The notes below the pieces were generated by a model. The model was given only the letters and a program-made list of their open reading frames with translations, was not told where the DNA came from and made no database searches. A stretch of 64,000 nt of DNA from Haloferax litoreum (GTDB taxonomy: Archaea; Halobacteriota; Halobacteria; Halobacteriales; Haloferacaceae): the NCBI RefSeq assembly GCF_009674605.1, contig NZ_WKJO01000001.1, forward strand, positions 1,612,001 to 1,676,000, written 5' to 3'. Positions within the stretch are counted from its first letter, which is position 1; every line of letters begins with the position of its first letter. The position numbers and the translations under genes were made by a program. Shown here piece after piece: positions 1 through 64,000 of the stretch.

Positions 1-311
1 TCCCCGCCGCACTCTCCGGTATCTTCTCGTCGTTCATTCTCGCTCTCTCGCGCGCCATCGGCGAGACGATGGCCGTCACCGTCGCCGCGGGTGCGCAGGC
101 GAAGTTCCTCAACCCCCTCGACCCCTCGTCGTACCTCGAAGGTGCGCTACCCATGACCGCGGCGATGGTCCAGTTGCTCACCGGTGACATCACGGGTGGC
201 GGACTGGCCTACCGCAGTCTCTTCGCAATCGGTCTCGTCCTCTTCGTAATCACGCTCATCATGAACATCATCAGCGACTACGTCGCACAACGCTACCGGG
301 AGGCGTACTGA
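1..311 (+). CDS. pstC: Phosphate ABC transporter permease PstC, 3' end only
   Basis: This is the C-terminal 102 codons of an open frame that enters from outside the window; the stop is at 309-311. The segment ALSRAIGETMAV is the cytoplasmic EAA-type loop of PstC/PstA permeases, which contacts the PstB ATPase. It is followed by a periplasmic stretch and a last membrane helix (FAIGLVLFVITLIMNIIS). PstC and PstA form the membrane channel of the high-affinity phosphate importer. pstA begins one base after the stop, so the genes are one operon. The start and N-terminal half cannot be seen. Confidence 0.93.
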   Translation, partial: PAALSGIFSSFILALSRAIGETMAVTVAAGAQAKFLNPLDPSSYLEGALPMTAAMVQLLTGDITGGGLAYRSLFAIGLVLFVITLIMNIISDYVAQRYREAY

Positions 312-312
312 G

Positions 313-1941
313 ATGGCAACCCAAAGCGACACCGACCAGATACAAGGCTTCGGGCAAGTCAGCCGAACGACCGGTATCATCTTCCGGTACCTCCTCATGG
401 GCGCGACGATGTTCGGTATCGTCACGCTGGCCATCCTCCTCGTCTACGTCGCCAACGACGCGATTCAACCGCTCACCGCAGACGCTGGATGGTATCTCGT
501 CTTCTTCGCCACGTTCGTCGCTCCGTCGACGCTCGTCGGCGCGTACCTCTATCGGACGAACGTCGACGCACTCAAACTCGGCCTGTTAGTCGTCGGGATG
601 CTCGCGGTGACACTGATGTTCAGCGGTGGTGTGGCTATCGTCTTCGTGGACATCGTTCCACCACTCGTCAGTCTCTCGTACGCGATTGGACTCGTCGTCC
701 CCTTCGCCGCCGTCGTCCTCATGACCAAGTACGAGGACGCGATTCCGTTCACTGCGCGCGTCGCGGCGACAGGCGCTATCTTCTTCCTGTCGCTGTTCGG
801 GATTCCGGGCTACTACCACAGCATCCCCGAGATGGTCCAGAAGATTCCCGTCGTCCCGACAGAGTGGGTCATCATCACGCTCGTCTTCGGCGGCGTCGTC
901 GCCGTCGTCGTCGGCCAATACTTCGCCCGAATTCGTGAGAACGCGCGAGCGGGTGTCGTCGCTGGTGTCGCCGCCCTCGCAGCGACCGGCGTCGCCGCAG
1001 CATCCGGGATGTTCACCGGCGTCAATCCGACTGCACTCGCCGTCGTCGCGGCCGGTGCGTTCGTTCCGACTGCCGCCTACGCTGGCGGTGCAGCGCTCAC
1101 CCGTGAAGAGGAACGAATCGGCCTGCTGTTCGCGGCCGTCGTCATCGGCGGGTCTCTCGTCGGTGCCGGCGTCGTCGACGTGCTCGGCTTCGCCGGCCCA
1201 CAGTCGTGGGTCGACTGGCAGTTCCTCACGAGTTCGCACAGCGGAACCGCCGAGAACGCGGGACTCTATCCCGCTATCGGTGGGTCCATCCTCCTGATGG
1301 TCACCGTTGCGGCGCTGTCGTTCCCACTCGGCGTCGGTGCCGCGGTGTACCTCGAAGAGTACGCCCCGGACAACGTCTTCACGCGCTTCATCGACGTCAA
1401 CATCTCGAACCTCGCCGGTGTCCCCTCTGTCGTGTACGGGTTACTCGGACTGGGTGTGTTCGTCACCTACCTCGGCCAACCGACGGGGACAGTCCTCATC
1501 GGCGGTGCGACGCTGGCATTGCTCATCTTGCCCATCGTCATCATCTCCTCCCGAGAGGCGATTCGCTCTGTCCCGCAAGACATGCGACAGGCGTCCTACG
1601 GGATGGGGGCGACGCGATGGCAGACGGTCAAGAACGTCGTGCTCCCCGAGGCGTTCCCGGGAATCCTCACCGGAACTATCCTCGCACTGGGCCGGGCAAT
1701 CGGTGAAACTGCGCCGCTCATCATGATTGGCGCACCGAACGTCCTGTTCAACTTACCGACCGAACTCAGTTCGAAGGTCAGCGCCATGCCGCTGCAGGTG
1801 TACGCGTGGTCGAGTCTCTTCGCCAGCGAGGACTTCTACACGAAGGCCGTTCCGGCGGGTGTCGTCGTGTTGCTCGCGGTGCTGCTCGCGATGAACTCCG
1901 TCGCTATCGTCCTCAGGAACAAGTTCGAAAGCGAAAGCTAA
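313..1941 (+). CDS. pstA: Phosphate ABC transporter permease PstA
   Basis: This 542-residue multi-spanning membrane protein is the second permease of the phosphate importer. The C-terminal 290 residues are the typical PstA core: the region from LYPAIGGSILLMVTVAALS onward, the LEEYAP motif, and the EAA loop with GRAIGETAPLIM. The N-terminal half adds about six extra hydrophobic helices that ordinary PstA proteins (about 280-300 residues) lack; long PstA forms of this sort are, as far as I know, common in haloarchaea. The ATG lies one base after the pstC stop, and pstB starts 9 bases downstream, so translation is probably coupled. Confidence 0.93.
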   Translation: MATQSDTDQIQGFGQVSRTTGIIFRYLLMGATMFGIVTLAILLVYVANDAIQPLTADAGWYLVFFATFVAPSTLVGAYLYRTNVDALKLGLLVVGMLAVTLMFSGGVAIVFVDIVPPLVSLSYAIGLVVPFAAVVLMTKYEDAIPFTARVAATGAIFFLSLFGIPGYYHSIPEMVQKIPVVPTEWVIITLVFGGVVAVVVGQYFARIRENARAGVVAGVAALAATGVAAASGMFTGVNPTALAVVAAGAFVPTAAYAGGAALTREEERIGLLFAAVVIGGSLVGAGVVDVLGFAGPQSWVDWQFLTSSHSGTAENAGLYPAIGGSILLMVTVAALSFPLGVGAAVYLEEYAPDNVFTRFIDVNISNLAGVPSVVYGLLGLGVFVTYLGQPTGTVLIGGATLALLILPIVIISSREAIRSVPQDMRQASYGMGATRWQTVKNVVLPEAFPGILTGTILALGRAIGETAPLIMIGAPNVLFNLPTELSSKVSAMPLQVYAWSSLFASEDFYTKAVPAGVVVLLAVLLAMNSVAIVLRNKFESES

Positions 1942-1950
1942 TACAAGTAC

Positions 1951-2847
1951 ATGAGTGATAAAGAGAATACAGCAGAGGTTGAATCTTCAAACATGACCGG
2001 GACAGAGGACCCGACGAACGACGAGATGCTCGTCCAGACTGACGTTAGCGATGGCCTGTCGGCGTCGTCGTCGTCGGTGTCGGAGACGACGAACGCGGAG
2101 ACGATTATCCGCGCAGACGACATCAACGTCTGGTACGGTGACGAACAGGCACTCCAGAACATCTCGATGGAGATTCCCGAAAACAGCGTGACCGCGATGA
2201 TTGGTCCGTCGGGATGTGGGAAGTCGACGTTCCTTCGGTGTATCAACCGGATGAACGACCTCATCGACGTGGCACGCGTCGAAGGGGAACTGACGCTCCG
2301 CGGCAAGAACGTCTACGACGCCGACGTGGACCCGGTCGCACTCCGCCGTCGTGTTGGGATGGTCTTCCAGAAGCCCAACCCGTTCCCGAAGAGCATCTAC
2401 GAGAACGTCGTCTACGGGCTGAAGATTCAGGGTATCGAAGGCGACTACGACGAAATCGTCGAAGAGTCGCTCAAGCGCGCCGCACTCTGGGACGAGGTCA
2501 AAGACCGTCTTCACGAGTCGGGTCTCGACCTCTCCGGCGGCCAACAACAGCGTCTCTGTATCGCCCGCGCTATCGCGACGGACCCGGAAGTCCTCCTGAT
2601 GGACGAACCGGCGTCCGCGCTCGACCCGGTCGCAACCTCGCAAATCGAAGACCTCGTCGAGGAACTCGCCGAGGACTACACTGTCGTCATCGTCACGCAC
2701 AACATGCAGCAGGCCGCGCGTATCTCGGACAAGACCGCCGTGTTCCTCACGGGCGGTGAACTCGTCGAGTTCGACGACACCCAGAAGATATTCGAGAACC
2801 CCGAGAGTCAGCGCGTCGAAGACTACATCACCGGGAAGTTCGGGTAA
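1951..2847 (+). CDS. pstB: Phosphate ABC transporter ATP-binding protein PstB
   Basis: This 298-residue ABC ATPase powers phosphate import. Walker A is GPSGCGKST, the signature is [14 protein letters not shown], and Walker B is [13 protein letters not shown], followed by the switch histidine in [27 protein letters not shown] is characteristic of PstB. The first 50 residues are a serine- and threonine-rich acidic extension not needed for the fold; a shorter start is possible but no good internal ATG precedes the ATPase core. It lies 9 bases after pstA and completes the PstCAB set. Confidence 0.95.
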
Positions 2848-3023
2848 CTTTTCGGCTCGGCCCACCTGTTCGTCGGTCCCGGCTCGACCATCGAACCCTC
2901 TATTTTGTCACTGGTCTGTCACCATCGGTAGGGAACGTCCCGTCACTCCGTCTTGCGTTTGGCTGACGCCGTGTCACTTGTACCATCACAAGGAATTTGA
3001 TGGTTCCTCTCGGAAGATTAGAC

Positions 3024-3704
3024 ATGGCTAGAAACGAGTACCAATCTCGACTCAAGGAACTCGAAGAAGACGTCTCTTACCTCGGTGAGTTGGCGGCAGA
3101 ACGCGTCCGACACGCACTCGACGCCCTCGACGAGAAAGACGAAGAACTCGCCCAGCGAGTCATCGAAGGCGACGGCGAGATAAACCGCCTCTACCTCGAC
3201 CTCGAACAGGACTGTATCGACCTGCTCGCCCTCCAGCAACCGGTCGCAGGCGACCTCCGATTCGTCGCCGCATCGTTCAAAATCATCACCGACCTCGAAC
3301 GCATCGGCGACCTCGCGGTGAACCTCGCACAGTACGCCCTTGACGCCGAACAGGACGTGTACACCGAAGTCGACATCCAGCGAATCGGTGACGCCGCCCT
3401 CGACATGGTCGACCAGGCGATGGACGCCTATTCGACCGAAGACTCCGACCTCTGTCGCTCTGTCGCCTCCCGTGACGACGACCTCGACACGATGTGTGAC
3501 GAGGCATCCCAGACTATCGTGCGGGACCTCATCACCGGCGGCGACTTCGAAGGCGACGACGAACTCGACGCCGAGGAGTCTCTCGTCGACGTGCGCCGTC
3601 TCCTCCTCACCGTCCGTGACCTCGAACGTATCGGCGACCACGCCGTCAACGTGGCGGCGCGGACGCTCTACATGATCGACAACGACGACGAACTGCTCTT
3701 CTAA
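3024..3704 (+). CDS. phoU: Phosphate signalling complex regulator PhoU
   Basis: This 226-residue helical protein has two three-helix PhoU repeats. Each carries the metal-binding signature, seen as DLERIGDLAVN and DLERIGDHAVN. PhoU restrains the Pst transporter and phosphate signalling when phosphate is plentiful. The open frame extends upstream to a TTG at 2997 and an ATG at 3000, but ATG 3024 (MARNEYQSRL) fits the family best. The gap of 176 bases from pstB may hold its own promoter, though it probably belongs to the same regulon. Confidence 0.93.
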   Translation: MARNEYQSRLKELEEDVSYLGELAAERVRHALDALDEKDEELAQRVIEGDGEINRLYLDLEQDCIDLLALQQPVAGDLRFVAASFKIITDLERIGDLAVNLAQYALDAEQDVYTEVDIQRIGDAALDMVDQAMDAYSTEDSDLCRSVASRDDDLDTMCDEASQTIVRDLITGGDFEGDDELDAEESLVDVRRLLLTVRDLERIGDHAVNVAARTLYMIDNDDELLF

Positions 3705-3798
3705 TCGACCGACGTCTCTCTTCGACCGTCGCTGTTTCGTAACGGTTCACTCGTGCGGAGCGACGCGAAAAAACACGTCCGAGACAGCGGTTCGCGGC

Positions 3799-6027
3799 TT
3801 ACTGGAAGCCGAGACGGCCGTCGCGGGTGTCGGGTGAGAGACCCTCGCGAGCACCACCCTTGAACTGGTCTTGAATCTGTTCGTAGTAGCTCATCAGGTC
3901 TTCGGTGATGGTCGGGCGGACCGACTCCATCGCCTTGCGGAAGTGGCGCATCTCGATTTCCTCGGCGTCGCTGTTCTCCCGGAGTGCCTCGATGGCGGCC
4001 TCGCGGCAGATGGACTCGAGGTCAGACCCGACGTAGCCGTCGGTAATCTCCGCGATTTCGCGGAGGCTCACGTCGGGCGCGAGCGGACTGGCCTGCGTGT
4101 GGATGTCGAGAATCTGCTCGCGGCCCTTCTCTTCGGGTTGTCCGATGAGGACGAGGCGGTCGAAGCGACCCGAGCGGATGAGCGCGGGGTCTATCATGTC
4201 CGGGCGGTTCGTCGCCGCGATGACCATGACGTTCCCGGCGTCTTCGAGGCCGTCTAACTCCGTCAGGAGTTGGTTGACGACGCGCTCGGAGACGTTGTTG
4301 CCGACGTCGTTGCCGCGGGCGGGCGCGAGGGCGTCCAACTCGTCGAAGAAGATGATGGTCGGCGAGACCTGCCGCGCCTTGCGGAACGTCTGCCGAATCG
4401 CCTTCTCCGACTCACCGACCCACTTCGACAGCAGTTGCGGCCCACGCACCGAGATGAAGTTCGCGTTCGTCTCGTTGGCGACGGCCTTGGCGATGAGCGT
4501 CTTCCCCGTTCCGGGTGGGCCGTAGAGGAGGACACCTTTCGGTGCCTCGATGCCCATGCGCTCGAACTTCTCGGGGGTGGTCAACGGCCACTCGACGCTC
4601 TCTTTGACCTTCTGCTTGGGGTCTTCGAGGCCGCCCACGTCGTCCCACGTGACCTTCGGAATCTCGACGAGCACTTCGCGCATCGCCGAGGGTTCGACCT
4701 CGCCGAGTGCACCGCCGAAGTCGTCGTTCTTGACCACCATCCGGTCGATGAGGCTCGGTGGGATGTCCTCCTGGTCGAGGTCGATTTCGGGCAGGTAGCG
4801 CCGCAGCGCCTTCATCGCTGCCTCTTTGGTGAGTGCCTCGATGTCGGCACCGACGAACCCGTGGGTGTCGTCTGCCAAGTCGTCGAGGTTCACGTCGTCC
4901 GACAGCGGCATGCCGCGGGTGTGAATTTGGAGAATCTCCTTGCGGCCTTCCTCGTCGGGGACACCAATCTCGATTTCACGGTCGAACCGGCCGGGGCGAC
5001 GCAGTGCTGGGTCGACAGAGTCGACACGGTTCGTCGCCGCGATGACGATGACCTGTCCGCGCGCTTCGAGGCCGTCCATCATCGTCAGCAACTGGGCGAC
5101 GACGCGGCGTTCGACTTCGCCGGTCACGTCCTCGCGCTTCGGCGCGATGGAGTCGAGTTCGTCGATGAAGATGATACTCGGCGACTCCTCTTTGGCGTCC
5201 TCGAATATCTCGCGGAGTTGCTGTTCGGACTCACCGTAGTATTTCGAGATAATCTCCGGGCCAGCGATAGAGAAGAAACTGGCAGACGTCTCGTTGGCCA
5301 CCGCACGGGCGAGCAGGGTCTTCCCCGTCCCCGGCGGACCGTGCAGAAGCACCCCTTGCGGCGGCTCGATGCCGAGTTTCTTGAATATCTGCGGGTGCTT
5401 CATCGGCAGTTCGACCATCTCGCGGACGCGCTGAATCTCGTTGGTCAGGCCACCGATGTCCTCGTAGGTGATGCCACCACCGGTCTTCTCGAATCCGGAG
5501 ATTGGTTCCTCACGGAGTTCGACGTCGGTGTCTTCGGTGACGAGCGCGACGCCGTCGGGTTTCGTCTCGACGGCGATGAGCGGAATCGCCTGTCCGGGCG
5601 ACCGCATGAATGGGTGGTTCGTACTCGACATCACCGGGACGATGTCGCGTTCGACCACCGGACGCTTGAGAATCTGGCGCTTGACCATCCCGGCCGCGTC
5701 GGACCCGAATTGGACACTCGCCTCTTCCGGCGGTGCCAACACGAGTTTGTCGGCCTTCTTGGCATCCGCTTTGCGGATGGTCACGCGCTCGCCGATGCTC
5801 ACGTCGGCGTTCTGCCGCGTGAACCCGTCTATGCGAACCGTATCAGTGTTCCAGTCCTGCCGGTCTGCCCGCCACACCTTCGCGGCGGTCGTCTTTCCTC
5901 CCTCTATCTCGATGATGTCTCCCGGCGAGAGCTTGAGATGGAGCAAGGTGTCCGGGTCAAGACGGGCGATACCACGCCCCGAGTCGTTCGGGTACGCTTT
6001 CGCCACTTCAAGTTGGACTTCGTTCAT
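3799..6027 (-). CDS. cdc48: Cdc48/VAT-type AAA+ ATPase
   Basis: This is a 742-residue unfoldase with an N domain (residues 1-180, beginning [20 protein letters not shown]) and two AAA modules. D1 has Walker [15 protein letters not shown] near residue 228 and Walker [13 protein letters not shown] near 284. D2 has [14 protein letters not shown] near 499 and [12 protein letters not shown] near 556. Archaeal Cdc48 hexamers unfold substrates for the proteasome. The frame continues 34 codons upstream, but ATG 6027 matches family N-termini and is preceded by a GAGGT Shine-Dalgarno-like block (6035-6039 on the other strand), unusual in this largely leaderless setting. The C-terminal tail, ending DGRLGFQ, lacks the HbYX motif. 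Confidence 0.95.
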
Positions 6028-6225
6028 ATGAATTACCTCGCGGGGATGCTGATACCTGTGGGAGGCCACCGGATAAGTCCTTCCCCGGTCTGTCCGGGGC
6101 GGCGTCTCTCGCAGGTGACAGCTTAGCACACAATAGGGCGGGTGGCTACTAATCCCTACCGACTAAACTGAATTCGCCGCGTCGATGGCTGGCGTTTTTA
6201 CCTCCGCGTGCCGACGAATAGTATC
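6028..6225. promoter_or_regulatory. Divergent promoter region of cdc48 and larC
   Basis: These 198 bases separate two divergent genes. On the larC side a TTTTTA box at 6195-6200 sits about 26 bases before ATG 6226, the spacing of a leaderless transcript. On the cdc48 side there is an AT-containing ACTTATCC block about 45 bases upstream and a GAGGT ribosome-binding site. No operator is obvious. Confidence 0.5.
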
Positions 6226-7692
6226 ATGAGACTCCTCGCGTTCGACGGGCGGATGGGTGCGAGCGGCGACATGCTCCTCGGAGCGCTCGTCGCCGCCGGT
6301 GCCGACCCGTCTGTTCTCACCCCCGTCGAAGATGCCCTCGACGTCGAGTACCGACGCTCCGAGGTGAACAAGAACGGCATCGTCGCCACCAAAGTAGACG
6401 TGCTCCTCGCGGAGACGGACGGCGGTGACCCGCGCGGCGAAGGCCACGACGACGACCACAAACAATCTCCCGACGACCAGCACACGGGCGACGACGAAGA
6501 CGACAGTGACGACGAGACACCAGCGCACCGACTGCGCGGGGACTTCGCTCTCGGCCACGGTCACGGCCACGGAGACCACAGTCACGGCCATGACCACTCT
6601 CACGCACACGACCACAGTCACGACCACAATCATCCACACGACCACAATCATCCACACGACCACTCCCACGCACACGACCACACCCACGCTGAGGGCCACG
6701 GTCCACACCGAACGTACCCGGAAGTCGTCGAACTCGTCGAGTCGATGGACCTCCCGTCGAACGTCGAAGACGACGCGACGGCCATCTTTCGCATCCTCGG
6801 CGAAGCGGAGGCCACCGTCCACGGCACGGACCTCAAAGAGACACACTTCCACGAAGTCGGCGCCGACGACGCCATCGCCGACGTGGTCGGAACGTGCCTC
6901 CTTCTTTCGGACCTCGGGGTCGAACGCGTCGTAACCGGTCCGGTCTCCGTCGGCGGTGGCGAGACCACGATGAGTCACGGCACCTACCCGATTCCGGCAC
7001 CAGCAGTCCTCAACGTGGTCGAACAGGCCGATTGGTCCATCCGCGGCGGCCCCGTCGAAGCCGAACTCCTCACCCCGACGGGCGCGGCGATTCTCGCGCA
7101 CGTCGCCGAGGGAGTCGAGACGCTTCCGTCGCTGTCTGTCGAGTCTTCGGGCTACGGTGCCGGGGGATGGGATTTCCCAGACCACCCGAACGTCCTTCGG
7201 GCCATCGTCGGCGACGGTGGGTCACGACTCGCCCGCGACGAGATATCCGTGTTGGAGACCAATCTGGACGACGCGTCCCCCGAGATTCTCGGCAGTCTGC
7301 AGGAGACGCTGAAAGACGTCGGCGCACGCGACGTCTCCATCATCCCGACGACGATGAAGAAGTCCCGCCCCGGCCACCTCGTCAAAGCCGTCGTCAAGCC
7401 CGAAGACGTCGAACGCGTGGCATACAAGCTTGCCGTCGAAACCGGAACGCTCGGCATCAGAGAACACGGTGCTGGCCACCGCTGGACCGCCCACCGCGAG
7501 TTCGAGACGGCGACACTCGACATCGGCGGCAACTCCTACGACGTGACGGTCAAAGTCGCCAGCGACGCCGACGGCGTCGTCTACGACCGGAGCGCCGAGT
7601 ACGACGACGCCCTCGCTGTCGCGAAGGAGACGGGTCTCGCAGTCAGAGAAGTCATGCGTCGAGCGGTGGACGTAGCCGCGACAGACGAGTGA
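6226..7692 (+). CDS. larC: Nickel-pincer cofactor biosynthesis protein LarC, with His-rich insert
   Basis: This 488-residue protein begins MRLLAFDGRMGASGDMLLGA, the hallmark of LarC (older name DUF111/UPF0272). In other organisms LarC inserts nickel into the pyridinium-bisthiocarboxylate precursor of the lactate racemase cofactor. Further family segments are HFHEVGADDAIADVVG, GPVSVGGGETTMSHG and ETNLDDASPEILG. Residues about 109-161 form a strikingly histidine- and aspartate-rich insert (repeats of HDH, HSH and HNHPHDH), probably a metal-storage loop. The frame opens at a GTG (6208), but ATG 6226 is preferred. No larB, larE or lactate racemase gene is in the window. Confidence 0.9.
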   Translation: MRLLAFDGRMGASGDMLLGALVAAGADPSVLTPVEDALDVEYRRSEVNKNGIVATKVDVLLAETDGGDPRGEGHDDDHKQSPDDQHTGDDEDDSDDETPAHRLRGDFALGHGHGHGDHSHGHDHSHAHDHSHDHNHPHDHNHPHDHSHAHDHTHAEGHGPHRTYPEVVELVESMDLPSNVEDDATAIFRILGEAEATVHGTDLKETHFHEVGADDAIADVVGTCLLLSDLGVERVVTGPVSVGGGETTMSHGTYPIPAPAVLNVVEQADWSIRGGPVEAELLTPTGAAILAHVAEGVETLPSLSVESSGYGAGGWDFPDHPNVLRAIVGDGGSRLARDEISVLETNLDDASPEILGSLQETLKDVGARDVSIIPTTMKKSRPGHLVKAVVKPEDVERVAYKLAVETGTLGIREHGAGHRWTAHREFETATLDIGGNSYDVTVKVASDADGVVYDRSAEYDDALAVAKETGLAVREVMRRAVDVAATDE

Positions 7693-7707
7693 GGTGCCGG
7701 CCCTCGC

Positions 7708-8112
7708 TCAGTCGTCGGTGAGTTGCGGGTACGCGACTTCCCACAGGTGACCGTCCGGGTCGGCGAAGTAGCCAGAGTACCCGCCCCAGAACACTTCTTG
7801 GGCCGGCTTGACGACTCTCCCGCCGGCCGCCTTCGCTTCTTCGAGGACTGCGTCGACCTCCGATTTCTCCGCGACGTTGTGGGCAATCGTGACTCCCGAG
7901 AACCCTCCACTCCCCTCGTCGGGAACTGTCGCGTCTTCGGCCAGCAACTCTCTCGGATAGAGTGCCAGCCACGACCCTTCGAGCGTGAAGAAGGCGATGT
8001 CACTGTCCGGTTCGCGGTCCCGAAGTGGCAGTCCGAGGCCATCTCGGTAGAACTGAATCGACGCGTCGAGGTCTGAGACGCCGAGGGTCACGACTGTGAT
8101 ACGAGGGTCCAT
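7708..8112 (-). CDS. VOC-superfamily (glyoxalase-like) protein
   Basis: This 134-residue protein has the paired beta-alpha-beta-beta-beta modules of the vicinal-oxygen-chelate fold. It opens MDPRITVVTLGVSDLDASI and ends GYFADPDGHLWEVAYPQ, the segment that carries the conserved C-terminal metal-binding glutamate in glyoxalases. FYRDGLGLPL is another standard element. The reaction cannot be told from sequence; relatives include lactoylglutathione lyases, dioxygenases and resistance proteins. It is convergent with larC, with 15 bases between the stops. Confidence 0.85.
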   Translation of the reverse strand: MDPRITVVTLGVSDLDASIQFYRDGLGLPLRDREPDSDIAFFTLEGSWLALYPRELLAEDATVPDEGSGGFSGVTIAHNVAEKSEVDAVLEEAKAAGGRVVKPAQEVFWGGYSGYFADPDGHLWEVAYPQLTDD

Positions 8113-8165
8113 TCAGAACGCTTCGCTCGGACCGAGGATAAACACGGTGTGGACCACTCCGTCTC

Positions 8166-9089
8166 TCACAACTCGTCGAGGAAGTCTCGAACGAGGGGAA
8201 CGAGGTCCGACCCGAACTCCTCTTGGACGTAGTGGCCGACGCCGTAGAGTCGAACCGTCGAGGAGTCTTCGAACAAGCCTTCGAACGTCCGAAGTTCCGC
8301 CTGTCGGAACGCCCCGTCGTCCATCCCCCAGATGAGGCGCACGGGGATGTCTGCGATGTGGGTGCGACGCTCCCAGAGCGACGAGAGCCACGCCTGTGAC
8401 CCGACGATGGCCTGTGGGAAGACGCCGGTTCCGGTTCGGTCGCCCTGATTCGCCATCCAGTACTGCTCGCGCGCGCCCTTCGTGAACTTCGAGCGGTCGG
8501 CGAACCCCATCGGCATCACGACGCGGGTGAACAGGTCGTAGCGCTCGCAGAGTTCGCGGCCGATTCGACCACCGAGGAGTCGTGAGAACCGCGCGAAGTG
8601 CGGGTCGTCGGTCACCGGCCACATCCACGTGTTCATCACGACGACGCCGGCGAGGTTCTCGGGGTGGTCGAGAGCGTACGAGAGACCGATTGGTCCGCCC
8701 CAGTCTTGCACGACGAGAACCACGTCTTCGAGGCCGAGTTCGTCGATGAACTCCTCGACGACAGCGGCGTGGTCCTCCGGCCGGTAGGAGAAGTCTGACG
8801 GACGCTCCGAGAGACCGAACCCGAGGTAATCGAGCGCGACACAGCGATAGTCGTCGCGCAGGCCACGAACGAGGTGTCGGTAGAGGAACGACCACGTCGG
8901 GTTCCCGTGGAGCATCAGGAGCGTCGCCGCACCACCGTCTGTCGGCCCTTCGTCGACGTAGTGAACCGCACCGGCAGAGAGACCGAGGCACTTCGATTCG
9001 AACGGATACGCCGAGCGGTCGACCCACCCGGCCCCCGTGTGGGCCGCCGAGATGGACTCGTCGAGTGCGTTCGTGCTGAGAGAGGTCAT
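8166..9089 (-). CDS. Alpha/beta hydrolase of the haloalkane dehalogenase family
   Basis: This is a 307-residue hydrolase. HGNPTWSFLYR forms the oxyanion-hole region, and VVQDWGGPIGLSYAL places an aspartate nucleophile (D129) followed by tryptophan, as in haloalkane dehalogenases and unlike serine hydrolases. The catalytic acid is probably in WGMDDGAF and the histidine is in GVGHYVQEE. Haloalkane dehalogenases replace a carbon-bound halogen by hydroxyl; epoxide and fluoroacetate hydrolases share this architecture, so the substrate is open. The start MTSLSTNALD is the only ATG giving the full N-terminal strand. Its stop is 53 bases from the VOC gene start, so the two may be co-transcribed. Confidence 0.85.
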   Translation of the reverse strand: MTSLSTNALDESISAAHTGAGWVDRSAYPFESKCLGLSAGAVHYVDEGPTDGGAATLLMLHGNPTWSFLYRHLVRGLRDDYRCVALDYLGFGLSERPSDFSYRPEDHAAVVEEFIDELGLEDVVLVVQDWGGPIGLSYALDHPENLAGVVVMNTWMWPVTDDPHFARFSRLLGGRIGRELCERYDLFTRVVMPMGFADRSKFTKGAREQYWMANQGDRTGTGVFPQAIVGSQAWLSSLWERRTHIADIPVRLIWGMDDGAFRQAELRTFEGLFEDSSTVRLYGVGHYVQEEFGSDLVPLVRDFLDEL

Positions 9090-9225
9090 AAGCGAACTAC
9101 GCGCGCTATCGGCATAAGTCGGGGCGACGGATAACGCTGAGAACGCCGGGAAGAACGCGTCAACGTCTCGTTTACGCGCTTCTCCCCTACAGAGACACGA
9201 CGACGGGTGGCACTCGGCCGGCGAC

Positions 9226-9963
9226 TTACTCTTCTTGTGCGCGGTGTTCGTCGAGTGCCTCGTCGATGCTCAACTCGCCGCCGGCGACTCGTCGTGCGAG
9301 CGTCTCGTCTATCGTTCGGTTGTCTTCGGACACCTCGCGAGAACGGGACTTGATACGCTGGAGTTCGCCCGCGGTTGGCTCTATCTCCCGAGATTCGACT
9401 CTCTCACCGCTCATCCGGGCGATGTTGACCGCCGCGAGAACGTCACCCATCCCGCGCGCACCGGACCCGAGATACGGCGTCGTCCCCGTCTCGTCGACGA
9501 GTTCGACTGCGACGCCGTCGAGTTCGTTGATGAGTTTCGCCCCTTGCAGGCGGGCACCGTCGCCGATGCGAACGACCGGGTCGATAGCGTCCTGCGTCTC
9601 GCGCCGGATGACGTCGACTGCATCCGCAAGCGGAACGTGGAACGCGGCGACGACAGTCTGCCCCGAGAGAACCGCGATTCCGGGCCGTGTACCGGGGTCG
9701 ACACCGACGATTGTCTGGCCGCCACCGCCGCGGAGCGTCGCGAGGGCTTCGTCGACGGCACGTCGGGCGTCGTCACCAGTCGCGGTCACGCGCGAGACGT
9801 GCTGGTCTGACTCGACGTCGTCGTCCGGACTTGTGATGAGAACACGCGCTTGCTCGGGGAGCGAGTCGCCCGGTTCGATGGTGGTAAACGTGACTCCGCG
9901 ACTTCGCAGTTCGGCCACGGCTTCGTGGTACAGTTCGAAGTCCGCGGTGGCGACGACTATCAC
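9226..9963 (-). CDS. RNase H/RuvC-like-fold protein of unknown function
   Basis: This 245-residue cytoplasmic protein has an N-terminal alpha/beta segment (MIVVATADFELYHEAVAELR) followed by TIVGVDPGTRPGIAVLSG at about residue 87. The latter resembles the first strand of RuvC/RNase H-fold nucleases, with the catalytic-type aspartate in GVDPG. A second acidic cluster lies around VVRIGDGARLQG, and the C-terminal part is helical and charged. I recognise it as a conserved archaeal family related to DUF460-type proteins but know no assigned reaction. It is divergent from radB, which suggests but does not prove a DNA-related role. Confidence 0.7.
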   Translation of the reverse strand: MIVVATADFELYHEAVAELRSRGVTFTTIEPGDSLPEQARVLITSPDDDVESDQHVSRVTATGDDARRAVDEALATLRGGGGQTIVGVDPGTRPGIAVLSGQTVVAAFHVPLADAVDVIRRETQDAIDPVVRIGDGARLQGAKLINELDGVAVELVDETGTTPYLGSGARGMGDVLAAVNIARMSGERVESREIEPTAGELQRIKSRSREVSEDNRTIDETLARRVAGGELSIDEALDEHRAQEE

Positions 9964-10011
9964 GTGTGGGGGTTAGCGGTGGTGACGAATAAATCGTGTT
10001 GCGTTATGGTA

Positions 10012-10081
10012 GCGTTTGCAATTGGATACACATCCAATCGCGCGACTGCGTGCGATTGAGTGTGCACTGACTTGCAAACGC
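10012..10081. repeat. Nested inverted repeats between the RuvC-like gene and radB
   Basis: GCGTTTGCAA at 10012-10021 is repeated in perfect inverted form at 10072-10081. Nested within is ATTGGAT (10021-10027) facing ATCCAAT (10032-10038). The pair lies in the 187-base divergent intergenic region, 70 bases or more before the radB start. It could be a double operator or an untranslated hairpin. No sequence around it looks coding. Confidence 0.6.
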
Positions 10082-10150
10082 GACTATAGTCGCCGGTCCG
10101 CCGCCGGGTGGACCGAGGACTTTTTCGGTCGGTGGCGCGCACTTCCGTCC

Positions 10151-10840
10151 GTGACAGAGCCAGTCTCCACCGGATGTGCCTCGCTCGACGACCTGCTCGA
10201 CGGTGGGTTCGAACGCGGCACCGTCACGCAAGTGTACGGACCACCGGCCGCAGGGAAGACGAACGTCGCTCTCTCGGCGGCCGTCAACGTCGCCGCCGCG
10301 GGCGGGACCGTCGTCTACATCGACACCGAGGGGTTGTCCGTAGATCGCTTCCAGCAACTCGCCGAAGCGGCCGCCCCCGCCGACGTGGAGACTGTGACTT
10401 CGCGATTGATGATCAGCGAGGCGTACGACTTCGAAGACCAGGAAGAGGCCGTCCGCGACGCCGAAGAGTTCGTCGAACAGGCGGACCTCATCGTCGTCGA
10501 CTCCGCGACGGGTTTCTATCGACTCGAACGGACGGCCGAGGGCGACGGTGGTGAATCGCTCCGACGCGTCGCGCGACAGGTGACGCACCTCCTCTCACTC
10601 GCACGAAAACACGACTTGGCCGTCGTCTTGACGAATCAGGTGTACTCCGACCCCGAAACCGACCGAACACGGGCCCTCGGTGGCCACACGCTCGAACATT
10701 GGACTGGGACCGTGCTTCGTCTCGACCGCTTCCGCGGCGGGAACCGACGAGCGACGCTGGAAAAACACCGAGCCAAACCGGCTGGTGAGACGGCGACGTT
10801 CAAGATTACGGACCGCGGCCTCGCCAGCACCGAGTTCTAA
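10151..10840 (+). CDS. radB: DNA repair and recombination protein RadB
   Basis: This 229-residue RecA-family ATPase is the RadA paralogue found in euryarchaea. Walker A is GPPAAGKTNVAL, Walker B is LIVVDSATGFYRLE, and the C-terminal region has the RecA-fold segment VVLTNQVYSDP. It lacks the N-terminal helix-hairpin-helix domain of RadA, as expected for RadB, which acts as a recombination mediator. The start is assigned to GTG 10151 (VTEPVSTGCASLDDLLDGGF). The frame extends 45 codons further up to 10016, but that part runs through the inverted repeats and does not look coding. A GACTTTTT box lies about 30 bases before the GTG. Confidence 0.92.
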   Translation: MTEPVSTGCASLDDLLDGGFERGTVTQVYGPPAAGKTNVALSAAVNVAAAGGTVVYIDTEGLSVDRFQQLAEAAAPADVETVTSRLMISEAYDFEDQEEAVRDAEEFVEQADLIVVDSATGFYRLERTAEGDGGESLRRVARQVTHLLSLARKHDLAVVLTNQVYSDPETDRTRALGGHTLEHWTGTVLRLDRFRGGNRRATLEKHRAKPAGETATFKITDRGLASTEF

Positions 10841-10888
10841 GAAAAGAGGTCGACGGGGGTGGGCCCGTACCACCCCGGAGTGCGTTGC

Positions 10889-12031
10889 TTACAGTTCGTT
10901 CAGTTTGCGCAGCAGTTGGCCGCGGTAGCGCTCGTCCGCTTCGAAGCCTTTCACTTCGAGGACGTTGCGTTCGAGTTTGTCCAGTGCGACGTGGAACGCG
11001 TGTTCAGAGCCGTAGCCCTCGCCACTGCCGGCCAGTTGTCCGTGGCTGGTGCGGAGGCGAATCTGGCACTGGATGAGGGGCGTACCGCGGAGTTTCTCTT
11101 TGTGTTCGTGGAAGCGAACGTGGGCGTGGTGGACGTTCATCCGCTGGTACTTGTCCGCCACCTCGGTGATGGCCGAGACGATGTCGGTGCGGTCGAGCGT
11201 CTCCAGCAGGCCGATGTTCGTGACCTGCACGTCCATGTGTTCTTCTTCGGTGAACGTGAGTGCGCGGAGCACGTCGGTCTTGGTCAGCACGCCGAGGACT
11301 TCGCCGTCGTCGTCTTCAGGGGTGACGATGAGACCTGCGATGTCGTTTTCGAGCATCCGAGCGACTGCGTCACGGACGCTCTCTCCGGGCGTCGCGGTGA
11401 GCGCGGGACTCGTCATCAGGTCGTAGACCGGTAGGTCGAGCATCCGGTCGGTGTCACCGCGACGGTCTTGCTTCCCCTGTCGCCCTTCGTCGCGAACCAT
11501 GAACTCAACGAGGTCGTAGGTGGTCAGCACGCCGGCGAGTCGTCCGTCACCGCCGATGACCGGGAGACGCGAGATGCCGTGTTCGCGGAGTCGGTTGATG
11601 GCCTGTCCGAGGTGGTCACGTTCGCCGATGGTGACCACGTCGTTGGTGTAGATTTGCTCGACGGTCAGCGCGTCGAGATTCTCGAGAACGGCTTCGAGGA
11701 TGCCGTTCTGCGTGATGATGCCGTACTGCTGTGCGCCCTCGTAGACGGGGGCGACTTTGGTGTCTCCCTCGACGAGCATGCGTGCGACTTCGCGCACGTC
11801 CTCGTGTCGGTCTATTTTCGGGACCGCTTTCGTCAGCGCAGCGGCTTTCGTGTTGTCTTCGACGTGCGAGTTGATGAGTTGCTTCTCACCGATGACACCC
11901 GCGTAGTCGCCGTCTTCCACGACGATGATGCCCTTAGGGTTTTCCCGCTCGAAGATAGAGCGGACTTTGCCTAATCGCTCGTTAACGTCGACCTCGATGA
12001 AATCAGGAGTGGCGATATCAGCAATATCCAT
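10889..12031 (-). CDS. CBS-domain protein fused to an HPF-like ribosome-associated domain
   Basis: This 380-residue soluble protein has four CBS repeats in about the first 265 residues (for example IATPDFIEVDVNERLGKVRS and DLPVYDLMTSPALTATPGE), forming two Bateman modules that usually bind adenine nucleotides. The last 115 residues (MDVQVTNIGLLETLDRTDIV to the end) have the layout of hibernation-promoting factors: HHAHVRFHEHKEK, then a strand with IQCQIRLRT, then AFHVALDKLERNV. I infer nucleotide-sensing control of ribosome activity. Start ATG 12031 (MDIADIATPDF) is preceded by a TTGTATATCAA promoter element at about 25 bases; an upstream extension of 26 codons is less likely. Confidence 0.85.
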   Translation of the reverse strand: MDIADIATPDFIEVDVNERLGKVRSIFERENPKGIIVVEDGDYAGVIGEKQLINSHVEDNTKAAALTKAVPKIDRHEDVREVARMLVEGDTKVAPVYEGAQQYGIITQNGILEAVLENLDALTVEQIYTNDVVTIGERDHLGQAINRLREHGISRLPVIGGDGRLAGVLTTYDLVEFMVRDEGRQGKQDRRGDTDRMLDLPVYDLMTSPALTATPGESVRDAVARMLENDIAGLIVTPEDDDGEVLGVLTKTDVLRALTFTEEEHMDVQVTNIGLLETLDRTDIVSAITEVADKYQRMNVHHAHVRFHEHKEKLRGTPLIQCQIRLRTSHGQLAGSGEGYGSEHAFHVALDKLERNVLEVKGFEADERYRGQLLRKLNEL

Positions 12032-12410
12032 AATACATCTTGATATACAACGTGTCCTCTCTTGAAACTTCGTCCCGTTTCCACCCCACAAGAACCACCG
12101 AAATCGCAAGGCGTCGGCGAGTCTGAACGGTCGAATTCTGACGACTGACGGGCTGTGTGTCTCATTACCATACTCACAGAGGGTGGAAGATGATTGTTGG
12201 CAGACACTCCCCGACGACGACCACTAGGCTGGTCGTGCGCGACGACCCGAAAATCCCCGGCAATTTTGGTCTCATAACGGACGAAAAGCCGTACCTTGGC
12301 CGAACGAATGTTCTCCTAATTCGGAAGGTAGGACCGTCATAACTCCTGATATTCGGATATCTAGTCGCTCCATACTTACACGCTTTCCGACCGTTCACAT
12401 TTTCAAGAGT
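12032..12410. other. Intergenic region between divergent CBS-HPF and pilus genes
   Basis: These 379 bases contain no convincing gene. The minus-strand promoter of the CBS-HPF gene is seen at 12041-12052 (TATA-like). Before the pilus ATPase there is an AT-rich stretch 12345-12410 with a short dyad GATAT/ATATC at about 12347-12360 and a CATACTTACA box about 35 bases before ATG 12411. A 61-codon frame at 12157-12342 has no supporting features. Confidence 0.5.
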
Positions 12411-14597
12411 ATGGCGACTCCTGACAAGAACACCCAGACCGACCGCCACGAAGGCGAGGAATCGTACCGAGCAGATGGCTCGGGGCGCACCGAACTGGTC
12501 CCGACGACGGGTCCTGACGCGATGGCCGCGCGTGCGATGGAGCTTCCAGTCCCAGCAGCGGCCCGCATCGAGTACGGCCCCGAAGACATCGGTTCCGAGG
12601 CCGAACACTCCGACACAGAGGAGAGAGAGACGCCGGAGACGCTCCGCGAGGTGGTGCTCCGTGAGGTCAAAGCCTTCTTCGCCGACATCGACGACAAGAC
12701 GGCGTTCGCGCCGACCCCGTCGGACGAATTCATCGAAGAGAACTTCTTCGACTTCTCGTTCCTCGAAGGGGTCGAAGACGTCGAACACTACTGGGTGAAC
12801 AAGCCGTTCGCGTTCGTCTCGATTCTCTACGACCACGACCAGCGAGAACACAGATACCACGTGAGCGAACCCATCCTCGACCCCTTCGAGACGTTCGTCC
12901 GTGACGACCTGACGAAGATTCTCCGCAACAGCCTGCTGTACCGTGACCTCGACCACGACGGCGACCGCGAAGACGTGTTCGACGGTGAGGCTCGTGAGAT
13001 AATCTCCGAACACGCCGCGACGGTCGAAGATGGTTCTCTCTGGAAGTTGTTCTACTTCTTGCTCCGCGACTTCATCCACTTCGGCCGTATCGACCCTGTG
13101 ATGCGTGACCCCGGAATCGAGGACATCTCCTGCGACGGTGACGGCGTCCCGGTGTACATCTTCCACGGCGTCTACCGCGACATGCCGACGAACGTCGTCT
13201 TCGACGACGGCGACCTCTCGTCGTACACCATCCGCCTCGCGCAACGCGCGGGCAAGCAGGTGACCGTCTCCGACCCACTCGTCGACGCCAGCCTCCCGGA
13301 TGGCTCTCGCGTGCAGTTGACGCTCGGGTCCGACGTGGCGACCCGCGGGTCGAACTTCACCATCCGGAAGTTCGCGGACGAACCCCTCTCGCCGGTCGAC
13401 CTCGTTCGCTGGAACACCTTCAGCGTCGAGCAGATGGCGTACTTCTGGTTGGCTATCGAGAACAACCGCTCGCTCATCTTCGCGGGCGGGACGGGGTCCG
13501 GAAAGACCACCTCGATGAACGCGGTGTCGTTCTTCGTCCCCGGTCACGCGAAGGTCGTCTCCATCGAGGACACCCGCGAGATTACCCTGCCGCACGAGAA
13601 CTGGATTCAGTCGGTCACGCGCGACACCTTCACGGCCGATGGCCGCGGTGAAGTCTCGATGTATGCGCTCTTGCAGGCCGCCCTGCGACAGCGTCCCGAG
13701 TACCTCCTCGTCGGTGAGATTCGGACGGAAGAGCGCGTCGCACTGACTTTCTTCCACTCGATTGCGACGGGACACACCGCGTACACGACGTTCCACGCGG
13801 ACTCGTCGGAAGGGGTCGTCCACCGCATGCGCAACGAACCGCTCGGTGTGCCCTCGCAGATGCTGTCGGACCTCGACATCATCTCCGTCCAGAAGCAGAT
13901 TCACCTCGACGGCGACCGGACGCGCCGCAACATCGCTGTCACCGAAATCGTCGGCGTCGACCACGAAGGCGAAGTCGAACTCCGCGACGTGTTCAAGCGA
14001 AACCCGACCAACGACGCGCACGAACGAGTCGGCGAGTCGAAGATTCTCGACGAAATCGCCGCAGAGCGCGGGTGGACTCAGGCCGAACTCCAGTACGAAC
14101 TCGACATTCGTGCCGACGTGCTTCGCTACATCGCCGCACAGGGAATCGACGACTACCGCGCCGTGTCGGCGATGATTCGCCGGTTCGAACGTGACCGCGA
14201 GAGCCTCCTCGCCCACGTCTACGCGGAAACCTCGCTCGCGACCGTCGAATCTGACGAAGACGATGACGCTTCGGACGGTGGCACCGCCGAACCCGACGCT
14301 GCTGAACCGCTGGACGACGTCGAACTCGCCGCAGAAGCAGAGGAGATTCTCTCGGACCTGTTCGACATCGAAGTCGGCGGCCCCAAGGACGGGGACGCCA
14401 CTGGAGACGACGAATCAGTCGACGACGACCACGCCGCTGACGACGCTGTCGGCGACGCGGCCAGCGACGATGACGCCGCCGAACCTCCCGAGGCAGACGA
14501 CACGACGACCGACCACACGTCCGAGGAAGACGCCGACGCGTCTGCTGATGACGACGTGAGCGACGAGACCGATTCGGAGGACGACGATGCCCGCTGA
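12411..14597 (+). CDS. Type II/IV secretion-type ATPase of an archaeal pilus system (PilB-like)
   Basis: This 728-residue GspE/VirB11-type ATPase is expected to drive assembly of a type IV-like pilus at the inner face of the membrane. Walker A is FAGGTGSGKTTSMNA near residue 357, the aspartate box is VVSIEDTREI, Walker B is EYLLVGEIRTEE near 430, and the histidine box is TGHTAYTTFHADS. The final 120 residues are an extremely acidic low-complexity tail (Asp/Glu/Ala) after the ATPase core, which is a haloarchaeal-type embellishment. It overlaps the next gene by 11 bases, indicating translational coupling. The start ATG at 12411 is the first in frame. Confidence 0.9.
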   Translation: MATPDKNTQTDRHEGEESYRADGSGRTELVPTTGPDAMAARAMELPVPAAARIEYGPEDIGSEAEHSDTEERETPETLREVVLREVKAFFADIDDKTAFAPTPSDEFIEENFFDFSFLEGVEDVEHYWVNKPFAFVSILYDHDQREHRYHVSEPILDPFETFVRDDLTKILRNSLLYRDLDHDGDREDVFDGEAREIISEHAATVEDGSLWKLFYFLLRDFIHFGRIDPVMRDPGIEDISCDGDGVPVYIFHGVYRDMPTNVVFDDGDLSSYTIRLAQRAGKQVTVSDPLVDASLPDGSRVQLTLGSDVATRGSNFTIRKFADEPLSPVDLVRWNTFSVEQMAYFWLAIENNRSLIFAGGTGSGKTTSMNAVSFFVPGHAKVVSIEDTREITLPHENWIQSVTRDTFTADGRGEVSMYALLQAALRQRPEYLLVGEIRTEERVALTFFHSIATGHTAYTTFHADSSEGVVHRMRNEPLGVPSQMLSDLDIISVQKQIHLDGDRTRRNIAVTEIVGVDHEGEVELRDVFKRNPTNDAHERVGESKILDEIAAERGWTQAELQYELDIRADVLRYIAAQGIDDYRAVSAMIRRFERDRESLLAHVYAETSLATVESDEDDDASDGGTAEPDAAEPLDDVELAAEAEEILSDLFDIEVGGPKDGDATGDDESVDDDHAADDAVGDAASDDDAAEPPEADDTTTDHTSEEDADASADDDVSDETDSEDDDAR

Positions 14598-16716
14598 CTC
14601 CCCCTCTTCGGTCCCGCTGCCCGACTACGAAGTCGAGCAGTACTTCCCACGCGAACACTTCGACGACTCGCCCGAAGACGTCCGTCGCCTCCGCGAGCGC
14701 TACGGGTACATTCGCACGTACTTCAAGCGCCACCCCGCGGGGCACCGTGACCTCCAGCGCTGGTTGAACCAGACGCGAATCGGGACGACCTACGACGTTT
14801 ACCTCACGCAATCCGTGAAACTGGCGCTCGTCGCCGCGGCACTCGGGTCGCTCCTCGGACTCGCTGTGACGCTCGTCCTCACCCAGATGGGTGTGCTCGC
14901 GAACGCGTCGAGTCCCGTGCGAGTCGGCGTCGGTTACAACCTCATCGCGCCGTTGCTCCCGTACAAGGTCCTCATCCTCGGGACACTCCTCGTACTCCTG
15001 CTCGGCGGACTAGCCGGTGCCGGGACCTACTATGCGCGGTACTACCTGCCGCGGAGTCGCGCCGAGATGCGTGGCCGCAGCGTCGACATCCTGCTCCCGC
15101 ACGCAATCGTCTACATGTACGCCCTCAGCCACGGTGGGATGAGCTTCCTCGAAGTCATCCGCTCCGTGGCGGATGCGCCCGACTACGGCGAGGTGTCTCG
15201 CGAGTTCGAAATGATAGACCGCGACATGAAACTGTTCGGGAACGACCTGTTCACGGCGCTCCGCAACGCGCGGAACCTGACGCCGTCTCTCAACTTCGAA
15301 CAGTTCCTCGACGACTTGCTGTCGGTTCTCGACTCCGGTGGCGACGTCACCGCGTTCTTGGACCGCGAGTCGTCGACCTACCTCGAAGAAGCACGTGACG
15401 AACAGGAAGACTTCATCGAGACGCTCTCGATGCTTTCCGAGGTGTTCGTCGCAGCGTTCGTCGCCGCACCACTGCTGCTCATCGTCACCCTGATGGTCAT
15501 CAGTTTCCTCGGCGGCAACACGCTCGTCCAACTGTACGCGCTGAACTACCTCATCTTCCCGCTGGGGATGGCGTTGTTCTTGCTCCTCATCGACGTGCTG
15601 TCGGCCCCGTACACGCAGGACACGGTCCGAACGAAACACGACAGCACAATCGTCCAAGAGATTTGGACGACTCTCCGGGAGTTGGGCGCTGTCGCCCGCC
15701 GTGAGATAGAACGTGCCCGTGAGGAACGCTGGGGTGACTCCAACACGATTGCCTCTGACGGAGGCGTCGTCGACGCTCGCTACGACCACTACCGCCGTGC
15801 GAACGTCGTCTCGGACCTCCGCGAACTCGTCGGCGACCCGGTCGACATCATGCGCCGACAACCGTACCTCTCGGCCGTCATCACGGTGCCCATCGCACTC
15901 GTCGCACCTCTCGCCGCCGTCTCCTTCGGCCTCGCGACGCCGAGTATCGACGCCATGCTGGCCGACCCGTACAACACGACTGTCTGGTTGGTCGTCCTCC
16001 CGTTCGCCATCGTCGCCATCCCGCTCACCGTGTTCCACGAACTTCGAACCCGCCGCGAGCGAACCCTCGAACAGCGCTTCCCCGACACGCTCAACCTGCT
16101 GTCGAGTGCGAACCAGATGGGTATCCCGCTCGTCGAAGCACTCGCACTCGTCTCGCGGTGGTCGAGCGGTGCCCTCGCCGACGAACTTCGCGCGCTCCGT
16201 AACGACATCAGCTGGAACTACGACGCCCACACGGCGCTCATGGCCTTCGCCAGTCGCCTCGACGTCCCGCAACTCTCGCGGGTCATCCGCCTCATCGCCA
16301 GCGGTGGTCGAACGAGTGGTGACCTCTCGCGAGTTCTCAGCGTCGCCGCCGAAGACACGCGGAATCGGTACAAACTGGAGAAATCCCGCCGTCGCGCGAT
16401 GGGGTCGTACATCGCAATCGTCGTGATGGGCTACCTCGTGTACCTGTTCGTCATCCTGATGCTGGGTGCGAGTTACCTCGGCCCCCTCGCCGAGATGACC
16501 GTGCCCACCACGGCGTCGAACGGCCAATCCGTCCCCATCGCAATCGCGTCCGTCCCACTCGCCAACTTCCACGTGGTGTTCTTCCACTCCGCGCTGGTCC
16601 AGGCGGTGGGCAGTGGACTCCTCGCCGGAAAGTTAGCCGACAACAGTGCCCTCAGTGGCCTCAAGTACGCCCTCGGACTGTCCGCGCTGGCGCTCGTCGC
16701 CTTCGCATTGGTGTAG
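14587..16716 (+). CDS. Pilus platform membrane protein (PilC/TadC-like, T2SSF domains)
   Basis: This 709-residue integral membrane protein contains two type II secretion F (GspF/TadC) modules separated by membrane helices. The modules are helical bundles such as DILLPHAIVYMYALSHGGMS and FPDTLNLLSSANQMGIPLVE. Hydrophobic helices lie around residues 80-100, 120-145, 285-330, 430-490 and 610-709. It should form the membrane platform on which the partner ATPase acts. It starts inside the end of the ATPase gene and its stop is 4 bases from the next start, so all belong to one operon. Confidence 0.9.
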   Translation: MPADSPSSVPLPDYEVEQYFPREHFDDSPEDVRRLRERYGYIRTYFKRHPAGHRDLQRWLNQTRIGTTYDVYLTQSVKLALVAAALGSLLGLAVTLVLTQMGVLANASSPVRVGVGYNLIAPLLPYKVLILGTLLVLLLGGLAGAGTYYARYYLPRSRAEMRGRSVDILLPHAIVYMYALSHGGMSFLEVIRSVADAPDYGEVSREFEMIDRDMKLFGNDLFTALRNARNLTPSLNFEQFLDDLLSVLDSGGDVTAFLDRESSTYLEEARDEQEDFIETLSMLSEVFVAAFVAAPLLLIVTLMVISFLGGNTLVQLYALNYLIFPLGMALFLLLIDVLSAPYTQDTVRTKHDSTIVQEIWTTLRELGAVARREIERAREERWGDSNTIASDGGVVDARYDHYRRANVVSDLRELVGDPVDIMRRQPYLSAVITVPIALVAPLAAVSFGLATPSIDAMLADPYNTTVWLVVLPFAIVAIPLTVFHELRTRRERTLEQRFPDTLNLLSSANQMGIPLVEALALVSRWSSGALADELRALRNDISWNYDAHTALMAFASRLDVPQLSRVIRLIASGGRTSGDLSRVLSVAAEDTRNRYKLEKSRRRAMGSYIAIVVMGYLVYLFVILMLGASYLGPLAEMTVPTTASNGQSVPIAIASVPLANFHVVFFHSALVQAVGSGLLAGKLADNSALSGLKYALGLSALALVAFALV

Positions 16717-16720
16717 AACC

Positions 16721-18979
16721 ATGACTCACAAACAACCCTCCAAACACACACAACCGCCACTCAGGCACGTCTCGCGCGGACTCGTCGCACGCTTCGGAAG
16801 CGACTGCTCGCACCTTCACTCCGACCAGCGGGGCGCATCGGCCATCCTCGGTACGATGTTCGCGTTCGCGCTCGTCGTCTCCGTCGTCGCTATGGTGCAG
16901 GTCTCGGCCGTTCCCGCGTGGAACCAACAGACCGAATTCGAGCACCTGACCGAAGCAGAGCGCGACTTTGCGGCGCTCGACGAGAGCGTCGCTGCCGCAT
17001 CGATGGGGACACAAAGCCGCGCCTCCGTCGAGGCCGGCGTCAACTACCCCACCCGTGCGTTGTTCCTCTCTCCGGCGGGAGGCGCTGGCACCGTTCGAAC
17101 GACCTCTCCAGCGACTGTGACAATTTCCAACGTCAACGCCACGACGAGTGGGACCGCCGAGTACTGGGACGGCACGGACAAGACGTTCGACGCTCAGTCG
17201 CTCACCTTCCAGCCCGATTACCAGTACCTCCAGTCGAGCCCTGTGTTCACGCACGAAGGGATTGTCCAGTACACGGCGTACTCCGACGGAACCAGTCAGT
17301 CGGAAGTCGGCGCGACCCAGTCGCTCGTCGACGGGAACAGAATCTCACTGGTGCTCCTCGAAGGGAACATCGACACTGCATCAGGCGAGGCGATGACGCT
17401 CAGCGTCACGCCGCTCAGTGCGGGGACTGACTACATCACGGTGACTGATGGGGACGGACCAATCAGTATCTCCGTCCCGACCCACCTCTCGAACGAGACG
17501 TGGCACGAACTCCTCGAAGACGAACCGAACGTGCTGTCTGTCTCGTACGACGACAGCACCGACCCACACGTGGTGACTGTGACGCTCGTCCCCGGAAAGG
17601 AGTACGACCTCCACATCGCCCGTGTTGGCATCGATACGCACGGAACCTTGCAGGACCCGGTCTACATCGTCGACATCGCCGGTGACGACGCAGTCGTCCC
17701 TCCCGGTGCGACCCACCGAGCAGTTGTCGAGGTCCGTGACGCACAGAACAACCCCGTTCCAAACGCCGTCGTCCGTGTGGACGACGCTGGGACCGACGGC
17801 GACGTTCGGGCGCGCGACGGCGACAGCATCAAGACCAGAACTGACGCGAACGGTCGCGCCACGTTCCTCTACCGCGCACCTGACAGCATATCGAGTCTCT
17901 TCGGCGACGACGGAACGAACGGCATCGTCGAAGACCAGTTCGACGTCGAGGTTCTCGACGAGAACCTGACCACTGTCGATAGCGTCACCTTCGACATCGA
18001 ACTCCGCGAAGGGAGTTCGTCCACGACGCGTCGCGGCCTCGTCGCGGCCGTCGACGACCCCGGGTTCGCCTACGACGATAAGAACAGAAACGGGCTGTAT
18101 GATGGGAATGACACGAGGGTGCCGTTCGAAGAAGGAACGTACGAGGCTACCGTCGGCGTCCTCGTTGTCCCACCAAGTAACGGCACTATCATCTCGGACG
18201 ACTCGATTACGTTCATTGGGAACGGAGTCTCCTTGCACACTGACGCGGTGTCGACTAACGGAGACATCAAAGTCAACGGCAGGGGCCACCCCGTGAAAGC
18301 CATTGGTGTGAGTCTCACCGCTCCTAGTGGGGTCATCGACGTCGAGACAAGTAGTACTGTAGACGTTACGGGGGCTTCACTCTCTGCTGATGGGGAGATT
18401 ACCGTGAGCGGTGACCTCGGTGTCAACCTAAAAAGTGCCGGGTTGACCAACTACAAAGGTGGGAAGAGCAAGGCCATCTCGGTCGCCTCGTCAGATGGGT
18501 TTGTGGACGGCAAAAATGTCGACATCTCCAGTCAAAAGAACATCAACATCACCGGCGACAAGGGTGTCGACCTCGCTGGGGCAGGACTCTCAGCGGCCCA
18601 GAGCCAGTCCTCAATCACGATTGGGTCGGATAACGGTAAAGCCAACTTCGACGGTATTGTCGCCCTTGTCGACGGCGACTTCAACAGCACCATCGACGGG
18701 AGTATCTCCCTCGTCGGAGCGAACATCGCATCGACCAAGAGCGAAGATATCACAATCGCCTCGACCACCGGCAAGCTATCCGGAAAGGAAGCCGCCATCG
18801 TCACCGGTGGAGACGTCACGCTCAAAGCGACGTCATCGTACATCACTCTCCCCCGGTCGAATATCGATGGTAACTTCGTCACGATTGACGCCGGCACGTA
18901 CGTCGACCTAACAGATGCTACCTACCCGAAAGAAGCCGACGGTGACTCCGATATCGACCCAGACCCGGTGGGGGAATAG
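16721..18979 (+). CDS. Large pilin-like surface protein with long beta-rich C-terminus
   Basis: This is a 752-residue predicted surface protein. Residues 36-62 (DQRGASAILGTMFAFALVV and onward) give a charged RG followed by a hydrophobic helix, as in archaeal type IV pilins, where prepilin peptidase would cut after the glycine. After about residue 390 there is an Ig-like repeat (ATHRAVVEVRDAQNNPVPNA), and the last 230 residues form a run of short strand repeats rich in Gly, Ser, Asp and Ile (such as VDVTGASLSADGEITVSG), resembling adhesin beta-helices. It is far larger than a normal pilin. The start at 16721, four bases after the platform gene, is chosen over an in-frame position 25 codons upstream. 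GC falls in the last 900 bases. Confidence 0.8.
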   Translation: MTHKQPSKHTQPPLRHVSRGLVARFGSDCSHLHSDQRGASAILGTMFAFALVVSVVAMVQVSAVPAWNQQTEFEHLTEAERDFAALDESVAAASMGTQSRASVEAGVNYPTRALFLSPAGGAGTVRTTSPATVTISNVNATTSGTAEYWDGTDKTFDAQSLTFQPDYQYLQSSPVFTHEGIVQYTAYSDGTSQSEVGATQSLVDGNRISLVLLEGNIDTASGEAMTLSVTPLSAGTDYITVTDGDGPISISVPTHLSNETWHELLEDEPNVLSVSYDDSTDPHVVTVTLVPGKEYDLHIARVGIDTHGTLQDPVYIVDIAGDDAVVPPGATHRAVVEVRDAQNNPVPNAVVRVDDAGTDGDVRARDGDSIKTRTDANGRATFLYRAPDSISSLFGDDGTNGIVEDQFDVEVLDENLTTVDSVTFDIELREGSSSTTRRGLVAAVDDPGFAYDDKNRNGLYDGNDTRVPFEEGTYEATVGVLVVPPSNGTIISDDSITFIGNGVSLHTDAVSTNGDIKVNGRGHPVKAIGVSLTAPSGVIDVETSSTVDVTGASLSADGEITVSGDLGVNLKSAGLTNYKGGKSKAISVASSDGFVDGKNVDISSQKNINITGDKGVDLAGAGLSAAQSQSSITIGSDNGKANFDGIVALVDGDFNSTIDGSISLVGANIASTKSEDITIASTTGKLSGKEAAIVTGGDVTLKATSSYITLPRSNIDGNFVTIDAGTYVDLTDATYPKEADGDSDIDPDPVGE

Positions 18980-18991
18980 GAGGCCACAGAC

Positions 18992-20704
18992 ATGTCATTC
19001 CACGCTCTGTTCACCCGACCGGTCGACCGAACTGACCGCGGCGTGTCCGAAATTCTCGGACTCCTCTTCGCGTTCGGACTGGTCATCTCGATTATCGCAG
19101 TCGTCCAACTGGCTGGGACGCCCGTGTGGACCGCAGGCGACGAAGCAGACCACCAGCACCGCGTGGCGTCTGACCTCGCCAGTGTCGACGGGGCAGTGTT
19201 TCGAACCGCCGGGATAGACCCAACTGGCAGCGTGGCCGTCGAGACGGACACCACGTACCCACAGCGATACCTGGTCGTCTCTCCACCCGAATCGACCGGC
19301 ACGTTCACCACGACTGAGAGGGGTACGGTGACGCTCAGTAACGTCACTGCGGTTGGCAACGAGGCGGCGTATTGGAACAATTCGACTCACGTGTTCGGCA
19401 ACGCGACGACGCTCGTCTACAGCCCCGACTACACCGAGCGCGAATCACAATCGCTCGTCATCGAATCCGGCGTGTCGTACCTCGAATCCGACGGTGAGGT
19501 CGTCGTCCATCGCCAGTCGCTCGTCCACGGAACGACCGTGACGCTCGTCGTCCTCGAAGGCGACCTCGACGGACACACGACCGCTGGTGAAACTATCAAA
19601 CTCTCAGCTGTCTCCGTCCGGAGCGAACCACTTCCGGTCGTCGACGACGGGACGCCGATTCGGATTTCGGTCCCGACTCGCCTCGACGAGTCGGACTGGT
19701 CCGACCTCCTCGCCAGCGAACCATACGCTGCTGTGGTCGCCGGTGACCCCGATGGCGACCCATCGACGGTCACCATCGAACTCGTCTCTGGGAAGACGTA
19801 CGACCTCCGTATCGCGCGCATCAGCGTCGGTACGGCAGTCGAACCGACGCCCGCAACGTACCTCGTCACTGAATCAGGTGACTACGAGTCGGTCCCAGTG
19901 AACGGAAGCCAGACGCTCGTCGTCCGAGTCTTCGACGAGTACGGGGCCCCTGTCGCCGGCGAGGAGGTCGACTTCACCACGACGACCCTACTCGGTGGAA
20001 ACGTCACACCACTCGATGGACCGGTGGCCGTCACTGACGAATCGGGTCGTGCGTACCTCTCGTATCGGGCACCGACTGACGTCGTCCACATCAAGCGTGA
20101 CACGGTCGACGTCAGCCTTCCCAACTCGAGTGCACCGGGTAATACGACGACTATCCCTCTCGAAGTTAGAGGGTCGACCGAACCTGCTCGGTTCCTTATC
20201 AGTGGTGGGAGCATCGTCGTAGAGACGGACTTTGGTAGTGACTTCGACGTGATTGGCAGCGCTATCAAAGACGGGGATGGAAACGACGTCCCAGTCGATA
20301 TCACACTCAGAGTCGGTGGAAAATCGCATCAACCGTGGTCCAACATCAACGACGGCCAGAACCACACGTTCGCTACCACAGGTGCAGATAGCGATGACAT
20401 CACCATCACTGCCGAAGCGGAATTCGACGGTGGGTTCACCGTTCGGTCTAGCCGCCCGAGTGACTCAGACCAGGTGCTCGTACTCCGGGACGGTGACGAC
20501 GTTCCCACCGTCGAGGGATACAACGGTCAGGAGGACGCTGCGGAGTTCCTCGAACCGTACATCGGTGACGACGGCACCATCGTTCTGGACGACAATCAGG
20601 CAATCTTCCTGTTCGAACTCGGGACGACAGACGAGACCAGTCCGGCGTTCGACAGACAAGACGCCGTCATCCTCGTGACGCTCTGGAACACAGATATCGA
20701 GTGA
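18992..20704 (+). CDS. Second large pilin-like surface protein, paralogue of the preceding gene
   Basis: This 570-residue protein shares its layout with its neighbour. DRGVSEILGLLFAFGLVI (from about residue 15) is a pilin-type cleavage site plus hydrophobic helix, followed by the same conserved outer domain: TYPQRYLVVSPPESTGT here matches NYPTRALFLSPAGGAGT upstream, and both have ISVPTRL/ISVPTHL and GKTYDLRIARI/GKEYDLHIARV. An Ig-like module follows (NGSQTLVVRVFDEYGAPVAG) and then a divergent C-terminal part. Twelve bases separate the two genes. They probably form the exported subunits, or tip and shaft, of the pilus whose ATPase and platform lie just upstream. Confidence 0.8.
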   Translation: MSFHALFTRPVDRTDRGVSEILGLLFAFGLVISIIAVVQLAGTPVWTAGDEADHQHRVASDLASVDGAVFRTAGIDPTGSVAVETDTTYPQRYLVVSPPESTGTFTTTERGTVTLSNVTAVGNEAAYWNNSTHVFGNATTLVYSPDYTERESQSLVIESGVSYLESDGEVVVHRQSLVHGTTVTLVVLEGDLDGHTTAGETIKLSAVSVRSEPLPVVDDGTPIRISVPTRLDESDWSDLLASEPYAAVVAGDPDGDPSTVTIELVSGKTYDLRIARISVGTAVEPTPATYLVTESGDYESVPVNGSQTLVVRVFDEYGAPVAGEEVDFTTTTLLGGNVTPLDGPVAVTDESGRAYLSYRAPTDVVHIKRDTVDVSLPNSSAPGNTTTIPLEVRGSTEPARFLISGGSIVVETDFGSDFDVIGSAIKDGDGNDVPVDITLRVGGKSHQPWSNINDGQNHTFATTGADSDDITITAEAEFDGGFTVRSSRPSDSDQVLVLRDGDDVPTVEGYNGQEDAAEFLEPYIGDDGTIVLDDNQAIFLFELGTTDETSPAFDRQDAVILVTLWNTDIE

Positions 20705-20777
20705 GCCGAACGAGGATATCGGTCCACTCCACACGACCAACACAGAGTTAACAAACCTCACACCGTACGTCTCGGAC

Positions 20778-21461
20778 ATGGCTTTCGACCCTGACCGCGT
20801 TTCGACCGTCACTTTCGATTCCTACAGTACGCTCGTCGATGTCGACGCCGCCGAGAAGGCGCTGGCGGACCGCGTCACCGACCCGGAACCAGTCTCGAAA
20901 CTCTGGCGCGCCCGTTCACTCGAATACACGTTCGTCGGGAACCACGTCGACGAGTACCGCCCGTTCTACGAGGTGAACCGTGCCGCCCTCCAGTACGCAC
21001 TTGACGCCCACGAGGTAGCCGTGTCTGAGACCGAACGCGACGAGATTCTCTCCGTCTACCACGAACTCGACGTGTTCGACGACGTGCGAGCGTCCATCGA
21101 ACGACTCCGAGACGCAGGGTACGCCTGCTACGTCGTCTCGAACGGGAATCCCGAGATGCTGGATTCGATGGTCGACCACGCGAACATCCGTACGCTCCTC
21201 GACGGCATCGTCAGCGCCGACGAAGTCGAGGTGTTCAAACCTGACGCGGAACTCTACCGCCACGCCGCCGCCAGAACCGGCACCGCAATCGACGAGATTG
21301 CCCACGTGACCGCCGCGTGGTTCGACGTGATGGGTGCGCAACACGCGGGAATGCAAGGGGTATGGGCCAACCGAAAGAACTCGCCGTGGGAACCGTTCGG
21401 CCCGACCCCCGATCTGACAGTCCCGGGGATTGCAGAGTTCGTCGACGAACTCGGCGTCTGA
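20778..21461 (+). CDS. HAD-superfamily hydrolase (haloacid dehalogenase type II-like)
   Basis: This 227-residue protein has HAD motif I at VTFDSYSTLVDVD (nucleophile aspartate near residue 15), motif II around CYVVSNGNPEML, motif III lysine in DEVEVFKPDAELY, and motif IV in HVTAAWFDVMGAQHAGM. The helical cap between motifs I and II fits type II 2-haloacid dehalogenases, which hydrolyse 2-haloacids. Many HAD proteins of this shape are phosphatases instead, and the usual second acidic residue of phosphatases is replaced by Ser-Tyr-Ser-Thr here. It is a separate transcription unit 73 bases after the pilin-like gene. Confidence 0.85.
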   Translation: MAFDPDRVSTVTFDSYSTLVDVDAAEKALADRVTDPEPVSKLWRARSLEYTFVGNHVDEYRPFYEVNRAALQYALDAHEVAVSETERDEILSVYHELDVFDDVRASIERLRDAGYACYVVSNGNPEMLDSMVDHANIRTLLDGIVSADEVEVFKPDAELYRHAAARTGTAIDEIAHVTAAWFDVMGAQHAGMQGVWANRKNSPWEPFGPTPDLTVPGIAEFVDELGV

Positions 21462-21547
21462 GTGTCGAGGTCTATCTGCCGTTTTCGTTTTCACTCCCTA
21501 TGACAAATGGTGACAACACTATTCGTGTCGGAGCGATATCTAATTGT

Positions 21548-21919
21548 ATGGAAAGACGGCGAGTCAAAGGCGGGTTCTTCGCAGTCGTCGGGTTCGTCCT
21601 CTCGCCGTTGTCGTGGTGGAACGACCTCGTCGTCAACCTCCCACTGGCGTACGCGTTCGGTATCGCTGTCGCCCTCATCTCGCGGGAGTTGTTCCTCCCG
21701 GGCGTCATCGCGGGGTACTGGCTGACGAACGTGGCCGGGTTCGTCTTACTCCACAAGGGTGCAATCGACGTCGTCTCGGGCGAACCAGAACCGTATACGA
21801 CCCGCAGTTTCGCCAAAGACTTCCTCATCTCTGTCGGGTATACGGTGCTCGTCGTTCTCCTCGTGAGTTTCGGTATCTTGACCGTCCCGGACGAAATTTT
21901 GTCTGCGCTCGGACTGTAA
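21548..21919 (+). CDS. Small membrane protein of unknown function
   Basis: This 123-residue protein has about four hydrophobic helices: residues 8-25, 32-48, 50-70, and a final one near VGYTVLVVLLVSFGIL. A positively charged N-terminus (MERRRVKGG) favours cytoplasmic orientation. I do not recognise the family; similar short proteins are common beside unrelated genes in haloarchaea. ATG 21548 is preceded by an AT-rich ATATCTAATTGT block and is preferred over a frame that starts far upstream inside the HAD gene. Confidence 0.75.
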   Translation: MERRRVKGGFFAVVGFVLSPLSWWNDLVVNLPLAYAFGIAVALISRELFLPGVIAGYWLTNVAGFVLLHKGAIDVVSGEPEPYTTRSFAKDFLISVGYTVLVVLLVSFGILTVPDEILSALGL

Positions 21920-22058
21920 CCCAACGGTCCCAGTCACGCAGGAGTGGCAACCAGACGCAGTCGCCACTATCAGGCATCGAGACGCAGTAAAAAAAATCGG
22001 CTGCAACGTGTCTGTGCCTCTCGTGTGGACAGACCGGTGCAGTCCCGTATCTCCGTAG

Positions 22059-23477
22059 TTAGGCTTCTGCCGACCCGCCTGACTCAGTCTGGGTTTCTTC
22101 TTCAGTTGGCGATTCTTCTTCAGTTGGCGGTTCTTCCGTCATTTCACCATCGACGATGGTTATCTCTGCAGTGTCGGTCACCGGTTCACCGTCCGCGGTG
22201 TAGGGACCATCTTCTGCCCCATCAGACGTGATGAAGTCGAGTTCTTGATTGTCGTTGGTGTCCAGGTGTGGCATCGCCGTGAGCGTGGCGTCCTCGGTTA
22301 GCGGTTCGTCGATGCGGACCGTAATCCCTGAACTCTCTCCCGGTTCGAGATATTCGGACGCACCGATGACGGAACCATCTTCTGCGTGGATTGCGATAAA
22401 TCCGCCCTCAGAGAGTGACACACTCGACACAGTCACCACTGTCCCATCGGACTCCTGGTCGCCGAACGTAACGCTCGCGGTCGCTTCTTCAGCAGGAGTT
22501 TCAGTTTCGGTGGCTGGTGCCTCGGTTTCAGTTTCGTTAGTTGGCGTCTCGGTTTCGTTGGTCGGCGTTTCAGTTTCGTTAGTTGGCGTTTCAGTTTCGT
22601 TAGTTGGCGTCTCGGTTTCGTTAGTTGGCGTCTCTGGCTCCGCGGCCTCGACCGTCACGTTCGCGTCGTCAGTGACTGGTTCGCCATCCACCGTGTAGGG
22701 GCCATCTTCGGTCCCGTTCGAGGTGAGGAAGTCGAGAACCTCGTTGTCGTTGGTGTCGAGGTGCGGCATCGCGGTGAGCGTCGCGTTCTCGGTCAACGGT
22801 TCTGCGAGGTCGACCGTCACGTTCGACTGGTCACCGGGTTCGAGGTACTCGGACGCGCCAATGACGTCACCGCTCTCGTTGTGAATTGCGATGAACCCAC
22901 CTTCTGAGAGTGTGGCTTCCGCGACGACCACCGAGTTACCGTCGGTGGTCTGGTCGTCGAACTGGACTGACGCCGTGGCTGGTTGTTCGGTGCTCACGGT
23001 GAGGGTGGTCACTTCACCCATGTCGCGCGTTTCGACACCGTGGATGTAGGTACCCTCTTCGAGACCTTCCGTATCGACTTCGAAGGTAATCGTCTCAGTC
23101 TCGTTCGGGTTCAGTGCCCATCCTCTCCGCTCGACGACGTCACCTTCGAGGCGGAACTCGACGCACTGAACCAGCGGTGCGTCGTTCGGGTTCGTGATGT
23201 CCGCCGTCACCGTCACCGTCTCTCCGGGTTGCACCGACGATGGTGCAGAGAGGTTACCCACGTCGTACGATTCGAACGACTCGTTTACCGGATATGGACA
23301 CTGTCCAGTCTGTTGTTGTTGTTGAACCTGTGCGTACTGGGCTCCGACTGCCTGTGTGCTTGGCCCATCAACTGCCTGTGTTGTTCCAGCAGGGGCGGCA
23401 AAGCCGACACCTGTCGCCGCCACTGTGACGAATGCGGCGACGGCAAGTATCCCTGCGATGTGTGTTCGGATATTCAT
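22059..23477 (-). CDS. Secreted surface protein with two DUF7282-type repeats
   Basis: This is a 472-residue exported protein. The first 28 residues form a Sec-type signal (HIAGILAVAAFVTVAATGVG), followed by a CARDB-like beta domain (SVQPGETVTVTADITNPNDA). Two near-identical modules come next, each containing LSEGGFIAIH, GASEYLEPG and LTAMPHLDTNDN; these match the haloarchaeal domain known to me as DUF7282. The modules are joined by a threonine-rich linker of ETPTNET repeats, a likely O-glycosylated stalk. The C-terminus is acidic and lacks a clear PGF-type anchor. ATG 23477 is used because the signal peptide begins there. Function is unknown; cell-surface or S-layer-associated is the safe reading. 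Confidence 0.82.
   Translation of the reverse strand: MNIRTHIAGILAVAAFVTVAATGVGFAAPAGTTQAVDGPSTQAVGAQYAQVQQQQQTGQCPYPVNESFESYDVGNLSAPSSVQPGETVTVTADITNPNDAPLVQCVEFRLEGDVVERRGWALNPNETETITFEVDTEGLEEGTYIHGVETRDMGEVTTLTVSTEQPATASVQFDDQTTDGNSVVVAEATLSEGGFIAIHNESGDVIGASEYLEPGDQSNVTVDLAEPLTENATLTAMPHLDTNDNEVLDFLTSNGTEDGPYTVDGEPVTDDANVTVEAAEPETPTNETETPTNETETPTNETETPTNETETPTNETETEAPATETETPAEEATASVTFGDQESDGTVVTVSSVSLSEGGFIAIHAEDGSVIGASEYLEPGESSGITVRIDEPLTEDATLTAMPHLDTNDNQELDFITSDGAEDGPYTADGEPVTDTAEITIVDGEMTEEPPTEEESPTEEETQTESGGSAEA
22536..22640. repeat. Five tandem 21-base units encoding ETPTNET repeats
   Basis: Five 21-base units, four almost identical and the last diverging, encode the Thr/Glu-rich linker between the two domains of the surface protein. 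Copy number probably varies between strains by slippage. It is a coding minisatellite and not a CRISPR, since there are no spacers. Confidence 0.9.
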
Positions 23478-23801
23478 GTGTCTGCGATGACAACGTACCG
23501 AATCGACGGACAAAAGGTGACGAGATTGTTTCAGTAACTCGTTGACGTGACTATCAATTTACGTGACTGTATTATGAGGTTAGCCTGTCTTTTAGGCCGG
23601 ACTGGGTGGTTGATTTCGGCAAATCCGAGATAGTTCAATCCCCACGATTGTTTTCTTCTGACTGTTTCAGTTAACTGTCAAAGAATTGTTTCACTATCGG
23701 AAGTTGATAGTCTGTCGTCTCCGTTTTGAGACTGTCCTGACAATTAGATGGATGCGTTTTGGAGACTGTTCTGTTGGCGTCGATGTGTGGGTTATTGGGA
23801 A

Positions 23802-23886
23802 GGGTGGGCAGATTCGAACCTCACTCGCAACAAGTTGCTCGCTGACTCCCACCTCGCTGCGTTCGATGTGGATTCCGACCTGCTCC
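23802..23886 (-). pseudogene. tRNA-Val-like relic 1, interrupted
   Basis: GGGTGGGCAGATTCGAAC (23802-23819) resembles the T-arm and acceptor end of the tRNA-Val at 43947-44021. CCGACCTGCTCC (23875-23886) matches its variable loop and anticodon stem. They are separated by 55 unrelated bases and the 5' half is missing. It cannot fold as a tRNA. It is probably a scar of an earlier integration. Confidence 0.5.
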
Positions 23887-23907
23887 TTCAATAGCATCAA
23901 CAGAAGT

Positions 23908-23933
23908 GATGGGTTGGGGCAGATTCGAACTGC
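23908..23933. repeat. Left attachment repeat (attL)
   Basis: Identical over 26 bases to 43945-43970. It contains the T-loop TTCGAA and the acceptor strand of tRNA-Val. It lies next to the integrase, as expected for one boundary of an element integrated at the 3' end of a tRNA gene. Confidence 0.8.
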
Positions 23934-24041
23934 GCGTAGAAGGCCTCAAACAGCCGTTTTCGGCCTTCTACTCAGACTCGGGGTTCGGCACCCCTCACCC
24001 CTCATTGCCGACCTGCTCCGTGTGAAGGAGCCGTCACAACC
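23911..24041 (-). pseudogene. tRNA-Val-like relic 2, interrupted by about 72 bases
   Basis: The 3' end of tRNA-Val (23911-23933) is followed by about 72 foreign bases and then by a 36-base match to the tRNA anticodon arm and D-arm (24006-24041, one mismatch). The expected acceptor 5' strand GGGTTGG is absent. The insert contains a 10-bp perfect hairpin, GTAGAAGGCC/GGCCTTCTAC. The break falls at the same T-arm position as in relic 1. It is not a working tRNA; an intron is unlikely because the acceptor stem cannot pair. Confidence 0.6.
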
Positions 24042-24144
24042 GGGAGCGACCACCTTCGACACGAAGGACTCGTTCCCATCGGCGCGCGCGGGGCAGACTT
24101 ACGTTCTGACTGCCGGGGAACTGGGCCGCACGGGATACCAAACC

Positions 24145-25149
24145 ATGACTCGGAAAATTAGTCCAAAAGAGGCCGTCAATAGGTATCTCGCAGAACGAAA
24201 ATCAGAGGTAAGCAAATCATCCCTGCAGAATTATCGCTACCTCCTCCGTCGATTCGTCGAATGGTGTGAGCTGAACGACGTCGACACGCTAGAACAATTA
24301 GACGGGTTCGACATTCACGACTTCAAAATCCATCGTCGGGACGAGGACGGAATCTCAAACCTCACTCTGCACAAAAATATGTGCAACCTCAGGGTGTTCG
24401 TCCGTCACCTCGAAGCGTGGAACGCTGTCGAATCTGGTCTATCAGAGTCGATTATCGTCCCGAACATTGGAGACCCATCAAAAGACCGAAGCATCGACCC
24501 TGAAACGGCAAAACAGATTCTCGATTACCTCAGGAAGTACGAGTACGCATCGTTCAACCACGCACTATTCGCGCTCCTTTGGGATACAGGAATGCGAGTT
24601 GGCGCAGCACGCTCTCTAGATTTCAGTGATGTCTATCTAGAAGAGATGTACGTCGACCTCCATCATCGGTCGGTGGAAGGTACACCTTTAAAGAATGGAG
24701 ACGGCGGTGAACGTCAGGTGAACCTCCACGCGTGGGTGTGCGACGTTCTAGAAGACTATGTTGACCAGAAACGCGTCGACAATACTGACGACTTCGATCG
24801 CGACCCACTGTTCACAACGCGACAAGGCCGTGCGCACGTCAATACACTCAGGGCCAGAGTCACACAGGTGACGCAACCATGCTTGTACACAGGCGAGTGC
24901 CCGCACGATCGAAGTCAGGACGACTGTGAGGCATATCAAAGTAGAGAGCATGCAGCGAAGTGCCCTTCTTCGGTGTCTCCTCACGATATCCGGCGATCAT
25001 CGATTACTGCTTGGCTCAATCAAGGACATCGTAAGGAGTTGGTGAGTGACCGGTGTGATGTGTCTCCCAAGGTTCTCGACAAGCACTACGACGTCAGGTC
25101 AGAGTCAGACAAACGAACTGCTAGACGGGATGCATTCGACATGAGCTGA
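24145..25149 (+). CDS. Tyrosine recombinase / integrase
   Basis: This 334-residue site-specific recombinase has an N-terminal SAM-like core-binding domain (residues 1-100, SPKEAVNRYLAERKSEVSKS) and a C-terminal catalytic domain. The first catalytic arginine is in WDTGMRVGAARS, the second cluster is HDIRRSSIT, and the tyrosine nucleophile is in VLDKHYDVRSES. A cysteine/histidine-rich insert (CLYTGECPHDRSQDDCEAY) in the catalytic domain may bind zinc, a feature I associate with haloarchaeal integrases. Its position just inside attL makes it the likely integrase of this island. ATG 24145 follows tRNA-like DNA; the open frame upstream is not coding. Confidence 0.92.
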   Translation: MTRKISPKEAVNRYLAERKSEVSKSSLQNYRYLLRRFVEWCELNDVDTLEQLDGFDIHDFKIHRRDEDGISNLTLHKNMCNLRVFVRHLEAWNAVESGLSESIIVPNIGDPSKDRSIDPETAKQILDYLRKYEYASFNHALFALLWDTGMRVGAARSLDFSDVYLEEMYVDLHHRSVEGTPLKNGDGGERQVNLHAWVCDVLEDYVDQKRVDNTDDFDRDPLFTTRQGRAHVNTLRARVTQVTQPCLYTGECPHDRSQDDCEAYQSREHAAKCPSSVSPHDIRRSSITAWLNQGHRKELVSDRCDVSPKVLDKHYDVRSESDKRTARRDAFDMS

Positions 25150-25271
25150 ACACCTAGACGCTGTTGAACTTCACACCCAAACCTCACGCCTTTGATCATG
25201 TTGCACACAAAAACTCAGTATAGACAACTTCTACACATCAGACGACACTCTATCCCCGACTCTGAAAACCC

Positions 25272-26669
25272 CTAGGCGTCCTCAAACTCGTCCTCAAACC
25301 AACCAAGCAACGTGATACGGTCATAATTATAGACTCTCGGCCCGTGAACATCCTTTTCCACCCTCTCAACGTCACCATCCTTGCCGAATTTTTTCACGTC
25401 CGATTTAATAAGAGACGCCCCAAGACGCATTTTGTCCACAATGTCCTCATGTTTGGATTCGTCAGCAGGCTGTTGGTAAGCAAGATAATTCAACGACCGA
25501 ACCACACAAATGTGGAGCCGTTTCGCAACTTTCGCGCGCTCCATCATCACCTCACGATTAATCTCTTCCGACGACCGCTCCACGTCCAACCCCTTGTGTT
25601 GACGCATATCCTCATCACGCTCATAGCCCCGAATACTGCTCACCATATCCCGGAGATTCCAATTATATGCCCTTCCCAAACTCATAGTTTCATTAAACCG
25701 GGAGTGAGGGTCCGTCGCTAACTTTCCGTGAGGCATCCACAGCAAACCAGTTTCCTCCATCAACACATCGAAATAGGTATCCCGGTCACTCCGGTCGAAC
25801 AGTTGCCGGTCACTCCGGTCGGGATGCACCTCCCGCATCACCTCTTTAACCCGGTCAACGGACAGTGAATCCTCATCACTTTGCTTAATGATATAATTCA
25901 CACGCGCATAGACAACAGCCGCCATCGCCCGCTTAGACGACATGGTGTGGTGGTCGCCGGTGATCGCGGACGGACCTAACAAGACAGAAATACGATATTC
26001 CTCAACCAACCGTTCAATCTCTTTGATGTCGTCATTGCAGTCGATTCTCACCGGCTCACCGCCTAACTCGGCCATTCGCGTCAACGCCAACGCATCACCC
26101 ACATCATGTTCACGATAAACCGACAGGAATCGGTCTGCTATCTCAACACCATCAACGATACCGAAGTCATCCGCTTCTTCCTTCTTTTTTGCGACCTCTT
26201 CTTCGGTGACTTCACCGTTGAGAATGGACATTGCAGTGCTGAGTTTCCGATCGGTTTTGTGTTCCGGGCGTTCATGACGGCGTTCAGCAACAACCCCGTC
26301 GAACGTCTCGATTATCTCTTTCGCCTGCTCGTTCTCGTCGTCAATGACGGCCATCAGCATTTGGCTCATAGCCTCAACCATCTCTAGCAATTGCTCGGTG
26401 TTCTTCGCAATATTCTCACTACGAGCCTCGAAACTATTGTTGACAATTCCTTCAACATAGTTTTTAAACGCCGCGTTGTACGTCTCGCGGTTTGCGGACG
26501 GAGATTCGTTAGCAATATGTTGAATCTTATTTTTAATGTTCCTGTCAACCTCGATGGTCATCGTCTCAGTTTCCGGGCCGATACTGACGAGATTGTCAGG
26601 TTGACGTTTATAGACGTCTTCACCGTCCATGTGTTTCGGAGCGAGTTCGTCGTTGGTTGTGTCGGTCAT
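25272..26669 (-). CDS. Unrecognised island protein with a possible ribbon-helix-helix-like N-terminal segment
   Basis: This is a 465-residue soluble, highly charged protein. Residues 37-70 (TMTIEVDRNIKNKIQHIANE) look like a strand followed by helices of the Arc/MetJ type. Residues 75-125 form a probable coiled coil (NSFEARSENIAKNTEQLLEM). The rest is helical, with a local duplication HPDRSDRQLFDRSDRD. It has no catalytic motif that I recognise. Codon use is more AT-rich than the host. ATG 26669 is chosen over a frame start 42 codons upstream because coding character begins there. A replication, partition or regulatory role would fit an island but is only a guess. Confidence 0.7.
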   Translation of the reverse strand: MTDTTNDELAPKHMDGEDVYKRQPDNLVSIGPETETMTIEVDRNIKNKIQHIANESPSANRETYNAAFKNYVEGIVNNSFEARSENIAKNTEQLLEMVEAMSQMLMAVIDDENEQAKEIIETFDGVVAERRHERPEHKTDRKLSTAMSILNGEVTEEEVAKKKEEADDFGIVDGVEIADRFLSVYREHDVGDALALTRMAELGGEPVRIDCNDDIKEIERLVEEYRISVLLGPSAITGDHHTMSSKRAMAAVVYARVNYIIKQSDEDSLSVDRVKEVMREVHPDRSDRQLFDRSDRDTYFDVLMEETGLLWMPHGKLATDPHSRFNETMSLGRAYNWNLRDMVSSIRGYERDEDMRQHKGLDVERSSEEINREVMMERAKVAKRLHICVVRSLNYLAYQQPADESKHEDIVDKMRLGASLIKSDVKKFGKDGDVERVEKDVHGPRVYNYDRITLLGWFEDEFEDA

Positions 26670-26985
26670 TTTTCCCTCGTTGATAGTACCTGCCTTTATA
26701 CCTTCACCACCCCCGCACTTGCTAGACAACTCAAATCTTAATCTTAACACATGACGACTGATTTGGGCGACCGTCACCGAAAAACACGGTCCCACGACCC
26801 TCTAGAACACGCCAGCACGCGCCCTCGAAAACCAATCTGGATATGGGGGGATTTGGTCGCCCTGTGTTTAGGTGGGATGAGGAATTTTAAGATTTTATCG
26901 TGGTGTGTTGGACGCTCTCTTGCCACTCTAGAATCTTCGGTCGCTTGTTGGCGGTGGTGATTTCACGACACCACCCAAATCCGAA

Positions 26986-27057
<72 letters not shown>

Positions 27058-27821
27058 CCAATCTGGGGGACGGCCTGAAAATGTAACCGTGAAACATCGG
27101 CTGTGCAAAATAGATACACGAGAGAGCGGCTAACACGACTATTTAGACTTCTGGATTTCTTCACTACGGCTACTCACGACCCGGCCAAATCCCCCCAGAT
27201 ATCCACCGGGATAGAAGGTGGGTTACATCGACATTCAGAAAGAGCCTCGACGTGTTCTAGAGCTGATGGACTTGGGTCTCATATCGATTTATACACTTTG
27301 CACGTAGGGTATCGATTCGAGTTGTGGACTGATTCCAGATTAGAGTGGTTTCAGTGATGACGAGTTGTTGAGATGCCACGGTTTCTAGAACACCTTGGGT
27401 TCCTTCTGGATTCGACTCGATTGGGTACTGGTGATACAAGTGAGATGGGTGTCTGTTTTGGTTCAATTCCCCCGAATTCATAACTCAGTCTGAGGATTGA
27501 TGTGGGTTGGTTTCGACTCCTCTCAATTCGGATTCCGTCTTGTCGATTCTGCATCGGATAACTGATTTTTCGTAGAAAAATCAGTAACCCATCTTTTGGG
27601 TCAGGGTGGAACCCCCTATTATATCGTCCCGGTTTGATGGGTTACGATTCGTTACTAAATAACTACAAAAACTCGTTACGATCTTCGGGTAACCCACGAT
27701 TAGTAGGGCTATAGATGTTAATACCTACAGATAGTACCCCAATGGGTTGTGATTTGGTTTACTTATGTATCGTAACCTATCAGGGGTAACGATGGCCGGT
27801 AACTTGCTGTGATTTCTATGA

Positions 27822-27831
27822 GTTCTAGAAC
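27822..27831. promoter_or_regulatory. GTTCTAGAAC palindrome, candidate operator (site 1)
   Basis: A perfect 10-base palindrome 129 bases before the winged-helix gene at 27960. The same sequence recurs at 28958-28967 and within 32970-32985, with degenerate forms at 26801-26810, 27252-27261, 27382-27391 and 27920-27929. CTAG is normally scarce in haloarchaeal DNA, so the recurrence looks selected. Confidence 0.5.
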
Positions 27832-27959
27832 ACCGCCATGATTGATTATACATAAGTTTTTGATGGTGTTTCTGACCCCAGCGGAACTGGTGATGTCACC
27901 GGAACCAGTGGTGTATCCCGTGCTAGAACTCATAGTGGAGCAGACTCAACACCTCAAGT

Positions 27960-28289
27960 ATGAACGACCTCCCTGCTGACAGTCTATTTAGTGAAGAGGA
28001 TTATCGACGGATGGCGAGGACCGCAGACCGGCACATCGATCTGCTCACTCTGCTAGATGATTCTGACGGGTTGGAATCTGGCAGGCTTAGCACCTATCTC
28101 AAATGGCCTGTATGGGGTGTTGAGGATGCTATCCGAGAGTTACGCCGGGTTGCTCTTGTCGTCACTCACGAAGACCCGTCTCGAAGCCGGTCTCGGTATC
28201 ACGAAATAACGGATTTAGGCCGGGTTATCGTCCGGTATGGGGTGGTTGACGGGATTGCACGGTTGCGTTCTGAGGAGTTCGATTTCTAG
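27960..28289 (+). CDS. Small winged-helix DNA-binding protein
   Basis: This 109-residue protein follows the helix-turn-helix plus wing order: LLTLLDDSDGLESGRLSTYL, then the recognition-helix region GVEDAIRELRRVAL, then a wing containing SRSRYHEITDLGRVIVRY. That ending is typical of PadR/ArsR-like or phage-type winged helices. It is likely a repressor or activator of island genes. The nearby GTTCTAGAAC palindromes are candidate targets (inference only). It starts at ATG 27960 at the end of the gene-poor stretch and converges with the recombinase at 28317. Confidence 0.75.
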   Translation: MNDLPADSLFSEEDYRRMARTADRHIDLLTLLDDSDGLESGRLSTYLKWPVWGVEDAIRELRRVALVVTHEDPSRSRSRYHEITDLGRVIVRYGVVDGIARLRSEEFDF

Positions 28290-28316
28290 CACAAGACTTC
28301 TTTTTCCGCAGTAAAA

Positions 28317-28928
28317 TCAGGCGACGTCTAAGTGGGTGTAGATTGATTCGGTGGTTGTCACCGAGGAGTGACGCAATCTGCTTTTGACCTTGTATATACC
28401 TTCGTCCTCTCGTGCTAGAAGTCGATACGCGACCGAGTGCCGGAGTGTGTGCGGCGTCACGTCTTTCGGTTCTCCACGCCCCACACCTCGATAGGGTCGA
28501 ATGTCGGCTTCGAGGGCGGCGTCTTCGATGATGTTCCGAGCGGTTTCGGTGGTCATACGTTCCGATTGCCTGCTAGGGAAGAGGTAGTCTGAGTCCTTCC
28601 AGCGACTATTCAGGTAGGTCCGGAGAGTTCGGAGGGTTTCCGGAGCGAGGGAGAGCGCGGCTGGTGGCCTCTGTCCTTCAGGGGGTTGTTTCTGAATGTG
28701 GCTTGGAATCCGTAGAACGCCGTCGTCAAAGTCGATCATCTCGGTTTCAATATGGACGGCTTCGCTCACTCGGAGTCCTGTGTCGGCCATGAGTGCTATC
28801 AGGGCATCGTTGCGACCGGAGAGATAGGGTTGACTGATTTCGACTGTGGCGTTTCGGAGTTCGTCTATCTGTTCGGGCTTCATCCAGACCTGTATCCTCT
28901 CTTCTTCTTGCTGAGTTTTGGAATTCAT
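28317..28928 (-). CDS. Short tyrosine recombinase (catalytic-domain XerC/D-like)
   Basis: This 203-residue recombinase consists mostly of the catalytic domain. Catalytic arginine I is in MADTGLRVSEAVH, the HxLR box is TPHTLRHSVAYR, the later histidine is in LRHSSVTTTE, and the tyrosine is in SIYTHLDVA at the very C-terminus. The usual N-terminal core-binding domain is reduced to about 35 residues, so it may need a partner or act on a simple site, as in some halovirus integrases. A GTTCTAGAAC palindrome lies 30 bases before its start (28958-28967). Confidence 0.88.
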   Translation of the reverse strand: MNSKTQQEEERIQVWMKPEQIDELRNATVEISQPYLSGRNDALIALMADTGLRVSEAVHIETEMIDFDDGVLRIPSHIQKQPPEGQRPPAALSLAPETLRTLRTYLNSRWKDSDYLFPSRQSERMTTETARNIIEDAALEADIRPYRGVGRGEPKDVTPHTLRHSVAYRLLAREDEGIYKVKSRLRHSSVTTTESIYTHLDVA

Positions 28929-29176
28929 ATTTAGGTTGCTTTCGTGGGGATGTTCGTGTTCTAGAACGCGGTTCTCGGGGTTTTCAGAATCATTCTAGCA
29001 GCCGAGTTTTGGTTTTCTATAGGAGATTCCCAAACTCGTCTGAATAGTTAACACACTATCACGCGGTATTAAAAATTTAACTACAATTAATAGAACTTAT
29101 TAAAGTTATACTATAAATTATTAGGTACCATTCTATAGGCAAAATATTTATCCCATATCTCATACTGTGTGGGTAT
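28929..29176. promoter_or_regulatory. AT-rich divergent promoter region with CTAG palindrome
   Basis: These 248 bases lie between divergent genes. GTTCTAGAAC at 28958-28967 is close to the recombinase start. From 29040 to 29150 the DNA is strongly AT-rich (many TTAA and TTAT blocks) and should contain the promoter of the helix-turn-helix gene at 29177. Confidence 0.5.
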
Positions 29177-30316
29177 ATGGACGAGAAATTCGACCCTAGA
29201 AGTATGACGGGGGCACTTGATGAGATTATCCCTCCCAACGAGACTACTATCGGAAGCAAAGCTGCACTCAAAGAGATGGAGCCTGTTGTTGATAGCATAT
29301 CTGAAGACATCTCTGGTATCGGCCGGAAAGCCGCACAGCGTTACCTATTGCGGTACGAATACGGTATGTCGACTAACGAACTCGCGAGCGAGTTCGACGT
29401 CACCCCACAAACAATCTCGAATCAGGTTAGTGAAGTCCGAGTTAAGGTACTGAAATATCCGCGATTGGCGAGTGTAATCGGTACGCTCCGTGCTCATCGG
29501 TCAGGCCTTTCTGAACCTGATATTGAAGATGGCCACACTTGGGATGGCGAAACTACCCTACAAGGTGTACCCATTGAATACAGCTGCCAGTTCCGAACTG
29601 GTTCTGCTTCCCGTCCTTACTCATGGGCTTACCTGTGTGAAAGTCGATACAGAGATGACGACACAATCTACCATCTCTTCGTTGACTACTTGATTGACGC
29701 AATCCACGGTGTCTTCCTAAAGCGGCTTAGGATGGGAATCTCGAAAAAATCGTGGGAGCGTCCTCCGATCACAGAAAAGCACACCTACTGTGCATACCCG
29801 CTCCCCAACTTAGAAATCCCAAACAACCGAAACGGTACGCTCCTTGACGCGGCTGAGTACCACTGGGCTTACGATACAAAGAACTATTTCGAGACGCGCG
29901 TCACGGAAGGGGTCGAGAAAGGTGACTTGGAGTATTCTGCAGAAGATGGTAATACAGGTCTTGGGCGAAGCGCATACCTCACCCGAGATGATGTTCTCTC
30001 CCACCGAATCCGGAATTGCCGTGATCCTGAAGAGGCAATCGAAGAATATGCTGAGGCTGTTTTTGTGCGAAATAACCTCGAACGATTATGCCTGACATAT
30101 CCATTCAGCAACCCATTCGATCTTGAATACGAAACGATAACACAAGTCTGGAACGGCCAGCCGTCTAGATTGGACAACTATGAGTTCACAGGTAAGTTCG
30201 ATAAAGAAAAAATGTATGACATCACGATAAATATGAGGAGCAGATACCTCGGAAGGGACGTCCGTGCCCCCACTAAGAGGAACAGCGTCGATATGCCTAC
30301 ATGGAAGTCGTACTAA
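29177..30316 (+). CDS. Helix-turn-helix protein of unknown function
   Basis: This 379-residue protein has residues 55-95 (YLLRYEYGMSTNELASEFDV and TPQTISNQVSEVRVKVL) reading as a sigma-region-4/LuxR-like helix-turn-helix. The remaining 280 residues, rich in aromatic amino acids (HLFVDYLIDAIHGVFLKRLR, ERPPITEKHTYCAYPLP), match nothing I know. It could be a regulator with a large sensor part or a DNA-binding replication protein. Low GC and many rare codons mark it as island DNA. The following gene starts 80 bases later on the same strand, so the two may be co-expressed. Confidence 0.72.
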   Translation: MDEKFDPRSMTGALDEIIPPNETTIGSKAALKEMEPVVDSISEDISGIGRKAAQRYLLRYEYGMSTNELASEFDVTPQTISNQVSEVRVKVLKYPRLASVIGTLRAHRSGLSEPDIEDGHTWDGETTLQGVPIEYSCQFRTGSASRPYSWAYLCESRYRDDDTIYHLFVDYLIDAIHGVFLKRLRMGISKKSWERPPITEKHTYCAYPLPNLEIPNNRNGTLLDAAEYHWAYDTKNYFETRVTEGVEKGDLEYSAEDGNTGLGRSAYLTRDDVLSHRIRNCRDPEEAIEEYAEAVFVRNNLERLCLTYPFSNPFDLEYETITQVWNGQPSRLDNYEFTGKFDKEKMYDITINMRSRYLGRDVRAPTKRNSVDMPTWKSY

Positions 30317-30396
30317 GCTCCCTTCCATTGAGGTTCTCAGCCAGCACCTGAAAATATCAGGGTAATAATCATAATGGCTAGGGGACATTATGTGTC

Positions 30397-31332
30397 ATGA
30401 TAAGAGACTTGTCAGCACCAAATAATTTGGTTGGCATCGAACGGGGTTCAGGTGACGCATATCCAAATGTTTTCTATGTCCGTCATGCCGGTATGACCGC
30501 CCCTGAGAGGTTAATTGAGGAGATGTGCCGCGAAGGGAAGATCATTGTACATCATGCAGACTTTGAGTCGGTTGAACCCTCCGATTACGACATTGATTCA
30601 ACGAGTCGATATGCAAGGAATGATATCCGCGACCTACGCGAAGCAACTTCAGAAGGCGCTTTGGTGGGTGTTACATACGGGATGATTAGCAAGAAATTCA
30701 CCCGAGTCGGCGTCATTGAATCAGGAACTGAAATCGAATTTGTTCGACGTCATTTTGACGGTCAGGAACGGGTCTACAAAGTTGCTGACATCAACGACTA
30801 TATCGACGTTGATTTTGTGGAATGTCCCGTTATATTTGTCGCGCGATCACAACAAGGACCAACAATCTCACGTTATCCAACTGCTAGCAAGCGAGCGATA
30901 CGGGCAATCGTTAATGGTAGTAGTGTAACTCGGGATGTTTGGTCGCTCTCGTCAGGCCAGTTTGAGTTGCTAGCTCGGCGGGACATTGAGGAGTGCCATG
31001 ATAATTTCGAACTTAGGTTACCCAGTGGCCGGACGTTAAAAGACATTGACATCGTTGGTGTGGATAAATATAGTTCAGACATCATCGCGCAGGCAACCCT
31101 GAAAAAGGGCCGGAGAGAGGTGAAGAACAAACGAGATGATCTCCTCGACTACGATGCAGATGAGCGGTACCTGTACCTTCCACAGGGACTGGAAGATGTA
31201 TGCGATGGATATGACGTGACACCCAGACCCGCTAAGAAAGTATTCGCTGAGCTTGATCAGAAAGAGGTTGCCTCGAAGCACATCTCGAAAATGCTTGACC
31301 TCTCACGTGTTGGGTCTAGATTCAACAATTAA
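30397..31332 (+). CDS. Unrecognised island protein, possible nuclease-like C-terminal domain
   Basis: This is a 311-residue soluble protein. The C-terminal third has LPSGRTLKDIDIVGVDKYSS followed by IIAQATLKKGRREVKNK. The spacing of aspartate, glutamine and lysine resembles the core of PD-(D/E)XK nucleases of the Mrr type, but the fit is weak. The N-terminal part (NVFYVRHAGMTAPERLIEEM) has no recognised motif. It may be an effector working with the helix-turn-helix gene just upstream. I do not assign a function. Confidence 0.65.
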   Translation: MIRDLSAPNNLVGIERGSGDAYPNVFYVRHAGMTAPERLIEEMCREGKIIVHHADFESVEPSDYDIDSTSRYARNDIRDLREATSEGALVGVTYGMISKKFTRVGVIESGTEIEFVRRHFDGQERVYKVADINDYIDVDFVECPVIFVARSQQGPTISRYPTASKRAIRAIVNGSSVTRDVWSLSSGQFELLARRDIEECHDNFELRLPSGRTLKDIDIVGVDKYSSDIIAQATLKKGRREVKNKRDDLLDYDADERYLYLPQGLEDVCDGYDVTPRPAKKVFAELDQKEVASKHISKMLDLSRVGSRFNN

Positions 31333-31379
31333 TATACGGTCCTGTCGGACATCTTGGCTGCTGATAGTTTGTTGAGACC

Positions 31380-31394
31380 GTGCTGAATACAGAG
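31380..31394 (+). repeat. Recurrent motif GTGCTGAATACAGAG, copy 1
   Basis: Identical over 15 bases to 33085-33099. Its first 13 bases recur in inverted orientation at 32062-32074. The inner CTGAATACAG is an imperfect dyad with a central AT step, as expected of serine-recombinase crossover sites, which are cut at a central dinucleotide. Confidence 0.7.
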
Positions 31395-31465
31395 TGTGTG
31401 TAACAGAGCAGATTACTTCGTTTCAGAGCTATCGAGGTGAATCAGCTGTTCAGCTCGCTTGCCTA

Positions 31466-31975
31466 CTATACGATAAGTCGTGCTACTATCTGGGAAATAA
31501 AACCGGTACCAAGGAGCAGGAATCCAGCCCCGCGAATAAACGCCTGCTGTCGGTCAAGCCGCGTCTGAAGCCCCTTCTTAACAACACGGTAATCAACGTC
31601 AAGGCCGAGATCCTTCCCGAGAGCAACCTGCTTATCCTCGTCATCCGGGTCTGTGAACAGGTACACGGTCTCGTAGCCATACTTGGACATTGTGTAAAAC
31701 CCTACCCTCATTGCCCACACATCGGGAGGGAACTCGACATTGTAATGAGCTTCAAGGATTTTCTTGAGCTGGCCGTAGCCCCGTTCTCCCTCACGAATAC
31801 CGGTACCCTCCATTCTATTCAACCCCCGCCTTACGACTGCTGACCACAATATCAGTTTGGCTCTCGGGATATCTGGCAGAGCGATAATCGCGGCTCCAAG
31901 AATATCAAGAGCCAATCCACCCGTGGCGAGCAACGTCGAGATGGTAGCCATGGCAGAGGAGTTGAAGCCCCGCAT
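31466..31975 (-). CDS. Small membrane protein inside a possible invertible segment
   Basis: This 169-residue protein has one hydrophobic helix near the N-terminus (LLATGGLALDILGAAIIALP) and another at the C-terminus (FIRGAGFLLLGTGFISQIVA). Between them lies a charged cytoplasmic or surface domain containing YGYETVYLFTDPDDEDKQVA. I know no family. An ATG at 31951 would also keep both helices. The gene is enclosed by copies 1 and 2 of the GTGCTGAATACAG motif in opposite orientation and lies next to a serine recombinase gene. Confidence 0.65.
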   Translation of the reverse strand: MRGFNSSAMATISTLLATGGLALDILGAAIIALPDIPRAKLILWSAVVRRGLNRMEGTGIREGERGYGQLKKILEAHYNVEFPPDVWAMRVGFYTMSKYGYETVYLFTDPDDEDKQVALGKDLGLDVDYRVVKKGLQTRLDRQQAFIRGAGFLLLGTGFISQIVARLIV

Positions 31976-32061
31976 ACACTATTTTGTTGGTCACTTCATT
32001 CTCTGGATCGGGGGTATTTCCGTACGACGCGCTTTGGAAACCACGGTGCAACATACGCGCC

Positions 32062-32074
32062 CTGTATTCAGCAC
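32062..32074 (-). repeat. Recurrent motif GTGCTGAATACAG, inverted copy 2
   Basis: Thirteen bases identical to copies at 31380 and 33085, in opposite orientation. With copy 1 it bounds a 695-base segment containing only the membrane-protein gene and its upstream region. Confidence 0.7.
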
Positions 32075-32133
32075 GAACGCAGCAACCTATCATCTACTGA
32101 GAATTTCAATAGAGGCCAATTCCCCGGGTTGGA

Positions 32134-32207
32134 TGTAAATATACGACCGTCAATTTACAACTTGTAAATTACCTTCCCTATTTTATAAGGGCGGGTGCCT
32201 GTAAATT
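32134..32207. promoter_or_regulatory. Operator cluster before the serine recombinase gene
   Basis: A perfect 19-base palindrome AATTTACAACTTGTAAATT (32152-32170) is flanked by single half-sites TGTAAATA (32134-32141) and TGTAAATT (32200-32207). A TTTTATAAGG TATA box at 32181-32190 lies between them, 30 bases before ATG 32220. A bound dimer would cover the promoter, so the recombinase is probably repressed tightly. Confidence 0.65.
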
Positions 32208-32219
32208 CCAACTCGAACA

Positions 32220-32969
32220 ATGGCTCAAGGTCGGAGTTACGCGGCATACATTCGACGCTCAACAGAAGACCAATCCGACGAACACCAACTGTCCGACATC
32301 GAAGACTGGTTGGATTACAACGATGTATCTGTCTCCGAAGTCGACTTCTACCGAGAACAGGCCAGTGGTGCGAAACGCGACCGCGAAAAGTTCAACCAAC
32401 TAATCGAAGATATTGAAGACGGGCACTATACTGATGTGGTTGTCTGGGAAGTCTCACGAGTCGCCCGACACGGATTAGCCGCACAACGATTCTTTACAGT
32501 CTGTGAGGAAACTGGGACCGTCATCCACGTCACCAACGGGAGCGTTCGACGTATTGAACCCGAGGGAGAAGGTCGTATGGTGGCAGGAATTATCGCCGAG
32601 GTTGCCGCAGAAGAGCGACGTAATCTAATTCGTCGAACTAAATCAGGCCTGCGTAGAGCACGTGAAGACGGCAAGTGGACCGGTCCAGCTCCGACAGGGT
32701 TCACGACCGACGACGGCTATTTGACCCCAAATCTCAACCCGAACTATGACAATAAAGAAACCGGATTTCTGGACGTTGTTGACGCTCTAGAACGCATTGT
32801 ATCGGGGGAGTGGAGTTACAACAAAGCTGCGGAGCACACGCCGAACATTACGCGACAGACGTTTTCTAACATTCATCAGGATGAAGAACGGTTGGCGTGG
32901 TATCTTGAGAGACGTGCTGAGGATGATCGTGTATCCGAAGCATTGGGGGAAGTTGAACTTCAGTCGTAA
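32220..32969 (+). CDS. Serine recombinase (resolvase/invertase family)
   Basis: This 249-residue protein has the N-terminal catalytic domain of resolvase/invertases: YAAYIRRSTEDQSDEHQ contains the serine nucleophile in the RRST context, and VVWEVSRVARHGLAAQRFF carries the conserved arginines. The long helix E-like segment AEVAAEERRNLIRRTKSGLR follows. The last 90 residues form a small DNA-binding region with a helix-turn-helix-like part (WSYNKAAEHTPNITRQTFSN). It is short like invertases and resolvases, not like large phage integrases. It is surrounded by three copies of GTGCTGAATACAG and preceded by a palindromic operator, and may invert or resolve DNA at those motifs. Confidence 0.9.
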   Translation: MAQGRSYAAYIRRSTEDQSDEHQLSDIEDWLDYNDVSVSEVDFYREQASGAKRDREKFNQLIEDIEDGHYTDVVVWEVSRVARHGLAAQRFFTVCEETGTVIHVTNGSVRRIEPEGEGRMVAGIIAEVAAEERRNLIRRTKSGLRRAREDGKWTGPAPTGFTTDDGYLTPNLNPNYDNKETGFLDVVDALERIVSGEWSYNKAAEHTPNITRQTFSNIHQDEERLAWYLERRAEDDRVSEALGEVELQS

Positions 32970-32985
32970 CGTGTTCTAGAACACG
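32970..32985. promoter_or_regulatory. Perfect 16-base palindrome CGTGTTCTAGAACACG
   Basis: It begins one base after the recombinase stop codon. This is the longest form of the recurrent GTTCTAGAAC motif. It could be an operator for downstream genes or a transcription-termination hairpin, but no T-run follows, which favours protein binding. Confidence 0.55.
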
Positions 32986-33084
32986 GGTATTGTGGTTGGT
33001 GGCAATCTGGGTTGTGAGCAGGCAATTCAGCGGGCTTGGTGCTGTTATGTTGTAATCCTCAATGGATGTCAGGCCTCAGCGGAT

Positions 33085-33099
33085 GTGCTGAATACAGAG
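33085..33099 (+). repeat. Recurrent motif GTGCTGAATACAGAG, copy 3
   Basis: Same orientation as copy 1 and opposite to copy 2. Copies 2 and 3 enclose the serine recombinase gene. Copies 1 and 3 form a direct pair 1.7 kb apart. Confidence 0.7.
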
Positions 33100-33137
33100 C
33101 AAGAGTCGGTCAGCGGTTCCGTGCTTAACGTGACTGA

Positions 33138-33152
33138 ACTGAATCGTTCAGT
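33138..33152. promoter_or_regulatory. Palindrome ACTGAATCGTTCAGT before a small membrane gene
   Basis: A 15-base perfect dyad with three central bases, 38 bases before ATG 33190. It overlaps the position expected for the promoter, so it may be the operator of that gene. Confidence 0.45.
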
Positions 33153-33189
33153 ACAGACGACAGAATTATTATGACAACAAAAAGAACAG

Positions 33190-33426
33190 ATGGTGATGGA
33201 GATACCGCCCGGCCCCCGAAAGCTCCGCTACTTCCTTAATCTCCTTATGTTGGCGGTTTTCCTCTACGCCATAGGCTACATCCTCTCACAACTCTACGGA
33301 TTTACGCTCTTAGAGAACGTTATTTCGCCTTTCATAGAGAACCCAATGGCGCTTTTTGAATTGGCGGGCGTTCTATCACTGATAGCCCTTGCAGCCATTG
33401 GTCGGAAGTATCTCTCTGATTTCTAA
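33190..33426 (+). CDS. Small two-helix membrane protein
   Basis: This 78-residue protein has two hydrophobic helices, LLMLAVFLYAIGYILSQLYG and LFELAGVLSLIALAAIG, with a basic N-terminus and the polar end GRKYLSDF. I do not recognise a family. ATG 33196 is an alternative start. It might be a small toxin- or holin-like membrane effector, but nothing in the sequence proves it. It is divided from the recombinase by two palindromes and copy 3 of the recurrent motif. Confidence 0.6.
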   Translation: MVMEIPPGPRKLRYFLNLLMLAVFLYAIGYILSQLYGFTLLENVISPFIENPMALFELAGVLSLIALAAIGRKYLSDF

Positions 33427-33491
33427 GTCTATTAGTTTCCGGGAACCGAAGCCATCTCAAAATTGGCAGAACTAGAACTTGGTCGGGAGTG

Positions 33492-33644
33492 CTACTGTGA
33501 GACTTCCGACGTAGTGGATTCGTCCGCATACCGTTCTCGGAGTGTTTCGACCAAGATAATCTTCATCGGGATGTTCTTTCGAACGCTTTCTTCCCGCAGG
33601 TCATCGTGAATCGCATCAGGGATGTCGTAGCTAATCCGGCTCAT
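33492..33644 (-). CDS. 50-residue ribbon-helix-helix-like protein
   Basis: This short frame reads MSRISYDIPDAIHDDLREES, then helical sequence VRKNIPMKIILVETLRERYA, then a polar tail. A strand with alternating residues followed by two helices is the plan of CopG/Arc repressors. It is divergent from the large methylase gene (start 33743) and so placed as a probable autoregulator or controller of the defence-like block. Its small size lowers certainty, but the amphipathic pattern is good. Confidence 0.6.
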   Translation of the reverse strand: MSRISYDIPDAIHDDLREESVRKNIPMKIILVETLRERYADESTTSEVSQ

Positions 33645-33742
33645 TGCACTCGGGCTTACTGCTTTGAATACAAGAACTCTCGCAACAATGACACCATAGT
33701 CTTTGCCACAGATTGATATGAAACGAGTGTGTCGGCCATCGT

Positions 33743-36700
33743 ATGACTCTCCAGCAAATCAAAGCCGCTGACATCGCCGGCTGGGACTCTCTACAGGATA
33801 TTGCTGATTCTCTCGAGAAACGGGGGCTCAAGACACGGCCGAACCTTGGTGAAGAACACCAACTTGTTCTTCAGCTCTCTGACAACGAATTCGTCGTCAT
33901 TGTAGAAGCCGGCCCCGGCGAATCTGCAACCGACTTCAAACCCGAGAACCGTACACGCCATACGAACCTCGTAGCGACCAACGATTTCGAGGAGTTCACT
34001 TTCCTCACGCGTGTTCGAAGTTGGGAGGGACAGCAGCACGGCCGAATCAAGCACCAGAAACTCTCATTCAGTAAAGAACAGTTCGAGCGGGATAGTGGTG
34101 AGAAAAATACGATTCTACAGAAACTCAACTCCATAGAGTACGGGACATCTGCGGCAATTTACGATACACTCTACGACACCCGTCAAGTCGTCAAAAAGTT
34201 CTACCAACAATTTGAGAACCTTCGTACCGACCTTGTGCAGGAGGTCTCGGGTATACCTGATGACCGTGGTGACGCAAAACAAAGGTACGTGCAGGTCATC
34301 CTCGACCGGATGATCTTCCTCTACTTCATCCAAGAAAAGCGCCTACTCCACCGCGACCGCGACTACCTCCACGAACAGCCCGCGAAGGTCGTAGACGAAG
34401 GGGAAGATCGCTACGAAGAATTCTACGCGCCGCTATTCTTTGACTACCTCGCGGAGGATAAGCAGAACCCGGACTTCGGGAAACTCCCCTATCTCAACGG
34501 TGGCCTCTTTGCAAAGAACCCTGTCGAAGAGGAGTTCGAGGACGCAAAACTGGGCGATTCAGCCGAGAAGACGAACGAATTGTTCGACGATATTCTGGAC
34601 TTCCTTTCCGACTGGAACTGGAACGTTGATGAGCGACTCGACATTGTTGACCCGAAGAACCTCTCCCCAGCGGTTCTCGGTCACATCTTCGAACAGACTG
34701 TTAACCAGAAAGAGATGGGCGCATACTACACGCCCGAGGAAATCACCGGTTTCATGGCCAGACGAACGGTCCACCCATACCTCCTTGACCAATTGAACGA
34801 GACCGTCGGTGCGTCCTACAACGAGATTGACGACGTGTTCGGCTTCACTGAGATAGACGCATCCAAAGAAGCGGCAGCGCTCGCAGACGGCGGGATGGTC
34901 ACCCAGCAGGCGCCAACTGAGAATGTCGATGTCGGGCATGTTGAGACACTTTATCACGACATCCTGAAGGAGACAAAAGTCCTCGACCCTGCAGTCGGTA
35001 GTGGGGCGTTCCTCCTCGCCGGACAGGAGGTGCTGCTCGACCTCTATATGCAATGTATCGAGTTCTTCCAGCGCCTCGAAGACGAGGGCAAGGGATGGGA
35101 ACTGTCATCGCGGACACGCGATGAGTTGGAAACTATCGCGTCTGGGAAGGGGAACGCGTCGCTGTACGCGAAGCGTACTATCATTCTGAATAACCTCTAT
35201 GGTGTGGACATTGACGATGGAGCGGTCGAAATCTGTAAACTCCGACTATGGCTCTCAATGGTCGCAGACATTGAGGACGAACCGGGTGAGGTCGAACCGC
35301 TTCCCAACATTGATTTCAACATTCGTCAGGGAAACAGTCTAATCGGATTCACTGAACTCACAGAGGTTGCTACAGAAAGTGGCGATGCATCTCTTACGAA
35401 TTATGGCGGGGGTGTCGGCGAAAGTGTAAGAGAGATGTACGAGGACGTCATCAAGGCTGTAAAAAGGCACAAACAAGCAAATACTGCTTCCGAGGCAACA
35501 ACTGCACGTAATTTAGCAGAGTCACGCATTCAAACCTATAGCGAAAGTTTAGACGAGAAAATCCTTGAGGAATTCAGGGACTCCGGTGTGGACGATGTTT
35601 CGTTAGAAGACATTAGTAATTATGAGCCGTTCCATTGGGTTTTGGAGTTTGCCACGGTGTACCAAGATGGTGGATTTGATCTCATTATCGGAAATCCACC
35701 ATGGGATGTCTTGACCAAAGACCGGAGCCACTTCTTCCCAAAGTACGATGAGATATTTAGAACGAGAAGTCCTAGCGGGAAGAACAGCATTCAAGAAGAC
35801 CTTCTAAAGGACCCAGAAATCGAAAAGGAATGGGAGCGATACCAAAAGGACATGGAGCGGCGGTCTGCCTATTTCAATAATTGTGATCGATTCAAATTAC
35901 AAAGTCCAAAAGTAGCAGGGCAAACCGTCGCGAATGAGAATGACCTCTCTATGTTGTTCCTTGAGCGCGTTTATAAACTAATCTCTGATGGCGGGTATGT
36001 GTCATTAATTCTCCCCGGGGTAGTTTTCAATGGAGGTGCAGCGAAAGACTTGCGGAATTATGCACTTCAGAATACGACATTAAACTACGTTCTTGGGTTT
36101 GAAAATCGTGGGATTTTCCCGGAAATCGATAACCGCTATCGGTTTGGAATCATGGTCTTCAAAAACACCGGTGGAACCGGTTCTGTTTACGGGATATTTA
36201 ATCAAACTACGGTCGATGTTCTAAGAAATATAGAAGAAATCTCCTTTGAGATTCCAAAGAGAGTACTTGAAAACTATTCGCCAGAAGCGGGTATCTTTCC
36301 CTACGTCGACTCCGAAAGAGAAGTAGACGTACTCAATCAAATTTTGAAACATCCTCCAGCGTCTGCGGAGATAGATAGTGCGTGGCACGCTGAACTGTAC
36401 AGAGAACTCGACAGTTCCTTAGATTCAGATCGCTTCTTTGAGAACGAAACTGTTGGCGACTATCCGATATATCAGGGAAAAAATATATTCCAATATTCTC
36501 ATGATTCCAAATTCGTTGATGACCTTGAAGAGGTTAGCTTGTGGGGCATTGAGTGTGACAAAGACAGAAGCGCAAAGTGGCGCATCCGTGAGAAAGCGTT
36601 CAGATCACGTGACCCTAGTGTAGGCTTGAAAAAAGCGATATACACTAAATTCAATGGTACTGGTTCACAGAAGGGGTTTGTAAATAACCTTCTAGAAGAA

Positions 36701-37354
36701 CACGATAGGGAGCCATTGTCTCTTGAGGATGTATTACTGGACTGTACCGAATATCGTGTTGCATTCAGAAAAATCGCACGCTCAACAGATGAAAGAACTG
36801 TGATTGCGACGGTATTACCGAAAGGAGCCGTCGCTGTCGATAGTATCCACACTGTGAGGCCTTACAGTGTTGACCCGGAGGAAGAACATCTTGGAGACTA
36901 TCCCTTGCATTCCGCCTATGAGAGGGTCTTTACCGATAAGGAACTCTTCACGTTTGTTGGTCTACTGAACAGTATCCCATTTGATTATTTGCTGCGAACA
37001 AAAATTGATTCGAATATTCTAAAATACAAATTTGAGGAGTCACAGATTCCTCGACTCACTCAGGGTGATGACTGGTTTGAATTCATATCGATACGTGCGG
37101 CTCGGTTGAATTGTTATGGTGAGGAGTTTGAGGAGATGCGCCAAAGGCTAGGTGGTGTTGATGTTGTTGACTCTGAAGAAGAAAGGAAAACAACGCAGGC
37201 AGAGATTGACGCAGCGGCATTCCATGCTTATGATCTATCTGAGGACCAGATGGATTACATCCTTTCTGAGTTCCATACCGTGGACAGTCCACGCGTAATG
37301 ACAGATGAATATATCTCCTCAGTTAGGGACAAGTACCACCAACTGAAGGAATAA
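33743..37354 (+). CDS. Large Eco57I/PglX-type adenine-specific DNA methylase
   Basis: This 1203-residue protein has N6-adenine methyltransferase motif X at KEMGAYYTPEEITGFMARR, motif I (AdoMet binding) at VLDPAVGSGAFLLAGQEVL near residue 415, and catalytic motif IV at IIGNPPWDVL near 648. The long C-terminal half should recognise DNA, with segments such as LILPGVVFNGGAAKDL. Proteins of this size and order occur in BREX (PglX), DISARM (DrmMI) and type IIG restriction enzymes. No clear PD-(D/E)XK nuclease is visible in the N-terminal 300 residues, favouring a methylase-only role. It is convergent with a small gene and a PLD-SNF2 helicase gene. GC drops after about 35400. Confidence 0.9.
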   Translation: MTLQQIKAADIAGWDSLQDIADSLEKRGLKTRPNLGEEHQLVLQLSDNEFVVIVEAGPGESATDFKPENRTRHTNLVATNDFEEFTFLTRVRSWEGQQHGRIKHQKLSFSKEQFERDSGEKNTILQKLNSIEYGTSAAIYDTLYDTRQVVKKFYQQFENLRTDLVQEVSGIPDDRGDAKQRYVQVILDRMIFLYFIQEKRLLHRDRDYLHEQPAKVVDEGEDRYEEFYAPLFFDYLAEDKQNPDFGKLPYLNGGLFAKNPVEEEFEDAKLGDSAEKTNELFDDILDFLSDWNWNVDERLDIVDPKNLSPAVLGHIFEQTVNQKEMGAYYTPEEITGFMARRTVHPYLLDQLNETVGASYNEIDDVFGFTEIDASKEAAALADGGMVTQQAPTENVDVGHVETLYHDILKETKVLDPAVGSGAFLLAGQEVLLDLYMQCIEFFQRLEDEGKGWELSSRTRDELETIASGKGNASLYAKRTIILNNLYGVDIDDGAVEICKLRLWLSMVADIEDEPGEVEPLPNIDFNIRQGNSLIGFTELTEVATESGDASLTNYGGGVGESVREMYEDVIKAVKRHKQANTASEATTARNLAESRIQTYSESLDEKILEEFRDSGVDDVSLEDISNYEPFHWVLEFATVYQDGGFDLIIGNPPWDVLTKDRSHFFPKYDEIFRTRSPSGKNSIQEDLLKDPEIEKEWERYQKDMERRSAYFNNCDRFKLQSPKVAGQTVANENDLSMLFLERVYKLISDGGYVSLILPGVVFNGGAAKDLRNYALQNTTLNYVLGFENRGIFPEIDNRYRFGIMVFKNTGGTGSVYGIFNQTTVDVLRNIEEISFEIPKRVLENYSPEAGIFPYVDSEREVDVLNQILKHPPASAEIDSAWHAELYRELDSSLDSDRFFENETVGDYPIYQGKNIFQYSHDSKFVDDLEEVSLWGIECDKDRSAKWRIREKAFRSRDPSVGLKKAIYTKFNGTGSQKGFVNNLLEEHDREPLSLEDVLLDCTEYRVAFRKIARSTDERTVIATVLPKGAVAVDSIHTVRPYSVDPEEEHLGDYPLHSAYERVFTDKELFTFVGLLNSIPFDYLLRTKIDSNILKYKFEESQIPRLTQGDDWFEFISIRAARLNCYGEEFEEMRQRLGGVDVVDSEEERKTTQAEIDAAAFHAYDLSEDQMDYILSEFHTVDSPRVMTDEYISSVRDKYHQLKE

Positions 37355-37359
37355 CGGCG

Positions 37360-37704
37360 CTATTCCCACGCGCCACTGAACTCTACTTCGAGACCGCACG
37401 CACTTGCTAATCTTGAAATGTCTATCTGTTTTCCTCTTTTATTCACCAAAGTGTCAACATAATACCCTTCGGTGAATTCGTACTTCTGCCGCCGAATATC
37501 TTCGTCTTCGTCAGTTATTTCTTCAATTATCGGGGTCTTTTTCCGGTCTGGTTTGTATGGTATTTCAATATTTTCAAGTAAATCATATTCACTGCTGAGA
37601 ATCTCAGTTACTGTTACCATTGCGTCTACTTGCTTCCCACTCCGAATTGTATGGACCTCTTGACCCTCCCTGAGAAGAGTAGTGATATAGTCGTTATCAG
37701 CCAT
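37360..37704 (-). CDS. Small acidic protein next to the helicase gene, unknown
   Basis: This 114-residue protein begins MADNDYITTLLREGQEVHTI and ends LASACGLEVEFSGAWE. The middle is acidic (EEITDEDEDIRRQKYEF). It has no recognised domain. It follows the PLD-SNF2 helicase gene on the same strand, 45 bases after the stop, and ends 5 bases from the end of the convergent methylase gene, so it sits inside the defence-like block and may be an accessory subunit. ATG 37704 is preferred over a start 7 codons upstream. Confidence 0.65.
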   Translation of the reverse strand: MADNDYITTLLREGQEVHTIRSGKQVDAMVTVTEILSSEYDLLENIEIPYKPDRKKTPIIEEITDEDEDIRRQKYEFTEGYYVDTLVNKRGKQIDISRLASACGLEVEFSGAWE

Positions 37705-37749
37705 AATCGGCCCTCTCACTCGCACCTCAATAATAGTTTACCAATCAAT

Positions 37750-40700
37750 TCAATTTCCGATTACTCCCCAGCAAATGAGACGGGCATTCACAGCACTTTC
37801 TCCAACTAGTGTATCTTGGTACTCGGTTGATGATTCGATGTTCTCCTCAAGAAACACTTCAAGTTCTTCAAGGAATTCGGTTGGTGGCCAGTCAGGGAGA
37901 GATCCATATTTGTCGTGATGCCGGAACGTTCCACGAAGAATTCTGTCCTCATCGGTATTTGCAAGCTTCACCTCGTCCAGACGACTGTGGAGGTTGTCCG
38001 CCCATTCTCCAACCGTGTCGTGGTCTTCACGACGACAGGACTCATCCCCGAAGTTTGGTCTAATATAGTGGAGTATGAAGTCCAGAATCGTCTCCTGCTC
38101 TTTCGAGTAGGAGTCTCCCTGCTTGAATGCACCCTCGACCTGTCCTTCGCGTATCTCTTCGAGTCGCTCGTCGAGAATGTATGTAATCTCCTCTCGGTTC
38201 GCCAGCACGTGATCAATGTTCCCCGATACTGGCTCGCCCTCCACAGATGGATTGATCGAAAGCGTCTGTACCGATCGCTCCTTCACGCCATCACTGAACG
38301 GCTTGTAGTAGAACGCCCGTCGAACACGCCCTAGTGGGGCTTCCTCCACATTGTCATCGAACCACAGATGAGCGAGCGCGAACACACCCGGACGGGGACC
38401 CTTCTTGTGGTTGACCGCGTTCGTATACAGGAACTCCCGCTCCCCGGGTGGGTCTGCAAAGAAGCCCTCTGCGTACTCGAAGTCGTCTGCAGTAAGTCCA
38501 TATTTCTCATTTAATTCGCGCTTGAGCAGGAAACGGTCATACGCTGCCTCCTCGTTACTTCCAGCGTTACGAAGAAGTGGGTTCTTGCTCGTGTCGTCAA
38601 GTTCGTTGACGTCCTCAATCTCTCGCGACCGCCGTAGCGAGTCTTCAATCTCGTCGACTTCCAGTTCCCCAATTGTCTTTTGGGTGCTGACCCCCGCTTG
38701 TTCTAGAATCTGATCCTCGTTCGGGTCTAGAATATTGTTCTCTTTCCCAACGATGAGGGCGATGTCATTGATTTTCGCCTGTAGCCGCTTCAGCAACTTG
38801 ATTGCGGCTTCGATATCGCCGTCCGGGTAGAAGTTGTGGACATGTTTCTCCGCCGTACTCCCGATACGGTCGATACGCCCGACACGCTGGACGATTCGCA
38901 TTGGGTTCCAAGGTAGGTCGTAGTTCACTGCGACATGGACGTCCTGTAAGTTTACACCCTCACTGAGTGTGTCCGTCGCTACGACGTACTGGACCTCATT
39001 CTCATCTGACTCTGCAAGTGTACTCTGGTACCCAGATGCCTGCGGCGCGAACCGTTGAATGATGTCTTGCTTGTTCTCGTCCCCGCCTTTCACCACCGCA
39101 CTATTCGCGGCTGTCAATGGTGAGTCCGGGTTGTCGCGAAGCGTCCGATAGACGTAATCTGCAGTCCCACGATATTGTGTAAATATCAGAACTTTCCGGT
39201 CGTGGTTCTGAAGGACCTTTGCGAGTCGGTCGATCTTCGGATCGCGGAATTCTCGCAATGAGAACACTGCTTCGTAGAAGTTCCGAGTCGCAACATCCAC
39301 TTCTGAGAGGTCGCTCTTCGGGTACAGTACCGGATTCACCTCATCTTCGGGGACAGTGGGAAGTGTCCCTGCATCATGGTCGTGGAGCCAACCACGCACC
39401 CTGACGGCGTGATCGCTAACATCTCCAGTATCTCTGGCTACGTCTCCAATAAACTGCGTGAGGAAATATGCTAGCAGCGTCAAGTCCTCACGAATGTAGT
39501 TCTTGACCTCCCCTATCGTTGCGTCAGCCAACTCGTTTTCTGTGTTCTCATCGCTACCGTCAGCACGAACGGCGGTTGAATCGAATCCAAACTCTTCAAG
39601 TGTCTGTTCTATATCTTCAGCGGCGTCTTTTCCTTCAACGAAGTCATCGATGGTTGATGGGTTCTCCCCATCTTGTACCGTTCGAAGAAGATTGATGTCC
39701 TCACTTTCAGGGAGGTCTTCTAACAATCCGAGTAGCTGGCGCTCGCTCCGATGCAACGTTTCGATGGACTGTACGAACGCGTATGTCGAGGATTCCAGCC
39801 GCTTGAGTAGGTTCAGTTTATAGAGTGCTTTCAACGTACCGCCCGCCTTTGGGTTTTTCACTGTGATGTGTGGAAGGTGGAGAGCGTCCATCACGTCGGG
39901 GAGCATCCGATAGATCGGTTGGTAGGCAGGTGGGAGTGAATATTGCTCTTTGTGGAGTTTTGGGGGCTTGAAATTCATCTCGAAGTCCTCTTCATCCTGA
40001 ATAAGGTCTTTCACATGCTTGCGTGTCCGAAGGACCATCACCTCGTTGAGGATATTCGAGATTTCGGTCGATTGGCGCTGTAATTGCTCGGTGATTTGCT
40101 GTTGCTTCTGATCAGAAACTTCCTCTTTCCCGGCGGCGATACGCTTTCGTGTTTCCGCGAGATCGATGTACTCGTCGAACGCGTCGAAGTCAAGCGACGC
40201 CTTGTTTCGAATCTCTTCTGGACTCGTGAACAGGCTGATTAGGTTCTTCAAATCAGTGGCGCTGTTGTTGATAGGCGTCGCAGTCAGCATGACCATCGTC
40301 TTCCCGCGTAGTTGCCGGAGATTCGCGTGACGTCGCGTTCCTTTGTAATCGTCATCGTTGTCAGGGTTTGGACGCCACTTACCGAAGTTACGGAAACGGT
40401 GGGCCTCGTCGATGAGCAGCACATCAAACTTGTCCCGGAGAGTTTGTACCTCCTCGTATGAGAGGTTCTGGAACTTGCTGACGCTCATCACATCGAGGTG
40501 TGTGCCGTCTACCTCCAGTCCGAAGTAAGGGTCCCCGTCTTCGTCCGTCCCGTGTTGAAGCAGGTCTTTCCACTGGTCGGTCAGGTTAGCAGGTACGATG
40601 AGAAGGCAACGTTCCCCACTCTGTCGATAGTCGTAGAGGAGTTCACCGCCAATGAATGACTTCCCTAGACCAACAGAGTCGGAGATTATACAGCCGTCGT

Positions 40701-41547
40701 ATTGAGAGAGTTTCTCTCTTGCACTTTCATACCCCAAAGTCTGGAAGTAATAGAGTGGGCTGTCCCGGACGCTGACGTTGCCGCTGAGTTCGTCGTATGC
40801 TAGCAGTTTGTAGAGTTCGAAGGGTTCTAGATAGGTCCCCAGTTCGTCGTCATCAGGGCCTCCGGGCTTTTGCTTCTCCTTCCACTCCTTATACTGGTCA
40901 CTGTTCTCGATGACTCGAACAATTTCTTCATCGAAATCTTCAGCGTTTGCCCATTGATTGTCGTACCAGTCTTCGAATTTCTGCGTCTGGTATCGGTCTT
41001 GGCTAGTGAGGTTTAGTTCGATGTTGTTTCGGTGACCCGACGCAGAGAAATTCGAGGACCCAACGATTGTCGCACACGCACGTGTATCTTCACCTTCTGG
41101 AGCAGGCTCTTCACCGTCGTCCAAAGGGGCTCGGAAGGCAGCCCCTTTTGCATGAAAATAGCCGTTCTCGGGATTCCGGATGCGGACTTCGACGATACCC
41201 TCAGCAATGAATTCACGGAGGCGATTCAGTCGTCCAAGTTGCGCGTTGTTCAGATTCTCAATATCGTCTTTGAGTTCCTTTCTGAACGACTCACGGAGGC
41301 TTTGACCTTCTTCGATTTCATCAGCAGTCTGTTGATTAGTCTGACGCCCCATCAGAATTCGAAGTGGAGCCCGACCGAGTTCCTCAGGGTCTGCTAAGTT
41401 ATCTAAATCTTCCTTATAGAGGTCGAATCCGGAGAGGTAGAAGTATCCTGTTGCAATCCGAGCCTCTTCGATCTGGGGAATAATCTTCTTGTAGACCTCT
41501 TCGAGACTCTTGTCGGCATTATCGACAAGCGGGGGAACAGAAAGCAT
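37750..41547 (-). CDS. PLD-domain SNF2-family helicase
   Basis: This is a 1265-residue protein. Residues 1-190 form a phospholipase D-like nuclease module with NGYFHAKGAAF (HxK at 132-134) and VGSSNFSASGHRNNIELN; the aspartate of a full HKD motif is lacking, as in many helicase-linked PLD domains. A SNF2/DEAD-like motor follows: DSVGLGKSFIGGELL near 288, LLIDEAHRFRN near 377, MVMLTATPINNS, VLIFTQYRGTADYV, and the motif VI region RIVQRVGRIDRIGS near 880. The C-terminal 350 residues are unassigned. Paired with the methylase it resembles DISARM components (DrmC, DrmD) fused in one chain. ATG 41547 is chosen over TTG 41562. Confidence 0.9.
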   Translation of the reverse strand: MLSVPPLVDNADKSLEEVYKKIIPQIEEARIATGYFYLSGFDLYKEDLDNLADPEELGRAPLRILMGRQTNQQTADEIEEGQSLRESFRKELKDDIENLNNAQLGRLNRLREFIAEGIVEVRIRNPENGYFHAKGAAFRAPLDDGEEPAPEGEDTRACATIVGSSNFSASGHRNNIELNLTSQDRYQTQKFEDWYDNQWANAEDFDEEIVRVIENSDQYKEWKEKQKPGGPDDDELGTYLEPFELYKLLAYDELSGNVSVRDSPLYYFQTLGYESAREKLSQYDGCIISDSVGLGKSFIGGELLYDYRQSGERCLLIVPANLTDQWKDLLQHGTDEDGDPYFGLEVDGTHLDVMSVSKFQNLSYEEVQTLRDKFDVLLIDEAHRFRNFGKWRPNPDNDDDYKGTRRHANLRQLRGKTMVMLTATPINNSATDLKNLISLFTSPEEIRNKASLDFDAFDEYIDLAETRKRIAAGKEEVSDQKQQQITEQLQRQSTEISNILNEVMVLRTRKHVKDLIQDEEDFEMNFKPPKLHKEQYSLPPAYQPIYRMLPDVMDALHLPHITVKNPKAGGTLKALYKLNLLKRLESSTYAFVQSIETLHRSERQLLGLLEDLPESEDINLLRTVQDGENPSTIDDFVEGKDAAEDIEQTLEEFGFDSTAVRADGSDENTENELADATIGEVKNYIREDLTLLAYFLTQFIGDVARDTGDVSDHAVRVRGWLHDHDAGTLPTVPEDEVNPVLYPKSDLSEVDVATRNFYEAVFSLREFRDPKIDRLAKVLQNHDRKVLIFTQYRGTADYVYRTLRDNPDSPLTAANSAVVKGGDENKQDIIQRFAPQASGYQSTLAESDENEVQYVVATDTLSEGVNLQDVHVAVNYDLPWNPMRIVQRVGRIDRIGSTAEKHVHNFYPDGDIEAAIKLLKRLQAKINDIALIVGKENNILDPNEDQILEQAGVSTQKTIGELEVDEIEDSLRRSREIEDVNELDDTSKNPLLRNAGSNEEAAYDRFLLKRELNEKYGLTADDFEYAEGFFADPPGEREFLYTNAVNHKKGPRPGVFALAHLWFDDNVEEAPLGRVRRAFYYKPFSDGVKERSVQTLSINPSVEGEPVSGNIDHVLANREEITYILDERLEEIREGQVEGAFKQGDSYSKEQETILDFILHYIRPNFGDESCRREDHDTVGEWADNLHSRLDEVKLANTDEDRILRGTFRHHDKYGSLPDWPPTEFLEELEVFLEENIESSTEYQDTLVGESAVNARLICWGVIGN

Positions 41548-41628
41548 TCTAGATACAACCAATTGTCAGTAGACAAACTTAGTCTTTCTCGGGAGTCTCG
41601 ATTGACACCGACCGCTTGACTCACTGTG

Positions 41629-42264
41629 TTAGATGAGCCCCTGTTGTTCGGCTTCTATTCGAGTCATCTGTGGGAGAAGGTCGTCACGGAAGCCTTGTTT
41701 GTGATGTATTTTGGCGTGGCAAGTATCACAGACTAGCATTGTCTCTTCTGGGTTGTACGAAGTGTGATGATTCGCTCGGTGTTCTGGATGTAGGATGCCC
41801 TCGCAGACTTCACAATACTCTAAATCAACGCTGTCGCCAAGCGAGGCTTCAATTTCACGTTGGTGCAAACAAGCGTCACAGACCTGCTGTTCGCGTTTGT
41901 ACGTGAGTTCCTCACCACAATCCACACATGGGTAAGATACCTCAACGACGTCAACTACCTCGTACTCTTCGCGTGCCCGATCCCAACTCTGGAACGCTGC
42001 TACAGTGTCGAAGACGTGTTCGTGGATGAAGTGGTTTCCTTGATATGCGGTGCAGTTGGTACAGACGTTCCCGAAAACTTCCAGTCCTTGTGTTCGACTG
42101 AAGGTCTTCTCGACGTTGCAGTACTCTTTGTCTACGAGTTTCTCTCCTGCTAGTTCCCATGTTCCACCACCAAACCCACCTAGCCCTCTGGGATACACTA
42201 CCTGAATCTGCGTGCTGCATTTCCAGCAATCAGTGTCGTAGCGCCAGATTTCGATTCCGATCAT
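41629..42264 (-). CDS. Zinc-ribbon protein with HNH-like nuclease end
   Basis: This 211-residue protein has several CxxC pairs: CWKC near the N-terminus, CTNC, CVDC, then CDAC. The last 60 residues read CEVCEGILHPEHRANHHTSY, then a CDTCHAKIHHKQGF segment, the usual pattern of an HNH (His-Me) endonuclease in a zinc scaffold. It lies 81 bases upstream of the helicase gene on the same strand, and the two may be co-transcribed. It could cut foreign DNA or be a homing-type passenger. Confidence 0.75.
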   Translation of the reverse strand: MIGIEIWRYDTDCWKCSTQIQVVYPRGLGGFGGGTWELAGEKLVDKEYCNVEKTFSRTQGLEVFGNVCTNCTAYQGNHFIHEHVFDTVAAFQSWDRAREEYEVVDVVEVSYPCVDCGEELTYKREQQVCDACLHQREIEASLGDSVDLEYCEVCEGILHPEHRANHHTSYNPEETMLVCDTCHAKIHHKQGFRDDLLPQMTRIEAEQQGLI

Positions 42265-42685
42265 AGAAACGAAGACTGCCTATAGTGTCATCAACCTATC
42301 TGGTTCGGGATAGGCTGGCGAAGCAAGAAAGGTAGCAATAGGTTGCGTTACTTGATTAACTAATTCAAGAATATTCAAATTTTGAAACAGACAAACTCGC
42401 CAATAAACTGATTAGTCAGTGGATTAGTTAATCAATTAGTTAACTAATCAATTAACCAAATTTTTGAGCAATAAATTGGTTACTGTATGAATTCATGGGC
42501 TGATTGACTTATAAATTAGTTAATTATCCTAAACTCACTGGCTAAGACGTATCCGCCCACTCAAGCATTCGGGTTGTAAAATATCTCGAAAGAACCCAGA
42601 TGTTCGAGTGCTCTCATACGAACATCTCTCCACTAATAACTGCACGGGAGGACGAGTATATCAGCCCATGTACTGACATATAGAT
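42265..42685. promoter_or_regulatory. AT-rich region with TTAGTTAA repeats and palindromes
   Basis: 421 bases without a gene between divergent nuclease-like genes. Between 42340 and 42540 the DNA is very AT-rich and carries repeated TTAGTTAA blocks, a perfect palindrome ATTAGTTAACTAAT (42435-42448) and flanking AATCAATTA repeats. The array could be an operator, a replication origin with iterons, or a silenced AT-rich island segment. The promoter of the gene at 42686 should lie within 42640-42660. Confidence 0.5.
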
Positions 42686-43606
42686 ATGGCTGATCTCCGT
42701 GAAGAATACCACACATTTCAAAAAGAACATCCAGATGAATCTGACGTCCTCAAAGAACTTGACGACCTCATCAGCGATTACGATGTCCGTCACGAAACCA
42801 GTCTAAAGGATCCGTTCTTGACCGCATGCTTCGAACGAATTGACCCAGAGCGTAATTGGGAAGAACTCGTCAGAGACGCCGAAAACTACGAGAACTGGTG
42901 GGGAAAGAAAAAAAGACGGGCGACAGCGCTGCGTATGCTGATGACCCTACAGATTGGCTGGCCAGAACATAAGGGATTACTAGAGTTTGACTGGAAATAT
43001 CTAATTGGCATCCTATACGCAATCAAGGCAAGTGATGATGGAGTTGACCAATCCGAGGATCACGTACCCGTAACGTATCCCCCGGATCTGGATCTCGAAC
43101 TGCTAGAGCGAGACTTGCCGGAACGAACTGTGCCCAATTGCGACATCCCAACCATACTTACCTTCTCACCAGATATCAAAAATAATGCGGTAGAATCTCT
43201 AGCGGAGCGTAGCATTAATCCTGAGGCTAATAACCATCACGTAGTTTACGTCATTGACTGCACCCCAGAAACAGAACCCGAGCGGTCTGCAATCACCTCA
43301 ATTCGGCACTATGCCCAAGCACTCCGCATTGGGGGGAAACCCCTCAATGACCGAGAAGCTGCAGCCGTATTACTGAATGAATCTCAAGGCCTTCTCTACG
43401 TAGGATATTCCCACGAGTTCCCGAAGAGAATGAATCGCCATTTCAAAGGGAAAGCTACTGGTGGGGCAAATTTCATGAACCTTTACAAGCCGAAACGACT
43501 ACTCGACATAGATGATTACCCCTCTGACGAGATTGCGGAAAGTGAAGAAATAGATCGCGCCAGTGAATTGAAACGTCAGACTGAGTGGTTTGTATACCAG
43601 TACTAA
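42686..43606 (+). CDS. Protein with GIY-YIG-like nuclease domain
   Basis: This is a 306-residue protein. The C-terminal 125 residues contain HVVYVIDCTPETEPERSA, then GLLYVGYSHEFPKRMNRHFK with the YVG strand and the downstream arginine expected of GIY-YIG nucleases, then a late glutamate in ELKRQTEWFVYQY. The spacing between the first and second strands is long, so the domain is divergent. The first 180 residues are helical and unassigned. It is the last gene before the right attachment site and may be part of the defence cargo. Confidence 0.7.
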   Translation: MADLREEYHTFQKEHPDESDVLKELDDLISDYDVRHETSLKDPFLTACFERIDPERNWEELVRDAENYENWWGKKKRRATALRMLMTLQIGWPEHKGLLEFDWKYLIGILYAIKASDDGVDQSEDHVPVTYPPDLDLELLERDLPERTVPNCDIPTILTFSPDIKNNAVESLAERSINPEANNHHVVYVIDCTPETEPERSAITSIRHYAQALRIGGKPLNDREAAAVLLNESQGLLYVGYSHEFPKRMNRHFKGKATGGANFMNLYKPKRLLDIDDYPSDEIAESEEIDRASELKRQTEWFVYQY

Positions 43607-43946
43607 ATCTATTTTCCACTGACACCCATCGTTTTGGTCAGATAACTTTCAATGCGGAAGTTGAGTCTAGTATACTGGGGAACCCAGTCTGCGACAAACC
43701 CCAACCAGATTCCACTCTGAGCGACTCGCCTCTCTGTTCAAACAGTGCCGTCATGTCTCGCACAACATCTGAAAATCATGTCTCTCGCACCCTGAATTAC
43801 TTAAAGCAAGCAAAGTAAATTCACCACAATCCCGTGATGGCAGCGACCCGGCACAAGCGGGCTGTTCGAATCAGACGTGCTAGCGACTGCTCTATTAATA
43901 AACGAAGCCGTCCCGTACGTCGATTCACTTTCTGTCAGAACAAAGA
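43607..43946. other. Right end of the island, no gene seen
   Basis: 340 bases between the GIY-YIG-like gene and tRNA-Val. A 77-codon frame (43585-43818) overlaps the preceding gene out of frame and has no domain features. No palindromes or repeats stand out apart from the attachment repeat starting at 43945. Confidence 0.5.
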
Positions 43947-43970
43947 TGGGTTGGGGCAGATTCGAACTGC
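43945..43970. repeat. Right attachment repeat (attR) within tRNA-Val
   Basis: Identical to 23908-23933. It covers the last 24 bases of the intact tRNA gene plus two bases beyond its 3' end, so integration reconstituted the tRNA. Confidence 0.8.
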
Positions 43971-44021
43971 CGACCTGCTCCGTGTGAAGGAGCCGTCATA
44001 ACCTGGCTAGACCACCAACCC
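43947..44021 (-). tRNA. tRNA-Val, anticodon CAC
   Basis: A complete 75-base cloverleaf: acceptor GGGTTGG pairs with CCAACCC, D-arm GTC/GAC, anticodon stem GCTCC/GGAGC with loop TTCACAC (anticodon CAC, reading GUG), five-base variable loop, T-stem GGCAG/CTGCC with loop TTCGAAT, and discriminator A. CCA is not encoded. It is the integration target of the adjacent island. Confidence 0.95.
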
Positions 44022-44098
44022 AGCGACGACTGTTCGTTCCCTGCGCCACCAATTAAGACTTACGTTGTGCCGTAATTACGGGGACCGCACCGACCCGC

Positions 44099-44353
44099 TC
44101 AGGAACTGGTTCGCCCAACGCGGCGTCGAACCTTCCCGGCCGCTTCTCTGCTGCGAGTCGCTGCACGGCGTGCTTCGTATTCGACGCGCTCGCGACGCGT
44201 CTGTGGCCCGACTTCTTCTTCGGCTTCCGGTTCACGGCCGAAACGCTCCATAAGTTGGTGGCGGAGCGGTTCTGTCTCTTCGTCGATTCCCGCGTAGAGG
44301 TGCTCGAATCCCCGCCGGAAGTAGTACCGTGCGTCGGTAAAGTGTCGGTTCAT
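44099..44353 (-). CDS. Small conserved-looking charged helical protein
   Basis: This 84-residue protein begins MNRHFTDARYYFRRGFEHLY and continues with a long charged helix (GREPEAEEEVGPQTRRERVE). I recognise the style of a short haloarchaeal family, but no function is known to me. ATG 44353 is the natural start. It is the first host gene beyond the tRNA. A DtxR-type palindrome lies 93 bases upstream (44446-44459). Confidence 0.7.
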   Translation of the reverse strand: MNRHFTDARYYFRRGFEHLYAGIDEETEPLRHQLMERFGREPEAEEEVGPQTRRERVEYEARRAATRSREAAGKVRRRVGRTSS

Positions 44354-44724
44354 GACCTCAGATAGTCTCGGGAACGAGAAAACAATTATGTCAGTCGGTA
44401 CCGAATGTCATGCCTCCGCGAACGAGCGACACTTTTTTGTAATTCTTAGGTGTACCTAAAACACGGGCAAATCGGCTACGTCCGTAGTCGGAGCCCCGTC
44501 TTGCGTCTGTCCTTCCGGGACGGTAGAACCGTGGGCACGCTTCGTCCGTCCTGGAATTCCCACGACTTCGAGCCACCAGTTCGTCCTGAGCCTCACTGCT
44601 GGGTCGCGAAGGCCCTGTCTTGGCGCTCTCGTCACCGGTCGTACACCCCACAACTCGTGGTTACTATCTCGCCGGCCACGACGAGACGTGCACAACACGC
44701 TTTTTCGCCTCCAGCTTCGTCGCC
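44354..44724. other. Intergenic region with a metal-regulator-type palindrome
   Basis: 371 bases with no convincing gene. Frames of 85-140 codons on both strands here are Arg/Ser/Pro-rich shadows without domains. The only clear signal is the palindrome at 44446-44459, preceded by a TTTTTT run at 44433-44438. Confidence 0.5.
44446..44459. promoter_or_regulatory. Palindrome TTAGGTGTACCTAA, DtxR/IdeR-like operator
   Basis: A perfect 14-base palindrome. Its arms TTAGGT/ACCTAA match those of known DtxR/IdeR-family sites for iron- or manganese-dependent repressors. It lies 93 bases before the start of the minus-strand gene at 44353. No metal gene adjoins it directly, but VIT-type and Zn/Mn transport genes lie within 3 kb. 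Confidence 0.5.
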
Positions 44725-44832
44725 TCAGTCCGCACCTTGTGGCCCCCACCACGGGCAGTCGGTACATCGGTCGATTCCTGTCACAATCGAGGTTCCCCCG
44801 CCGCACTCGGGACACGGTGGTCGTGTTCGCAT
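44725..44832 (-). CDS. 35-residue CPxCG zinc-finger protein
   Basis: The frame reads MRTRPPCPECGGGTSIVTGI, then DRCTDCPWWGPQGAD and stop. The pairs CPEC and CTDC form a complete zinc ribbon, the pattern of the abundant small CPxCG proteins of haloarchaea, several of which affect growth or stress responses. Its size is below usual annotation limits, but four cysteines with conserved spacing are unlikely by chance. It is alone between two non-coding stretches. Confidence 0.7.
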   Translation of the reverse strand: MRTRPPCPECGGGTSIVTGIDRCTDCPWWGPQGAD

Positions 44833-44949
44833 ACGAATTCGGTCGGTCGGCAGTCGATAGGAATGGGTACCCAACCATAGTCGGGTCGGGGTCCCGGCCA
44901 CCGGTGGTCGGTGGGCGAAAGCGCCCCCTACTTCACCGAGACTAGGTCT

Positions 44950-45483
44950 TCAGTACGTCGGCGAGTCTTCCCGGACACCGTCGCGTTTGTTGACCAATCG
45001 GGCGAAGACGAACAGGGCGTCCGACAGTCGATTGAGGTAGGCGACGACTTCGGTGTTGACTGGTTCCTCTGCAGCAAGTGAGACCACTCGGCGTTCCCCA
45101 CGTCGGGAGACTGCACGTGCGTGGTGAAGTTTCGCTCCCGTCTCGCTCCCGCCGGGAAGGATGAACGACGTAAGCGGGTCGAGTTCCGACTCAGCGTCGT
45201 CTATCCACGCTTCGAGGTCGTCCACGTGTTCGGCCCGTATCTGCGGGTCGTCTTCGTCTGGGTCGGGGTTCGCAAGGTCCGCTTGCACGATGTGGAGGTG
45301 GTTCTGCATCGCTTCGAGAACCTCGTCCACGTCGTCGTACCCCGTCGGCCGTACGGTTCCGATGAGTGTGTTCACCTCGTCGACCGTTCCGTACGCTTCG
45401 ATTCTGCTGCTCGTCTTCGACACGCGGGTCATATCCCGCAGGTCGGTCATTCCCTCGTCGCCGCGGCCGGTGTATATCTTCAT
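44950..45483 (-). CDS. pduO: Cob(I)alamin adenosyltransferase, PduO type
   Basis: This 177-residue enzyme transfers the adenosyl group of ATP to cob(I)alamin to make coenzyme B12. The N-terminus MKIYTGRGDEGMTDL carries the ATP-binding TGxGD signature, EAYGTVDEVNTLIG is conserved, and FILPGGSETGAKLHHARAVS with RRGERRV forms the active-site arginine/glutamate region. The start overlaps the stop of the glutaredoxin gene by 4 bases (ATGA), so the two are translationally coupled. Confidence 0.93.
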   Translation of the reverse strand: MKIYTGRGDEGMTDLRDMTRVSKTSSRIEAYGTVDEVNTLIGTVRPTGYDDVDEVLEAMQNHLHIVQADLANPDPDEDDPQIRAEHVDDLEAWIDDAESELDPLTSFILPGGSETGAKLHHARAVSRRGERRVVSLAAEEPVNTEVVAYLNRLSDALFVFARLVNKRDGVREDSPTY

Positions 45484-45722
45484 CGTGCGAGTGTGTTCTC
45501 GATGTACTGGCTGATGTTCTCACTCTCGTTCATCGTCACGCCGTGTTCCTCGTCGACGAGAACGGGGACGACGCGCTGACCGCTCACCCGTTTCACCTCG
45601 TCGCGGTCGGAGTGGAGTGGTTCGACCCACTGCGTCTCGTAGTCGATATCTGCGTCTGTGAGGGCGTCGTGAACCCGTTCACAGAACGGACATCCATCGA
45701 GCGCATACAGAACGATTCCCAT
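45480..45722 (-). CDS. Glutaredoxin-like protein
   Basis: This 80-residue thioredoxin-fold protein has active-site CPFC in YALDGCPFCERVHDAL, the cis-proline in RVVPVLVDEE, and a C-terminal helix with MNESENISQYIE. Such proteins reduce disulphides using small thiols; haloarchaea use gamma-glutamylcysteine rather than glutathione. It is upstream of and coupled to the cobalamin adenosyltransferase gene; a role in reducing corrinoid for adenosylation is possible but not shown. Confidence 0.88.
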   Translation of the reverse strand: MGIVLYALDGCPFCERVHDALTDADIDYETQWVEPLHSDRDEVKRVSGQRVVPVLVDEEHGVTMNESENISQYIENTLAR

Positions 45723-45853
45723 ACCCCGTCGTTAGGAGCGACCGAGCAAAGAGATTTGGACACCGGACGGTGGGGTGAGTGTCCGTCGGTCGGCCGACTG
45801 CGGACGGTGGTGTAGCACGATAGCTATGCTAACTCCGGTCGTATCAGCCAGTA

Positions 45854-46975
45854 ATGATGAGTGATTCACCGTCCATCGACATTGAGCGCGCCAAAGCGGC
45901 GTACCGCGACGAGATAGACGGTGCCTATCTCTACGACGTGCTGGCGGACCTCGCCGACACGCCGGAACTCCAGTCCGTCTACGACAGACTGGCGAACTCG
46001 GAACGCAGTCACGCCGAACGACTGCGAGAAATCATCGACGACGACGATTCGCTGTCGTCGACGCCGTCGTGGCGTGCACGGGTTCTCGCACGACTCGCAC
46101 GACGGTTCGGTCCCAGTGTCGTCCTGTCCACCCTCACCGAACGCGAAGTCGACGGCGCAGCAACCTATCTCGACGCTGGAGAGACGGCCATCGCGGCGGA
46201 CGAACACGGCCACGCACGCACACTTCGGGCACTCTCTGAGACGACAGAAGGCGTGCAGGGGACGACGCTCGCGATGCTGGAGGGACGTCACCGCGCGACG
46301 AGTGGAAACACGCTCCGAGCGGCGGTTCTCGGTGCCAACGACGGATTGGTCTCGAACCTCAGTCTCGTGATGGGTGTCGCCGGCGCGTCGCTCTCCCCTG
46401 AGTCGGTTCTCATCGCCGGTCTCGCTGGCCTCGTCGCCGGGTCGGGGTCGATGGCGATGGGCGAGTGGCTTTCGGTGCAGAGTTCGCGCGAACTGTACGA
46501 GCGTCAACTCTCCGTCGAGGCCGCCGAGCTCGAAGCGACACCGGAACAAGAGGCCGAAGAACTCGCGCTCATCTATCGCGCGAAGGGAATCCCGGACGCG
46601 CGGGCGACCGAACTCGCGATGCAAATCGTCTCCGACCGCGAAACCGCACTCGACACGCTCGCGCGCGAAGAACTCGCTATCGACCCGGAGGACCTCGGAG
46701 GGTCCGCGTGGGGGGCAGCAGCGAGTTCGTTCGTCCTCTTCGCTATCGGCGCTGTCATCCCGGTGATTCCGTTCTTCTTCATCTCTGGACTGACGGCCGT
46801 CGTCGTGAGTCTCGTACTGAGTGCCATCGGACTCTTCGCCATCGGTGCGGGAATCACCGTGTTGACTGGGCGAAGTCTCCTCTTCTCTGGTGGTCGGCAG
46901 GTCGGTATCGGCCTCGTTGCCGCTGCGTTGACGTACGGAATCGGGTCGCTCGTCGGGGTCGGCTTAGTTGGATAG
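45854..46975 (+). CDS. Ferritin-like plus VIT1/CCC1-type metal transporter
   Basis: This is a 373-residue protein. The first 150 residues are a rubrerythrin/ferritin-like four-helix bundle, with EIDGAYLYDVLADLAD and NSERSHAERLREI supplying glutamate and histidine ligands. The rest is the VIT family membrane domain: VLGANDGLVSNLSLVMGVAG, then GSMAMGEWLSVQSSREL, and three more helices at the C-terminus. VIT/CCC1 proteins export or sequester iron or manganese. The fusion with a ferritin-like domain is a known variant. ATG 45857 is an equally good start. Confidence 0.9.
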   Translation: MMSDSPSIDIERAKAAYRDEIDGAYLYDVLADLADTPELQSVYDRLANSERSHAERLREIIDDDDSLSSTPSWRARVLARLARRFGPSVVLSTLTEREVDGAATYLDAGETAIAADEHGHARTLRALSETTEGVQGTTLAMLEGRHRATSGNTLRAAVLGANDGLVSNLSLVMGVAGASLSPESVLIAGLAGLVAGSGSMAMGEWLSVQSSRELYERQLSVEAAELEATPEQEAEELALIYRAKGIPDARATELAMQIVSDRETALDTLAREELAIDPEDLGGSAWGAAASSFVLFAIGAVIPVIPFFFISGLTAVVVSLVLSAIGLFAIGAGITVLTGRSLLFSGGRQVGIGLVAAALTYGIGSLVGVGLVG

Positions 46976-46995
46976 AAGGACTATGTGGCACTAAT

Positions 46996-47039
46996 TTTGA
47001 CGCGTCTAAATTCAAACTTAGAGCAATACATCTATATGC
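46996..47039. promoter_or_regulatory. znuACB promoter with candidate metal-sensor site
   Basis: TTTGACGCGTCTAAA (46996-47010) is a near-palindrome centred on ACGCGT. A TCTATATGC TATA element follows at 47031-47039, about 27 bases before ATG 47065. The dyad is well placed for a zinc- or manganese-dependent repressor to block transcription of the uptake operon. Confidence 0.5.
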
Positions 47040-47064
47040 TTGCTCCAGTCTATATCAGATAGTA

Positions 47065-48150
47065 ATGACCAACGAATCTCGTTTCGAACGAGAACGAACG
47101 GTATCTCGACGGCGCGTACTCGCCGCTGGAACCGGTCTCGTGACTGCTGGCCTCGCCGGGTGTCTCGGTGGAACTGGCGGTGCTTCTGAGAGTGATTCGA
47201 ACTCGAACGCCATCGAATCTGACGACGGTCCCGTCGTCGTCGCGTCTTTCTTCAGTTTCTACGATTTCGCCCGAAAGGTTGCGAAGGACACACCGGTGAC
47301 GCTGAAGAACTTGATTCCCACGGGTCTCCACGGCCACGGGTGGGAACCCGACGCGAGTGTCACACGGGACATCATCGAGGCGGACGCCTTCGTCCACGTC
47401 GGAGAGGACTTCCAACCGTGGGCCGACCGCGCGATTCAGACGCTGAAAGACGACGACGTGGACACGCAACTCATCAACGTCCGCGAGGGCGTCGAACTCG
47501 TCGAACTCGCCGCCAGTCTCGACAGAGAAGAAGAGGGCGTGGGCCAGGGCCGAGGGAAGGACCCTCACTTTTGGCTCGACCCTCAGCGCGCGAAGACCGC
47601 TGTGGACAACATCACCGAGGGCCTCGTCGAACTCGCACCCGAGTACGAAGACACCTTCCGGGACAACGCCGCGACGTACAAGACCGAGGTTCTCGACCGA
47701 ATCGACCGCGACTACCAGCGTATCTTCGACGAAGCAGAGCGGAAGGTGGTCCAGTTGGCCGCCCACAACGCGTTCCAGTACATCGGTGTGCGCTACGGCG
47801 TCGAGATGCGCCCACTCGTCGTCAACCTCGCGGCCAGTGGCGACGTGAAACCGTCCGACATCACCGAGGCGAAGCGTGTTATCGACGAGAACGACATCAA
47901 ATACGTCGGTGCCGGTGTCTTCGAGACGCGAAAGCCAGCGAAGCAGTTGATTGCGGAGACGGACGTCGAAGCCTACTACCCGGTGACTCCCTACGCGGGC
48001 GTCCGCGAAGACTGGGTCGAGAACGACTGGGGCTACGAGGAAATCGCCTACAACATCAACATGCCGACGTTCGAAATCGTCCTCGGAAACAAGACGCCCG
48101 ACGAAGTCGGGTACGATGGGTGGAACGACGAGTGGAGGAACTTCGAGTGA
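47065..48150 (+). CDS. znuA: Zn/Mn ABC transporter substrate-binding lipoprotein
   Basis: This is a 361-residue cluster A-I binding protein. The N-terminus has a twin-arginine segment TVSRRRVLAAGTGLVTAGLA ending in a lipobox LAGC, so it should be a Tat-exported lipoprotein. Metal-ligand histidines are seen in TGLHGHGWEPDA and KDPHFWLDPQRA, and in VQLAAHNAFQYIGVRYG. These match ZnuA/TroA. Zinc and manganese carriers cannot be separated by eye. The following ATPase and permease genes overlap or abut, giving an operon znuA-znuC-znuB. Confidence 0.92.
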   Translation: MTNESRFERERTVSRRRVLAAGTGLVTAGLAGCLGGTGGASESDSNSNAIESDDGPVVVASFFSFYDFARKVAKDTPVTLKNLIPTGLHGHGWEPDASVTRDIIEADAFVHVGEDFQPWADRAIQTLKDDDVDTQLINVREGVELVELAASLDREEEGVGQGRGKDPHFWLDPQRAKTAVDNITEGLVELAPEYEDTFRDNAATYKTEVLDRIDRDYQRIFDEAERKVVQLAAHNAFQYIGVRYGVEMRPLVVNLAASGDVKPSDITEAKRVIDENDIKYVGAGVFETRKPAKQLIAETDVEAYYPVTPYAGVREDWVENDWGYEEIAYNINMPTFEIVLGNKTPDEVGYDGWNDEWRNFE

Positions 48151-48155
48151 GCACG

Positions 48156-48938
48156 ATGACCGCTTCCGACCGGGCGTCTGAAGGTCGGTCTGCGTCGCAG
48201 TCCGAAGAAGCAATCGTCGAACTCTCGAACGTCGAGTTCGGCTACACCGCGAGCCCTGTCGTCGAAGACATCTCACTCCGCATCGACCCCGGCGAGTACG
48301 TCGCTGTCGTCGGCCCGAACGGGTCTGGGAAGTCGACGCTGATGAAACTCATGTTGGGCCTGCTCCGCCCCGACGATGGCACCGCGACCCTGTTCGGCGA
48401 ACCGTCACACGTCTTCGACGACGGTGCCCGAATCGGCTACGTCGCTCAGCATGCGAGTGCCTCGAAGGAGATGCCCATCACGGTGCGCGAAGTCGTGCGC
48501 ATGGGTCGGTTCCCACACGTCGGGTTCGGACGTCTCTCTGCCGAAGACGACCGAATCGTCGACGACGCTCTCGAAACAGTCGGCATGACGGCCTTCGCAA
48601 ACCGGCGCGTGACGAAACTCTCCGGTGGCCAGCGACAACGAGCGTTCATTGCACGGGCACTCGCGAGTGAAGCAGACCTGCTCGTGCTGGACGAACCGAC
48701 CGTTGGGGTGGACGCGGAATCGGTCGACGCCTTCTACGAACTGCTCGAATCGCTCAACGAGTCGGGTATCACCATCCTACTCATCGAACACGACCTGAGC
48801 GCAGTCACCGAACACGCAGACCGAGTCGTCTGTCTCAACCGTGAGATATACTTCGACGGCCCGACCGAGGAGTTCGTCGAGAGCGACGCACTCGCTCGCG
48901 CGTTCGGGACGGCAGCGACGTTCTTGGGAGGGAACTGA
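48156..48938 (+). CDS. znuC: Zn/Mn ABC transporter ATP-binding protein
   Basis: This 260-residue ABC ATPase has Walker A GPNGSGKSTLMKLML, Q-loop YVAQHASASKEMPITV, signature LSGGQRQRAFIARA, Walker B LLVLDEPTVGVD and switch histidine LIEHD. A GTG at 48147 overlapping the znuA stop (GTGA) would add three residues and is an equally plausible start. The stop overlaps the znuB ATG. It supplies energy for import of the metal bound by the upstream lipoprotein. Confidence 0.93.
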   Translation: MTASDRASEGRSASQSEEAIVELSNVEFGYTASPVVEDISLRIDPGEYVAVVGPNGSGKSTLMKLMLGLLRPDDGTATLFGEPSHVFDDGARIGYVAQHASASKEMPITVREVVRMGRFPHVGFGRLSAEDDRIVDDALETVGMTAFANRRVTKLSGGQRQRAFIARALASEADLLVLDEPTVGVDAESVDAFYELLESLNESGITILLIEHDLSAVTEHADRVVCLNREIYFDGPTEEFVESDALARAFGTAATFLGGN

Positions 48939-49948
48939 TGACCGCGGCCCTCCTCGTTCCGCTGCAAACAGGCCTCCTGGACACGCTCCTCGCGCCGATG
49001 TACGGCATCCTCGAGTTCTGGTACTGGCTGTTGACCCAACTGTACTACCTGACTGGCCTCGAACTCATCAGCCCGCAGTACAAGTTCATGCACCGCGCCA
49101 TCCTCGTCGGCCTCTGTATCGGCGTCATGGCCCCCCTCATCGGGACGTTCCTCGTCCACCGACAACTCGCGCTCATCGGGGACGCCCTCGCACACACGGC
49201 ATTCGCCGGTGTCGCCGTCGGATTGTTCCTCAACGGCGTCCTCAGCCTCGGCGTCTCACCGTACCTGACCGCCGTCGTCGTTGCAGTCATCGCCGCACTC
49301 CTCATCGAACTCATCTCCGAGGCGACGGACGCCTACAACGACGTGTCGATGGCTATCGTCCTCTCGACGGGGTTCGCACTCGGGACGGTACTCATCAGCC
49401 TCAACGCCGGTGGTCTCGCGGTCGGTATCAACCAGTACCTCTTCGGTAACCTCTCGACTGTCTCGGCGGAGAACGCAGCGATTCTCCTCGTACTCTTCGC
49501 TGTTATCGTCGGTACCGTCGCACTCACGCGCAACCAACTCCTCTACGTCACCTTCGACGAGACGGCGGCGGCAGTCTCCGGTCTCTCAGTCACGTGGTAC
49601 AACCGCGTGATGGTCATGCTGACCGCACTCGTCGTCGTCGGTGCGATGCAGATTATGGGCGTCATCCTCGTCGCCGCGATGCTCGTCGTGCCCGTCGCCG
49701 GCGCGGCGCAGGTGTCGCGGAGTTTCTCCGAGTCGCTCCTCGTCTCCGTCGTGCTCGCCGAACTCGCCGTCCTCATCGGAATCGGCGTGTCCTACTACGG
49801 TGAGGCGACGGCGGGCGGCGTCATCGTCCTCGTCGCAGTCGGTATCTACGTCGTCTCTGTCGCTATCGGAAAACTGCAAGCGCGGGTCCGCGAGGACACG
49901 GCACCAGAACTCGGGAGTATCGACGCCGGTGACGCCGGCGACGCGTAG
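48938..49948 (+). CDS. znuB: Zn/Mn ABC transporter permease
   Basis: This 336-residue membrane protein of the ABC-3 family has about eight helices. Family segments include FLVHRQLALIGDALAHTAFA and GVAVGLFL, and a late MQIMGVILVAAMLVVPVAGA. The first 50 residues (LLAPMYGILEFWYWLL) are an extra N-terminal hairpin relative to short ZnuB proteins. It starts inside the znuC stop codon, ends the operon and converges on the signalling gene pair. Confidence 0.92.
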   Translation: MTAALLVPLQTGLLDTLLAPMYGILEFWYWLLTQLYYLTGLELISPQYKFMHRAILVGLCIGVMAPLIGTFLVHRQLALIGDALAHTAFAGVAVGLFLNGVLSLGVSPYLTAVVVAVIAALLIELISEATDAYNDVSMAIVLSTGFALGTVLISLNAGGLAVGINQYLFGNLSTVSAENAAILLVLFAVIVGTVALTRNQLLYVTFDETAAAVSGLSVTWYNRVMVMLTALVVVGAMQIMGVILVAAMLVVPVAGAAQVSRSFSESLLVSVVLAELAVLIGIGVSYYGEATAGGVIVLVAVGIYVVSVAIGKLQARVREDTAPELGSIDAGDAGDA

Positions 49949-49955
49949 CCGTTCG

Positions 49956-50609
49956 TTAGAGCGAGACGGTGACCGTCTCGTCGACTCCAGAGAGGCCCGA
50001 GGTGGTGAGCGTCGCCTCGCGCCGTCCGGTCTTTTCGACTTCGATGCACGCTTTGAACGACGTCTTCATTCCGGCGACGACGCTGTTCACGCTCGCGCCG
50101 ATGTCGCTACTCGTGTCGAGGGCGCAGATACCGATTCCGTCGCCGCGTCGGAGTTCCGACAGGAAGTTCGAGTTCAGCAGTCGGTAGACCGAGCGCACGT
50201 CGTCGGCCTCCGCGCAGATGGTCGAACAGAGGTAGATTCCCGCCCGGAATCGAGGTGTCTGTTGCTGTGACTCCGAGAGGTGCATCGAGAGGTTCATCCC
50301 GAGTTTCGTGAGGTCTCCGAGGTCGTCTATCGCGTCGATGTCGGTCCCACTGGCGCCGGTTCCGGTCAACACGGAGGACCGAGACCCGGCCCCGCGGACG
50401 GCCCGGTTGAGGGCGCGTTGGACGCCTCGCCCACTCTCGTTCGTCGCGACCACGACGCTTCGTTCGTCCTCTTCTGCGGCGACGAGTCGGTAGAAGACGG
50501 ACTGGAGTGCGTCCGAGTCGTCGCCGACGAGCAGGATGCTCGTCCCACTATCTATCGCGTCGAGTCCCATCGAGTCGGCGGTGAACGACGCCGAAGACCC
50601 GAGACTCAT
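49956..50609 (-). CDS. RecA-like-fold HTR-type protein (DUF7504-like)
   Basis: This is a 217-residue protein. ILLVGDDSDALQSVFYRLVA takes the position of a degenerate P-loop strand, followed by alternating strands and helices (SVVVATNESGRG, FRAGIYLCSTICAEADDVRS). Walker A is not intact. I relate it to the haloarchaeal family of RecA-fold proteins found beside sensory genes. It overlaps the upstream GAF gene by 4 bases, so it is probably its signalling partner. No biochemical role is known to me. Confidence 0.75.
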   Translation of the reverse strand: MSLGSSASFTADSMGLDAIDSGTSILLVGDDSDALQSVFYRLVAAEEDERSVVVATNESGRGVQRALNRAVRGAGSRSSVLTGTGASGTDIDAIDDLGDLTKLGMNLSMHLSESQQQTPRFRAGIYLCSTICAEADDVRSVYRLLNSNFLSELRRGDGIGICALDTSSDIGASVNSVVAGMKTSFKACIEVEKTGRREATLTTSGLSGVDETVTVSL

Positions 50610-51499
50610 TGGACTACCTCCACGGTTCGCGTTCTACGCGCACCCTGTCTGAGTTCGAGAATCTCCATCGCCGTCTCGGCGAACTGCTGGAGTTCGTGTC
50701 GCTCTTCGGCGTCGTACGTCCGCACTTCGTGGTCGATGAGGCACACTTGTCCGATGACGTGGCCGTCGCTGGTCGTCATGTTCGCGCCCGCGTACGAGCG
50801 GATGCCGAGGTTCGCGAGGTGAGGGTTCTCGCTAAACCGCTTGTCTTCTCTGAGGTCTTCGACGACCATCACGTCCTCCTGTAACATGCTGTGGGTGCAG
50901 ATGGTCTCTTCGCGCGTGAGTCGGTCCCAGTCGCCGCCGTGACACGAGAGGATGTTCTCTTCGTCCGCTTCGACCAGACCGATGAACGCGATGGCCGTGT
51001 CGAAGTGACTCGCGATCAAATCTGTGAGTCGGTCGAAACTCTCCTCGATAGGGAGTTCGTCGATATCGTACTGTGCGAGTGCGTCCAGTCGTTCCTGCTC
51101 GTCGTCCGGTTTCAAGAAACTGACCTGCGCGCTGTGGTTGATGACGTCGTCGACGACGAACGTCAATCGGTCGTACGCGTCGGGTAAGTCTCGGTTGACG
51201 TACTCTAAGAGCACCTCCTCGAAGGATGCCGTGTCGATTTCTCCCGGTGACACGTCGGTGAACAGCACACACGGTGTCTGCGGTGCGGTCTGTCTGATTG
51301 CCTGAGCGATTTCGAGACCACTCCCACCGTCGAGTTCGTATCCCGTGACGACACAGACGACGGCCCGTTCGTCCAGTATCGTTCGGGCATCTTCGACAGA
51401 CGTGGCTTCGACTGCCTCGAACGTCTCTTCGGCATCTATGGCGGCCGACACCTCGTCAATTCGACCCGCTGTATCGACGCACAAAATTGTCCGACTCAT
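50606..51499 (-). CDS. Receiver-like plus GAF-domain signalling protein
   Basis: This is a 297-residue protein. Residues 1-125 resemble a response-regulator receiver (TILCVDTAGRIDEVSAAIDA, VVCVVTGYELDGGSGLEIAQ), but the usual phospho-aspartate position after the third strand reads TGYELDGG, so phosphorylation is uncertain. Residues 150-290 form a GAF domain (FDTAIAFIGLVEADEENILS, SYAGANMTTSDGHVIGQVCL). No histidine kinase core is present. It probably senses a small ligand, light or redox state and passes the signal to its coupled neighbour. Confidence 0.82.
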   Translation of the reverse strand: MSRTILCVDTAGRIDEVSAAIDAEETFEAVEATSVEDARTILDERAVVCVVTGYELDGGSGLEIAQAIRQTAPQTPCVLFTDVSPGEIDTASFEEVLLEYVNRDLPDAYDRLTFVVDDVINHSAQVSFLKPDDEQERLDALAQYDIDELPIEESFDRLTDLIASHFDTAIAFIGLVEADEENILSCHGGDWDRLTREETICTHSMLQEDVMVVEDLREDKRFSENPHLANLGIRSYAGANMTTSDGHVIGQVCLIDHEVRTYDAEERHELQQFAETAMEILELRQGARRTRTVEVVQ

Positions 51500-51780
51500 T
51501 GTTCACTCGAAAATTAGTGAATGTGTGTAAAGTTCTATGTGCCAAATTATCGCCCTCGATATTCAGGTCATTTAAGTGGTACACTGGCCGGTTTACCGTC
51601 GAATTCTGTCGGACCTCTCGACTCACCGACGACAGCGACCCTGAGCACTCTTTTTCTCCGAACCACCCGATTTTGTATCGCGCTATGTAGTTTATGGCGT
51701 CAGAATACGTGCCCTTTGGCTGCACACGGGACCGACCACGAACCAATATCTTCAACAACGACCACGACGGATTCGCTCTC

Positions 51781-51957
51781 ATGAGCGACCTCGAAATCGA
51801 ACGCGACTGCCCGGTCTGTGGCAACGACACGTTCTACCTCGCCGCCAGCATGCAGGTCCACCTCGGAAAGAAGACCAAGTGGCACTGTACGAACTGCGAC
51901 TACGGCTACATCCACATCACGGACGACGTGGAGACCTACGCGAAAGCCGAAGCGTAA
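51781..51957 (+). CDS. 58-residue zinc-ribbon protein
   Basis: This small protein has two knuckles, CPVCGNDTFYLA and WHCTNCDYGYIH, plus a short acidic tail. It belongs to the haloarchaeal small zinc-finger proteins. The frame is open upstream to 51694, but ATG 51781 gives the compact family-like product. It converges with the glycine-cleavage operon, 17 bases between stops. Confidence 0.85.
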   Translation: MSDLEIERDCPVCGNDTFYLAASMQVHLGKKTKWHCTNCDYGYIHITDDVETYAKAEA

Positions 51958-51974
51958 GAAAAAATCGAGTTTCG

Positions 51975-53396
51975 TTATTCTTCGTCGCCGAGCGACTGCC
52001 AGGAGAGTCGCGGGTTGCGTGCCGCAGACACCTGGTCGATGCGTCGGGCACTCGTCTTCGAGGGCGCTGTCTCCAGTGCCTCGTCCGAGTCGGCGTACGC
52101 GGCGTTGAACGCGTGTGCCAGGTCGTCGAGCGACGCCTTGTCCTCGACTTCCGTGGGTTCCGTGAGCATCGCCTCGGGGACGAGTTCGGGCCACTTCGTC
52201 GTCGGCGGGTGGACGCCGTAGTCGAGCATCCGCTTTGCCACGTCTGCGGCGTCGCGGTCACCCGACGTGGCCGCGAACTCGTGGTGGAACGGTCCGTACG
52301 GCACGTCGAGGTCGATTTGCGAGGCGAGGTAATTCGCGTTCAACACAGCCTTCGCGCTGGCGTCTGCGAGGCCTTCGTCGCCGAGACGGGCGATGTAGGC
52401 GTACGCCTTCACGAGCACCAACCAGTTGCCGGCGAACCCGTGGACTTTCCCGATGGACGACTCGGGTTCGTACTGTTCGTACCCTGCTGCCGTCTCGCGG
52501 ACCATCGGACTCGGGAGATACTCGGCGAGTTCTTCGACGACACCGACCGGGCCAGCACCCGGTCCACCGCCGCCGTGGGGCGTCGCGAACGTCTTGTGGA
52601 CGTTGTAGTGCATGATGTCGAAGCCCATGTCGCCGGGGCGAGCACGGCCGAGGAGTGCGTTGAAGTTCGCACCGTCGTAGTAGAGCAGTCCGCCTGCCTC
52701 GTGGACCATGTCCGCGATTTCGACGATGTCGCGCTCGAACAACCCGAGCGTATTCGGGTTCGTGAGCATGAGCGCGGCCGTCTCCTCGGAGATGGCGGCG
52801 TCGAGCGCTTCGATGTCGACGCGGCCATCCTCGTCAGAGGGGAGTTCGACCACGTCGTACCCCGCCATCGCGGCGGACGCGAAGTTCGTCCCGTGGGCGG
52901 ACGCCGGAATGATAATCTCCGAGCGGTCGTCGTCGCGGGCCTCGTGGTACGCTTTCGCGATGAGGATGCCGGTGAATTCACCTGCGGCACCGGCCGGCGG
53001 TTGGAGCGTCACGGCGTCCATGCCGCCGATGTCGGCGAGGTGCTCCTGGAGTCCGTGGAGGAGGCCGAGCGTCCCTTGGACCGTTCGGTCAGACCGGTCG
53101 GGGTGAACCGCCGCGCGGGCGTCGCCAGCGACGTCCTCGGTGAACGACGGATTGTACTTCATCGTACACGACCCCAGTGGGTACGGTCCCAGTTCGACGC
53201 TGTAGTTCATCTGCGACAGGCGGGTGTAGTGCCGCGCCAGTTGGGGTTCCGAGAGTCCCGGCAGCGTGAGTTCGTCGCGAGTCAGGTCGTCGGGGAGGAC
53301 GCCGTCGGCGTCGACTTCGACGGTGGTGCTGTCCTTTTCGGACAGGAGCGGTTCGTACACGTCGTCACGGCTGAATCGGGCTTGGTCGAAGTTCAT
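51975..53396 (-). CDS. gcvPB: Glycine dehydrogenase (decarboxylating) subunit 2
   Basis: This 473-residue PLP-dependent P-protein subunit decarboxylates glycine and passes the aminomethyl group to the H-protein lipoyl arm. The PLP lysine lies in MHYNVHKTFATPHGGGGPG. Other conserved segments are LYYDGANFNALLG and GSCTMKYNP. It is split from subunit 1, as in archaea and many bacteria; its start overlaps the gcvPA stop by one base. It is the last gene of the operon gcvT-gcvH-gcvPA-gcvPB. Confidence 0.95.
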   Translation of the reverse strand: MNFDQARFSRDDVYEPLLSEKDSTTVEVDADGVLPDDLTRDELTLPGLSEPQLARHYTRLSQMNYSVELGPYPLGSCTMKYNPSFTEDVAGDARAAVHPDRSDRTVQGTLGLLHGLQEHLADIGGMDAVTLQPPAGAAGEFTGILIAKAYHEARDDDRSEIIIPASAHGTNFASAAMAGYDVVELPSDEDGRVDIEALDAAISEETAALMLTNPNTLGLFERDIVEIADMVHEAGGLLYYDGANFNALLGRARPGDMGFDIMHYNVHKTFATPHGGGGPGAGPVGVVEELAEYLPSPMVRETAAGYEQYEPESSIGKVHGFAGNWLVLVKAYAYIARLGDEGLADASAKAVLNANYLASQIDLDVPYGPFHHEFAATSGDRDAADVAKRMLDYGVHPPTTKWPELVPEAMLTEPTEVEDKASLDDLAHAFNAAYADSDEALETAPSKTSARRIDQVSAARNPRLSWQSLGDEE

Positions 53397-54739
53397 CAGG
53401 CTACCTCCTCGAAGGCCGCGACGAATTCGTCTGCGGCGTCGGCGTTCGCCTCGGTGATACAGACCTGGATGTGGTGGTCGTCGAGTGCGTGGACCGCGAA
53501 CCCGCGACCCGCGAGGTCGTTCGTAATCGCCGGTGCGGGTTGGTCGGTGTAGACGACGAACTCGCGGAAGTGGTGCCGGTCGTGGACCGGAGCCTTCACG
53601 CCCGAGAGGTCGTCGAGACGCTCGGCGAGGTCACGGGCCTCGGTGACAGCGTCTTTCGCAACGCCGACGAGGCGGTCCGGGCCGAGCCACGCGATGTGCA
53701 TGGCAGTTCGGAGCGCCACCCACGCCTGATTCGTACAGATGTTCGACGTGGCTCGCTCTTTGCGGATGTGCTGTTCGCGGGTCTGGAGCGTCAGCGTGAA
53801 CGCTCGCATGTCTTCGGAGTCCTCGGAGACGCCGACGAGGCGGCCCGGAACCTGTCGAAGGTACTCTTCACGAGTCGCGAAGATACCGAGGCCCATGCCG
53901 TAGGCCGACCCGATACCGAGTGCACCTGCTTCGCCGACGACGACGTCGGCACCGACGCTCGCGGGTTCTTGCAGGAGTGAGAGGGCGACGACGTCGCTTC
54001 CGAGACAGAACAGTGCGTCGTTCTCGTGGGCGATGTCGCCGATGTCGGCGAGTCGTTCTTCGATGACGCCGCGGACGGTCGGACTCTCGGCGTAGACCAT
54101 CACCGTCTCGTCGTCCACGAGGTCAGAGAGGGCGTCGACGTCGACAGCGCCGTCGTCCATCGGGTACTCGCCGATTTCCATGTCTGCGCCGTCGAGGTAG
54201 TTTTCGAGGACACCCAGACGGCCTTCGTGCAGGTGCTCGGGGACGAGCACGCGGTGGCCGCTCGCACCGCGTCGGAGGCGGTTCGCGAGGAGTGCGGCCT
54301 CGGCGAGGGCCGTCGCGGCGTCGTACATCGAGCAGTTCGCCACCGGAAGGCCGGTCAGTTCGACCAGCATCGACTGGTACTCGAAGAGAACTTGCAGGAA
54401 GCCCTGCGCAATCTCCGGTTGGTACTGTGTGTAGGACGTGAGGAACTCAGAGCGGCGCGAGAGGTCGTCCACGAGTGCCGGCACGTAGTGGGCGTGGTGG
54501 CCCCGGCCGAGGAACTCGGTCAACTCCTCGTTGCGGGCGAAGAGGTCCGCGAGCGACTGTCTGAGTTCTCGTTCGTCGGTCGAATCGATACCGAACTCGT
54601 CGTCGAAGCGCACGTCGGCCGGGATGTCGAAGAGGTCTTCGACGGAGTCGACACCGATGGCGTCGAGCATCGCGGCCTCGTCAGCGTCTGTGTGAGGGGC
54701 GTACGGGCTTCCGACCCGTCGTCCGTTTCCAGCCGTCAT
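53396..54739 (-). CDS. gcvPA: Glycine dehydrogenase (decarboxylating) subunit 1
   Basis: This 447-residue partner subunit of the P-protein has the PLP-enzyme fold. Typical GcvPA segments are [37 protein letters not shown] and [20 protein letters not shown]. It lacks the PLP lysine, which subunit 2 supplies. The open frame runs further upstream through gcvH in another frame, but ATG 54739 ([20 protein letters not shown]) is the proper start, one base after the gcvH stop. Confidence 0.93.
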
Positions 54740-54740
54740 C

Positions 54741-55121
54741 TCACTCCGTCTGCTCGCGGTACTCCTCGGGGGAGAGGAGGTCGTCGAACTCGTCCGTGTT
54801 GGACGGTTCAAGCTCGAGCATCCACCCGTCGCCGTACGGGTCGTCGTTGACGAGTTCGGGCGCGTCGAAGAGGTCTTCGTTGACGGCGACGACTGTGCCC
54901 GAAATCGGGGCGTAGAGGTCGGAGACCGCCTTGATACTCTCGACGACGCCGAATTCGTCGCCGGCGGCGAGTTCGTCACCCTCGGCGGGGAGTTCGACGA
55001 ACACGACGTCGCCCAGTTCGTCCTGAGCGAAGTCGGAGATGCCGACACGGACGGTGTCGCCGTCGGTGGTGGTCCATTCGTGCGATTCGAGGTACTTCTT
55101 GTCGTCGGGAATTTCGAACAT
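54741..55121 (-). CDS. gcvH: Glycine cleavage system H protein
   Basis: This 126-residue lipoyl carrier has its lipoylation lysine in [16 protein letters not shown]. The start [16 protein letters not shown] and [16 protein letters not shown] are standard. It carries the aminomethyl group from P-protein to T-protein. Its ATG shares one base with the gcvT stop (TAATG) and its stop is one base from the gcvPA start. Confidence 0.95.
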
Positions 55122-56215
55122 TATCGGTCGATAAAGGGTGGTGTGACTATCTCTGCGCGCTTTTCTCTGCCGCGGACGAGGACGTACAGGACGGTCCCCT
55201 CCTCCGCGTACTCGGTCGGGACGTATCCGAGGCCGATGGGTTCCGACAGCGTCGGACTCATCGTCCCACTGGTCACCACGCCCACGACGTCGCCGTCCTC
55301 GGTGGCGATGTCGTAGCCGTGACGGGGGACGCCTCGGTCGAGGAGCGTGAAACCGACGAACGTCTCGTCGACTCCTGCTTCCTTCTGGCGTTCGAGGGCG
55401 TCGCGCCCCACGAACTCGGTGTCTCTCTTGACGACGAAGCCGATGCCCGCCTCGTAGGGGGTTCGGGGTTCGTCTTCGGGGTCGAAGTCCTGCCCGGAGA
55501 GCAGGTACCCCATCTCCATCCGGAGGGTGTCGCGGGACCCGAGACCACAGGGTGTCGCGTCGAGCGACGACCAGACTGTCTCGGCGTCGTCCCACGGACA
55601 GAGGACTTCGAAGCCATCTTCGCCGGTGTAGCCCGTGCGGGCGACCCAGCACTCGACGCCCGCCACGTCAGCGAACGTCGCTTGGAACTTCGACAACTCG
55701 CCGAGATTCGCGTCGGGCGCGGCGTCGGTGACTGTCTCGAGTGCGTCGGGCCCCTGTACCGCGAACATGGCCCAGTCTTCGGTCACGTCATCGACGGTGG
55801 CGTCGAGGTCCCACTCGTCGCGGAACGAGGTCCACCGGTCGTACATCTCTTCGTCGTGCCCTGCGTTCGGGATGAAGAGGTACACCCGGTCGTCGCGGTC
55901 GGGTAATCGGTAGACGACGGTGTCGTCGATGATGACACCCTCGTCGTTCACGATTGCCGAGTACTGCGAGTCACCCGGGTCGAGGGCCGTCACGTCGTTC
56001 GTCGTCAGGCGTTGCATCAACGCGGTTGCGTCCGGGCCGGACACCTCTATCTCACTCATGTGTGAGACGTCGAAGATGCCGACGGCCTCGCGGACTGCCG
56101 CGTGTTCTGCCTTGATGGAGTCGTACTCCACAGGCATGTCCCATCCGCCGAACTCCGTGAAACGCGCCCCGGCGTCAGCGTGGGCGTCGTACAACGGCGG
56201 CTTTCGAAGGCCCAT
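55121..56215 (-). CDS. gcvT: Aminomethyltransferase, glycine cleavage T protein
   Basis: This 364-residue enzyme releases ammonia from the H-protein-bound intermediate and forms methylene-tetrahydrofolate. Conserved segments are [36 protein letters not shown], and [13 protein letters not shown], with a C-terminal barrel ([18 protein letters not shown]). The start [16 protein letters not shown] at 56215 is preferred to an open frame 58 codons longer. It is the first gene of the operon; its promoter should lie in 56220-56260, where AAGTAATGCTTTGG occurs. Confidence 0.94.
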
Positions 56216-56491
56216 ACCCGGCACTGCGAACTGCGATAAGTAATGCTTTGGTATCTCCTCTCGCGGAGTAAGCACATATGTGCATCGAATGGTACTCGTG
56301 ATTGGGTGAAAACACCACGAACCCGCAACCCGAACGGCGAAATCTGCCACCTTGCCGGAGTTCGGGTAGAAGACGGAGTGACGCACCAATAAACTAGATA
56401 GTGCGATACAGAATGGATCGTCCGCCCGATGCGGTCGCTCGTGACACAGAGTTGCTAAACAAATGGGCGCGAACGCGAGAGAACAGGCGGG

Positions 56492-57748
56492 CTATCGACT
56501 GACGATGTCGGCAACCTGTTCGAGTTCGACGAACTCCGTGTCGCCGTCGCGTGTTTCGAGTTCGACTTCGCCAGTCTCTCGGAAGTTGTTTCCGAGGACT
56601 GCCTTCCGGGGGATACCCAGCAAGTCACTCTCGGCGAAGCGTTCGCCGATAGTCTGGTCGGGGTCGTCGAAGAGGAGTGTCTCATCGCGCCCGCACGTAT
56701 CGTGGAGTCGGTCGGCGGCCTGCGCTATCGCTCCATCGTAGTCGAGGGGGACGATTGCGAGGGTGTAGGGTGCGACGGTCCCGGTTTCCGTCACGGGCCA
56801 CCGACACCCGTCGTCGTCTGCGTGTTGTTCGATGAGTGTGTGTACGAGTCTGTCGACACCGATACCGTAGCTTCCCATCTGGACGGGTCGCGTCGACCCA
56901 TCGGCCGTATCAACTGTGAGACCTGCGGGGACGGAGTACCGCGTGCCCAGTTTGAAGACGTGTCCAATCTCGATGCCCTCTCCGGCGGTGAGCCTGCCCC
57001 CACAGACGGGACACGAGTCGCCGGCAGCGAGGTGGCCGTCACCCGACTCGTCAGTCACACCGACGCGACACCCGTCCGTCTCACAGGAGACGAGTGCGGT
57101 GCTCCCCGTCTCGACGAGTGCGACGAACTCCTCGGACGCAGACCCGCCCATCACGCTGTTCTCCGCGTCGACGACGACGAAGTCGATGCCGAGTGCGTCG
57201 AAGATGCGGCAGTAGGCGTCGCGCACGCGAGCGTACCACTCGTCGAGCGACTCCTCGGTGGCGTGGAGGCTGTACGCGTCTTTCATCGTGAACTCTTTTG
57301 TCCGGAGGAGTCCGTTCCGGGGGTGGTCGTCGCGGTGTTTCCGCGCCACCTGATAGAAGAGTCGGGGGACGTCTTCGTATGACCGGACGAACCCCTCGAC
57401 GAGGTGGACGACACCCTCTTCGTGCGAGGGTGCGAGACACATCGCTTGGCCGTCGCGGTTTTCGAACGTGAACATCTCGTCTTCGAAGTTCCCCCAGCGG
57501 CCACTCTGTTTCCAGATGGCTTTGTGCTGGAGACTGGGGAGGCTGACAGCTTGCCCGCCGATGGCGTTCATCTCCGCTTCGATGAGGCCGATGACGTTTC
57601 GACGGACTCGCTGCCCCGAGGGTGTGAACCCGAACAGTCCACTGCCGAACTGTCGGACGAGTCCTGCCCGGACGGCAAGTTGGACGGTGTCGTTCTCCCA
57701 GCCTTCGCTCTCACGACTCGTGAAGAGCGTCACCTCACTTCGACGCAT
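56492..57748 (-). CDS. proS: Short bacterial-type prolyl-tRNA synthetase
   Basis: This is a 418-residue class II synthetase. LAVRAGLVRQFGSGLFGFTP and LPSLQHKAIWKQSGRW correspond to the motif 1 region of bacterial ProRS. RNGLLRTKEFTMKDAYSLH is motif 2, and MGSYGIGVDRLVHTLIEQH is motif 3. The bacterial editing (INS) domain of about 180 residues is absent; its place is taken by about 50 residues with CETDGC and CPVC pairs, probably a zinc knuckle. Archaea normally use the longer archaeal/eukaryal type, so this is likely a second, acquired enzyme or a ProRS-like protein. ATG 57748 is preferred to GTG 57757. Confidence 0.85.
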   Translation of the reverse strand: MRRSEVTLFTSRESEGWENDTVQLAVRAGLVRQFGSGLFGFTPSGQRVRRNVIGLIEAEMNAIGGQAVSLPSLQHKAIWKQSGRWGNFEDEMFTFENRDGQAMCLAPSHEEGVVHLVEGFVRSYEDVPRLFYQVARKHRDDHPRNGLLRTKEFTMKDAYSLHATEESLDEWYARVRDAYCRIFDALGIDFVVVDAENSVMGGSASEEFVALVETGSTALVSCETDGCRVGVTDESGDGHLAAGDSCPVCGGRLTAGEGIEIGHVFKLGTRYSVPAGLTVDTADGSTRPVQMGSYGIGVDRLVHTLIEQHADDDGCRWPVTETGTVAPYTLAIVPLDYDGAIAQAADRLHDTCGRDETLLFDDPDQTIGERFAESDLLGIPRKAVLGNNFRETGEVELETRDGDTEFVELEQVADIVSR

Positions 57749-58069
57749 TGGCGTCACCTCGGGTGTCAGAACGACGGCGTCGCTGGACGGGAAGACGAAT
57801 GCTCGTTAGTAATCGGTCAGAAACAGCGTCGGTACAACTATCGCGGAACCCAGCCGCGAGTCGCACCGGACTCACGGCTTCGAATACTGGTTCGGTCGTC
57901 TGTTGCCATGCAATTGTCACGATTGGGCGTGTGTAAATAAAGATTTCTCAACACGTCCGAGCGAGTGGTCGTCTGGGTGATGCCCAGATACCACGCGTTT
58001 CGAGTTGGGATGCCCCTCTCCACGCCGGCCGGAGATAGATTTATGAGGGTGTACGTAGAAATAGTTACT
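57749..58069. other. Intergenic region upstream of the ProRS-like gene
   Basis: 321 bases with no gene that I can support. The promoter of the minus-strand synthetase should lie at 57770-57800. A plus-strand AGATTTATGAGG element at 58035-58046 is placed to drive the small frame at 58070. Frames of about 60 codons here are Arg/Ser-rich shadows. Confidence 0.45.
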
Positions 58070-58171
58070 ATGATTGTTGTAAGTTCTGAGGAACAGACGC
58101 CTGTCCGCTCGACGCCCGTCCGCCGTACCGCCACCTTCGCCGAGATGTCCGCCGCGATGCGTAATCTCTGA
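58070..58171 (+). CDS. Possible 33-residue protein
   Basis: The frame reads MIVVSSEEQTPVRSTPVRRT followed by ATFAEMSAAMRNL and stop. It has a TATA-like element about 28 bases before the ATG, consistent with leaderless expression. There is no domain. Composition fits neighbouring coding DNA, but the length alone cannot prove a gene. Confidence 0.35.
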   Translation: MIVVSSEEQTPVRSTPVRRTATFAEMSAAMRNL

Positions 58172-58193
58172 GTGTTCTTCGCCGTCTCACAGA

Positions 58194-58343
58194 CTACATC
58201 TCCAGTTCTCTGCTGTTCTCGCTTCGGGAGCCGCGGAATCGTCGTGCTTCGTCGCTTCCAACGCCGGGGTCCGTGACTTCGCCACCGTGACCGACGGCCA
58301 CTGTTCGACGCTCGACTACTGGTTGGGCGACTTCGTGGCACAT
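58194..58343 (-). CDS. Possible 49-residue protein
   Basis: The frame begins MCHEVAQPVVERRTVAVGHG and ends SRSENSRELEM. An ATATATCAATTG stretch about 35 bases upstream could be its promoter, but the same AT-rich DNA precedes the EF-1alpha gene. It converges with the 33-residue frame. No motif supports it beyond position and an uninterrupted frame. Confidence 0.3.
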   Translation of the reverse strand: MCHEVAQPVVERRTVAVGHGGEVTDPGVGSDEARRFRGSRSENSRELEM

Positions 58344-58592
58344 TGTGGTCGTTGACTCAATTCCTATTCTTCAATTGATATATGTTCTCCTACTATCACC
58401 GGCAGGAATTGTCTACTGAAAAACACGACACGGCTCGGCATTCGTCCCACGAATAGTCTACTATTCCAGAGATTCACAGGACCAAAAACGTCGGATTCGC
58501 GGGCATATGGCGCTGAAACACTCTATCTCGGGAAAACGGATATACCCTTGGGTGTCATATTCTACCAAACTGGGCAACAGTGCCCTGATACC
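58344..58592. promoter_or_regulatory. Upstream region of the EF-1alpha gene
   Basis: 249 bases. The DNA is AT-rich at 58360-58420. GATATACCC at 58539-58547 and CATATTCTACC at 58556-58566 are candidate TATA elements, the second about 30 bases before ATG 58593. An in-frame GTG-like extension at 58548 would overlap this promoter and is rejected. Confidence 0.4.
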
Positions 58593-59855
58593 ATGGCAGA
58601 CAAACCACACCAGAACTTAGCCATCATCGGACACGTCGACCACGGGAAGTCCACGCTCGTCGGTCGACTCCTGTTCGAGACAGGCAGCGTACCGGAACAC
58701 ATCATCGAACAGCACCGCGAGGAAGCGGAGTCCAAGGGCAAGTCGGGTTTCGAATTCGCCTACGTCATGGACAACCTCGCCGAAGAGCGTGAACGCGGGG
58801 TCACCATCGACATCGCTCACCAGCGCTTCGACACGGACAAGTACTACTTCACCATCGTGGACACGCCCGGCCACCGCGACTTCGTGAAGAACATGATTAC
58901 CGGCGCGTCGCAGGCCGACCACGCGATTCTCGTCGTGGCCGCCGACGACGGTGTGGCCCCACAGACCCGCGAGCACGTCTTCTTGGCCCGGACGCTCGGT
59001 ATCGAGACACTCATCATCGCCATCAACAAGATGGACGTTGTCGACTACAACGAAGACAGTTACAATCAAGTCAAAGAAGAGGTGCAGCAACTCCTGAAAC
59101 AGGTACGGTTCGACACCGACGACGCACGATTCATCCCCATCTCCGCGTTCGAAGGGGACAACATCTCCGAACACTCGGACAACATGTCGTGGTTCGACGG
59201 GCCGACCGTCCTCGAGTCGCTGAACGACCTCCCAGAACCGTCACCGCCGACGGACGCGCCACTCAGAATTCCGATTCAGGACGTGTACACCATCTCGGGT
59301 ATCGGGACCGTTCCCGTCGGACGCGTCGAGACTGGTGTCCTGAACGTCGGTGACAACGTGAGCTTCCAGCCGTCTGACATCTCCGGCGAGGTCAAGACCA
59401 TCGAGATGCACCACGAGGAAGTCGGGCAGGCCGGCCCGGGTGACAATATCGGGTTCAACGTCCGTGGTGTCGGCAAAGACGACATCCGCCGCGGCGACGT
59501 CTGTGGCCCGGCAGACGACCCGCCGTCCGTCGCGAAGACGTTCAAAGCGCAAATCGTCGTCATGCAGCACCCATCGGTCATCACCGCTGGGTACACGCCA
59601 GTCATCCACGCGCACACGTCACAGGTCGCCTGTACGTTCGAATCGCTCGACCAGAAACTCGACCCCGCGTCGGGTGAAGTCGCCGAGGAGAACCCCGACT
59701 TCATCAAAGCCGGTGACGCCGCTATCGTCACGCTGCGGCCGCAGAAACCACTCAGCATCGAGCCATCGTCAGAAATCGCCGAACTCGGTAGCTTCGCAAT
59801 CCGCGACATGGGACAGACCATCGCGGCCGGTAAAGTACTCGAAGTCAACGAGTGA
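58593..59855 (+). CDS. tef1a: Translation elongation factor EF-1alpha, stand-alone paralogue
   Basis: This 420-residue GTPase delivers aminoacyl-tRNA to the ribosome. G1 is GHVDHGKST at 13-21, the switch region has [20 protein letters not shown]3 is VDTPGHRDF near 90, and G4 is INKMDVVD; domains II and III follow with the standard [20 protein letters not shown]. Threonine in the G3 box replaces the cysteine (DCPGHRDF) usual in archaeal EF-1alpha. No rps10, EF-2, rps7 or rps12 gene adjoins, unlike the main archaeal str cluster, so this is likely a second copy. A T-run follows the stop. Confidence 0.9.
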
Positions 59856-59875
59856 TTCGACCGTCCCGTTCCGTC

Positions 59876-59881
59876 TTTTTT
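59876..59881 (+). terminator. T-run terminator after EF-1alpha gene
   Basis: Six T residues start 21 bases after the stop codon. Archaeal RNA polymerase ends transcription at such U-runs without a hairpin. Confidence 0.5.
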
Positions 59882-59902
59882 ATTCTGTGACCGTGTGCTA
59901 GC

Positions 59903-60154
59903 TTAGCCCTGGACACCGGGGTAGAGTGCCGAGACCTGCCAGACGTTTGCGCGGACGCCCGCACGTTCGATGTCCATACGGACCTGCTCGCCACGACGGT
60001 GACTCGCGAGATAGTCGCGAAGTGCCTCGTCGTCGTAGGAAGTCACGTGGTACGTCGACCCGTTTTCCCCCCGCAAGGTCGCCGCCCCATGGTCATTTAC
60101 CTCGTTTACGATTGTGTACGTATCCGCACTGTTTGTGGACACCATCTCGGGCAT
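59903..60154 (-). CDS. Small conserved-looking protein of unknown function
   Basis: This 83-residue protein begins MPEMVSTNSADTYTIVNEVN; the core STYHVTSYDDEALRDYLASH and GEQVRMDIERAGVRANVWQV suggests a small beta-barrel followed by a helix. I know no function. A GCTATATACAC promoter element lies about 25 bases before the start. ATG 60145 is an alternative. It converges with the EF-1alpha gene. Confidence 0.75.
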   Translation of the reverse strand: MPEMVSTNSADTYTIVNEVNDHGAATLRGENGSTYHVTSYDDEALRDYLASHRRGEQVRMDIERAGVRANVWQVSALYPGVQG

Positions 60155-60199
60155 AGTGGCTAATATGTGTGTATATAGCATAAAACCGGCGATTCGTTT

Positions 60200-60505
60200 G
60201 ATAAATCATTATAAACTAAACTACGATTTTCAGCGTGGCTAACGGAAGGCGTGGGAGACGACCCCGGTGGGTACGGCTCTTTCGAGCAGTGGCCAGCAAA
60301 ACGGCTCGTCACCCACGAGCAACCAGAGGCCACGCACCGACAGTTCACGGCCGGTGTGGGACGTGTCGTGGTTCTGTCCTCCCGTCTGTGAGACGGGTGA
60401 GGGTGCCCTGAGAACTGGCACTGACCACGAGCTAGGTGGCCCCTCTGTTGGGTGGGCCGAGCGCGAGTGGACGGAGGCTTCCTAGAGGGTTAACAGACTG
60501 GCCTG
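60200..60505 (+). ncRNA. Candidate structured RNA with strong promoter
   Basis: A good promoter-like element (ATAAATCATTATAAACTAAA at 60201-60220) stands before about 265 bases of GC-rich DNA with no convincing protein. Hairpins are visible, for example GGCTCGTCACCC near 60303 and CCCGTCTGTGAGACGGG near 60380. The stretch ends at a GTTAAC/AT-rich boundary near 60490. It does not show the signature blocks of RNase P RNA or SRP RNA. The identity and the strand are therefore inferred only from the promoter and folding potential. Confidence 0.3.
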
Positions 60506-60521
60506 ATATAACAAGGACTAC

Positions 60522-61814
60522 TTAGGTCCCCGACTCGGTGCTGACGCGACGACGAACGTCGACGTAGTAATCTCGCAACACGTCGCGCCCGATTCGAAGC
60601 GGTGTATCGGTTTCGGTATCCTCGTCGACGACGGCCGTCACCGTCCGTCGGTCACCTGCCAATTCGACGACGATATCGACGCGCGGGGTGGCCTCGTCGG
60701 AGAGGACAGACGGTGGTTCGGTGCCGACCTCTCTCGCCAACGCGGGGTCGATTCGCGTCGTGTCGGCGGCGGTGTCGATGTGCGCGAGAACGACTTTCGA
60801 CCCACTGAGTCCAGTGACCGTCACGCGTTCCGTGTAGCCAACGACCGGCACGCGGTCGTCCCGGACGGACGAGGGTGCGTCTTCGGGTGGCGTCCCGTCG
60901 AGTTCGTGGGTGAGTCGTTCTACGTCTGCCTCGGTGACACTTCCGCCCGCCCGTTCGATTGCGAGGCGGGCGATAGCCGCCGCGGGGGACCGGCCAGTCG
61001 CGCGGAAGAGTCCGCGGAAGCCCGCAGTCGGGTTGACTTCGAGAACGACCCACCCGCCGGGTGCTTCGATGAGGTCGACACCTGCGTAGTCGAGGCCGAG
61101 GGCGCGCGTCGCACGGAGTGCCGCCCCCGCCGCTTGCTGGGAGAGGTCGTCGGTCGCGTCTTCGACGTCACCACCGAGTGCGACGTTCGTGCGCCAGTCG
61201 CCCGCCGGCGCATAGCGGTACATCGCCCCGACGATTTCGTCGTCGACGACGTAGACTCTGAGGTCACGGTGGTCGTCGGCCTCGCTGAGATACTCCTGGA
61301 CGAATGCCCGGCGGTCGTCGACTGACGCCGACAGGTGTCGGTCGTGGTCGACGAGCCACGTCCCACCGCCGTTCGTTCCGATAGCCGTCTTGTAGACGAC
61401 CGGTGTTCCGAACGTGGACCGTTCCTCGTTCAACTTCGCGTCCCCCGTGGCGAGGTACGTGTGCGGGATTGGGACGCCCGCGGCGGCGAGCGTGGCCGCT
61501 GTCGCGTGCTTGTGGACGGCGAAGAGGACGTTCCGCGGGTCGTTGAGGACCGGACGGACGGCAGCGTAGCAACTGGCGATAGAGAGGTCTTCGAGCGGGG
61601 TCGTCGACTTCGAGAGCAAGAGTCGATTGACGACAACGTCTACGTCAGGTTCGAGTCGAACGCCGTCGGACGACACGTCGATACCGATTACCTCTTCGTG
61701 AAGCCAATACGCTTCGTGGCCCAGTGCTTCGACTGCGTTGCTGAGCGCTTTCGTCTCCCTGCTGTCGTGAAATCCGAGGATACCCACCGTGACAGACTCA
61801 TCTCCCCCAGTCAT
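60522..61814 (-). CDS. RimK-family ATP-grasp ligase fused to a RimB-like domain
   Basis: This is a 430-residue protein. Residues 1-300 are an ATP-grasp enzyme of the RimK/LysX family: VGILGFHDSRETKALSNAVE, the ATP-binding TPVVYKTAIGTNGGGTWLV, and the metal-binding WVVLEVNPTAGFRGLF. Such enzymes join glutamate or other amino acids to carboxyl groups. The last 115 residues (from VGYTERVTVTGLSGSKVVLA) contain AHIDTAADTTRID and IGRDVLRDYYVDV, matching the retropepsin-like RimB/ATP-dependent zinc protease family that partners RimK in bacteria. One chain thus carries modifier and partner. ATG 61814 is chosen over a 34-codon upstream extension. Confidence 0.85.
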   Translation of the reverse strand: MTGGDESVTVGILGFHDSRETKALSNAVEALGHEAYWLHEEVIGIDVSSDGVRLEPDVDVVVNRLLLSKSTTPLEDLSIASCYAAVRPVLNDPRNVLFAVHKHATAATLAAAGVPIPHTYLATGDAKLNEERSTFGTPVVYKTAIGTNGGGTWLVDHDRHLSASVDDRRAFVQEYLSEADDHRDLRVYVVDDEIVGAMYRYAPAGDWRTNVALGGDVEDATDDLSQQAAGAALRATRALGLDYAGVDLIEAPGGWVVLEVNPTAGFRGLFRATGRSPAAAIARLAIERAGGSVTEADVERLTHELDGTPPEDAPSSVRDDRVPVVGYTERVTVTGLSGSKVVLAHIDTAADTTRIDPALAREVGTEPPSVLSDEATPRVDIVVELAGDRRTVTAVVDEDTETDTPLRIGRDVLRDYYVDVRRRVSTESGT

Positions 61815-61986
61815 GGGTACAGATACGAGACCAGGTGGTATCAGCGCATCGTGAGGTCTCGGAAGACGAGAACGATTGCCGTGTGGGAAAACGGGACCAC
61901 ACCCCGACAGGCTCATGAAGAATCTGTGGTTGTGATGCTGACACTTGGGTTGCAGGGGTGTCGGGACGTGGGGTCCCGTCTGTCCG

Positions 61987-63543
61987 TTACTGCGTTTCGG
62001 TGATTGTCACGGTGTAGCTTCCGCTTCCACTGTAACTGTCGACGAGGACAGTCAGGTCGGTGGACGTATCAGGGTTGTCGATGACAATCTGTTCGGTACT
62101 GTCCGTCGACCACGAGCGGTAGTCGTAGTTGTTCGTCGTCGGGCACTGTCCCGACCCTTCATCGACGTACAGGTCGAAGTCGGCGTCCGACGGACCGCTG
62201 AGGTCGACGACCACCTGCGACGGTGAACTGTACTCCCACGCGTACGACCAGCAGTCGGAGTCTGACGACGAGGTGAGCGAGTCGTCGACGGTAGACGTCG
62301 TCGAAGACCCGCCGGACCCGCCGCCACCGCCGGGTTGGGTTTCGACGGCGTTGGCCGCGTCGACGCGGCCCGCACCCTGTTCGGTGTCTTTGAGACCGAT
62401 GTCGACTGCGGTGTTCTTCAAGTGACTCCGCAGGTCGGCCGGAGACATATCGTACTGGGCGAGGGCGAGACCGGCGACGCCCGAGACGACGGGTGTCGCC
62501 ATCGAAGTGCCCGATATCTCCTTGTACTCGGTGCTGGTCGTCCAACACGAGAGGACGTTCGTCCCCGGTGCCGCAAGGTCGATTTCTGGCCCGTAGTTGG
62601 AGTAGTTCGCCAGTGACCCGTCGGGGTCGAGAGCGGAGATAGCCACACACTCGCTGTACGCTGCGGGGTACGAGACGTTTCGTCGGCCGTCGTTTCCGGC
62701 GGCGGCGACGACGAGCGACCCCTGCTGGGTCGCGTACGAGACGGCGTTCTTCATCGTCGACGTGTAGCCACCACCACCGAGTGAGAGGTTGATGACGTCT
62801 GCACCGTTGTCTGCTGCCCACTCGATTGCGTCTGCGATGTCGCTCGTCGAACCGCTTCCCGATTCGGAGAGTGCGCGGCCGGAGAGGAGCGAAGAATTAC
62901 TGATGCCACCGATTCCTTCGTCGTTGTCGGTTGTCCCGGCGGCGATACCTGCAACGTGGGTTCCGTGATACTCGTCTGCGAGTACGTCCGGATACGGGTC
63001 GTCGTCCGTATCGACGAAGTCGTACCCTTTGTCCGTGCCGAACTGCGCAGAGAGGTCGGGGTGGTCGTACTTGACGCCCTGGTCGACCACGGCGATTGTC
63101 ACGTTGGAACTCCCGAGTGTGGTGTCCCACGCGACGTCGGCGTTGACCTGTTGGGGTGCGTACTGACTTCCGTACTGTGGGTCGTTCGTCGTGTAGAGCG
63201 CTTCGTGGGTTGCGTTGCGCTCGGCGTACTTCACGTGTTTCCGACTCGTGATAGCCGAGATGAAGTTCTCGGACGCCTCGTCGGACGCTTCATCGGGGAA
63301 TTCGACCGCGACGTACCCGAGGGTCTTGTTCTCGTGAACGACTCGTGCCTTACCGGGGAGGTGCTCTTCGACTACTCGACGCGGACTGCCTGCGGCCTTC
63401 GAGACACCGACGAGAACTTCGTTCTCTTTGGGTCCCGGAGACCGACCGGGGGTTGCGGTTGTCACACCCGCCATGCCGGTGAGCCCCGCCGCAGCGGAGA
63501 GCTTCAAGAATGCCCGTCTGTTGAACGTTGGGTTGCCTGTCAT
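61987..63543 (-). CDS. Tat-exported subtilisin-like serine protease (halolysin type)
   Basis: This is a 518-residue secreted protease. The N-terminus NRRAFLKLSAAAGLTGMAGV is a twin-arginine signal. A propeptide of about 90 residues (inhibitor I9-like, VLVGVSKAAGSPRRVVEEHL) precedes the catalytic domain. The triad is aspartate in IAVVDQGVKYDHPDL, histidine in EYHGTHVAGIAAG, and serine in GTSMATPVVSG. The C-terminal 110 residues form a PPC-like beta domain (DLSGPSDADFDLYVDEGSG). Halolysins degrade extracellular protein. The start at ATG 63543 is four codons after another in-frame ATG. Confidence 0.93.
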   Translation of the reverse strand: MTGNPTFNRRAFLKLSAAAGLTGMAGVTTATPGRSPGPKENEVLVGVSKAAGSPRRVVEEHLPGKARVVHENKTLGYVAVEFPDEASDEASENFISAITSRKHVKYAERNATHEALYTTNDPQYGSQYAPQQVNADVAWDTTLGSSNVTIAVVDQGVKYDHPDLSAQFGTDKGYDFVDTDDDPYPDVLADEYHGTHVAGIAAGTTDNDEGIGGISNSSLLSGRALSESGSGSTSDIADAIEWAADNGADVINLSLGGGGYTSTMKNAVSYATQQGSLVVAAAGNDGRRNVSYPAAYSECVAISALDPDGSLANYSNYGPEIDLAAPGTNVLSCWTTSTEYKEISGTSMATPVVSGVAGLALAQYDMSPADLRSHLKNTAVDIGLKDTEQGAGRVDAANAVETQPGGGGGSGGSSTTSTVDDSLTSSSDSDCWSYAWEYSSPSQVVVDLSGPSDADFDLYVDEGSGQCPTTNNYDYRSWSTDSTEQIVIDNPDTSTDLTVLVDSYSGSGSYTVTITETQ

Positions 63544-63761
63544 AGGCACACACATCTCAGATGGATGTAATAATATGTGTTATGTTGACTGAAATCTATA
63601 TTTCACCATAGTTTTCAGACGTATTTCATAGTTTGGTGCAAAAACCGGACAATTATCTAAGAACTGGTCGCAAAACGATACCCCTGGTTCCCCGAGACGG
63701 CGGGAGAAACACGGGGGACGAGCCTCGAAATTTATAAACACGAAACGGGGTGAGGGGATGT

Positions 63762-64000
63762 ATGGACCTCTTGCGGCGGTTGTTCGCTTCCGGCGCCTCC
63801 CCGTCGGGGCGAGTCGCCCTCTTCGTCGACGGACCGAACGTCCTTCGCGACGAGTTCGACGTGGACCTCGACGACATCCGTGAGGCGGCGCGGGCCCTCG
63901 GCGGACAGTTGAGTGCGACTCGACTCTATCTCGACGAACACGCGACTCCCGGACTGATTCAGGCGGCCGAAGCGCGCGGGTTCGAAGTCATCGTCACCAG
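63762..64000 (+). CDS. NYN-domain (LabA/DUF88-like) protein, 5' part
   Basis: The gene runs off the window. The visible 79 codons begin MDLLRRLFASGASPSGRVAL, and FVDGPNVLRDEFDVD is the first acidic strand of the NYN/PIN-like nuclease fold, with aspartate and asparagine as probable metal ligands. A TTTATAAAC TATA box at 63731-63739 precedes the ATG by about 25 bases, fitting a leaderless transcript. NYN proteins are usually RNases or RNA-processing factors. Confidence 0.85.
   Translation, partial: MDLLRRLFASGASPSGRVALFVDGPNVLRDEFDVDLDDIREAARALGGQLSATRLYLDEHATPGLIQAAEARGFEVIVT

Follow-up and report, generated by a model that had tools for sequence, protein, structure and literature searches.

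In the bacterial leader-peptide attenuators of trp, his and pheST, the gene is preceded by an RNA hairpin and by a short leader ORF containing codons for the cognate amino acid, with several control codons, more than one per leader. E. coli thrS provides the precedent for feedback repression by leader RNA binding. Leaderless transcripts make up 72% of those in Haloferax volcanii, where structured leaders are termed untypical, and uORFs of 23 and 26 aa occur in the 5'-UTR before HVO_A0127 (tryptophan--tRNA ligase) and pheS; the available portion of that account reports no control codon or hairpin for these uORFs (PMC4983044). The term 'attenuation' was sought in PMC12186497, PMC4983044 and PMC7237163, and no mention of it was found there. 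Accessory aminoacyl-tRNA synthetases (aaRSs) that stand beside the housekeeping enzyme have been described as LeuRS2 of Halobacteria, Streptomyces ProRSx and IleRS2, and the available part of the account of these enzymes mentions neither a codon purge nor a leader (PMC9437257). In the literature searched, whose coverage was partial, we found no description of a haloarchaeal prolyl-tRNA synthetase (ProRS) of the kind reported here.

The window analysed is a stretch of 64,000 nucleotides from Haloferax litoreum, the genome of which comprises 3.56 Mb in three contigs. It carries a gene for a bacterial-type ProRS, here called ProRS2, with a short leader ORF upstream (Table 1). Like the bacterial attenuators, this locus places a leader ORF with a cognate codon and an RNA hairpin before the gene; unlike them, it is archaeal, probably has a leaderless start, contains a single control codon and lacks a supported alternative helix, and codons of the same class as the control codon are purged from the coding region. 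The likeness to the Hfx. volcanii uORFs, compared by description only, is that small ORFs lie in the 5'-UTR of haloarchaeal aaRS genes. We lean slightly towards regarding ProRS2 as a functioning second ProRS that is held as an emergency enzyme. The preliminary description, made from the DNA letters, had noticed the enzyme; it mentions neither the leader ORF nor the codon purge.

Table 1. Features of the ProRS2 locus; coordinates are positions in the window
Feature	Coordinates	Strand	Remarks
ProRS2, bacterial-type prolyl-tRNA synthetase	56492..57748	(-)	418 aa; without INS; 13/13 proline codons CCC
Shine-Dalgarno-like GAGGTGA ahead of ProRS2 ATG	57754..57760	(-)	
Leader ORF	57838..57909	(-)	23 aa, MATDDRTSIRSRESGATRGWVPR + TAG
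Invariant GTT-CCG (Val-Pro)	57844..57849	(-)	36/36 distinct leaders; candidate control codon CCG 57846-57844
Conserved RNA hairpin within leader ORF	57854..57877	(-)	9-bp stem, 57877-57869 with 57862-57854; 6-nt loop; covariation; in centroid structure
TATA-like TTTATT	57936..57941	(-)	begins 32 nt ahead of leader ATG
Second EF1A gene, divergent neighbour	58593..59855	(+)	87% identical to main EF1A

That an archaeon carries a bacterial-type ProRS without the INS editing domain, as first described, is borne out by the family profiles, by matches to both the Pfam core and anticodon-binding domains, and by a solved bacterial ProRS (5ucm) that aligns in two pieces, to ProRS2 residues 4-227 and 243-410, which flank the INS of 5ucm. 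The ATG at 57748 gives 418 aa. Translation from a GTG at 57757 instead would lengthen the protein by three residues, including a proline encoded by CCA; this 421-aa form was the query for the comparison with TIGR00409 and PRK09194. TIGR00409 (proS_fam_II) scored 358.4 bits, above its curated cut-off of 306.7, with the match split in two stretches. The full-length equivalog PRK09194 scored 396.6 bits, under its cut-off of 558, again in two stretches with the INS missing, and PRK12325 (alphaproteobacterial mini-INS ProRS) scored 330.9 bits, under its cut-off of 550. The predicted fold, based on an alignment of 32 proteins from the window and related loci, has a mean pLDDT of 88.5 and a pTM of 0.90, and its best solved-structure matches are the E. 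faecalis and R. palustris enzymes, 2j3l being the top match. A loss of catalytic residues in motif 2 or 3 was looked for, and the arginines of these motifs (R139, R300) proved invariant across 38 rows, as did the TXE-loop glutamates (E110, E111). The gene appears to be under constraint, with dN/dS of 0.12-0.18 in five Haloferax species pairs; synonymous divergence among these genes is already high (dS 0.2-0.8).

ProRS2 shares with the INS-containing bacterial P-type enzymes of E. coli and E. faecalis the motifs, the core, the anticodon-binding fold (2j3l) and, with most long forms, two pairs of cysteines. The preliminary description had read these cysteines as a zinc knuckle that replaces the INS. 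The CX4C...CX2C pattern is indeed present, but it is not a replacement, because both Cys pairs flank the INS in 18 of the 22 long bacterial ProRSs examined; those lacking the pairs are from E. coli, Nocardia, a fusobacterium and a Bacteriovoracaceae bacterium. The pairs are kept, between motifs 2 and 3, in all 44 haloarchaeal ProRS2s (43 by pattern, plus L207 with CXXC as the first pair). Since the same pairs stand at both feet of the INS in the long enzymes, the INS was probably cut out between the two halves of an older metal-binding-like motif, and the Cys pairs of ProRS2 may bind metal. The preliminary description had also suggested an enzyme that may tolerate mis-acylation; elsewhere in the genome lies one gene of the YbaK/ProX editing-domain family (PF04073; G000:C3:167745-168107), a possible trans-editing partner.

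The alphaproteobacterial mini-INS ProRS (2i4l, PRK12325) resembles ProRS2 in being short, in lacking a full INS and in its fold (TM-score 0.88-0.89), but its linker is longer. No Cys pairs were found in the linkers of the three alphaproteobacterial and one Ruminiclostridium short ProRSs examined. The last of these, from Ruminiclostridium sufflavum (L142:8001-9236; 32% identity), is a further short form without INS, in Firmicutes. In phylogenetic trees the alphaproteobacterial mini-INS ProRS groups with E. coli (support 96/89, and a weaker 93/17 in a second tree); the AU test gave p 0.179 for common descent of ProRS2 with the alphaproteobacterial short ProRS, and the linkers of the two differ. 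The 44 haloarchaeal ProRS2 sequences form one clade with support of 100/100, within which those of two genomes, G045 and G060, and of locus L137 branch away from the remaining 41. The sequences support descent of ProRS2 from a bacterial ProRS, with loss of the INS.

P-type and E-type ProRSs normally do not cross-charge; the bacterial enzyme relies on R144 of motif 2, which matters more than 1000-fold, and bacterial tRNA-Pro on G72 and A73, according to the available part of PMC12152171. Bacterial and archaeal tRNA-Pro share a conserved A73, and G1-C72 is used by A. pernix (PMC9976931, available part). The H. litoreum genome contains three ordinary tRNA-Pro genes (TGG, CGG and GGG), and haloarchaeal tRNA-Pro shows G1:C72 and A73. 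The position of R144 is occupied by Arg in 25 of 26 bacterial ProRSs. The motif-2 loop of ProRS2, in contrast to that of the bacterial P-type enzymes, is shorter by one residue and reads RDDH[AP]R, with His in place of R144, in 41 of 44 sequences (40 by pattern and L014 by eye); the Arg is kept in the other three. The window enzyme has HPR at this site, and the P-type RPR is absent. The loss of R144 in most ProRS2s fits the G1:C72 and A73 of haloarchaeal tRNA-Pro, and may be the change expected of a bacterial enzyme that was moved onto an archaeal tRNA. A second difference from the bacterial enzymes concerns Thr109, which we take to be a residue of the proline pocket: it is replaced by Ser in 41 of 44 haloarchaeal ProRS2s, Thr staying in those of G045, G060 and L137.

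No partner tRNA for ProRS2 was found. The H. litoreum genome (G000) contains two tRNA-like genes of low score, at C1:1430168-1430255 (L063) and C1:2141703-2141801 (L064), whose acceptor stems are 8 bp and whose variable regions are long; one is matched in 4 and the other in 13 of the 15 genomes of the genus. They were considered as partners and rejected, because two genomes that have ProRS2 (G009 and G010) match neither.

A second proS was sought in the genome, and an archaeal-type gene was found at C1:177990-179420. The same holds for 36 of the 38 ProRS2 carriers tested. The other two, G045 and G060 from group g32, are 99% complete and yielded no archaeal ProRS at E<=1e-50; a search of G045 with ProRS2 returned only ProRS2 and one weaker match of 28% identity, taken to be ThrRS. 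In acceptor stem and A73, their tRNA-Pro(TGG) and tRNA-Pro(GGG), the two genes compared there (the CGG gene was not located), match those of the window genome, and the acceptor stems are of the ordinary haloarchaeal kind. In these genomes a ProRS2-type enzyme apparently suffices for translation, and the loci concerned (G045:C1 and G060:C1; L015, L203, L254) look like a natural replacement of a housekeeping synthetase by a bacterial-type ProRS. Because it is the only ProRS found in two related genomes with ordinary haloarchaeal tRNA-Pro, the ProRS2 family very probably makes Pro-tRNA; by extension from G045 and G060, which falls short of proof, the window enzyme presumably charges tRNA-Pro as well. 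An earlier suggestion that it might charge something other than tRNA is unlikely, given the retained anticodon-binding domain and the two genomes in which no archaeal-type ProRS was found beside ProRS2.

ProRS2 is sparsely distributed. It is present at >=50% identity in 9 of 59 genomes, the window genome included, and in 5 of 15 within the genus, the H. profundi protein being 93% identical to that of the window; across a class-wide draw, 36 of 391 haloarchaeal genomes had it, as did 16 of 86 genera. One genome (G041) has both ProRS2 types (L137 and L014) together with an archaeal ProRS, and its L137 copy adjoins genes that resemble, by eye, a P450 and an oxidoreductase, possibly a biosynthetic neighbourhood. 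Haladaptatus halobius carries a shortened ProRS2 (L140; 234 residues matched) with a weak leader match still ahead of the gene, and a C-terminal ProRS2 fragment on a plasmid (H100 on NZ_CP085342.1). A scan of viral contigs gave no relative, and the 127 plasmid records matched were all below 60% identity, the rows inspected being bacterial ProRS, ThrRS and fragments. A gene for a long bacterial ProRS is present on Clostridioides difficile plasmids of about 97-150 kb (PLSDB H23, H24, H25, H33 and others).

Comparison of 31 sources revealed no neighbour gene common to most ProRS2 loci, while groups of related loci have neighbours in common. An EF1A gene adjoins ProRS2 in all five Haloferax carriers and in L122. 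Linked transfer of the two genes is not supported, since the second EF1A shares 86.9% identity with the main EF1A in the same genome and 81.4% with the EF1A beside the L122 ProRS2; as far as shown, it lies outside the regulatory unit. The patchy spread, the want of a neighbourhood common to most loci compared and the foreign type of the enzyme would all suit a resistance enzyme directed against a natural inhibitor of archaeal/eukaryal-type ProRS, for which the mupirocin-resistant IleRS2 is a precedent (PMC9437257, available part). We consider this a serious possibility that we nevertheless doubt, as the analysis identified neither an inhibitor nor a producer; it would supply the reason for a rescue system rather than another mechanism.

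The leader was first seen as a conserved short ORF when the upstream regions of the five Haloferax ProRS2 genes were aligned. The element lies ahead of ProRS2 in 39 distinct genes, with GTTCCG 71 to 179 nt upstream, and the encoded peptides end in variants of R-G-S-x-x-A-R-G-[W/R]-V-P. A peptide pattern was used to gather the leaders; it sets the reading frame across the motif and leaves start and stop free. An in-frame ATG is present in 34 of 36 distinct leaders, versus 3 and 2 in the other frames, and the two without it (L135 and L110) have an in-frame GTG each; a stop codon follows within nine codons of the CCG in all 36, versus 0 and 3 in the other frames. Across the 36 leaders A+T content peaks at -32 to -27 relative to the leader start, and no such peak precedes ProRS2, which has a Shine-Dalgarno-like motif in 30 of 32 genes checked (four of 36 rows with misplaced starts were excluded). 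The A+T peak and the Shine-Dalgarno-like motif together suggest that the transcript probably begins at or next to the leader ATG, so that the leader would be the first ORF and ProRS2 would lie downstream.

The hairpin directly before GTT-CCG is 97.2% paired. It shows 21 cells with two-sided change, versus 6.3 in shuffled alignments (0/500 shuffles) and 0-2 when the pairing is slid; counted by pairs, three show two-sided change, which is not above shuffles (2.6; 327/500). Folding of the whole leader is no better than that of shuffles (z 0.15), and an alternative helix using the leader CCG, the one second helix tested, is unsupported. A scan of 57600-58700 against Rfam gave three matches up to E 10, all of them under the gathering score and outside the leader ORF. 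None was a T-box, and no Rfam family fits. With a covariance model of the leader, the window leader scored 63.8 bits in 1.264 Mb (it is a row of the model) and nothing else exceeded 18.9 bits. Matches at the expected place were obtained before three genes outside the model, L133, L143 and L140 (63.7, 46.6 and 24.2 bits), and no element was found before L118, L122, L126, L129, L138, L137, L203 or L254 (L254 is the locus in G045).

The invariance of GTT at its silent third base points to a constraint at the RNA level as well. This, together with the covarying hairpin, the invariant GTT-CCG and the thrS precedent, would be expected if the leader RNA were a binding site for ProRS2 or another protein in feedback repression, with the short ORF of minor importance. 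We think this unlikely: the leader frame is kept by its starts and stops, most bases of the hairpin loop vary, and feedback binding leaves unexplained the loss of CCA and CCG (CCR) codons from the ProRS2 gene.

In the five Haloferax ProRS2 genes, 68 of 68 proline codons are CCC or CCU (CCY), versus 35% in flanking genes (p 3e-29); over the 26 main-clade loci the figure is 300/350 versus a background of 37% (p 2e-73), where the sequences are related and the counts behind both p-values hence not independent. Counted over the whole genes, the Haloferax figure is 69/69. The bias is specific to proline, as the four-fold boxes of Ala, Gly, Val, Thr, Leu, Ser and Arg are near background in Haloferax ProRS2 (smallest p 0.011), with small shifts for Val, Ser and Arg across the 26 loci (odds ratios 1.36, 1.62 and 0.81). 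In a survey of 1.264 Mb with 1036 heuristically predicted genes, ProRS2 was the sole gene with zero CCA/CCG among the 677 with at least 10 prolines, the next gene having 73% CCY. By raw p-value its proline bias ranks fifth among 6773 gene-by-amino-acid tests; it stands out by completeness and conservation rather than by that rank. No purge is seen in bacterial proS genes taken together (CCY 448/976 versus a background of 2652/5418) or in the ProRS2 genes of G045, G060 and L137 (24 CCY versus 32 CCR), and eight haloarchaeal archaeal-type proS genes show mild enrichment only (42-67% CCY). Reading of CCY codons requires only tRNA-Pro(GGG). With GGG, TGG and CGG isoacceptors in the genome, the CCY-only ProRS2 coding region should be translatable with tRNA-Pro(GGG) alone.

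A purge of this kind might also shield the gene from its own enzyme, if ProRS2 mischarged or titrated CCR-reading tRNA-Pro in deliberate mistranslation. The missing INS and the Thr109 to Ser change agree with such a role, for which Streptomyces ProRSx offers a precedent (PMC9437257, available part). This is quite improbable, however: the search for a partner tRNA found none and the distribution of the two odd tRNA genes does not follow that of ProRS2, a single gene is purged although all proteins made meanwhile would suffer, and the leader is left unexplained.

The purge goes together with the leader. In leader-bearing genes, a count that excludes L133, L143 and L140, CCR accounts for 21 of 514 proline codons and 29 of 39 genes have none, versus 70 of 127 codons in eight leaderless ProRS2 genes. 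Five rows have the start set a few codons late, which hides no CCR in the four whose upstream sequence was seen. The exceptions are L122, leaderless with 1 CCR of 12, and the leader-bearing L121, L090 and L123, with 5, 5 and 3 CCR. L122 groups with L118, L138, L126 and L129 (98/90), all leaderless, and codon drift may have followed leader loss in this group. The tree contains two changes of leader state, with which the codon state agrees in 1.8 of 2 contrasts on average; the association rests on two independent events, with which a sign test cannot reach 0.05. The small number of independent events is what could be said for an ordinary spare ProRS whose codon bias arose by chance, from base composition or from the codon usage of the donor, the upstream ORF being unrelated. 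Such an account is very improbable indeed, because the bias is proline-specific and recurs across genera, persists despite the synonymous divergence between the Haloferax genes and singles out one gene of 677, and because of the frame and covariation tests.

We give slightly better than even chances to the reading that ProRS2 is a rescue ProRS, induced by ribosome stalling at the leader CCG, whose coding region can be translated with no proline tRNA other than tRNA-Pro(GGG). If the main ProRS were inhibited or proline scarce, Pro-tRNA(CGG/UGG) would run short and ribosomes would stall at the leader CCG. The stall would alter the hairpin and thereby increase transcription or translation of ProRS2, which would be made from CCC/CCU codons, provided that tRNA-Pro(GGG) stayed charged longest, and would then recharge the proline tRNAs. 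The leader and the codon purge cohere if ProRS2 is needed when CCR-reading tRNA-Pro is uncharged, and the idea that isoacceptors are charged selectively is an established one (PMC12476630, available part, citing Elf 2003). The leader and codon evidence would also fit the preliminary suggestion of a duplicate for stress. Several observations count against the rescue reading: the two independent events behind the leader-codon association and its exceptions (L122, L121, L090 and L123), the gathering of leaders by a peptide pattern, the number of covarying pairs, the folding of the whole leader, the RNA-level constraint on GTT, and the want of support for a competing helix of the kind found in classical attenuators. 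In addition, one proline codon per leader is few beside the bacterial attenuators, and the archaeal-type proS might be expected to gain from the same codon trick, yet it is only mildly CCY-rich.

The published uORFs before the TrpRS gene and pheS in Hfx. volcanii suggest that the leader arrangement may be wider among haloarchaeal aaRS genes. A more general proposal, to which we give a little less than an even chance, is that haloarchaea sense tRNA charging through leader peptides: the CCG of a leaderless mini-ORF would read tRNA-Pro(CGG/UGG) and switch on a codon-immune foreign rescue ProRS, and other aaRS genes (TrpRS HVO_A0127, and pheS with its uORF) may be run likewise. If true, archaea would have a control circuit based on a leader peptide, and ProRS2 would be a clear natural example of a gene whose synonymous codons have been purged to allow its translation during the very shortage that it repairs. 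Selective charging of tRNA isoacceptors would then be directly testable in a tractable group, as one leader codon and 13 enzyme codons could be swapped. ProRS2 also documents a bacterial-type ProRS that seems to have been adjusted to archaeal tRNA-Pro and, in two related genomes, has apparently taken the place of the native enzyme.
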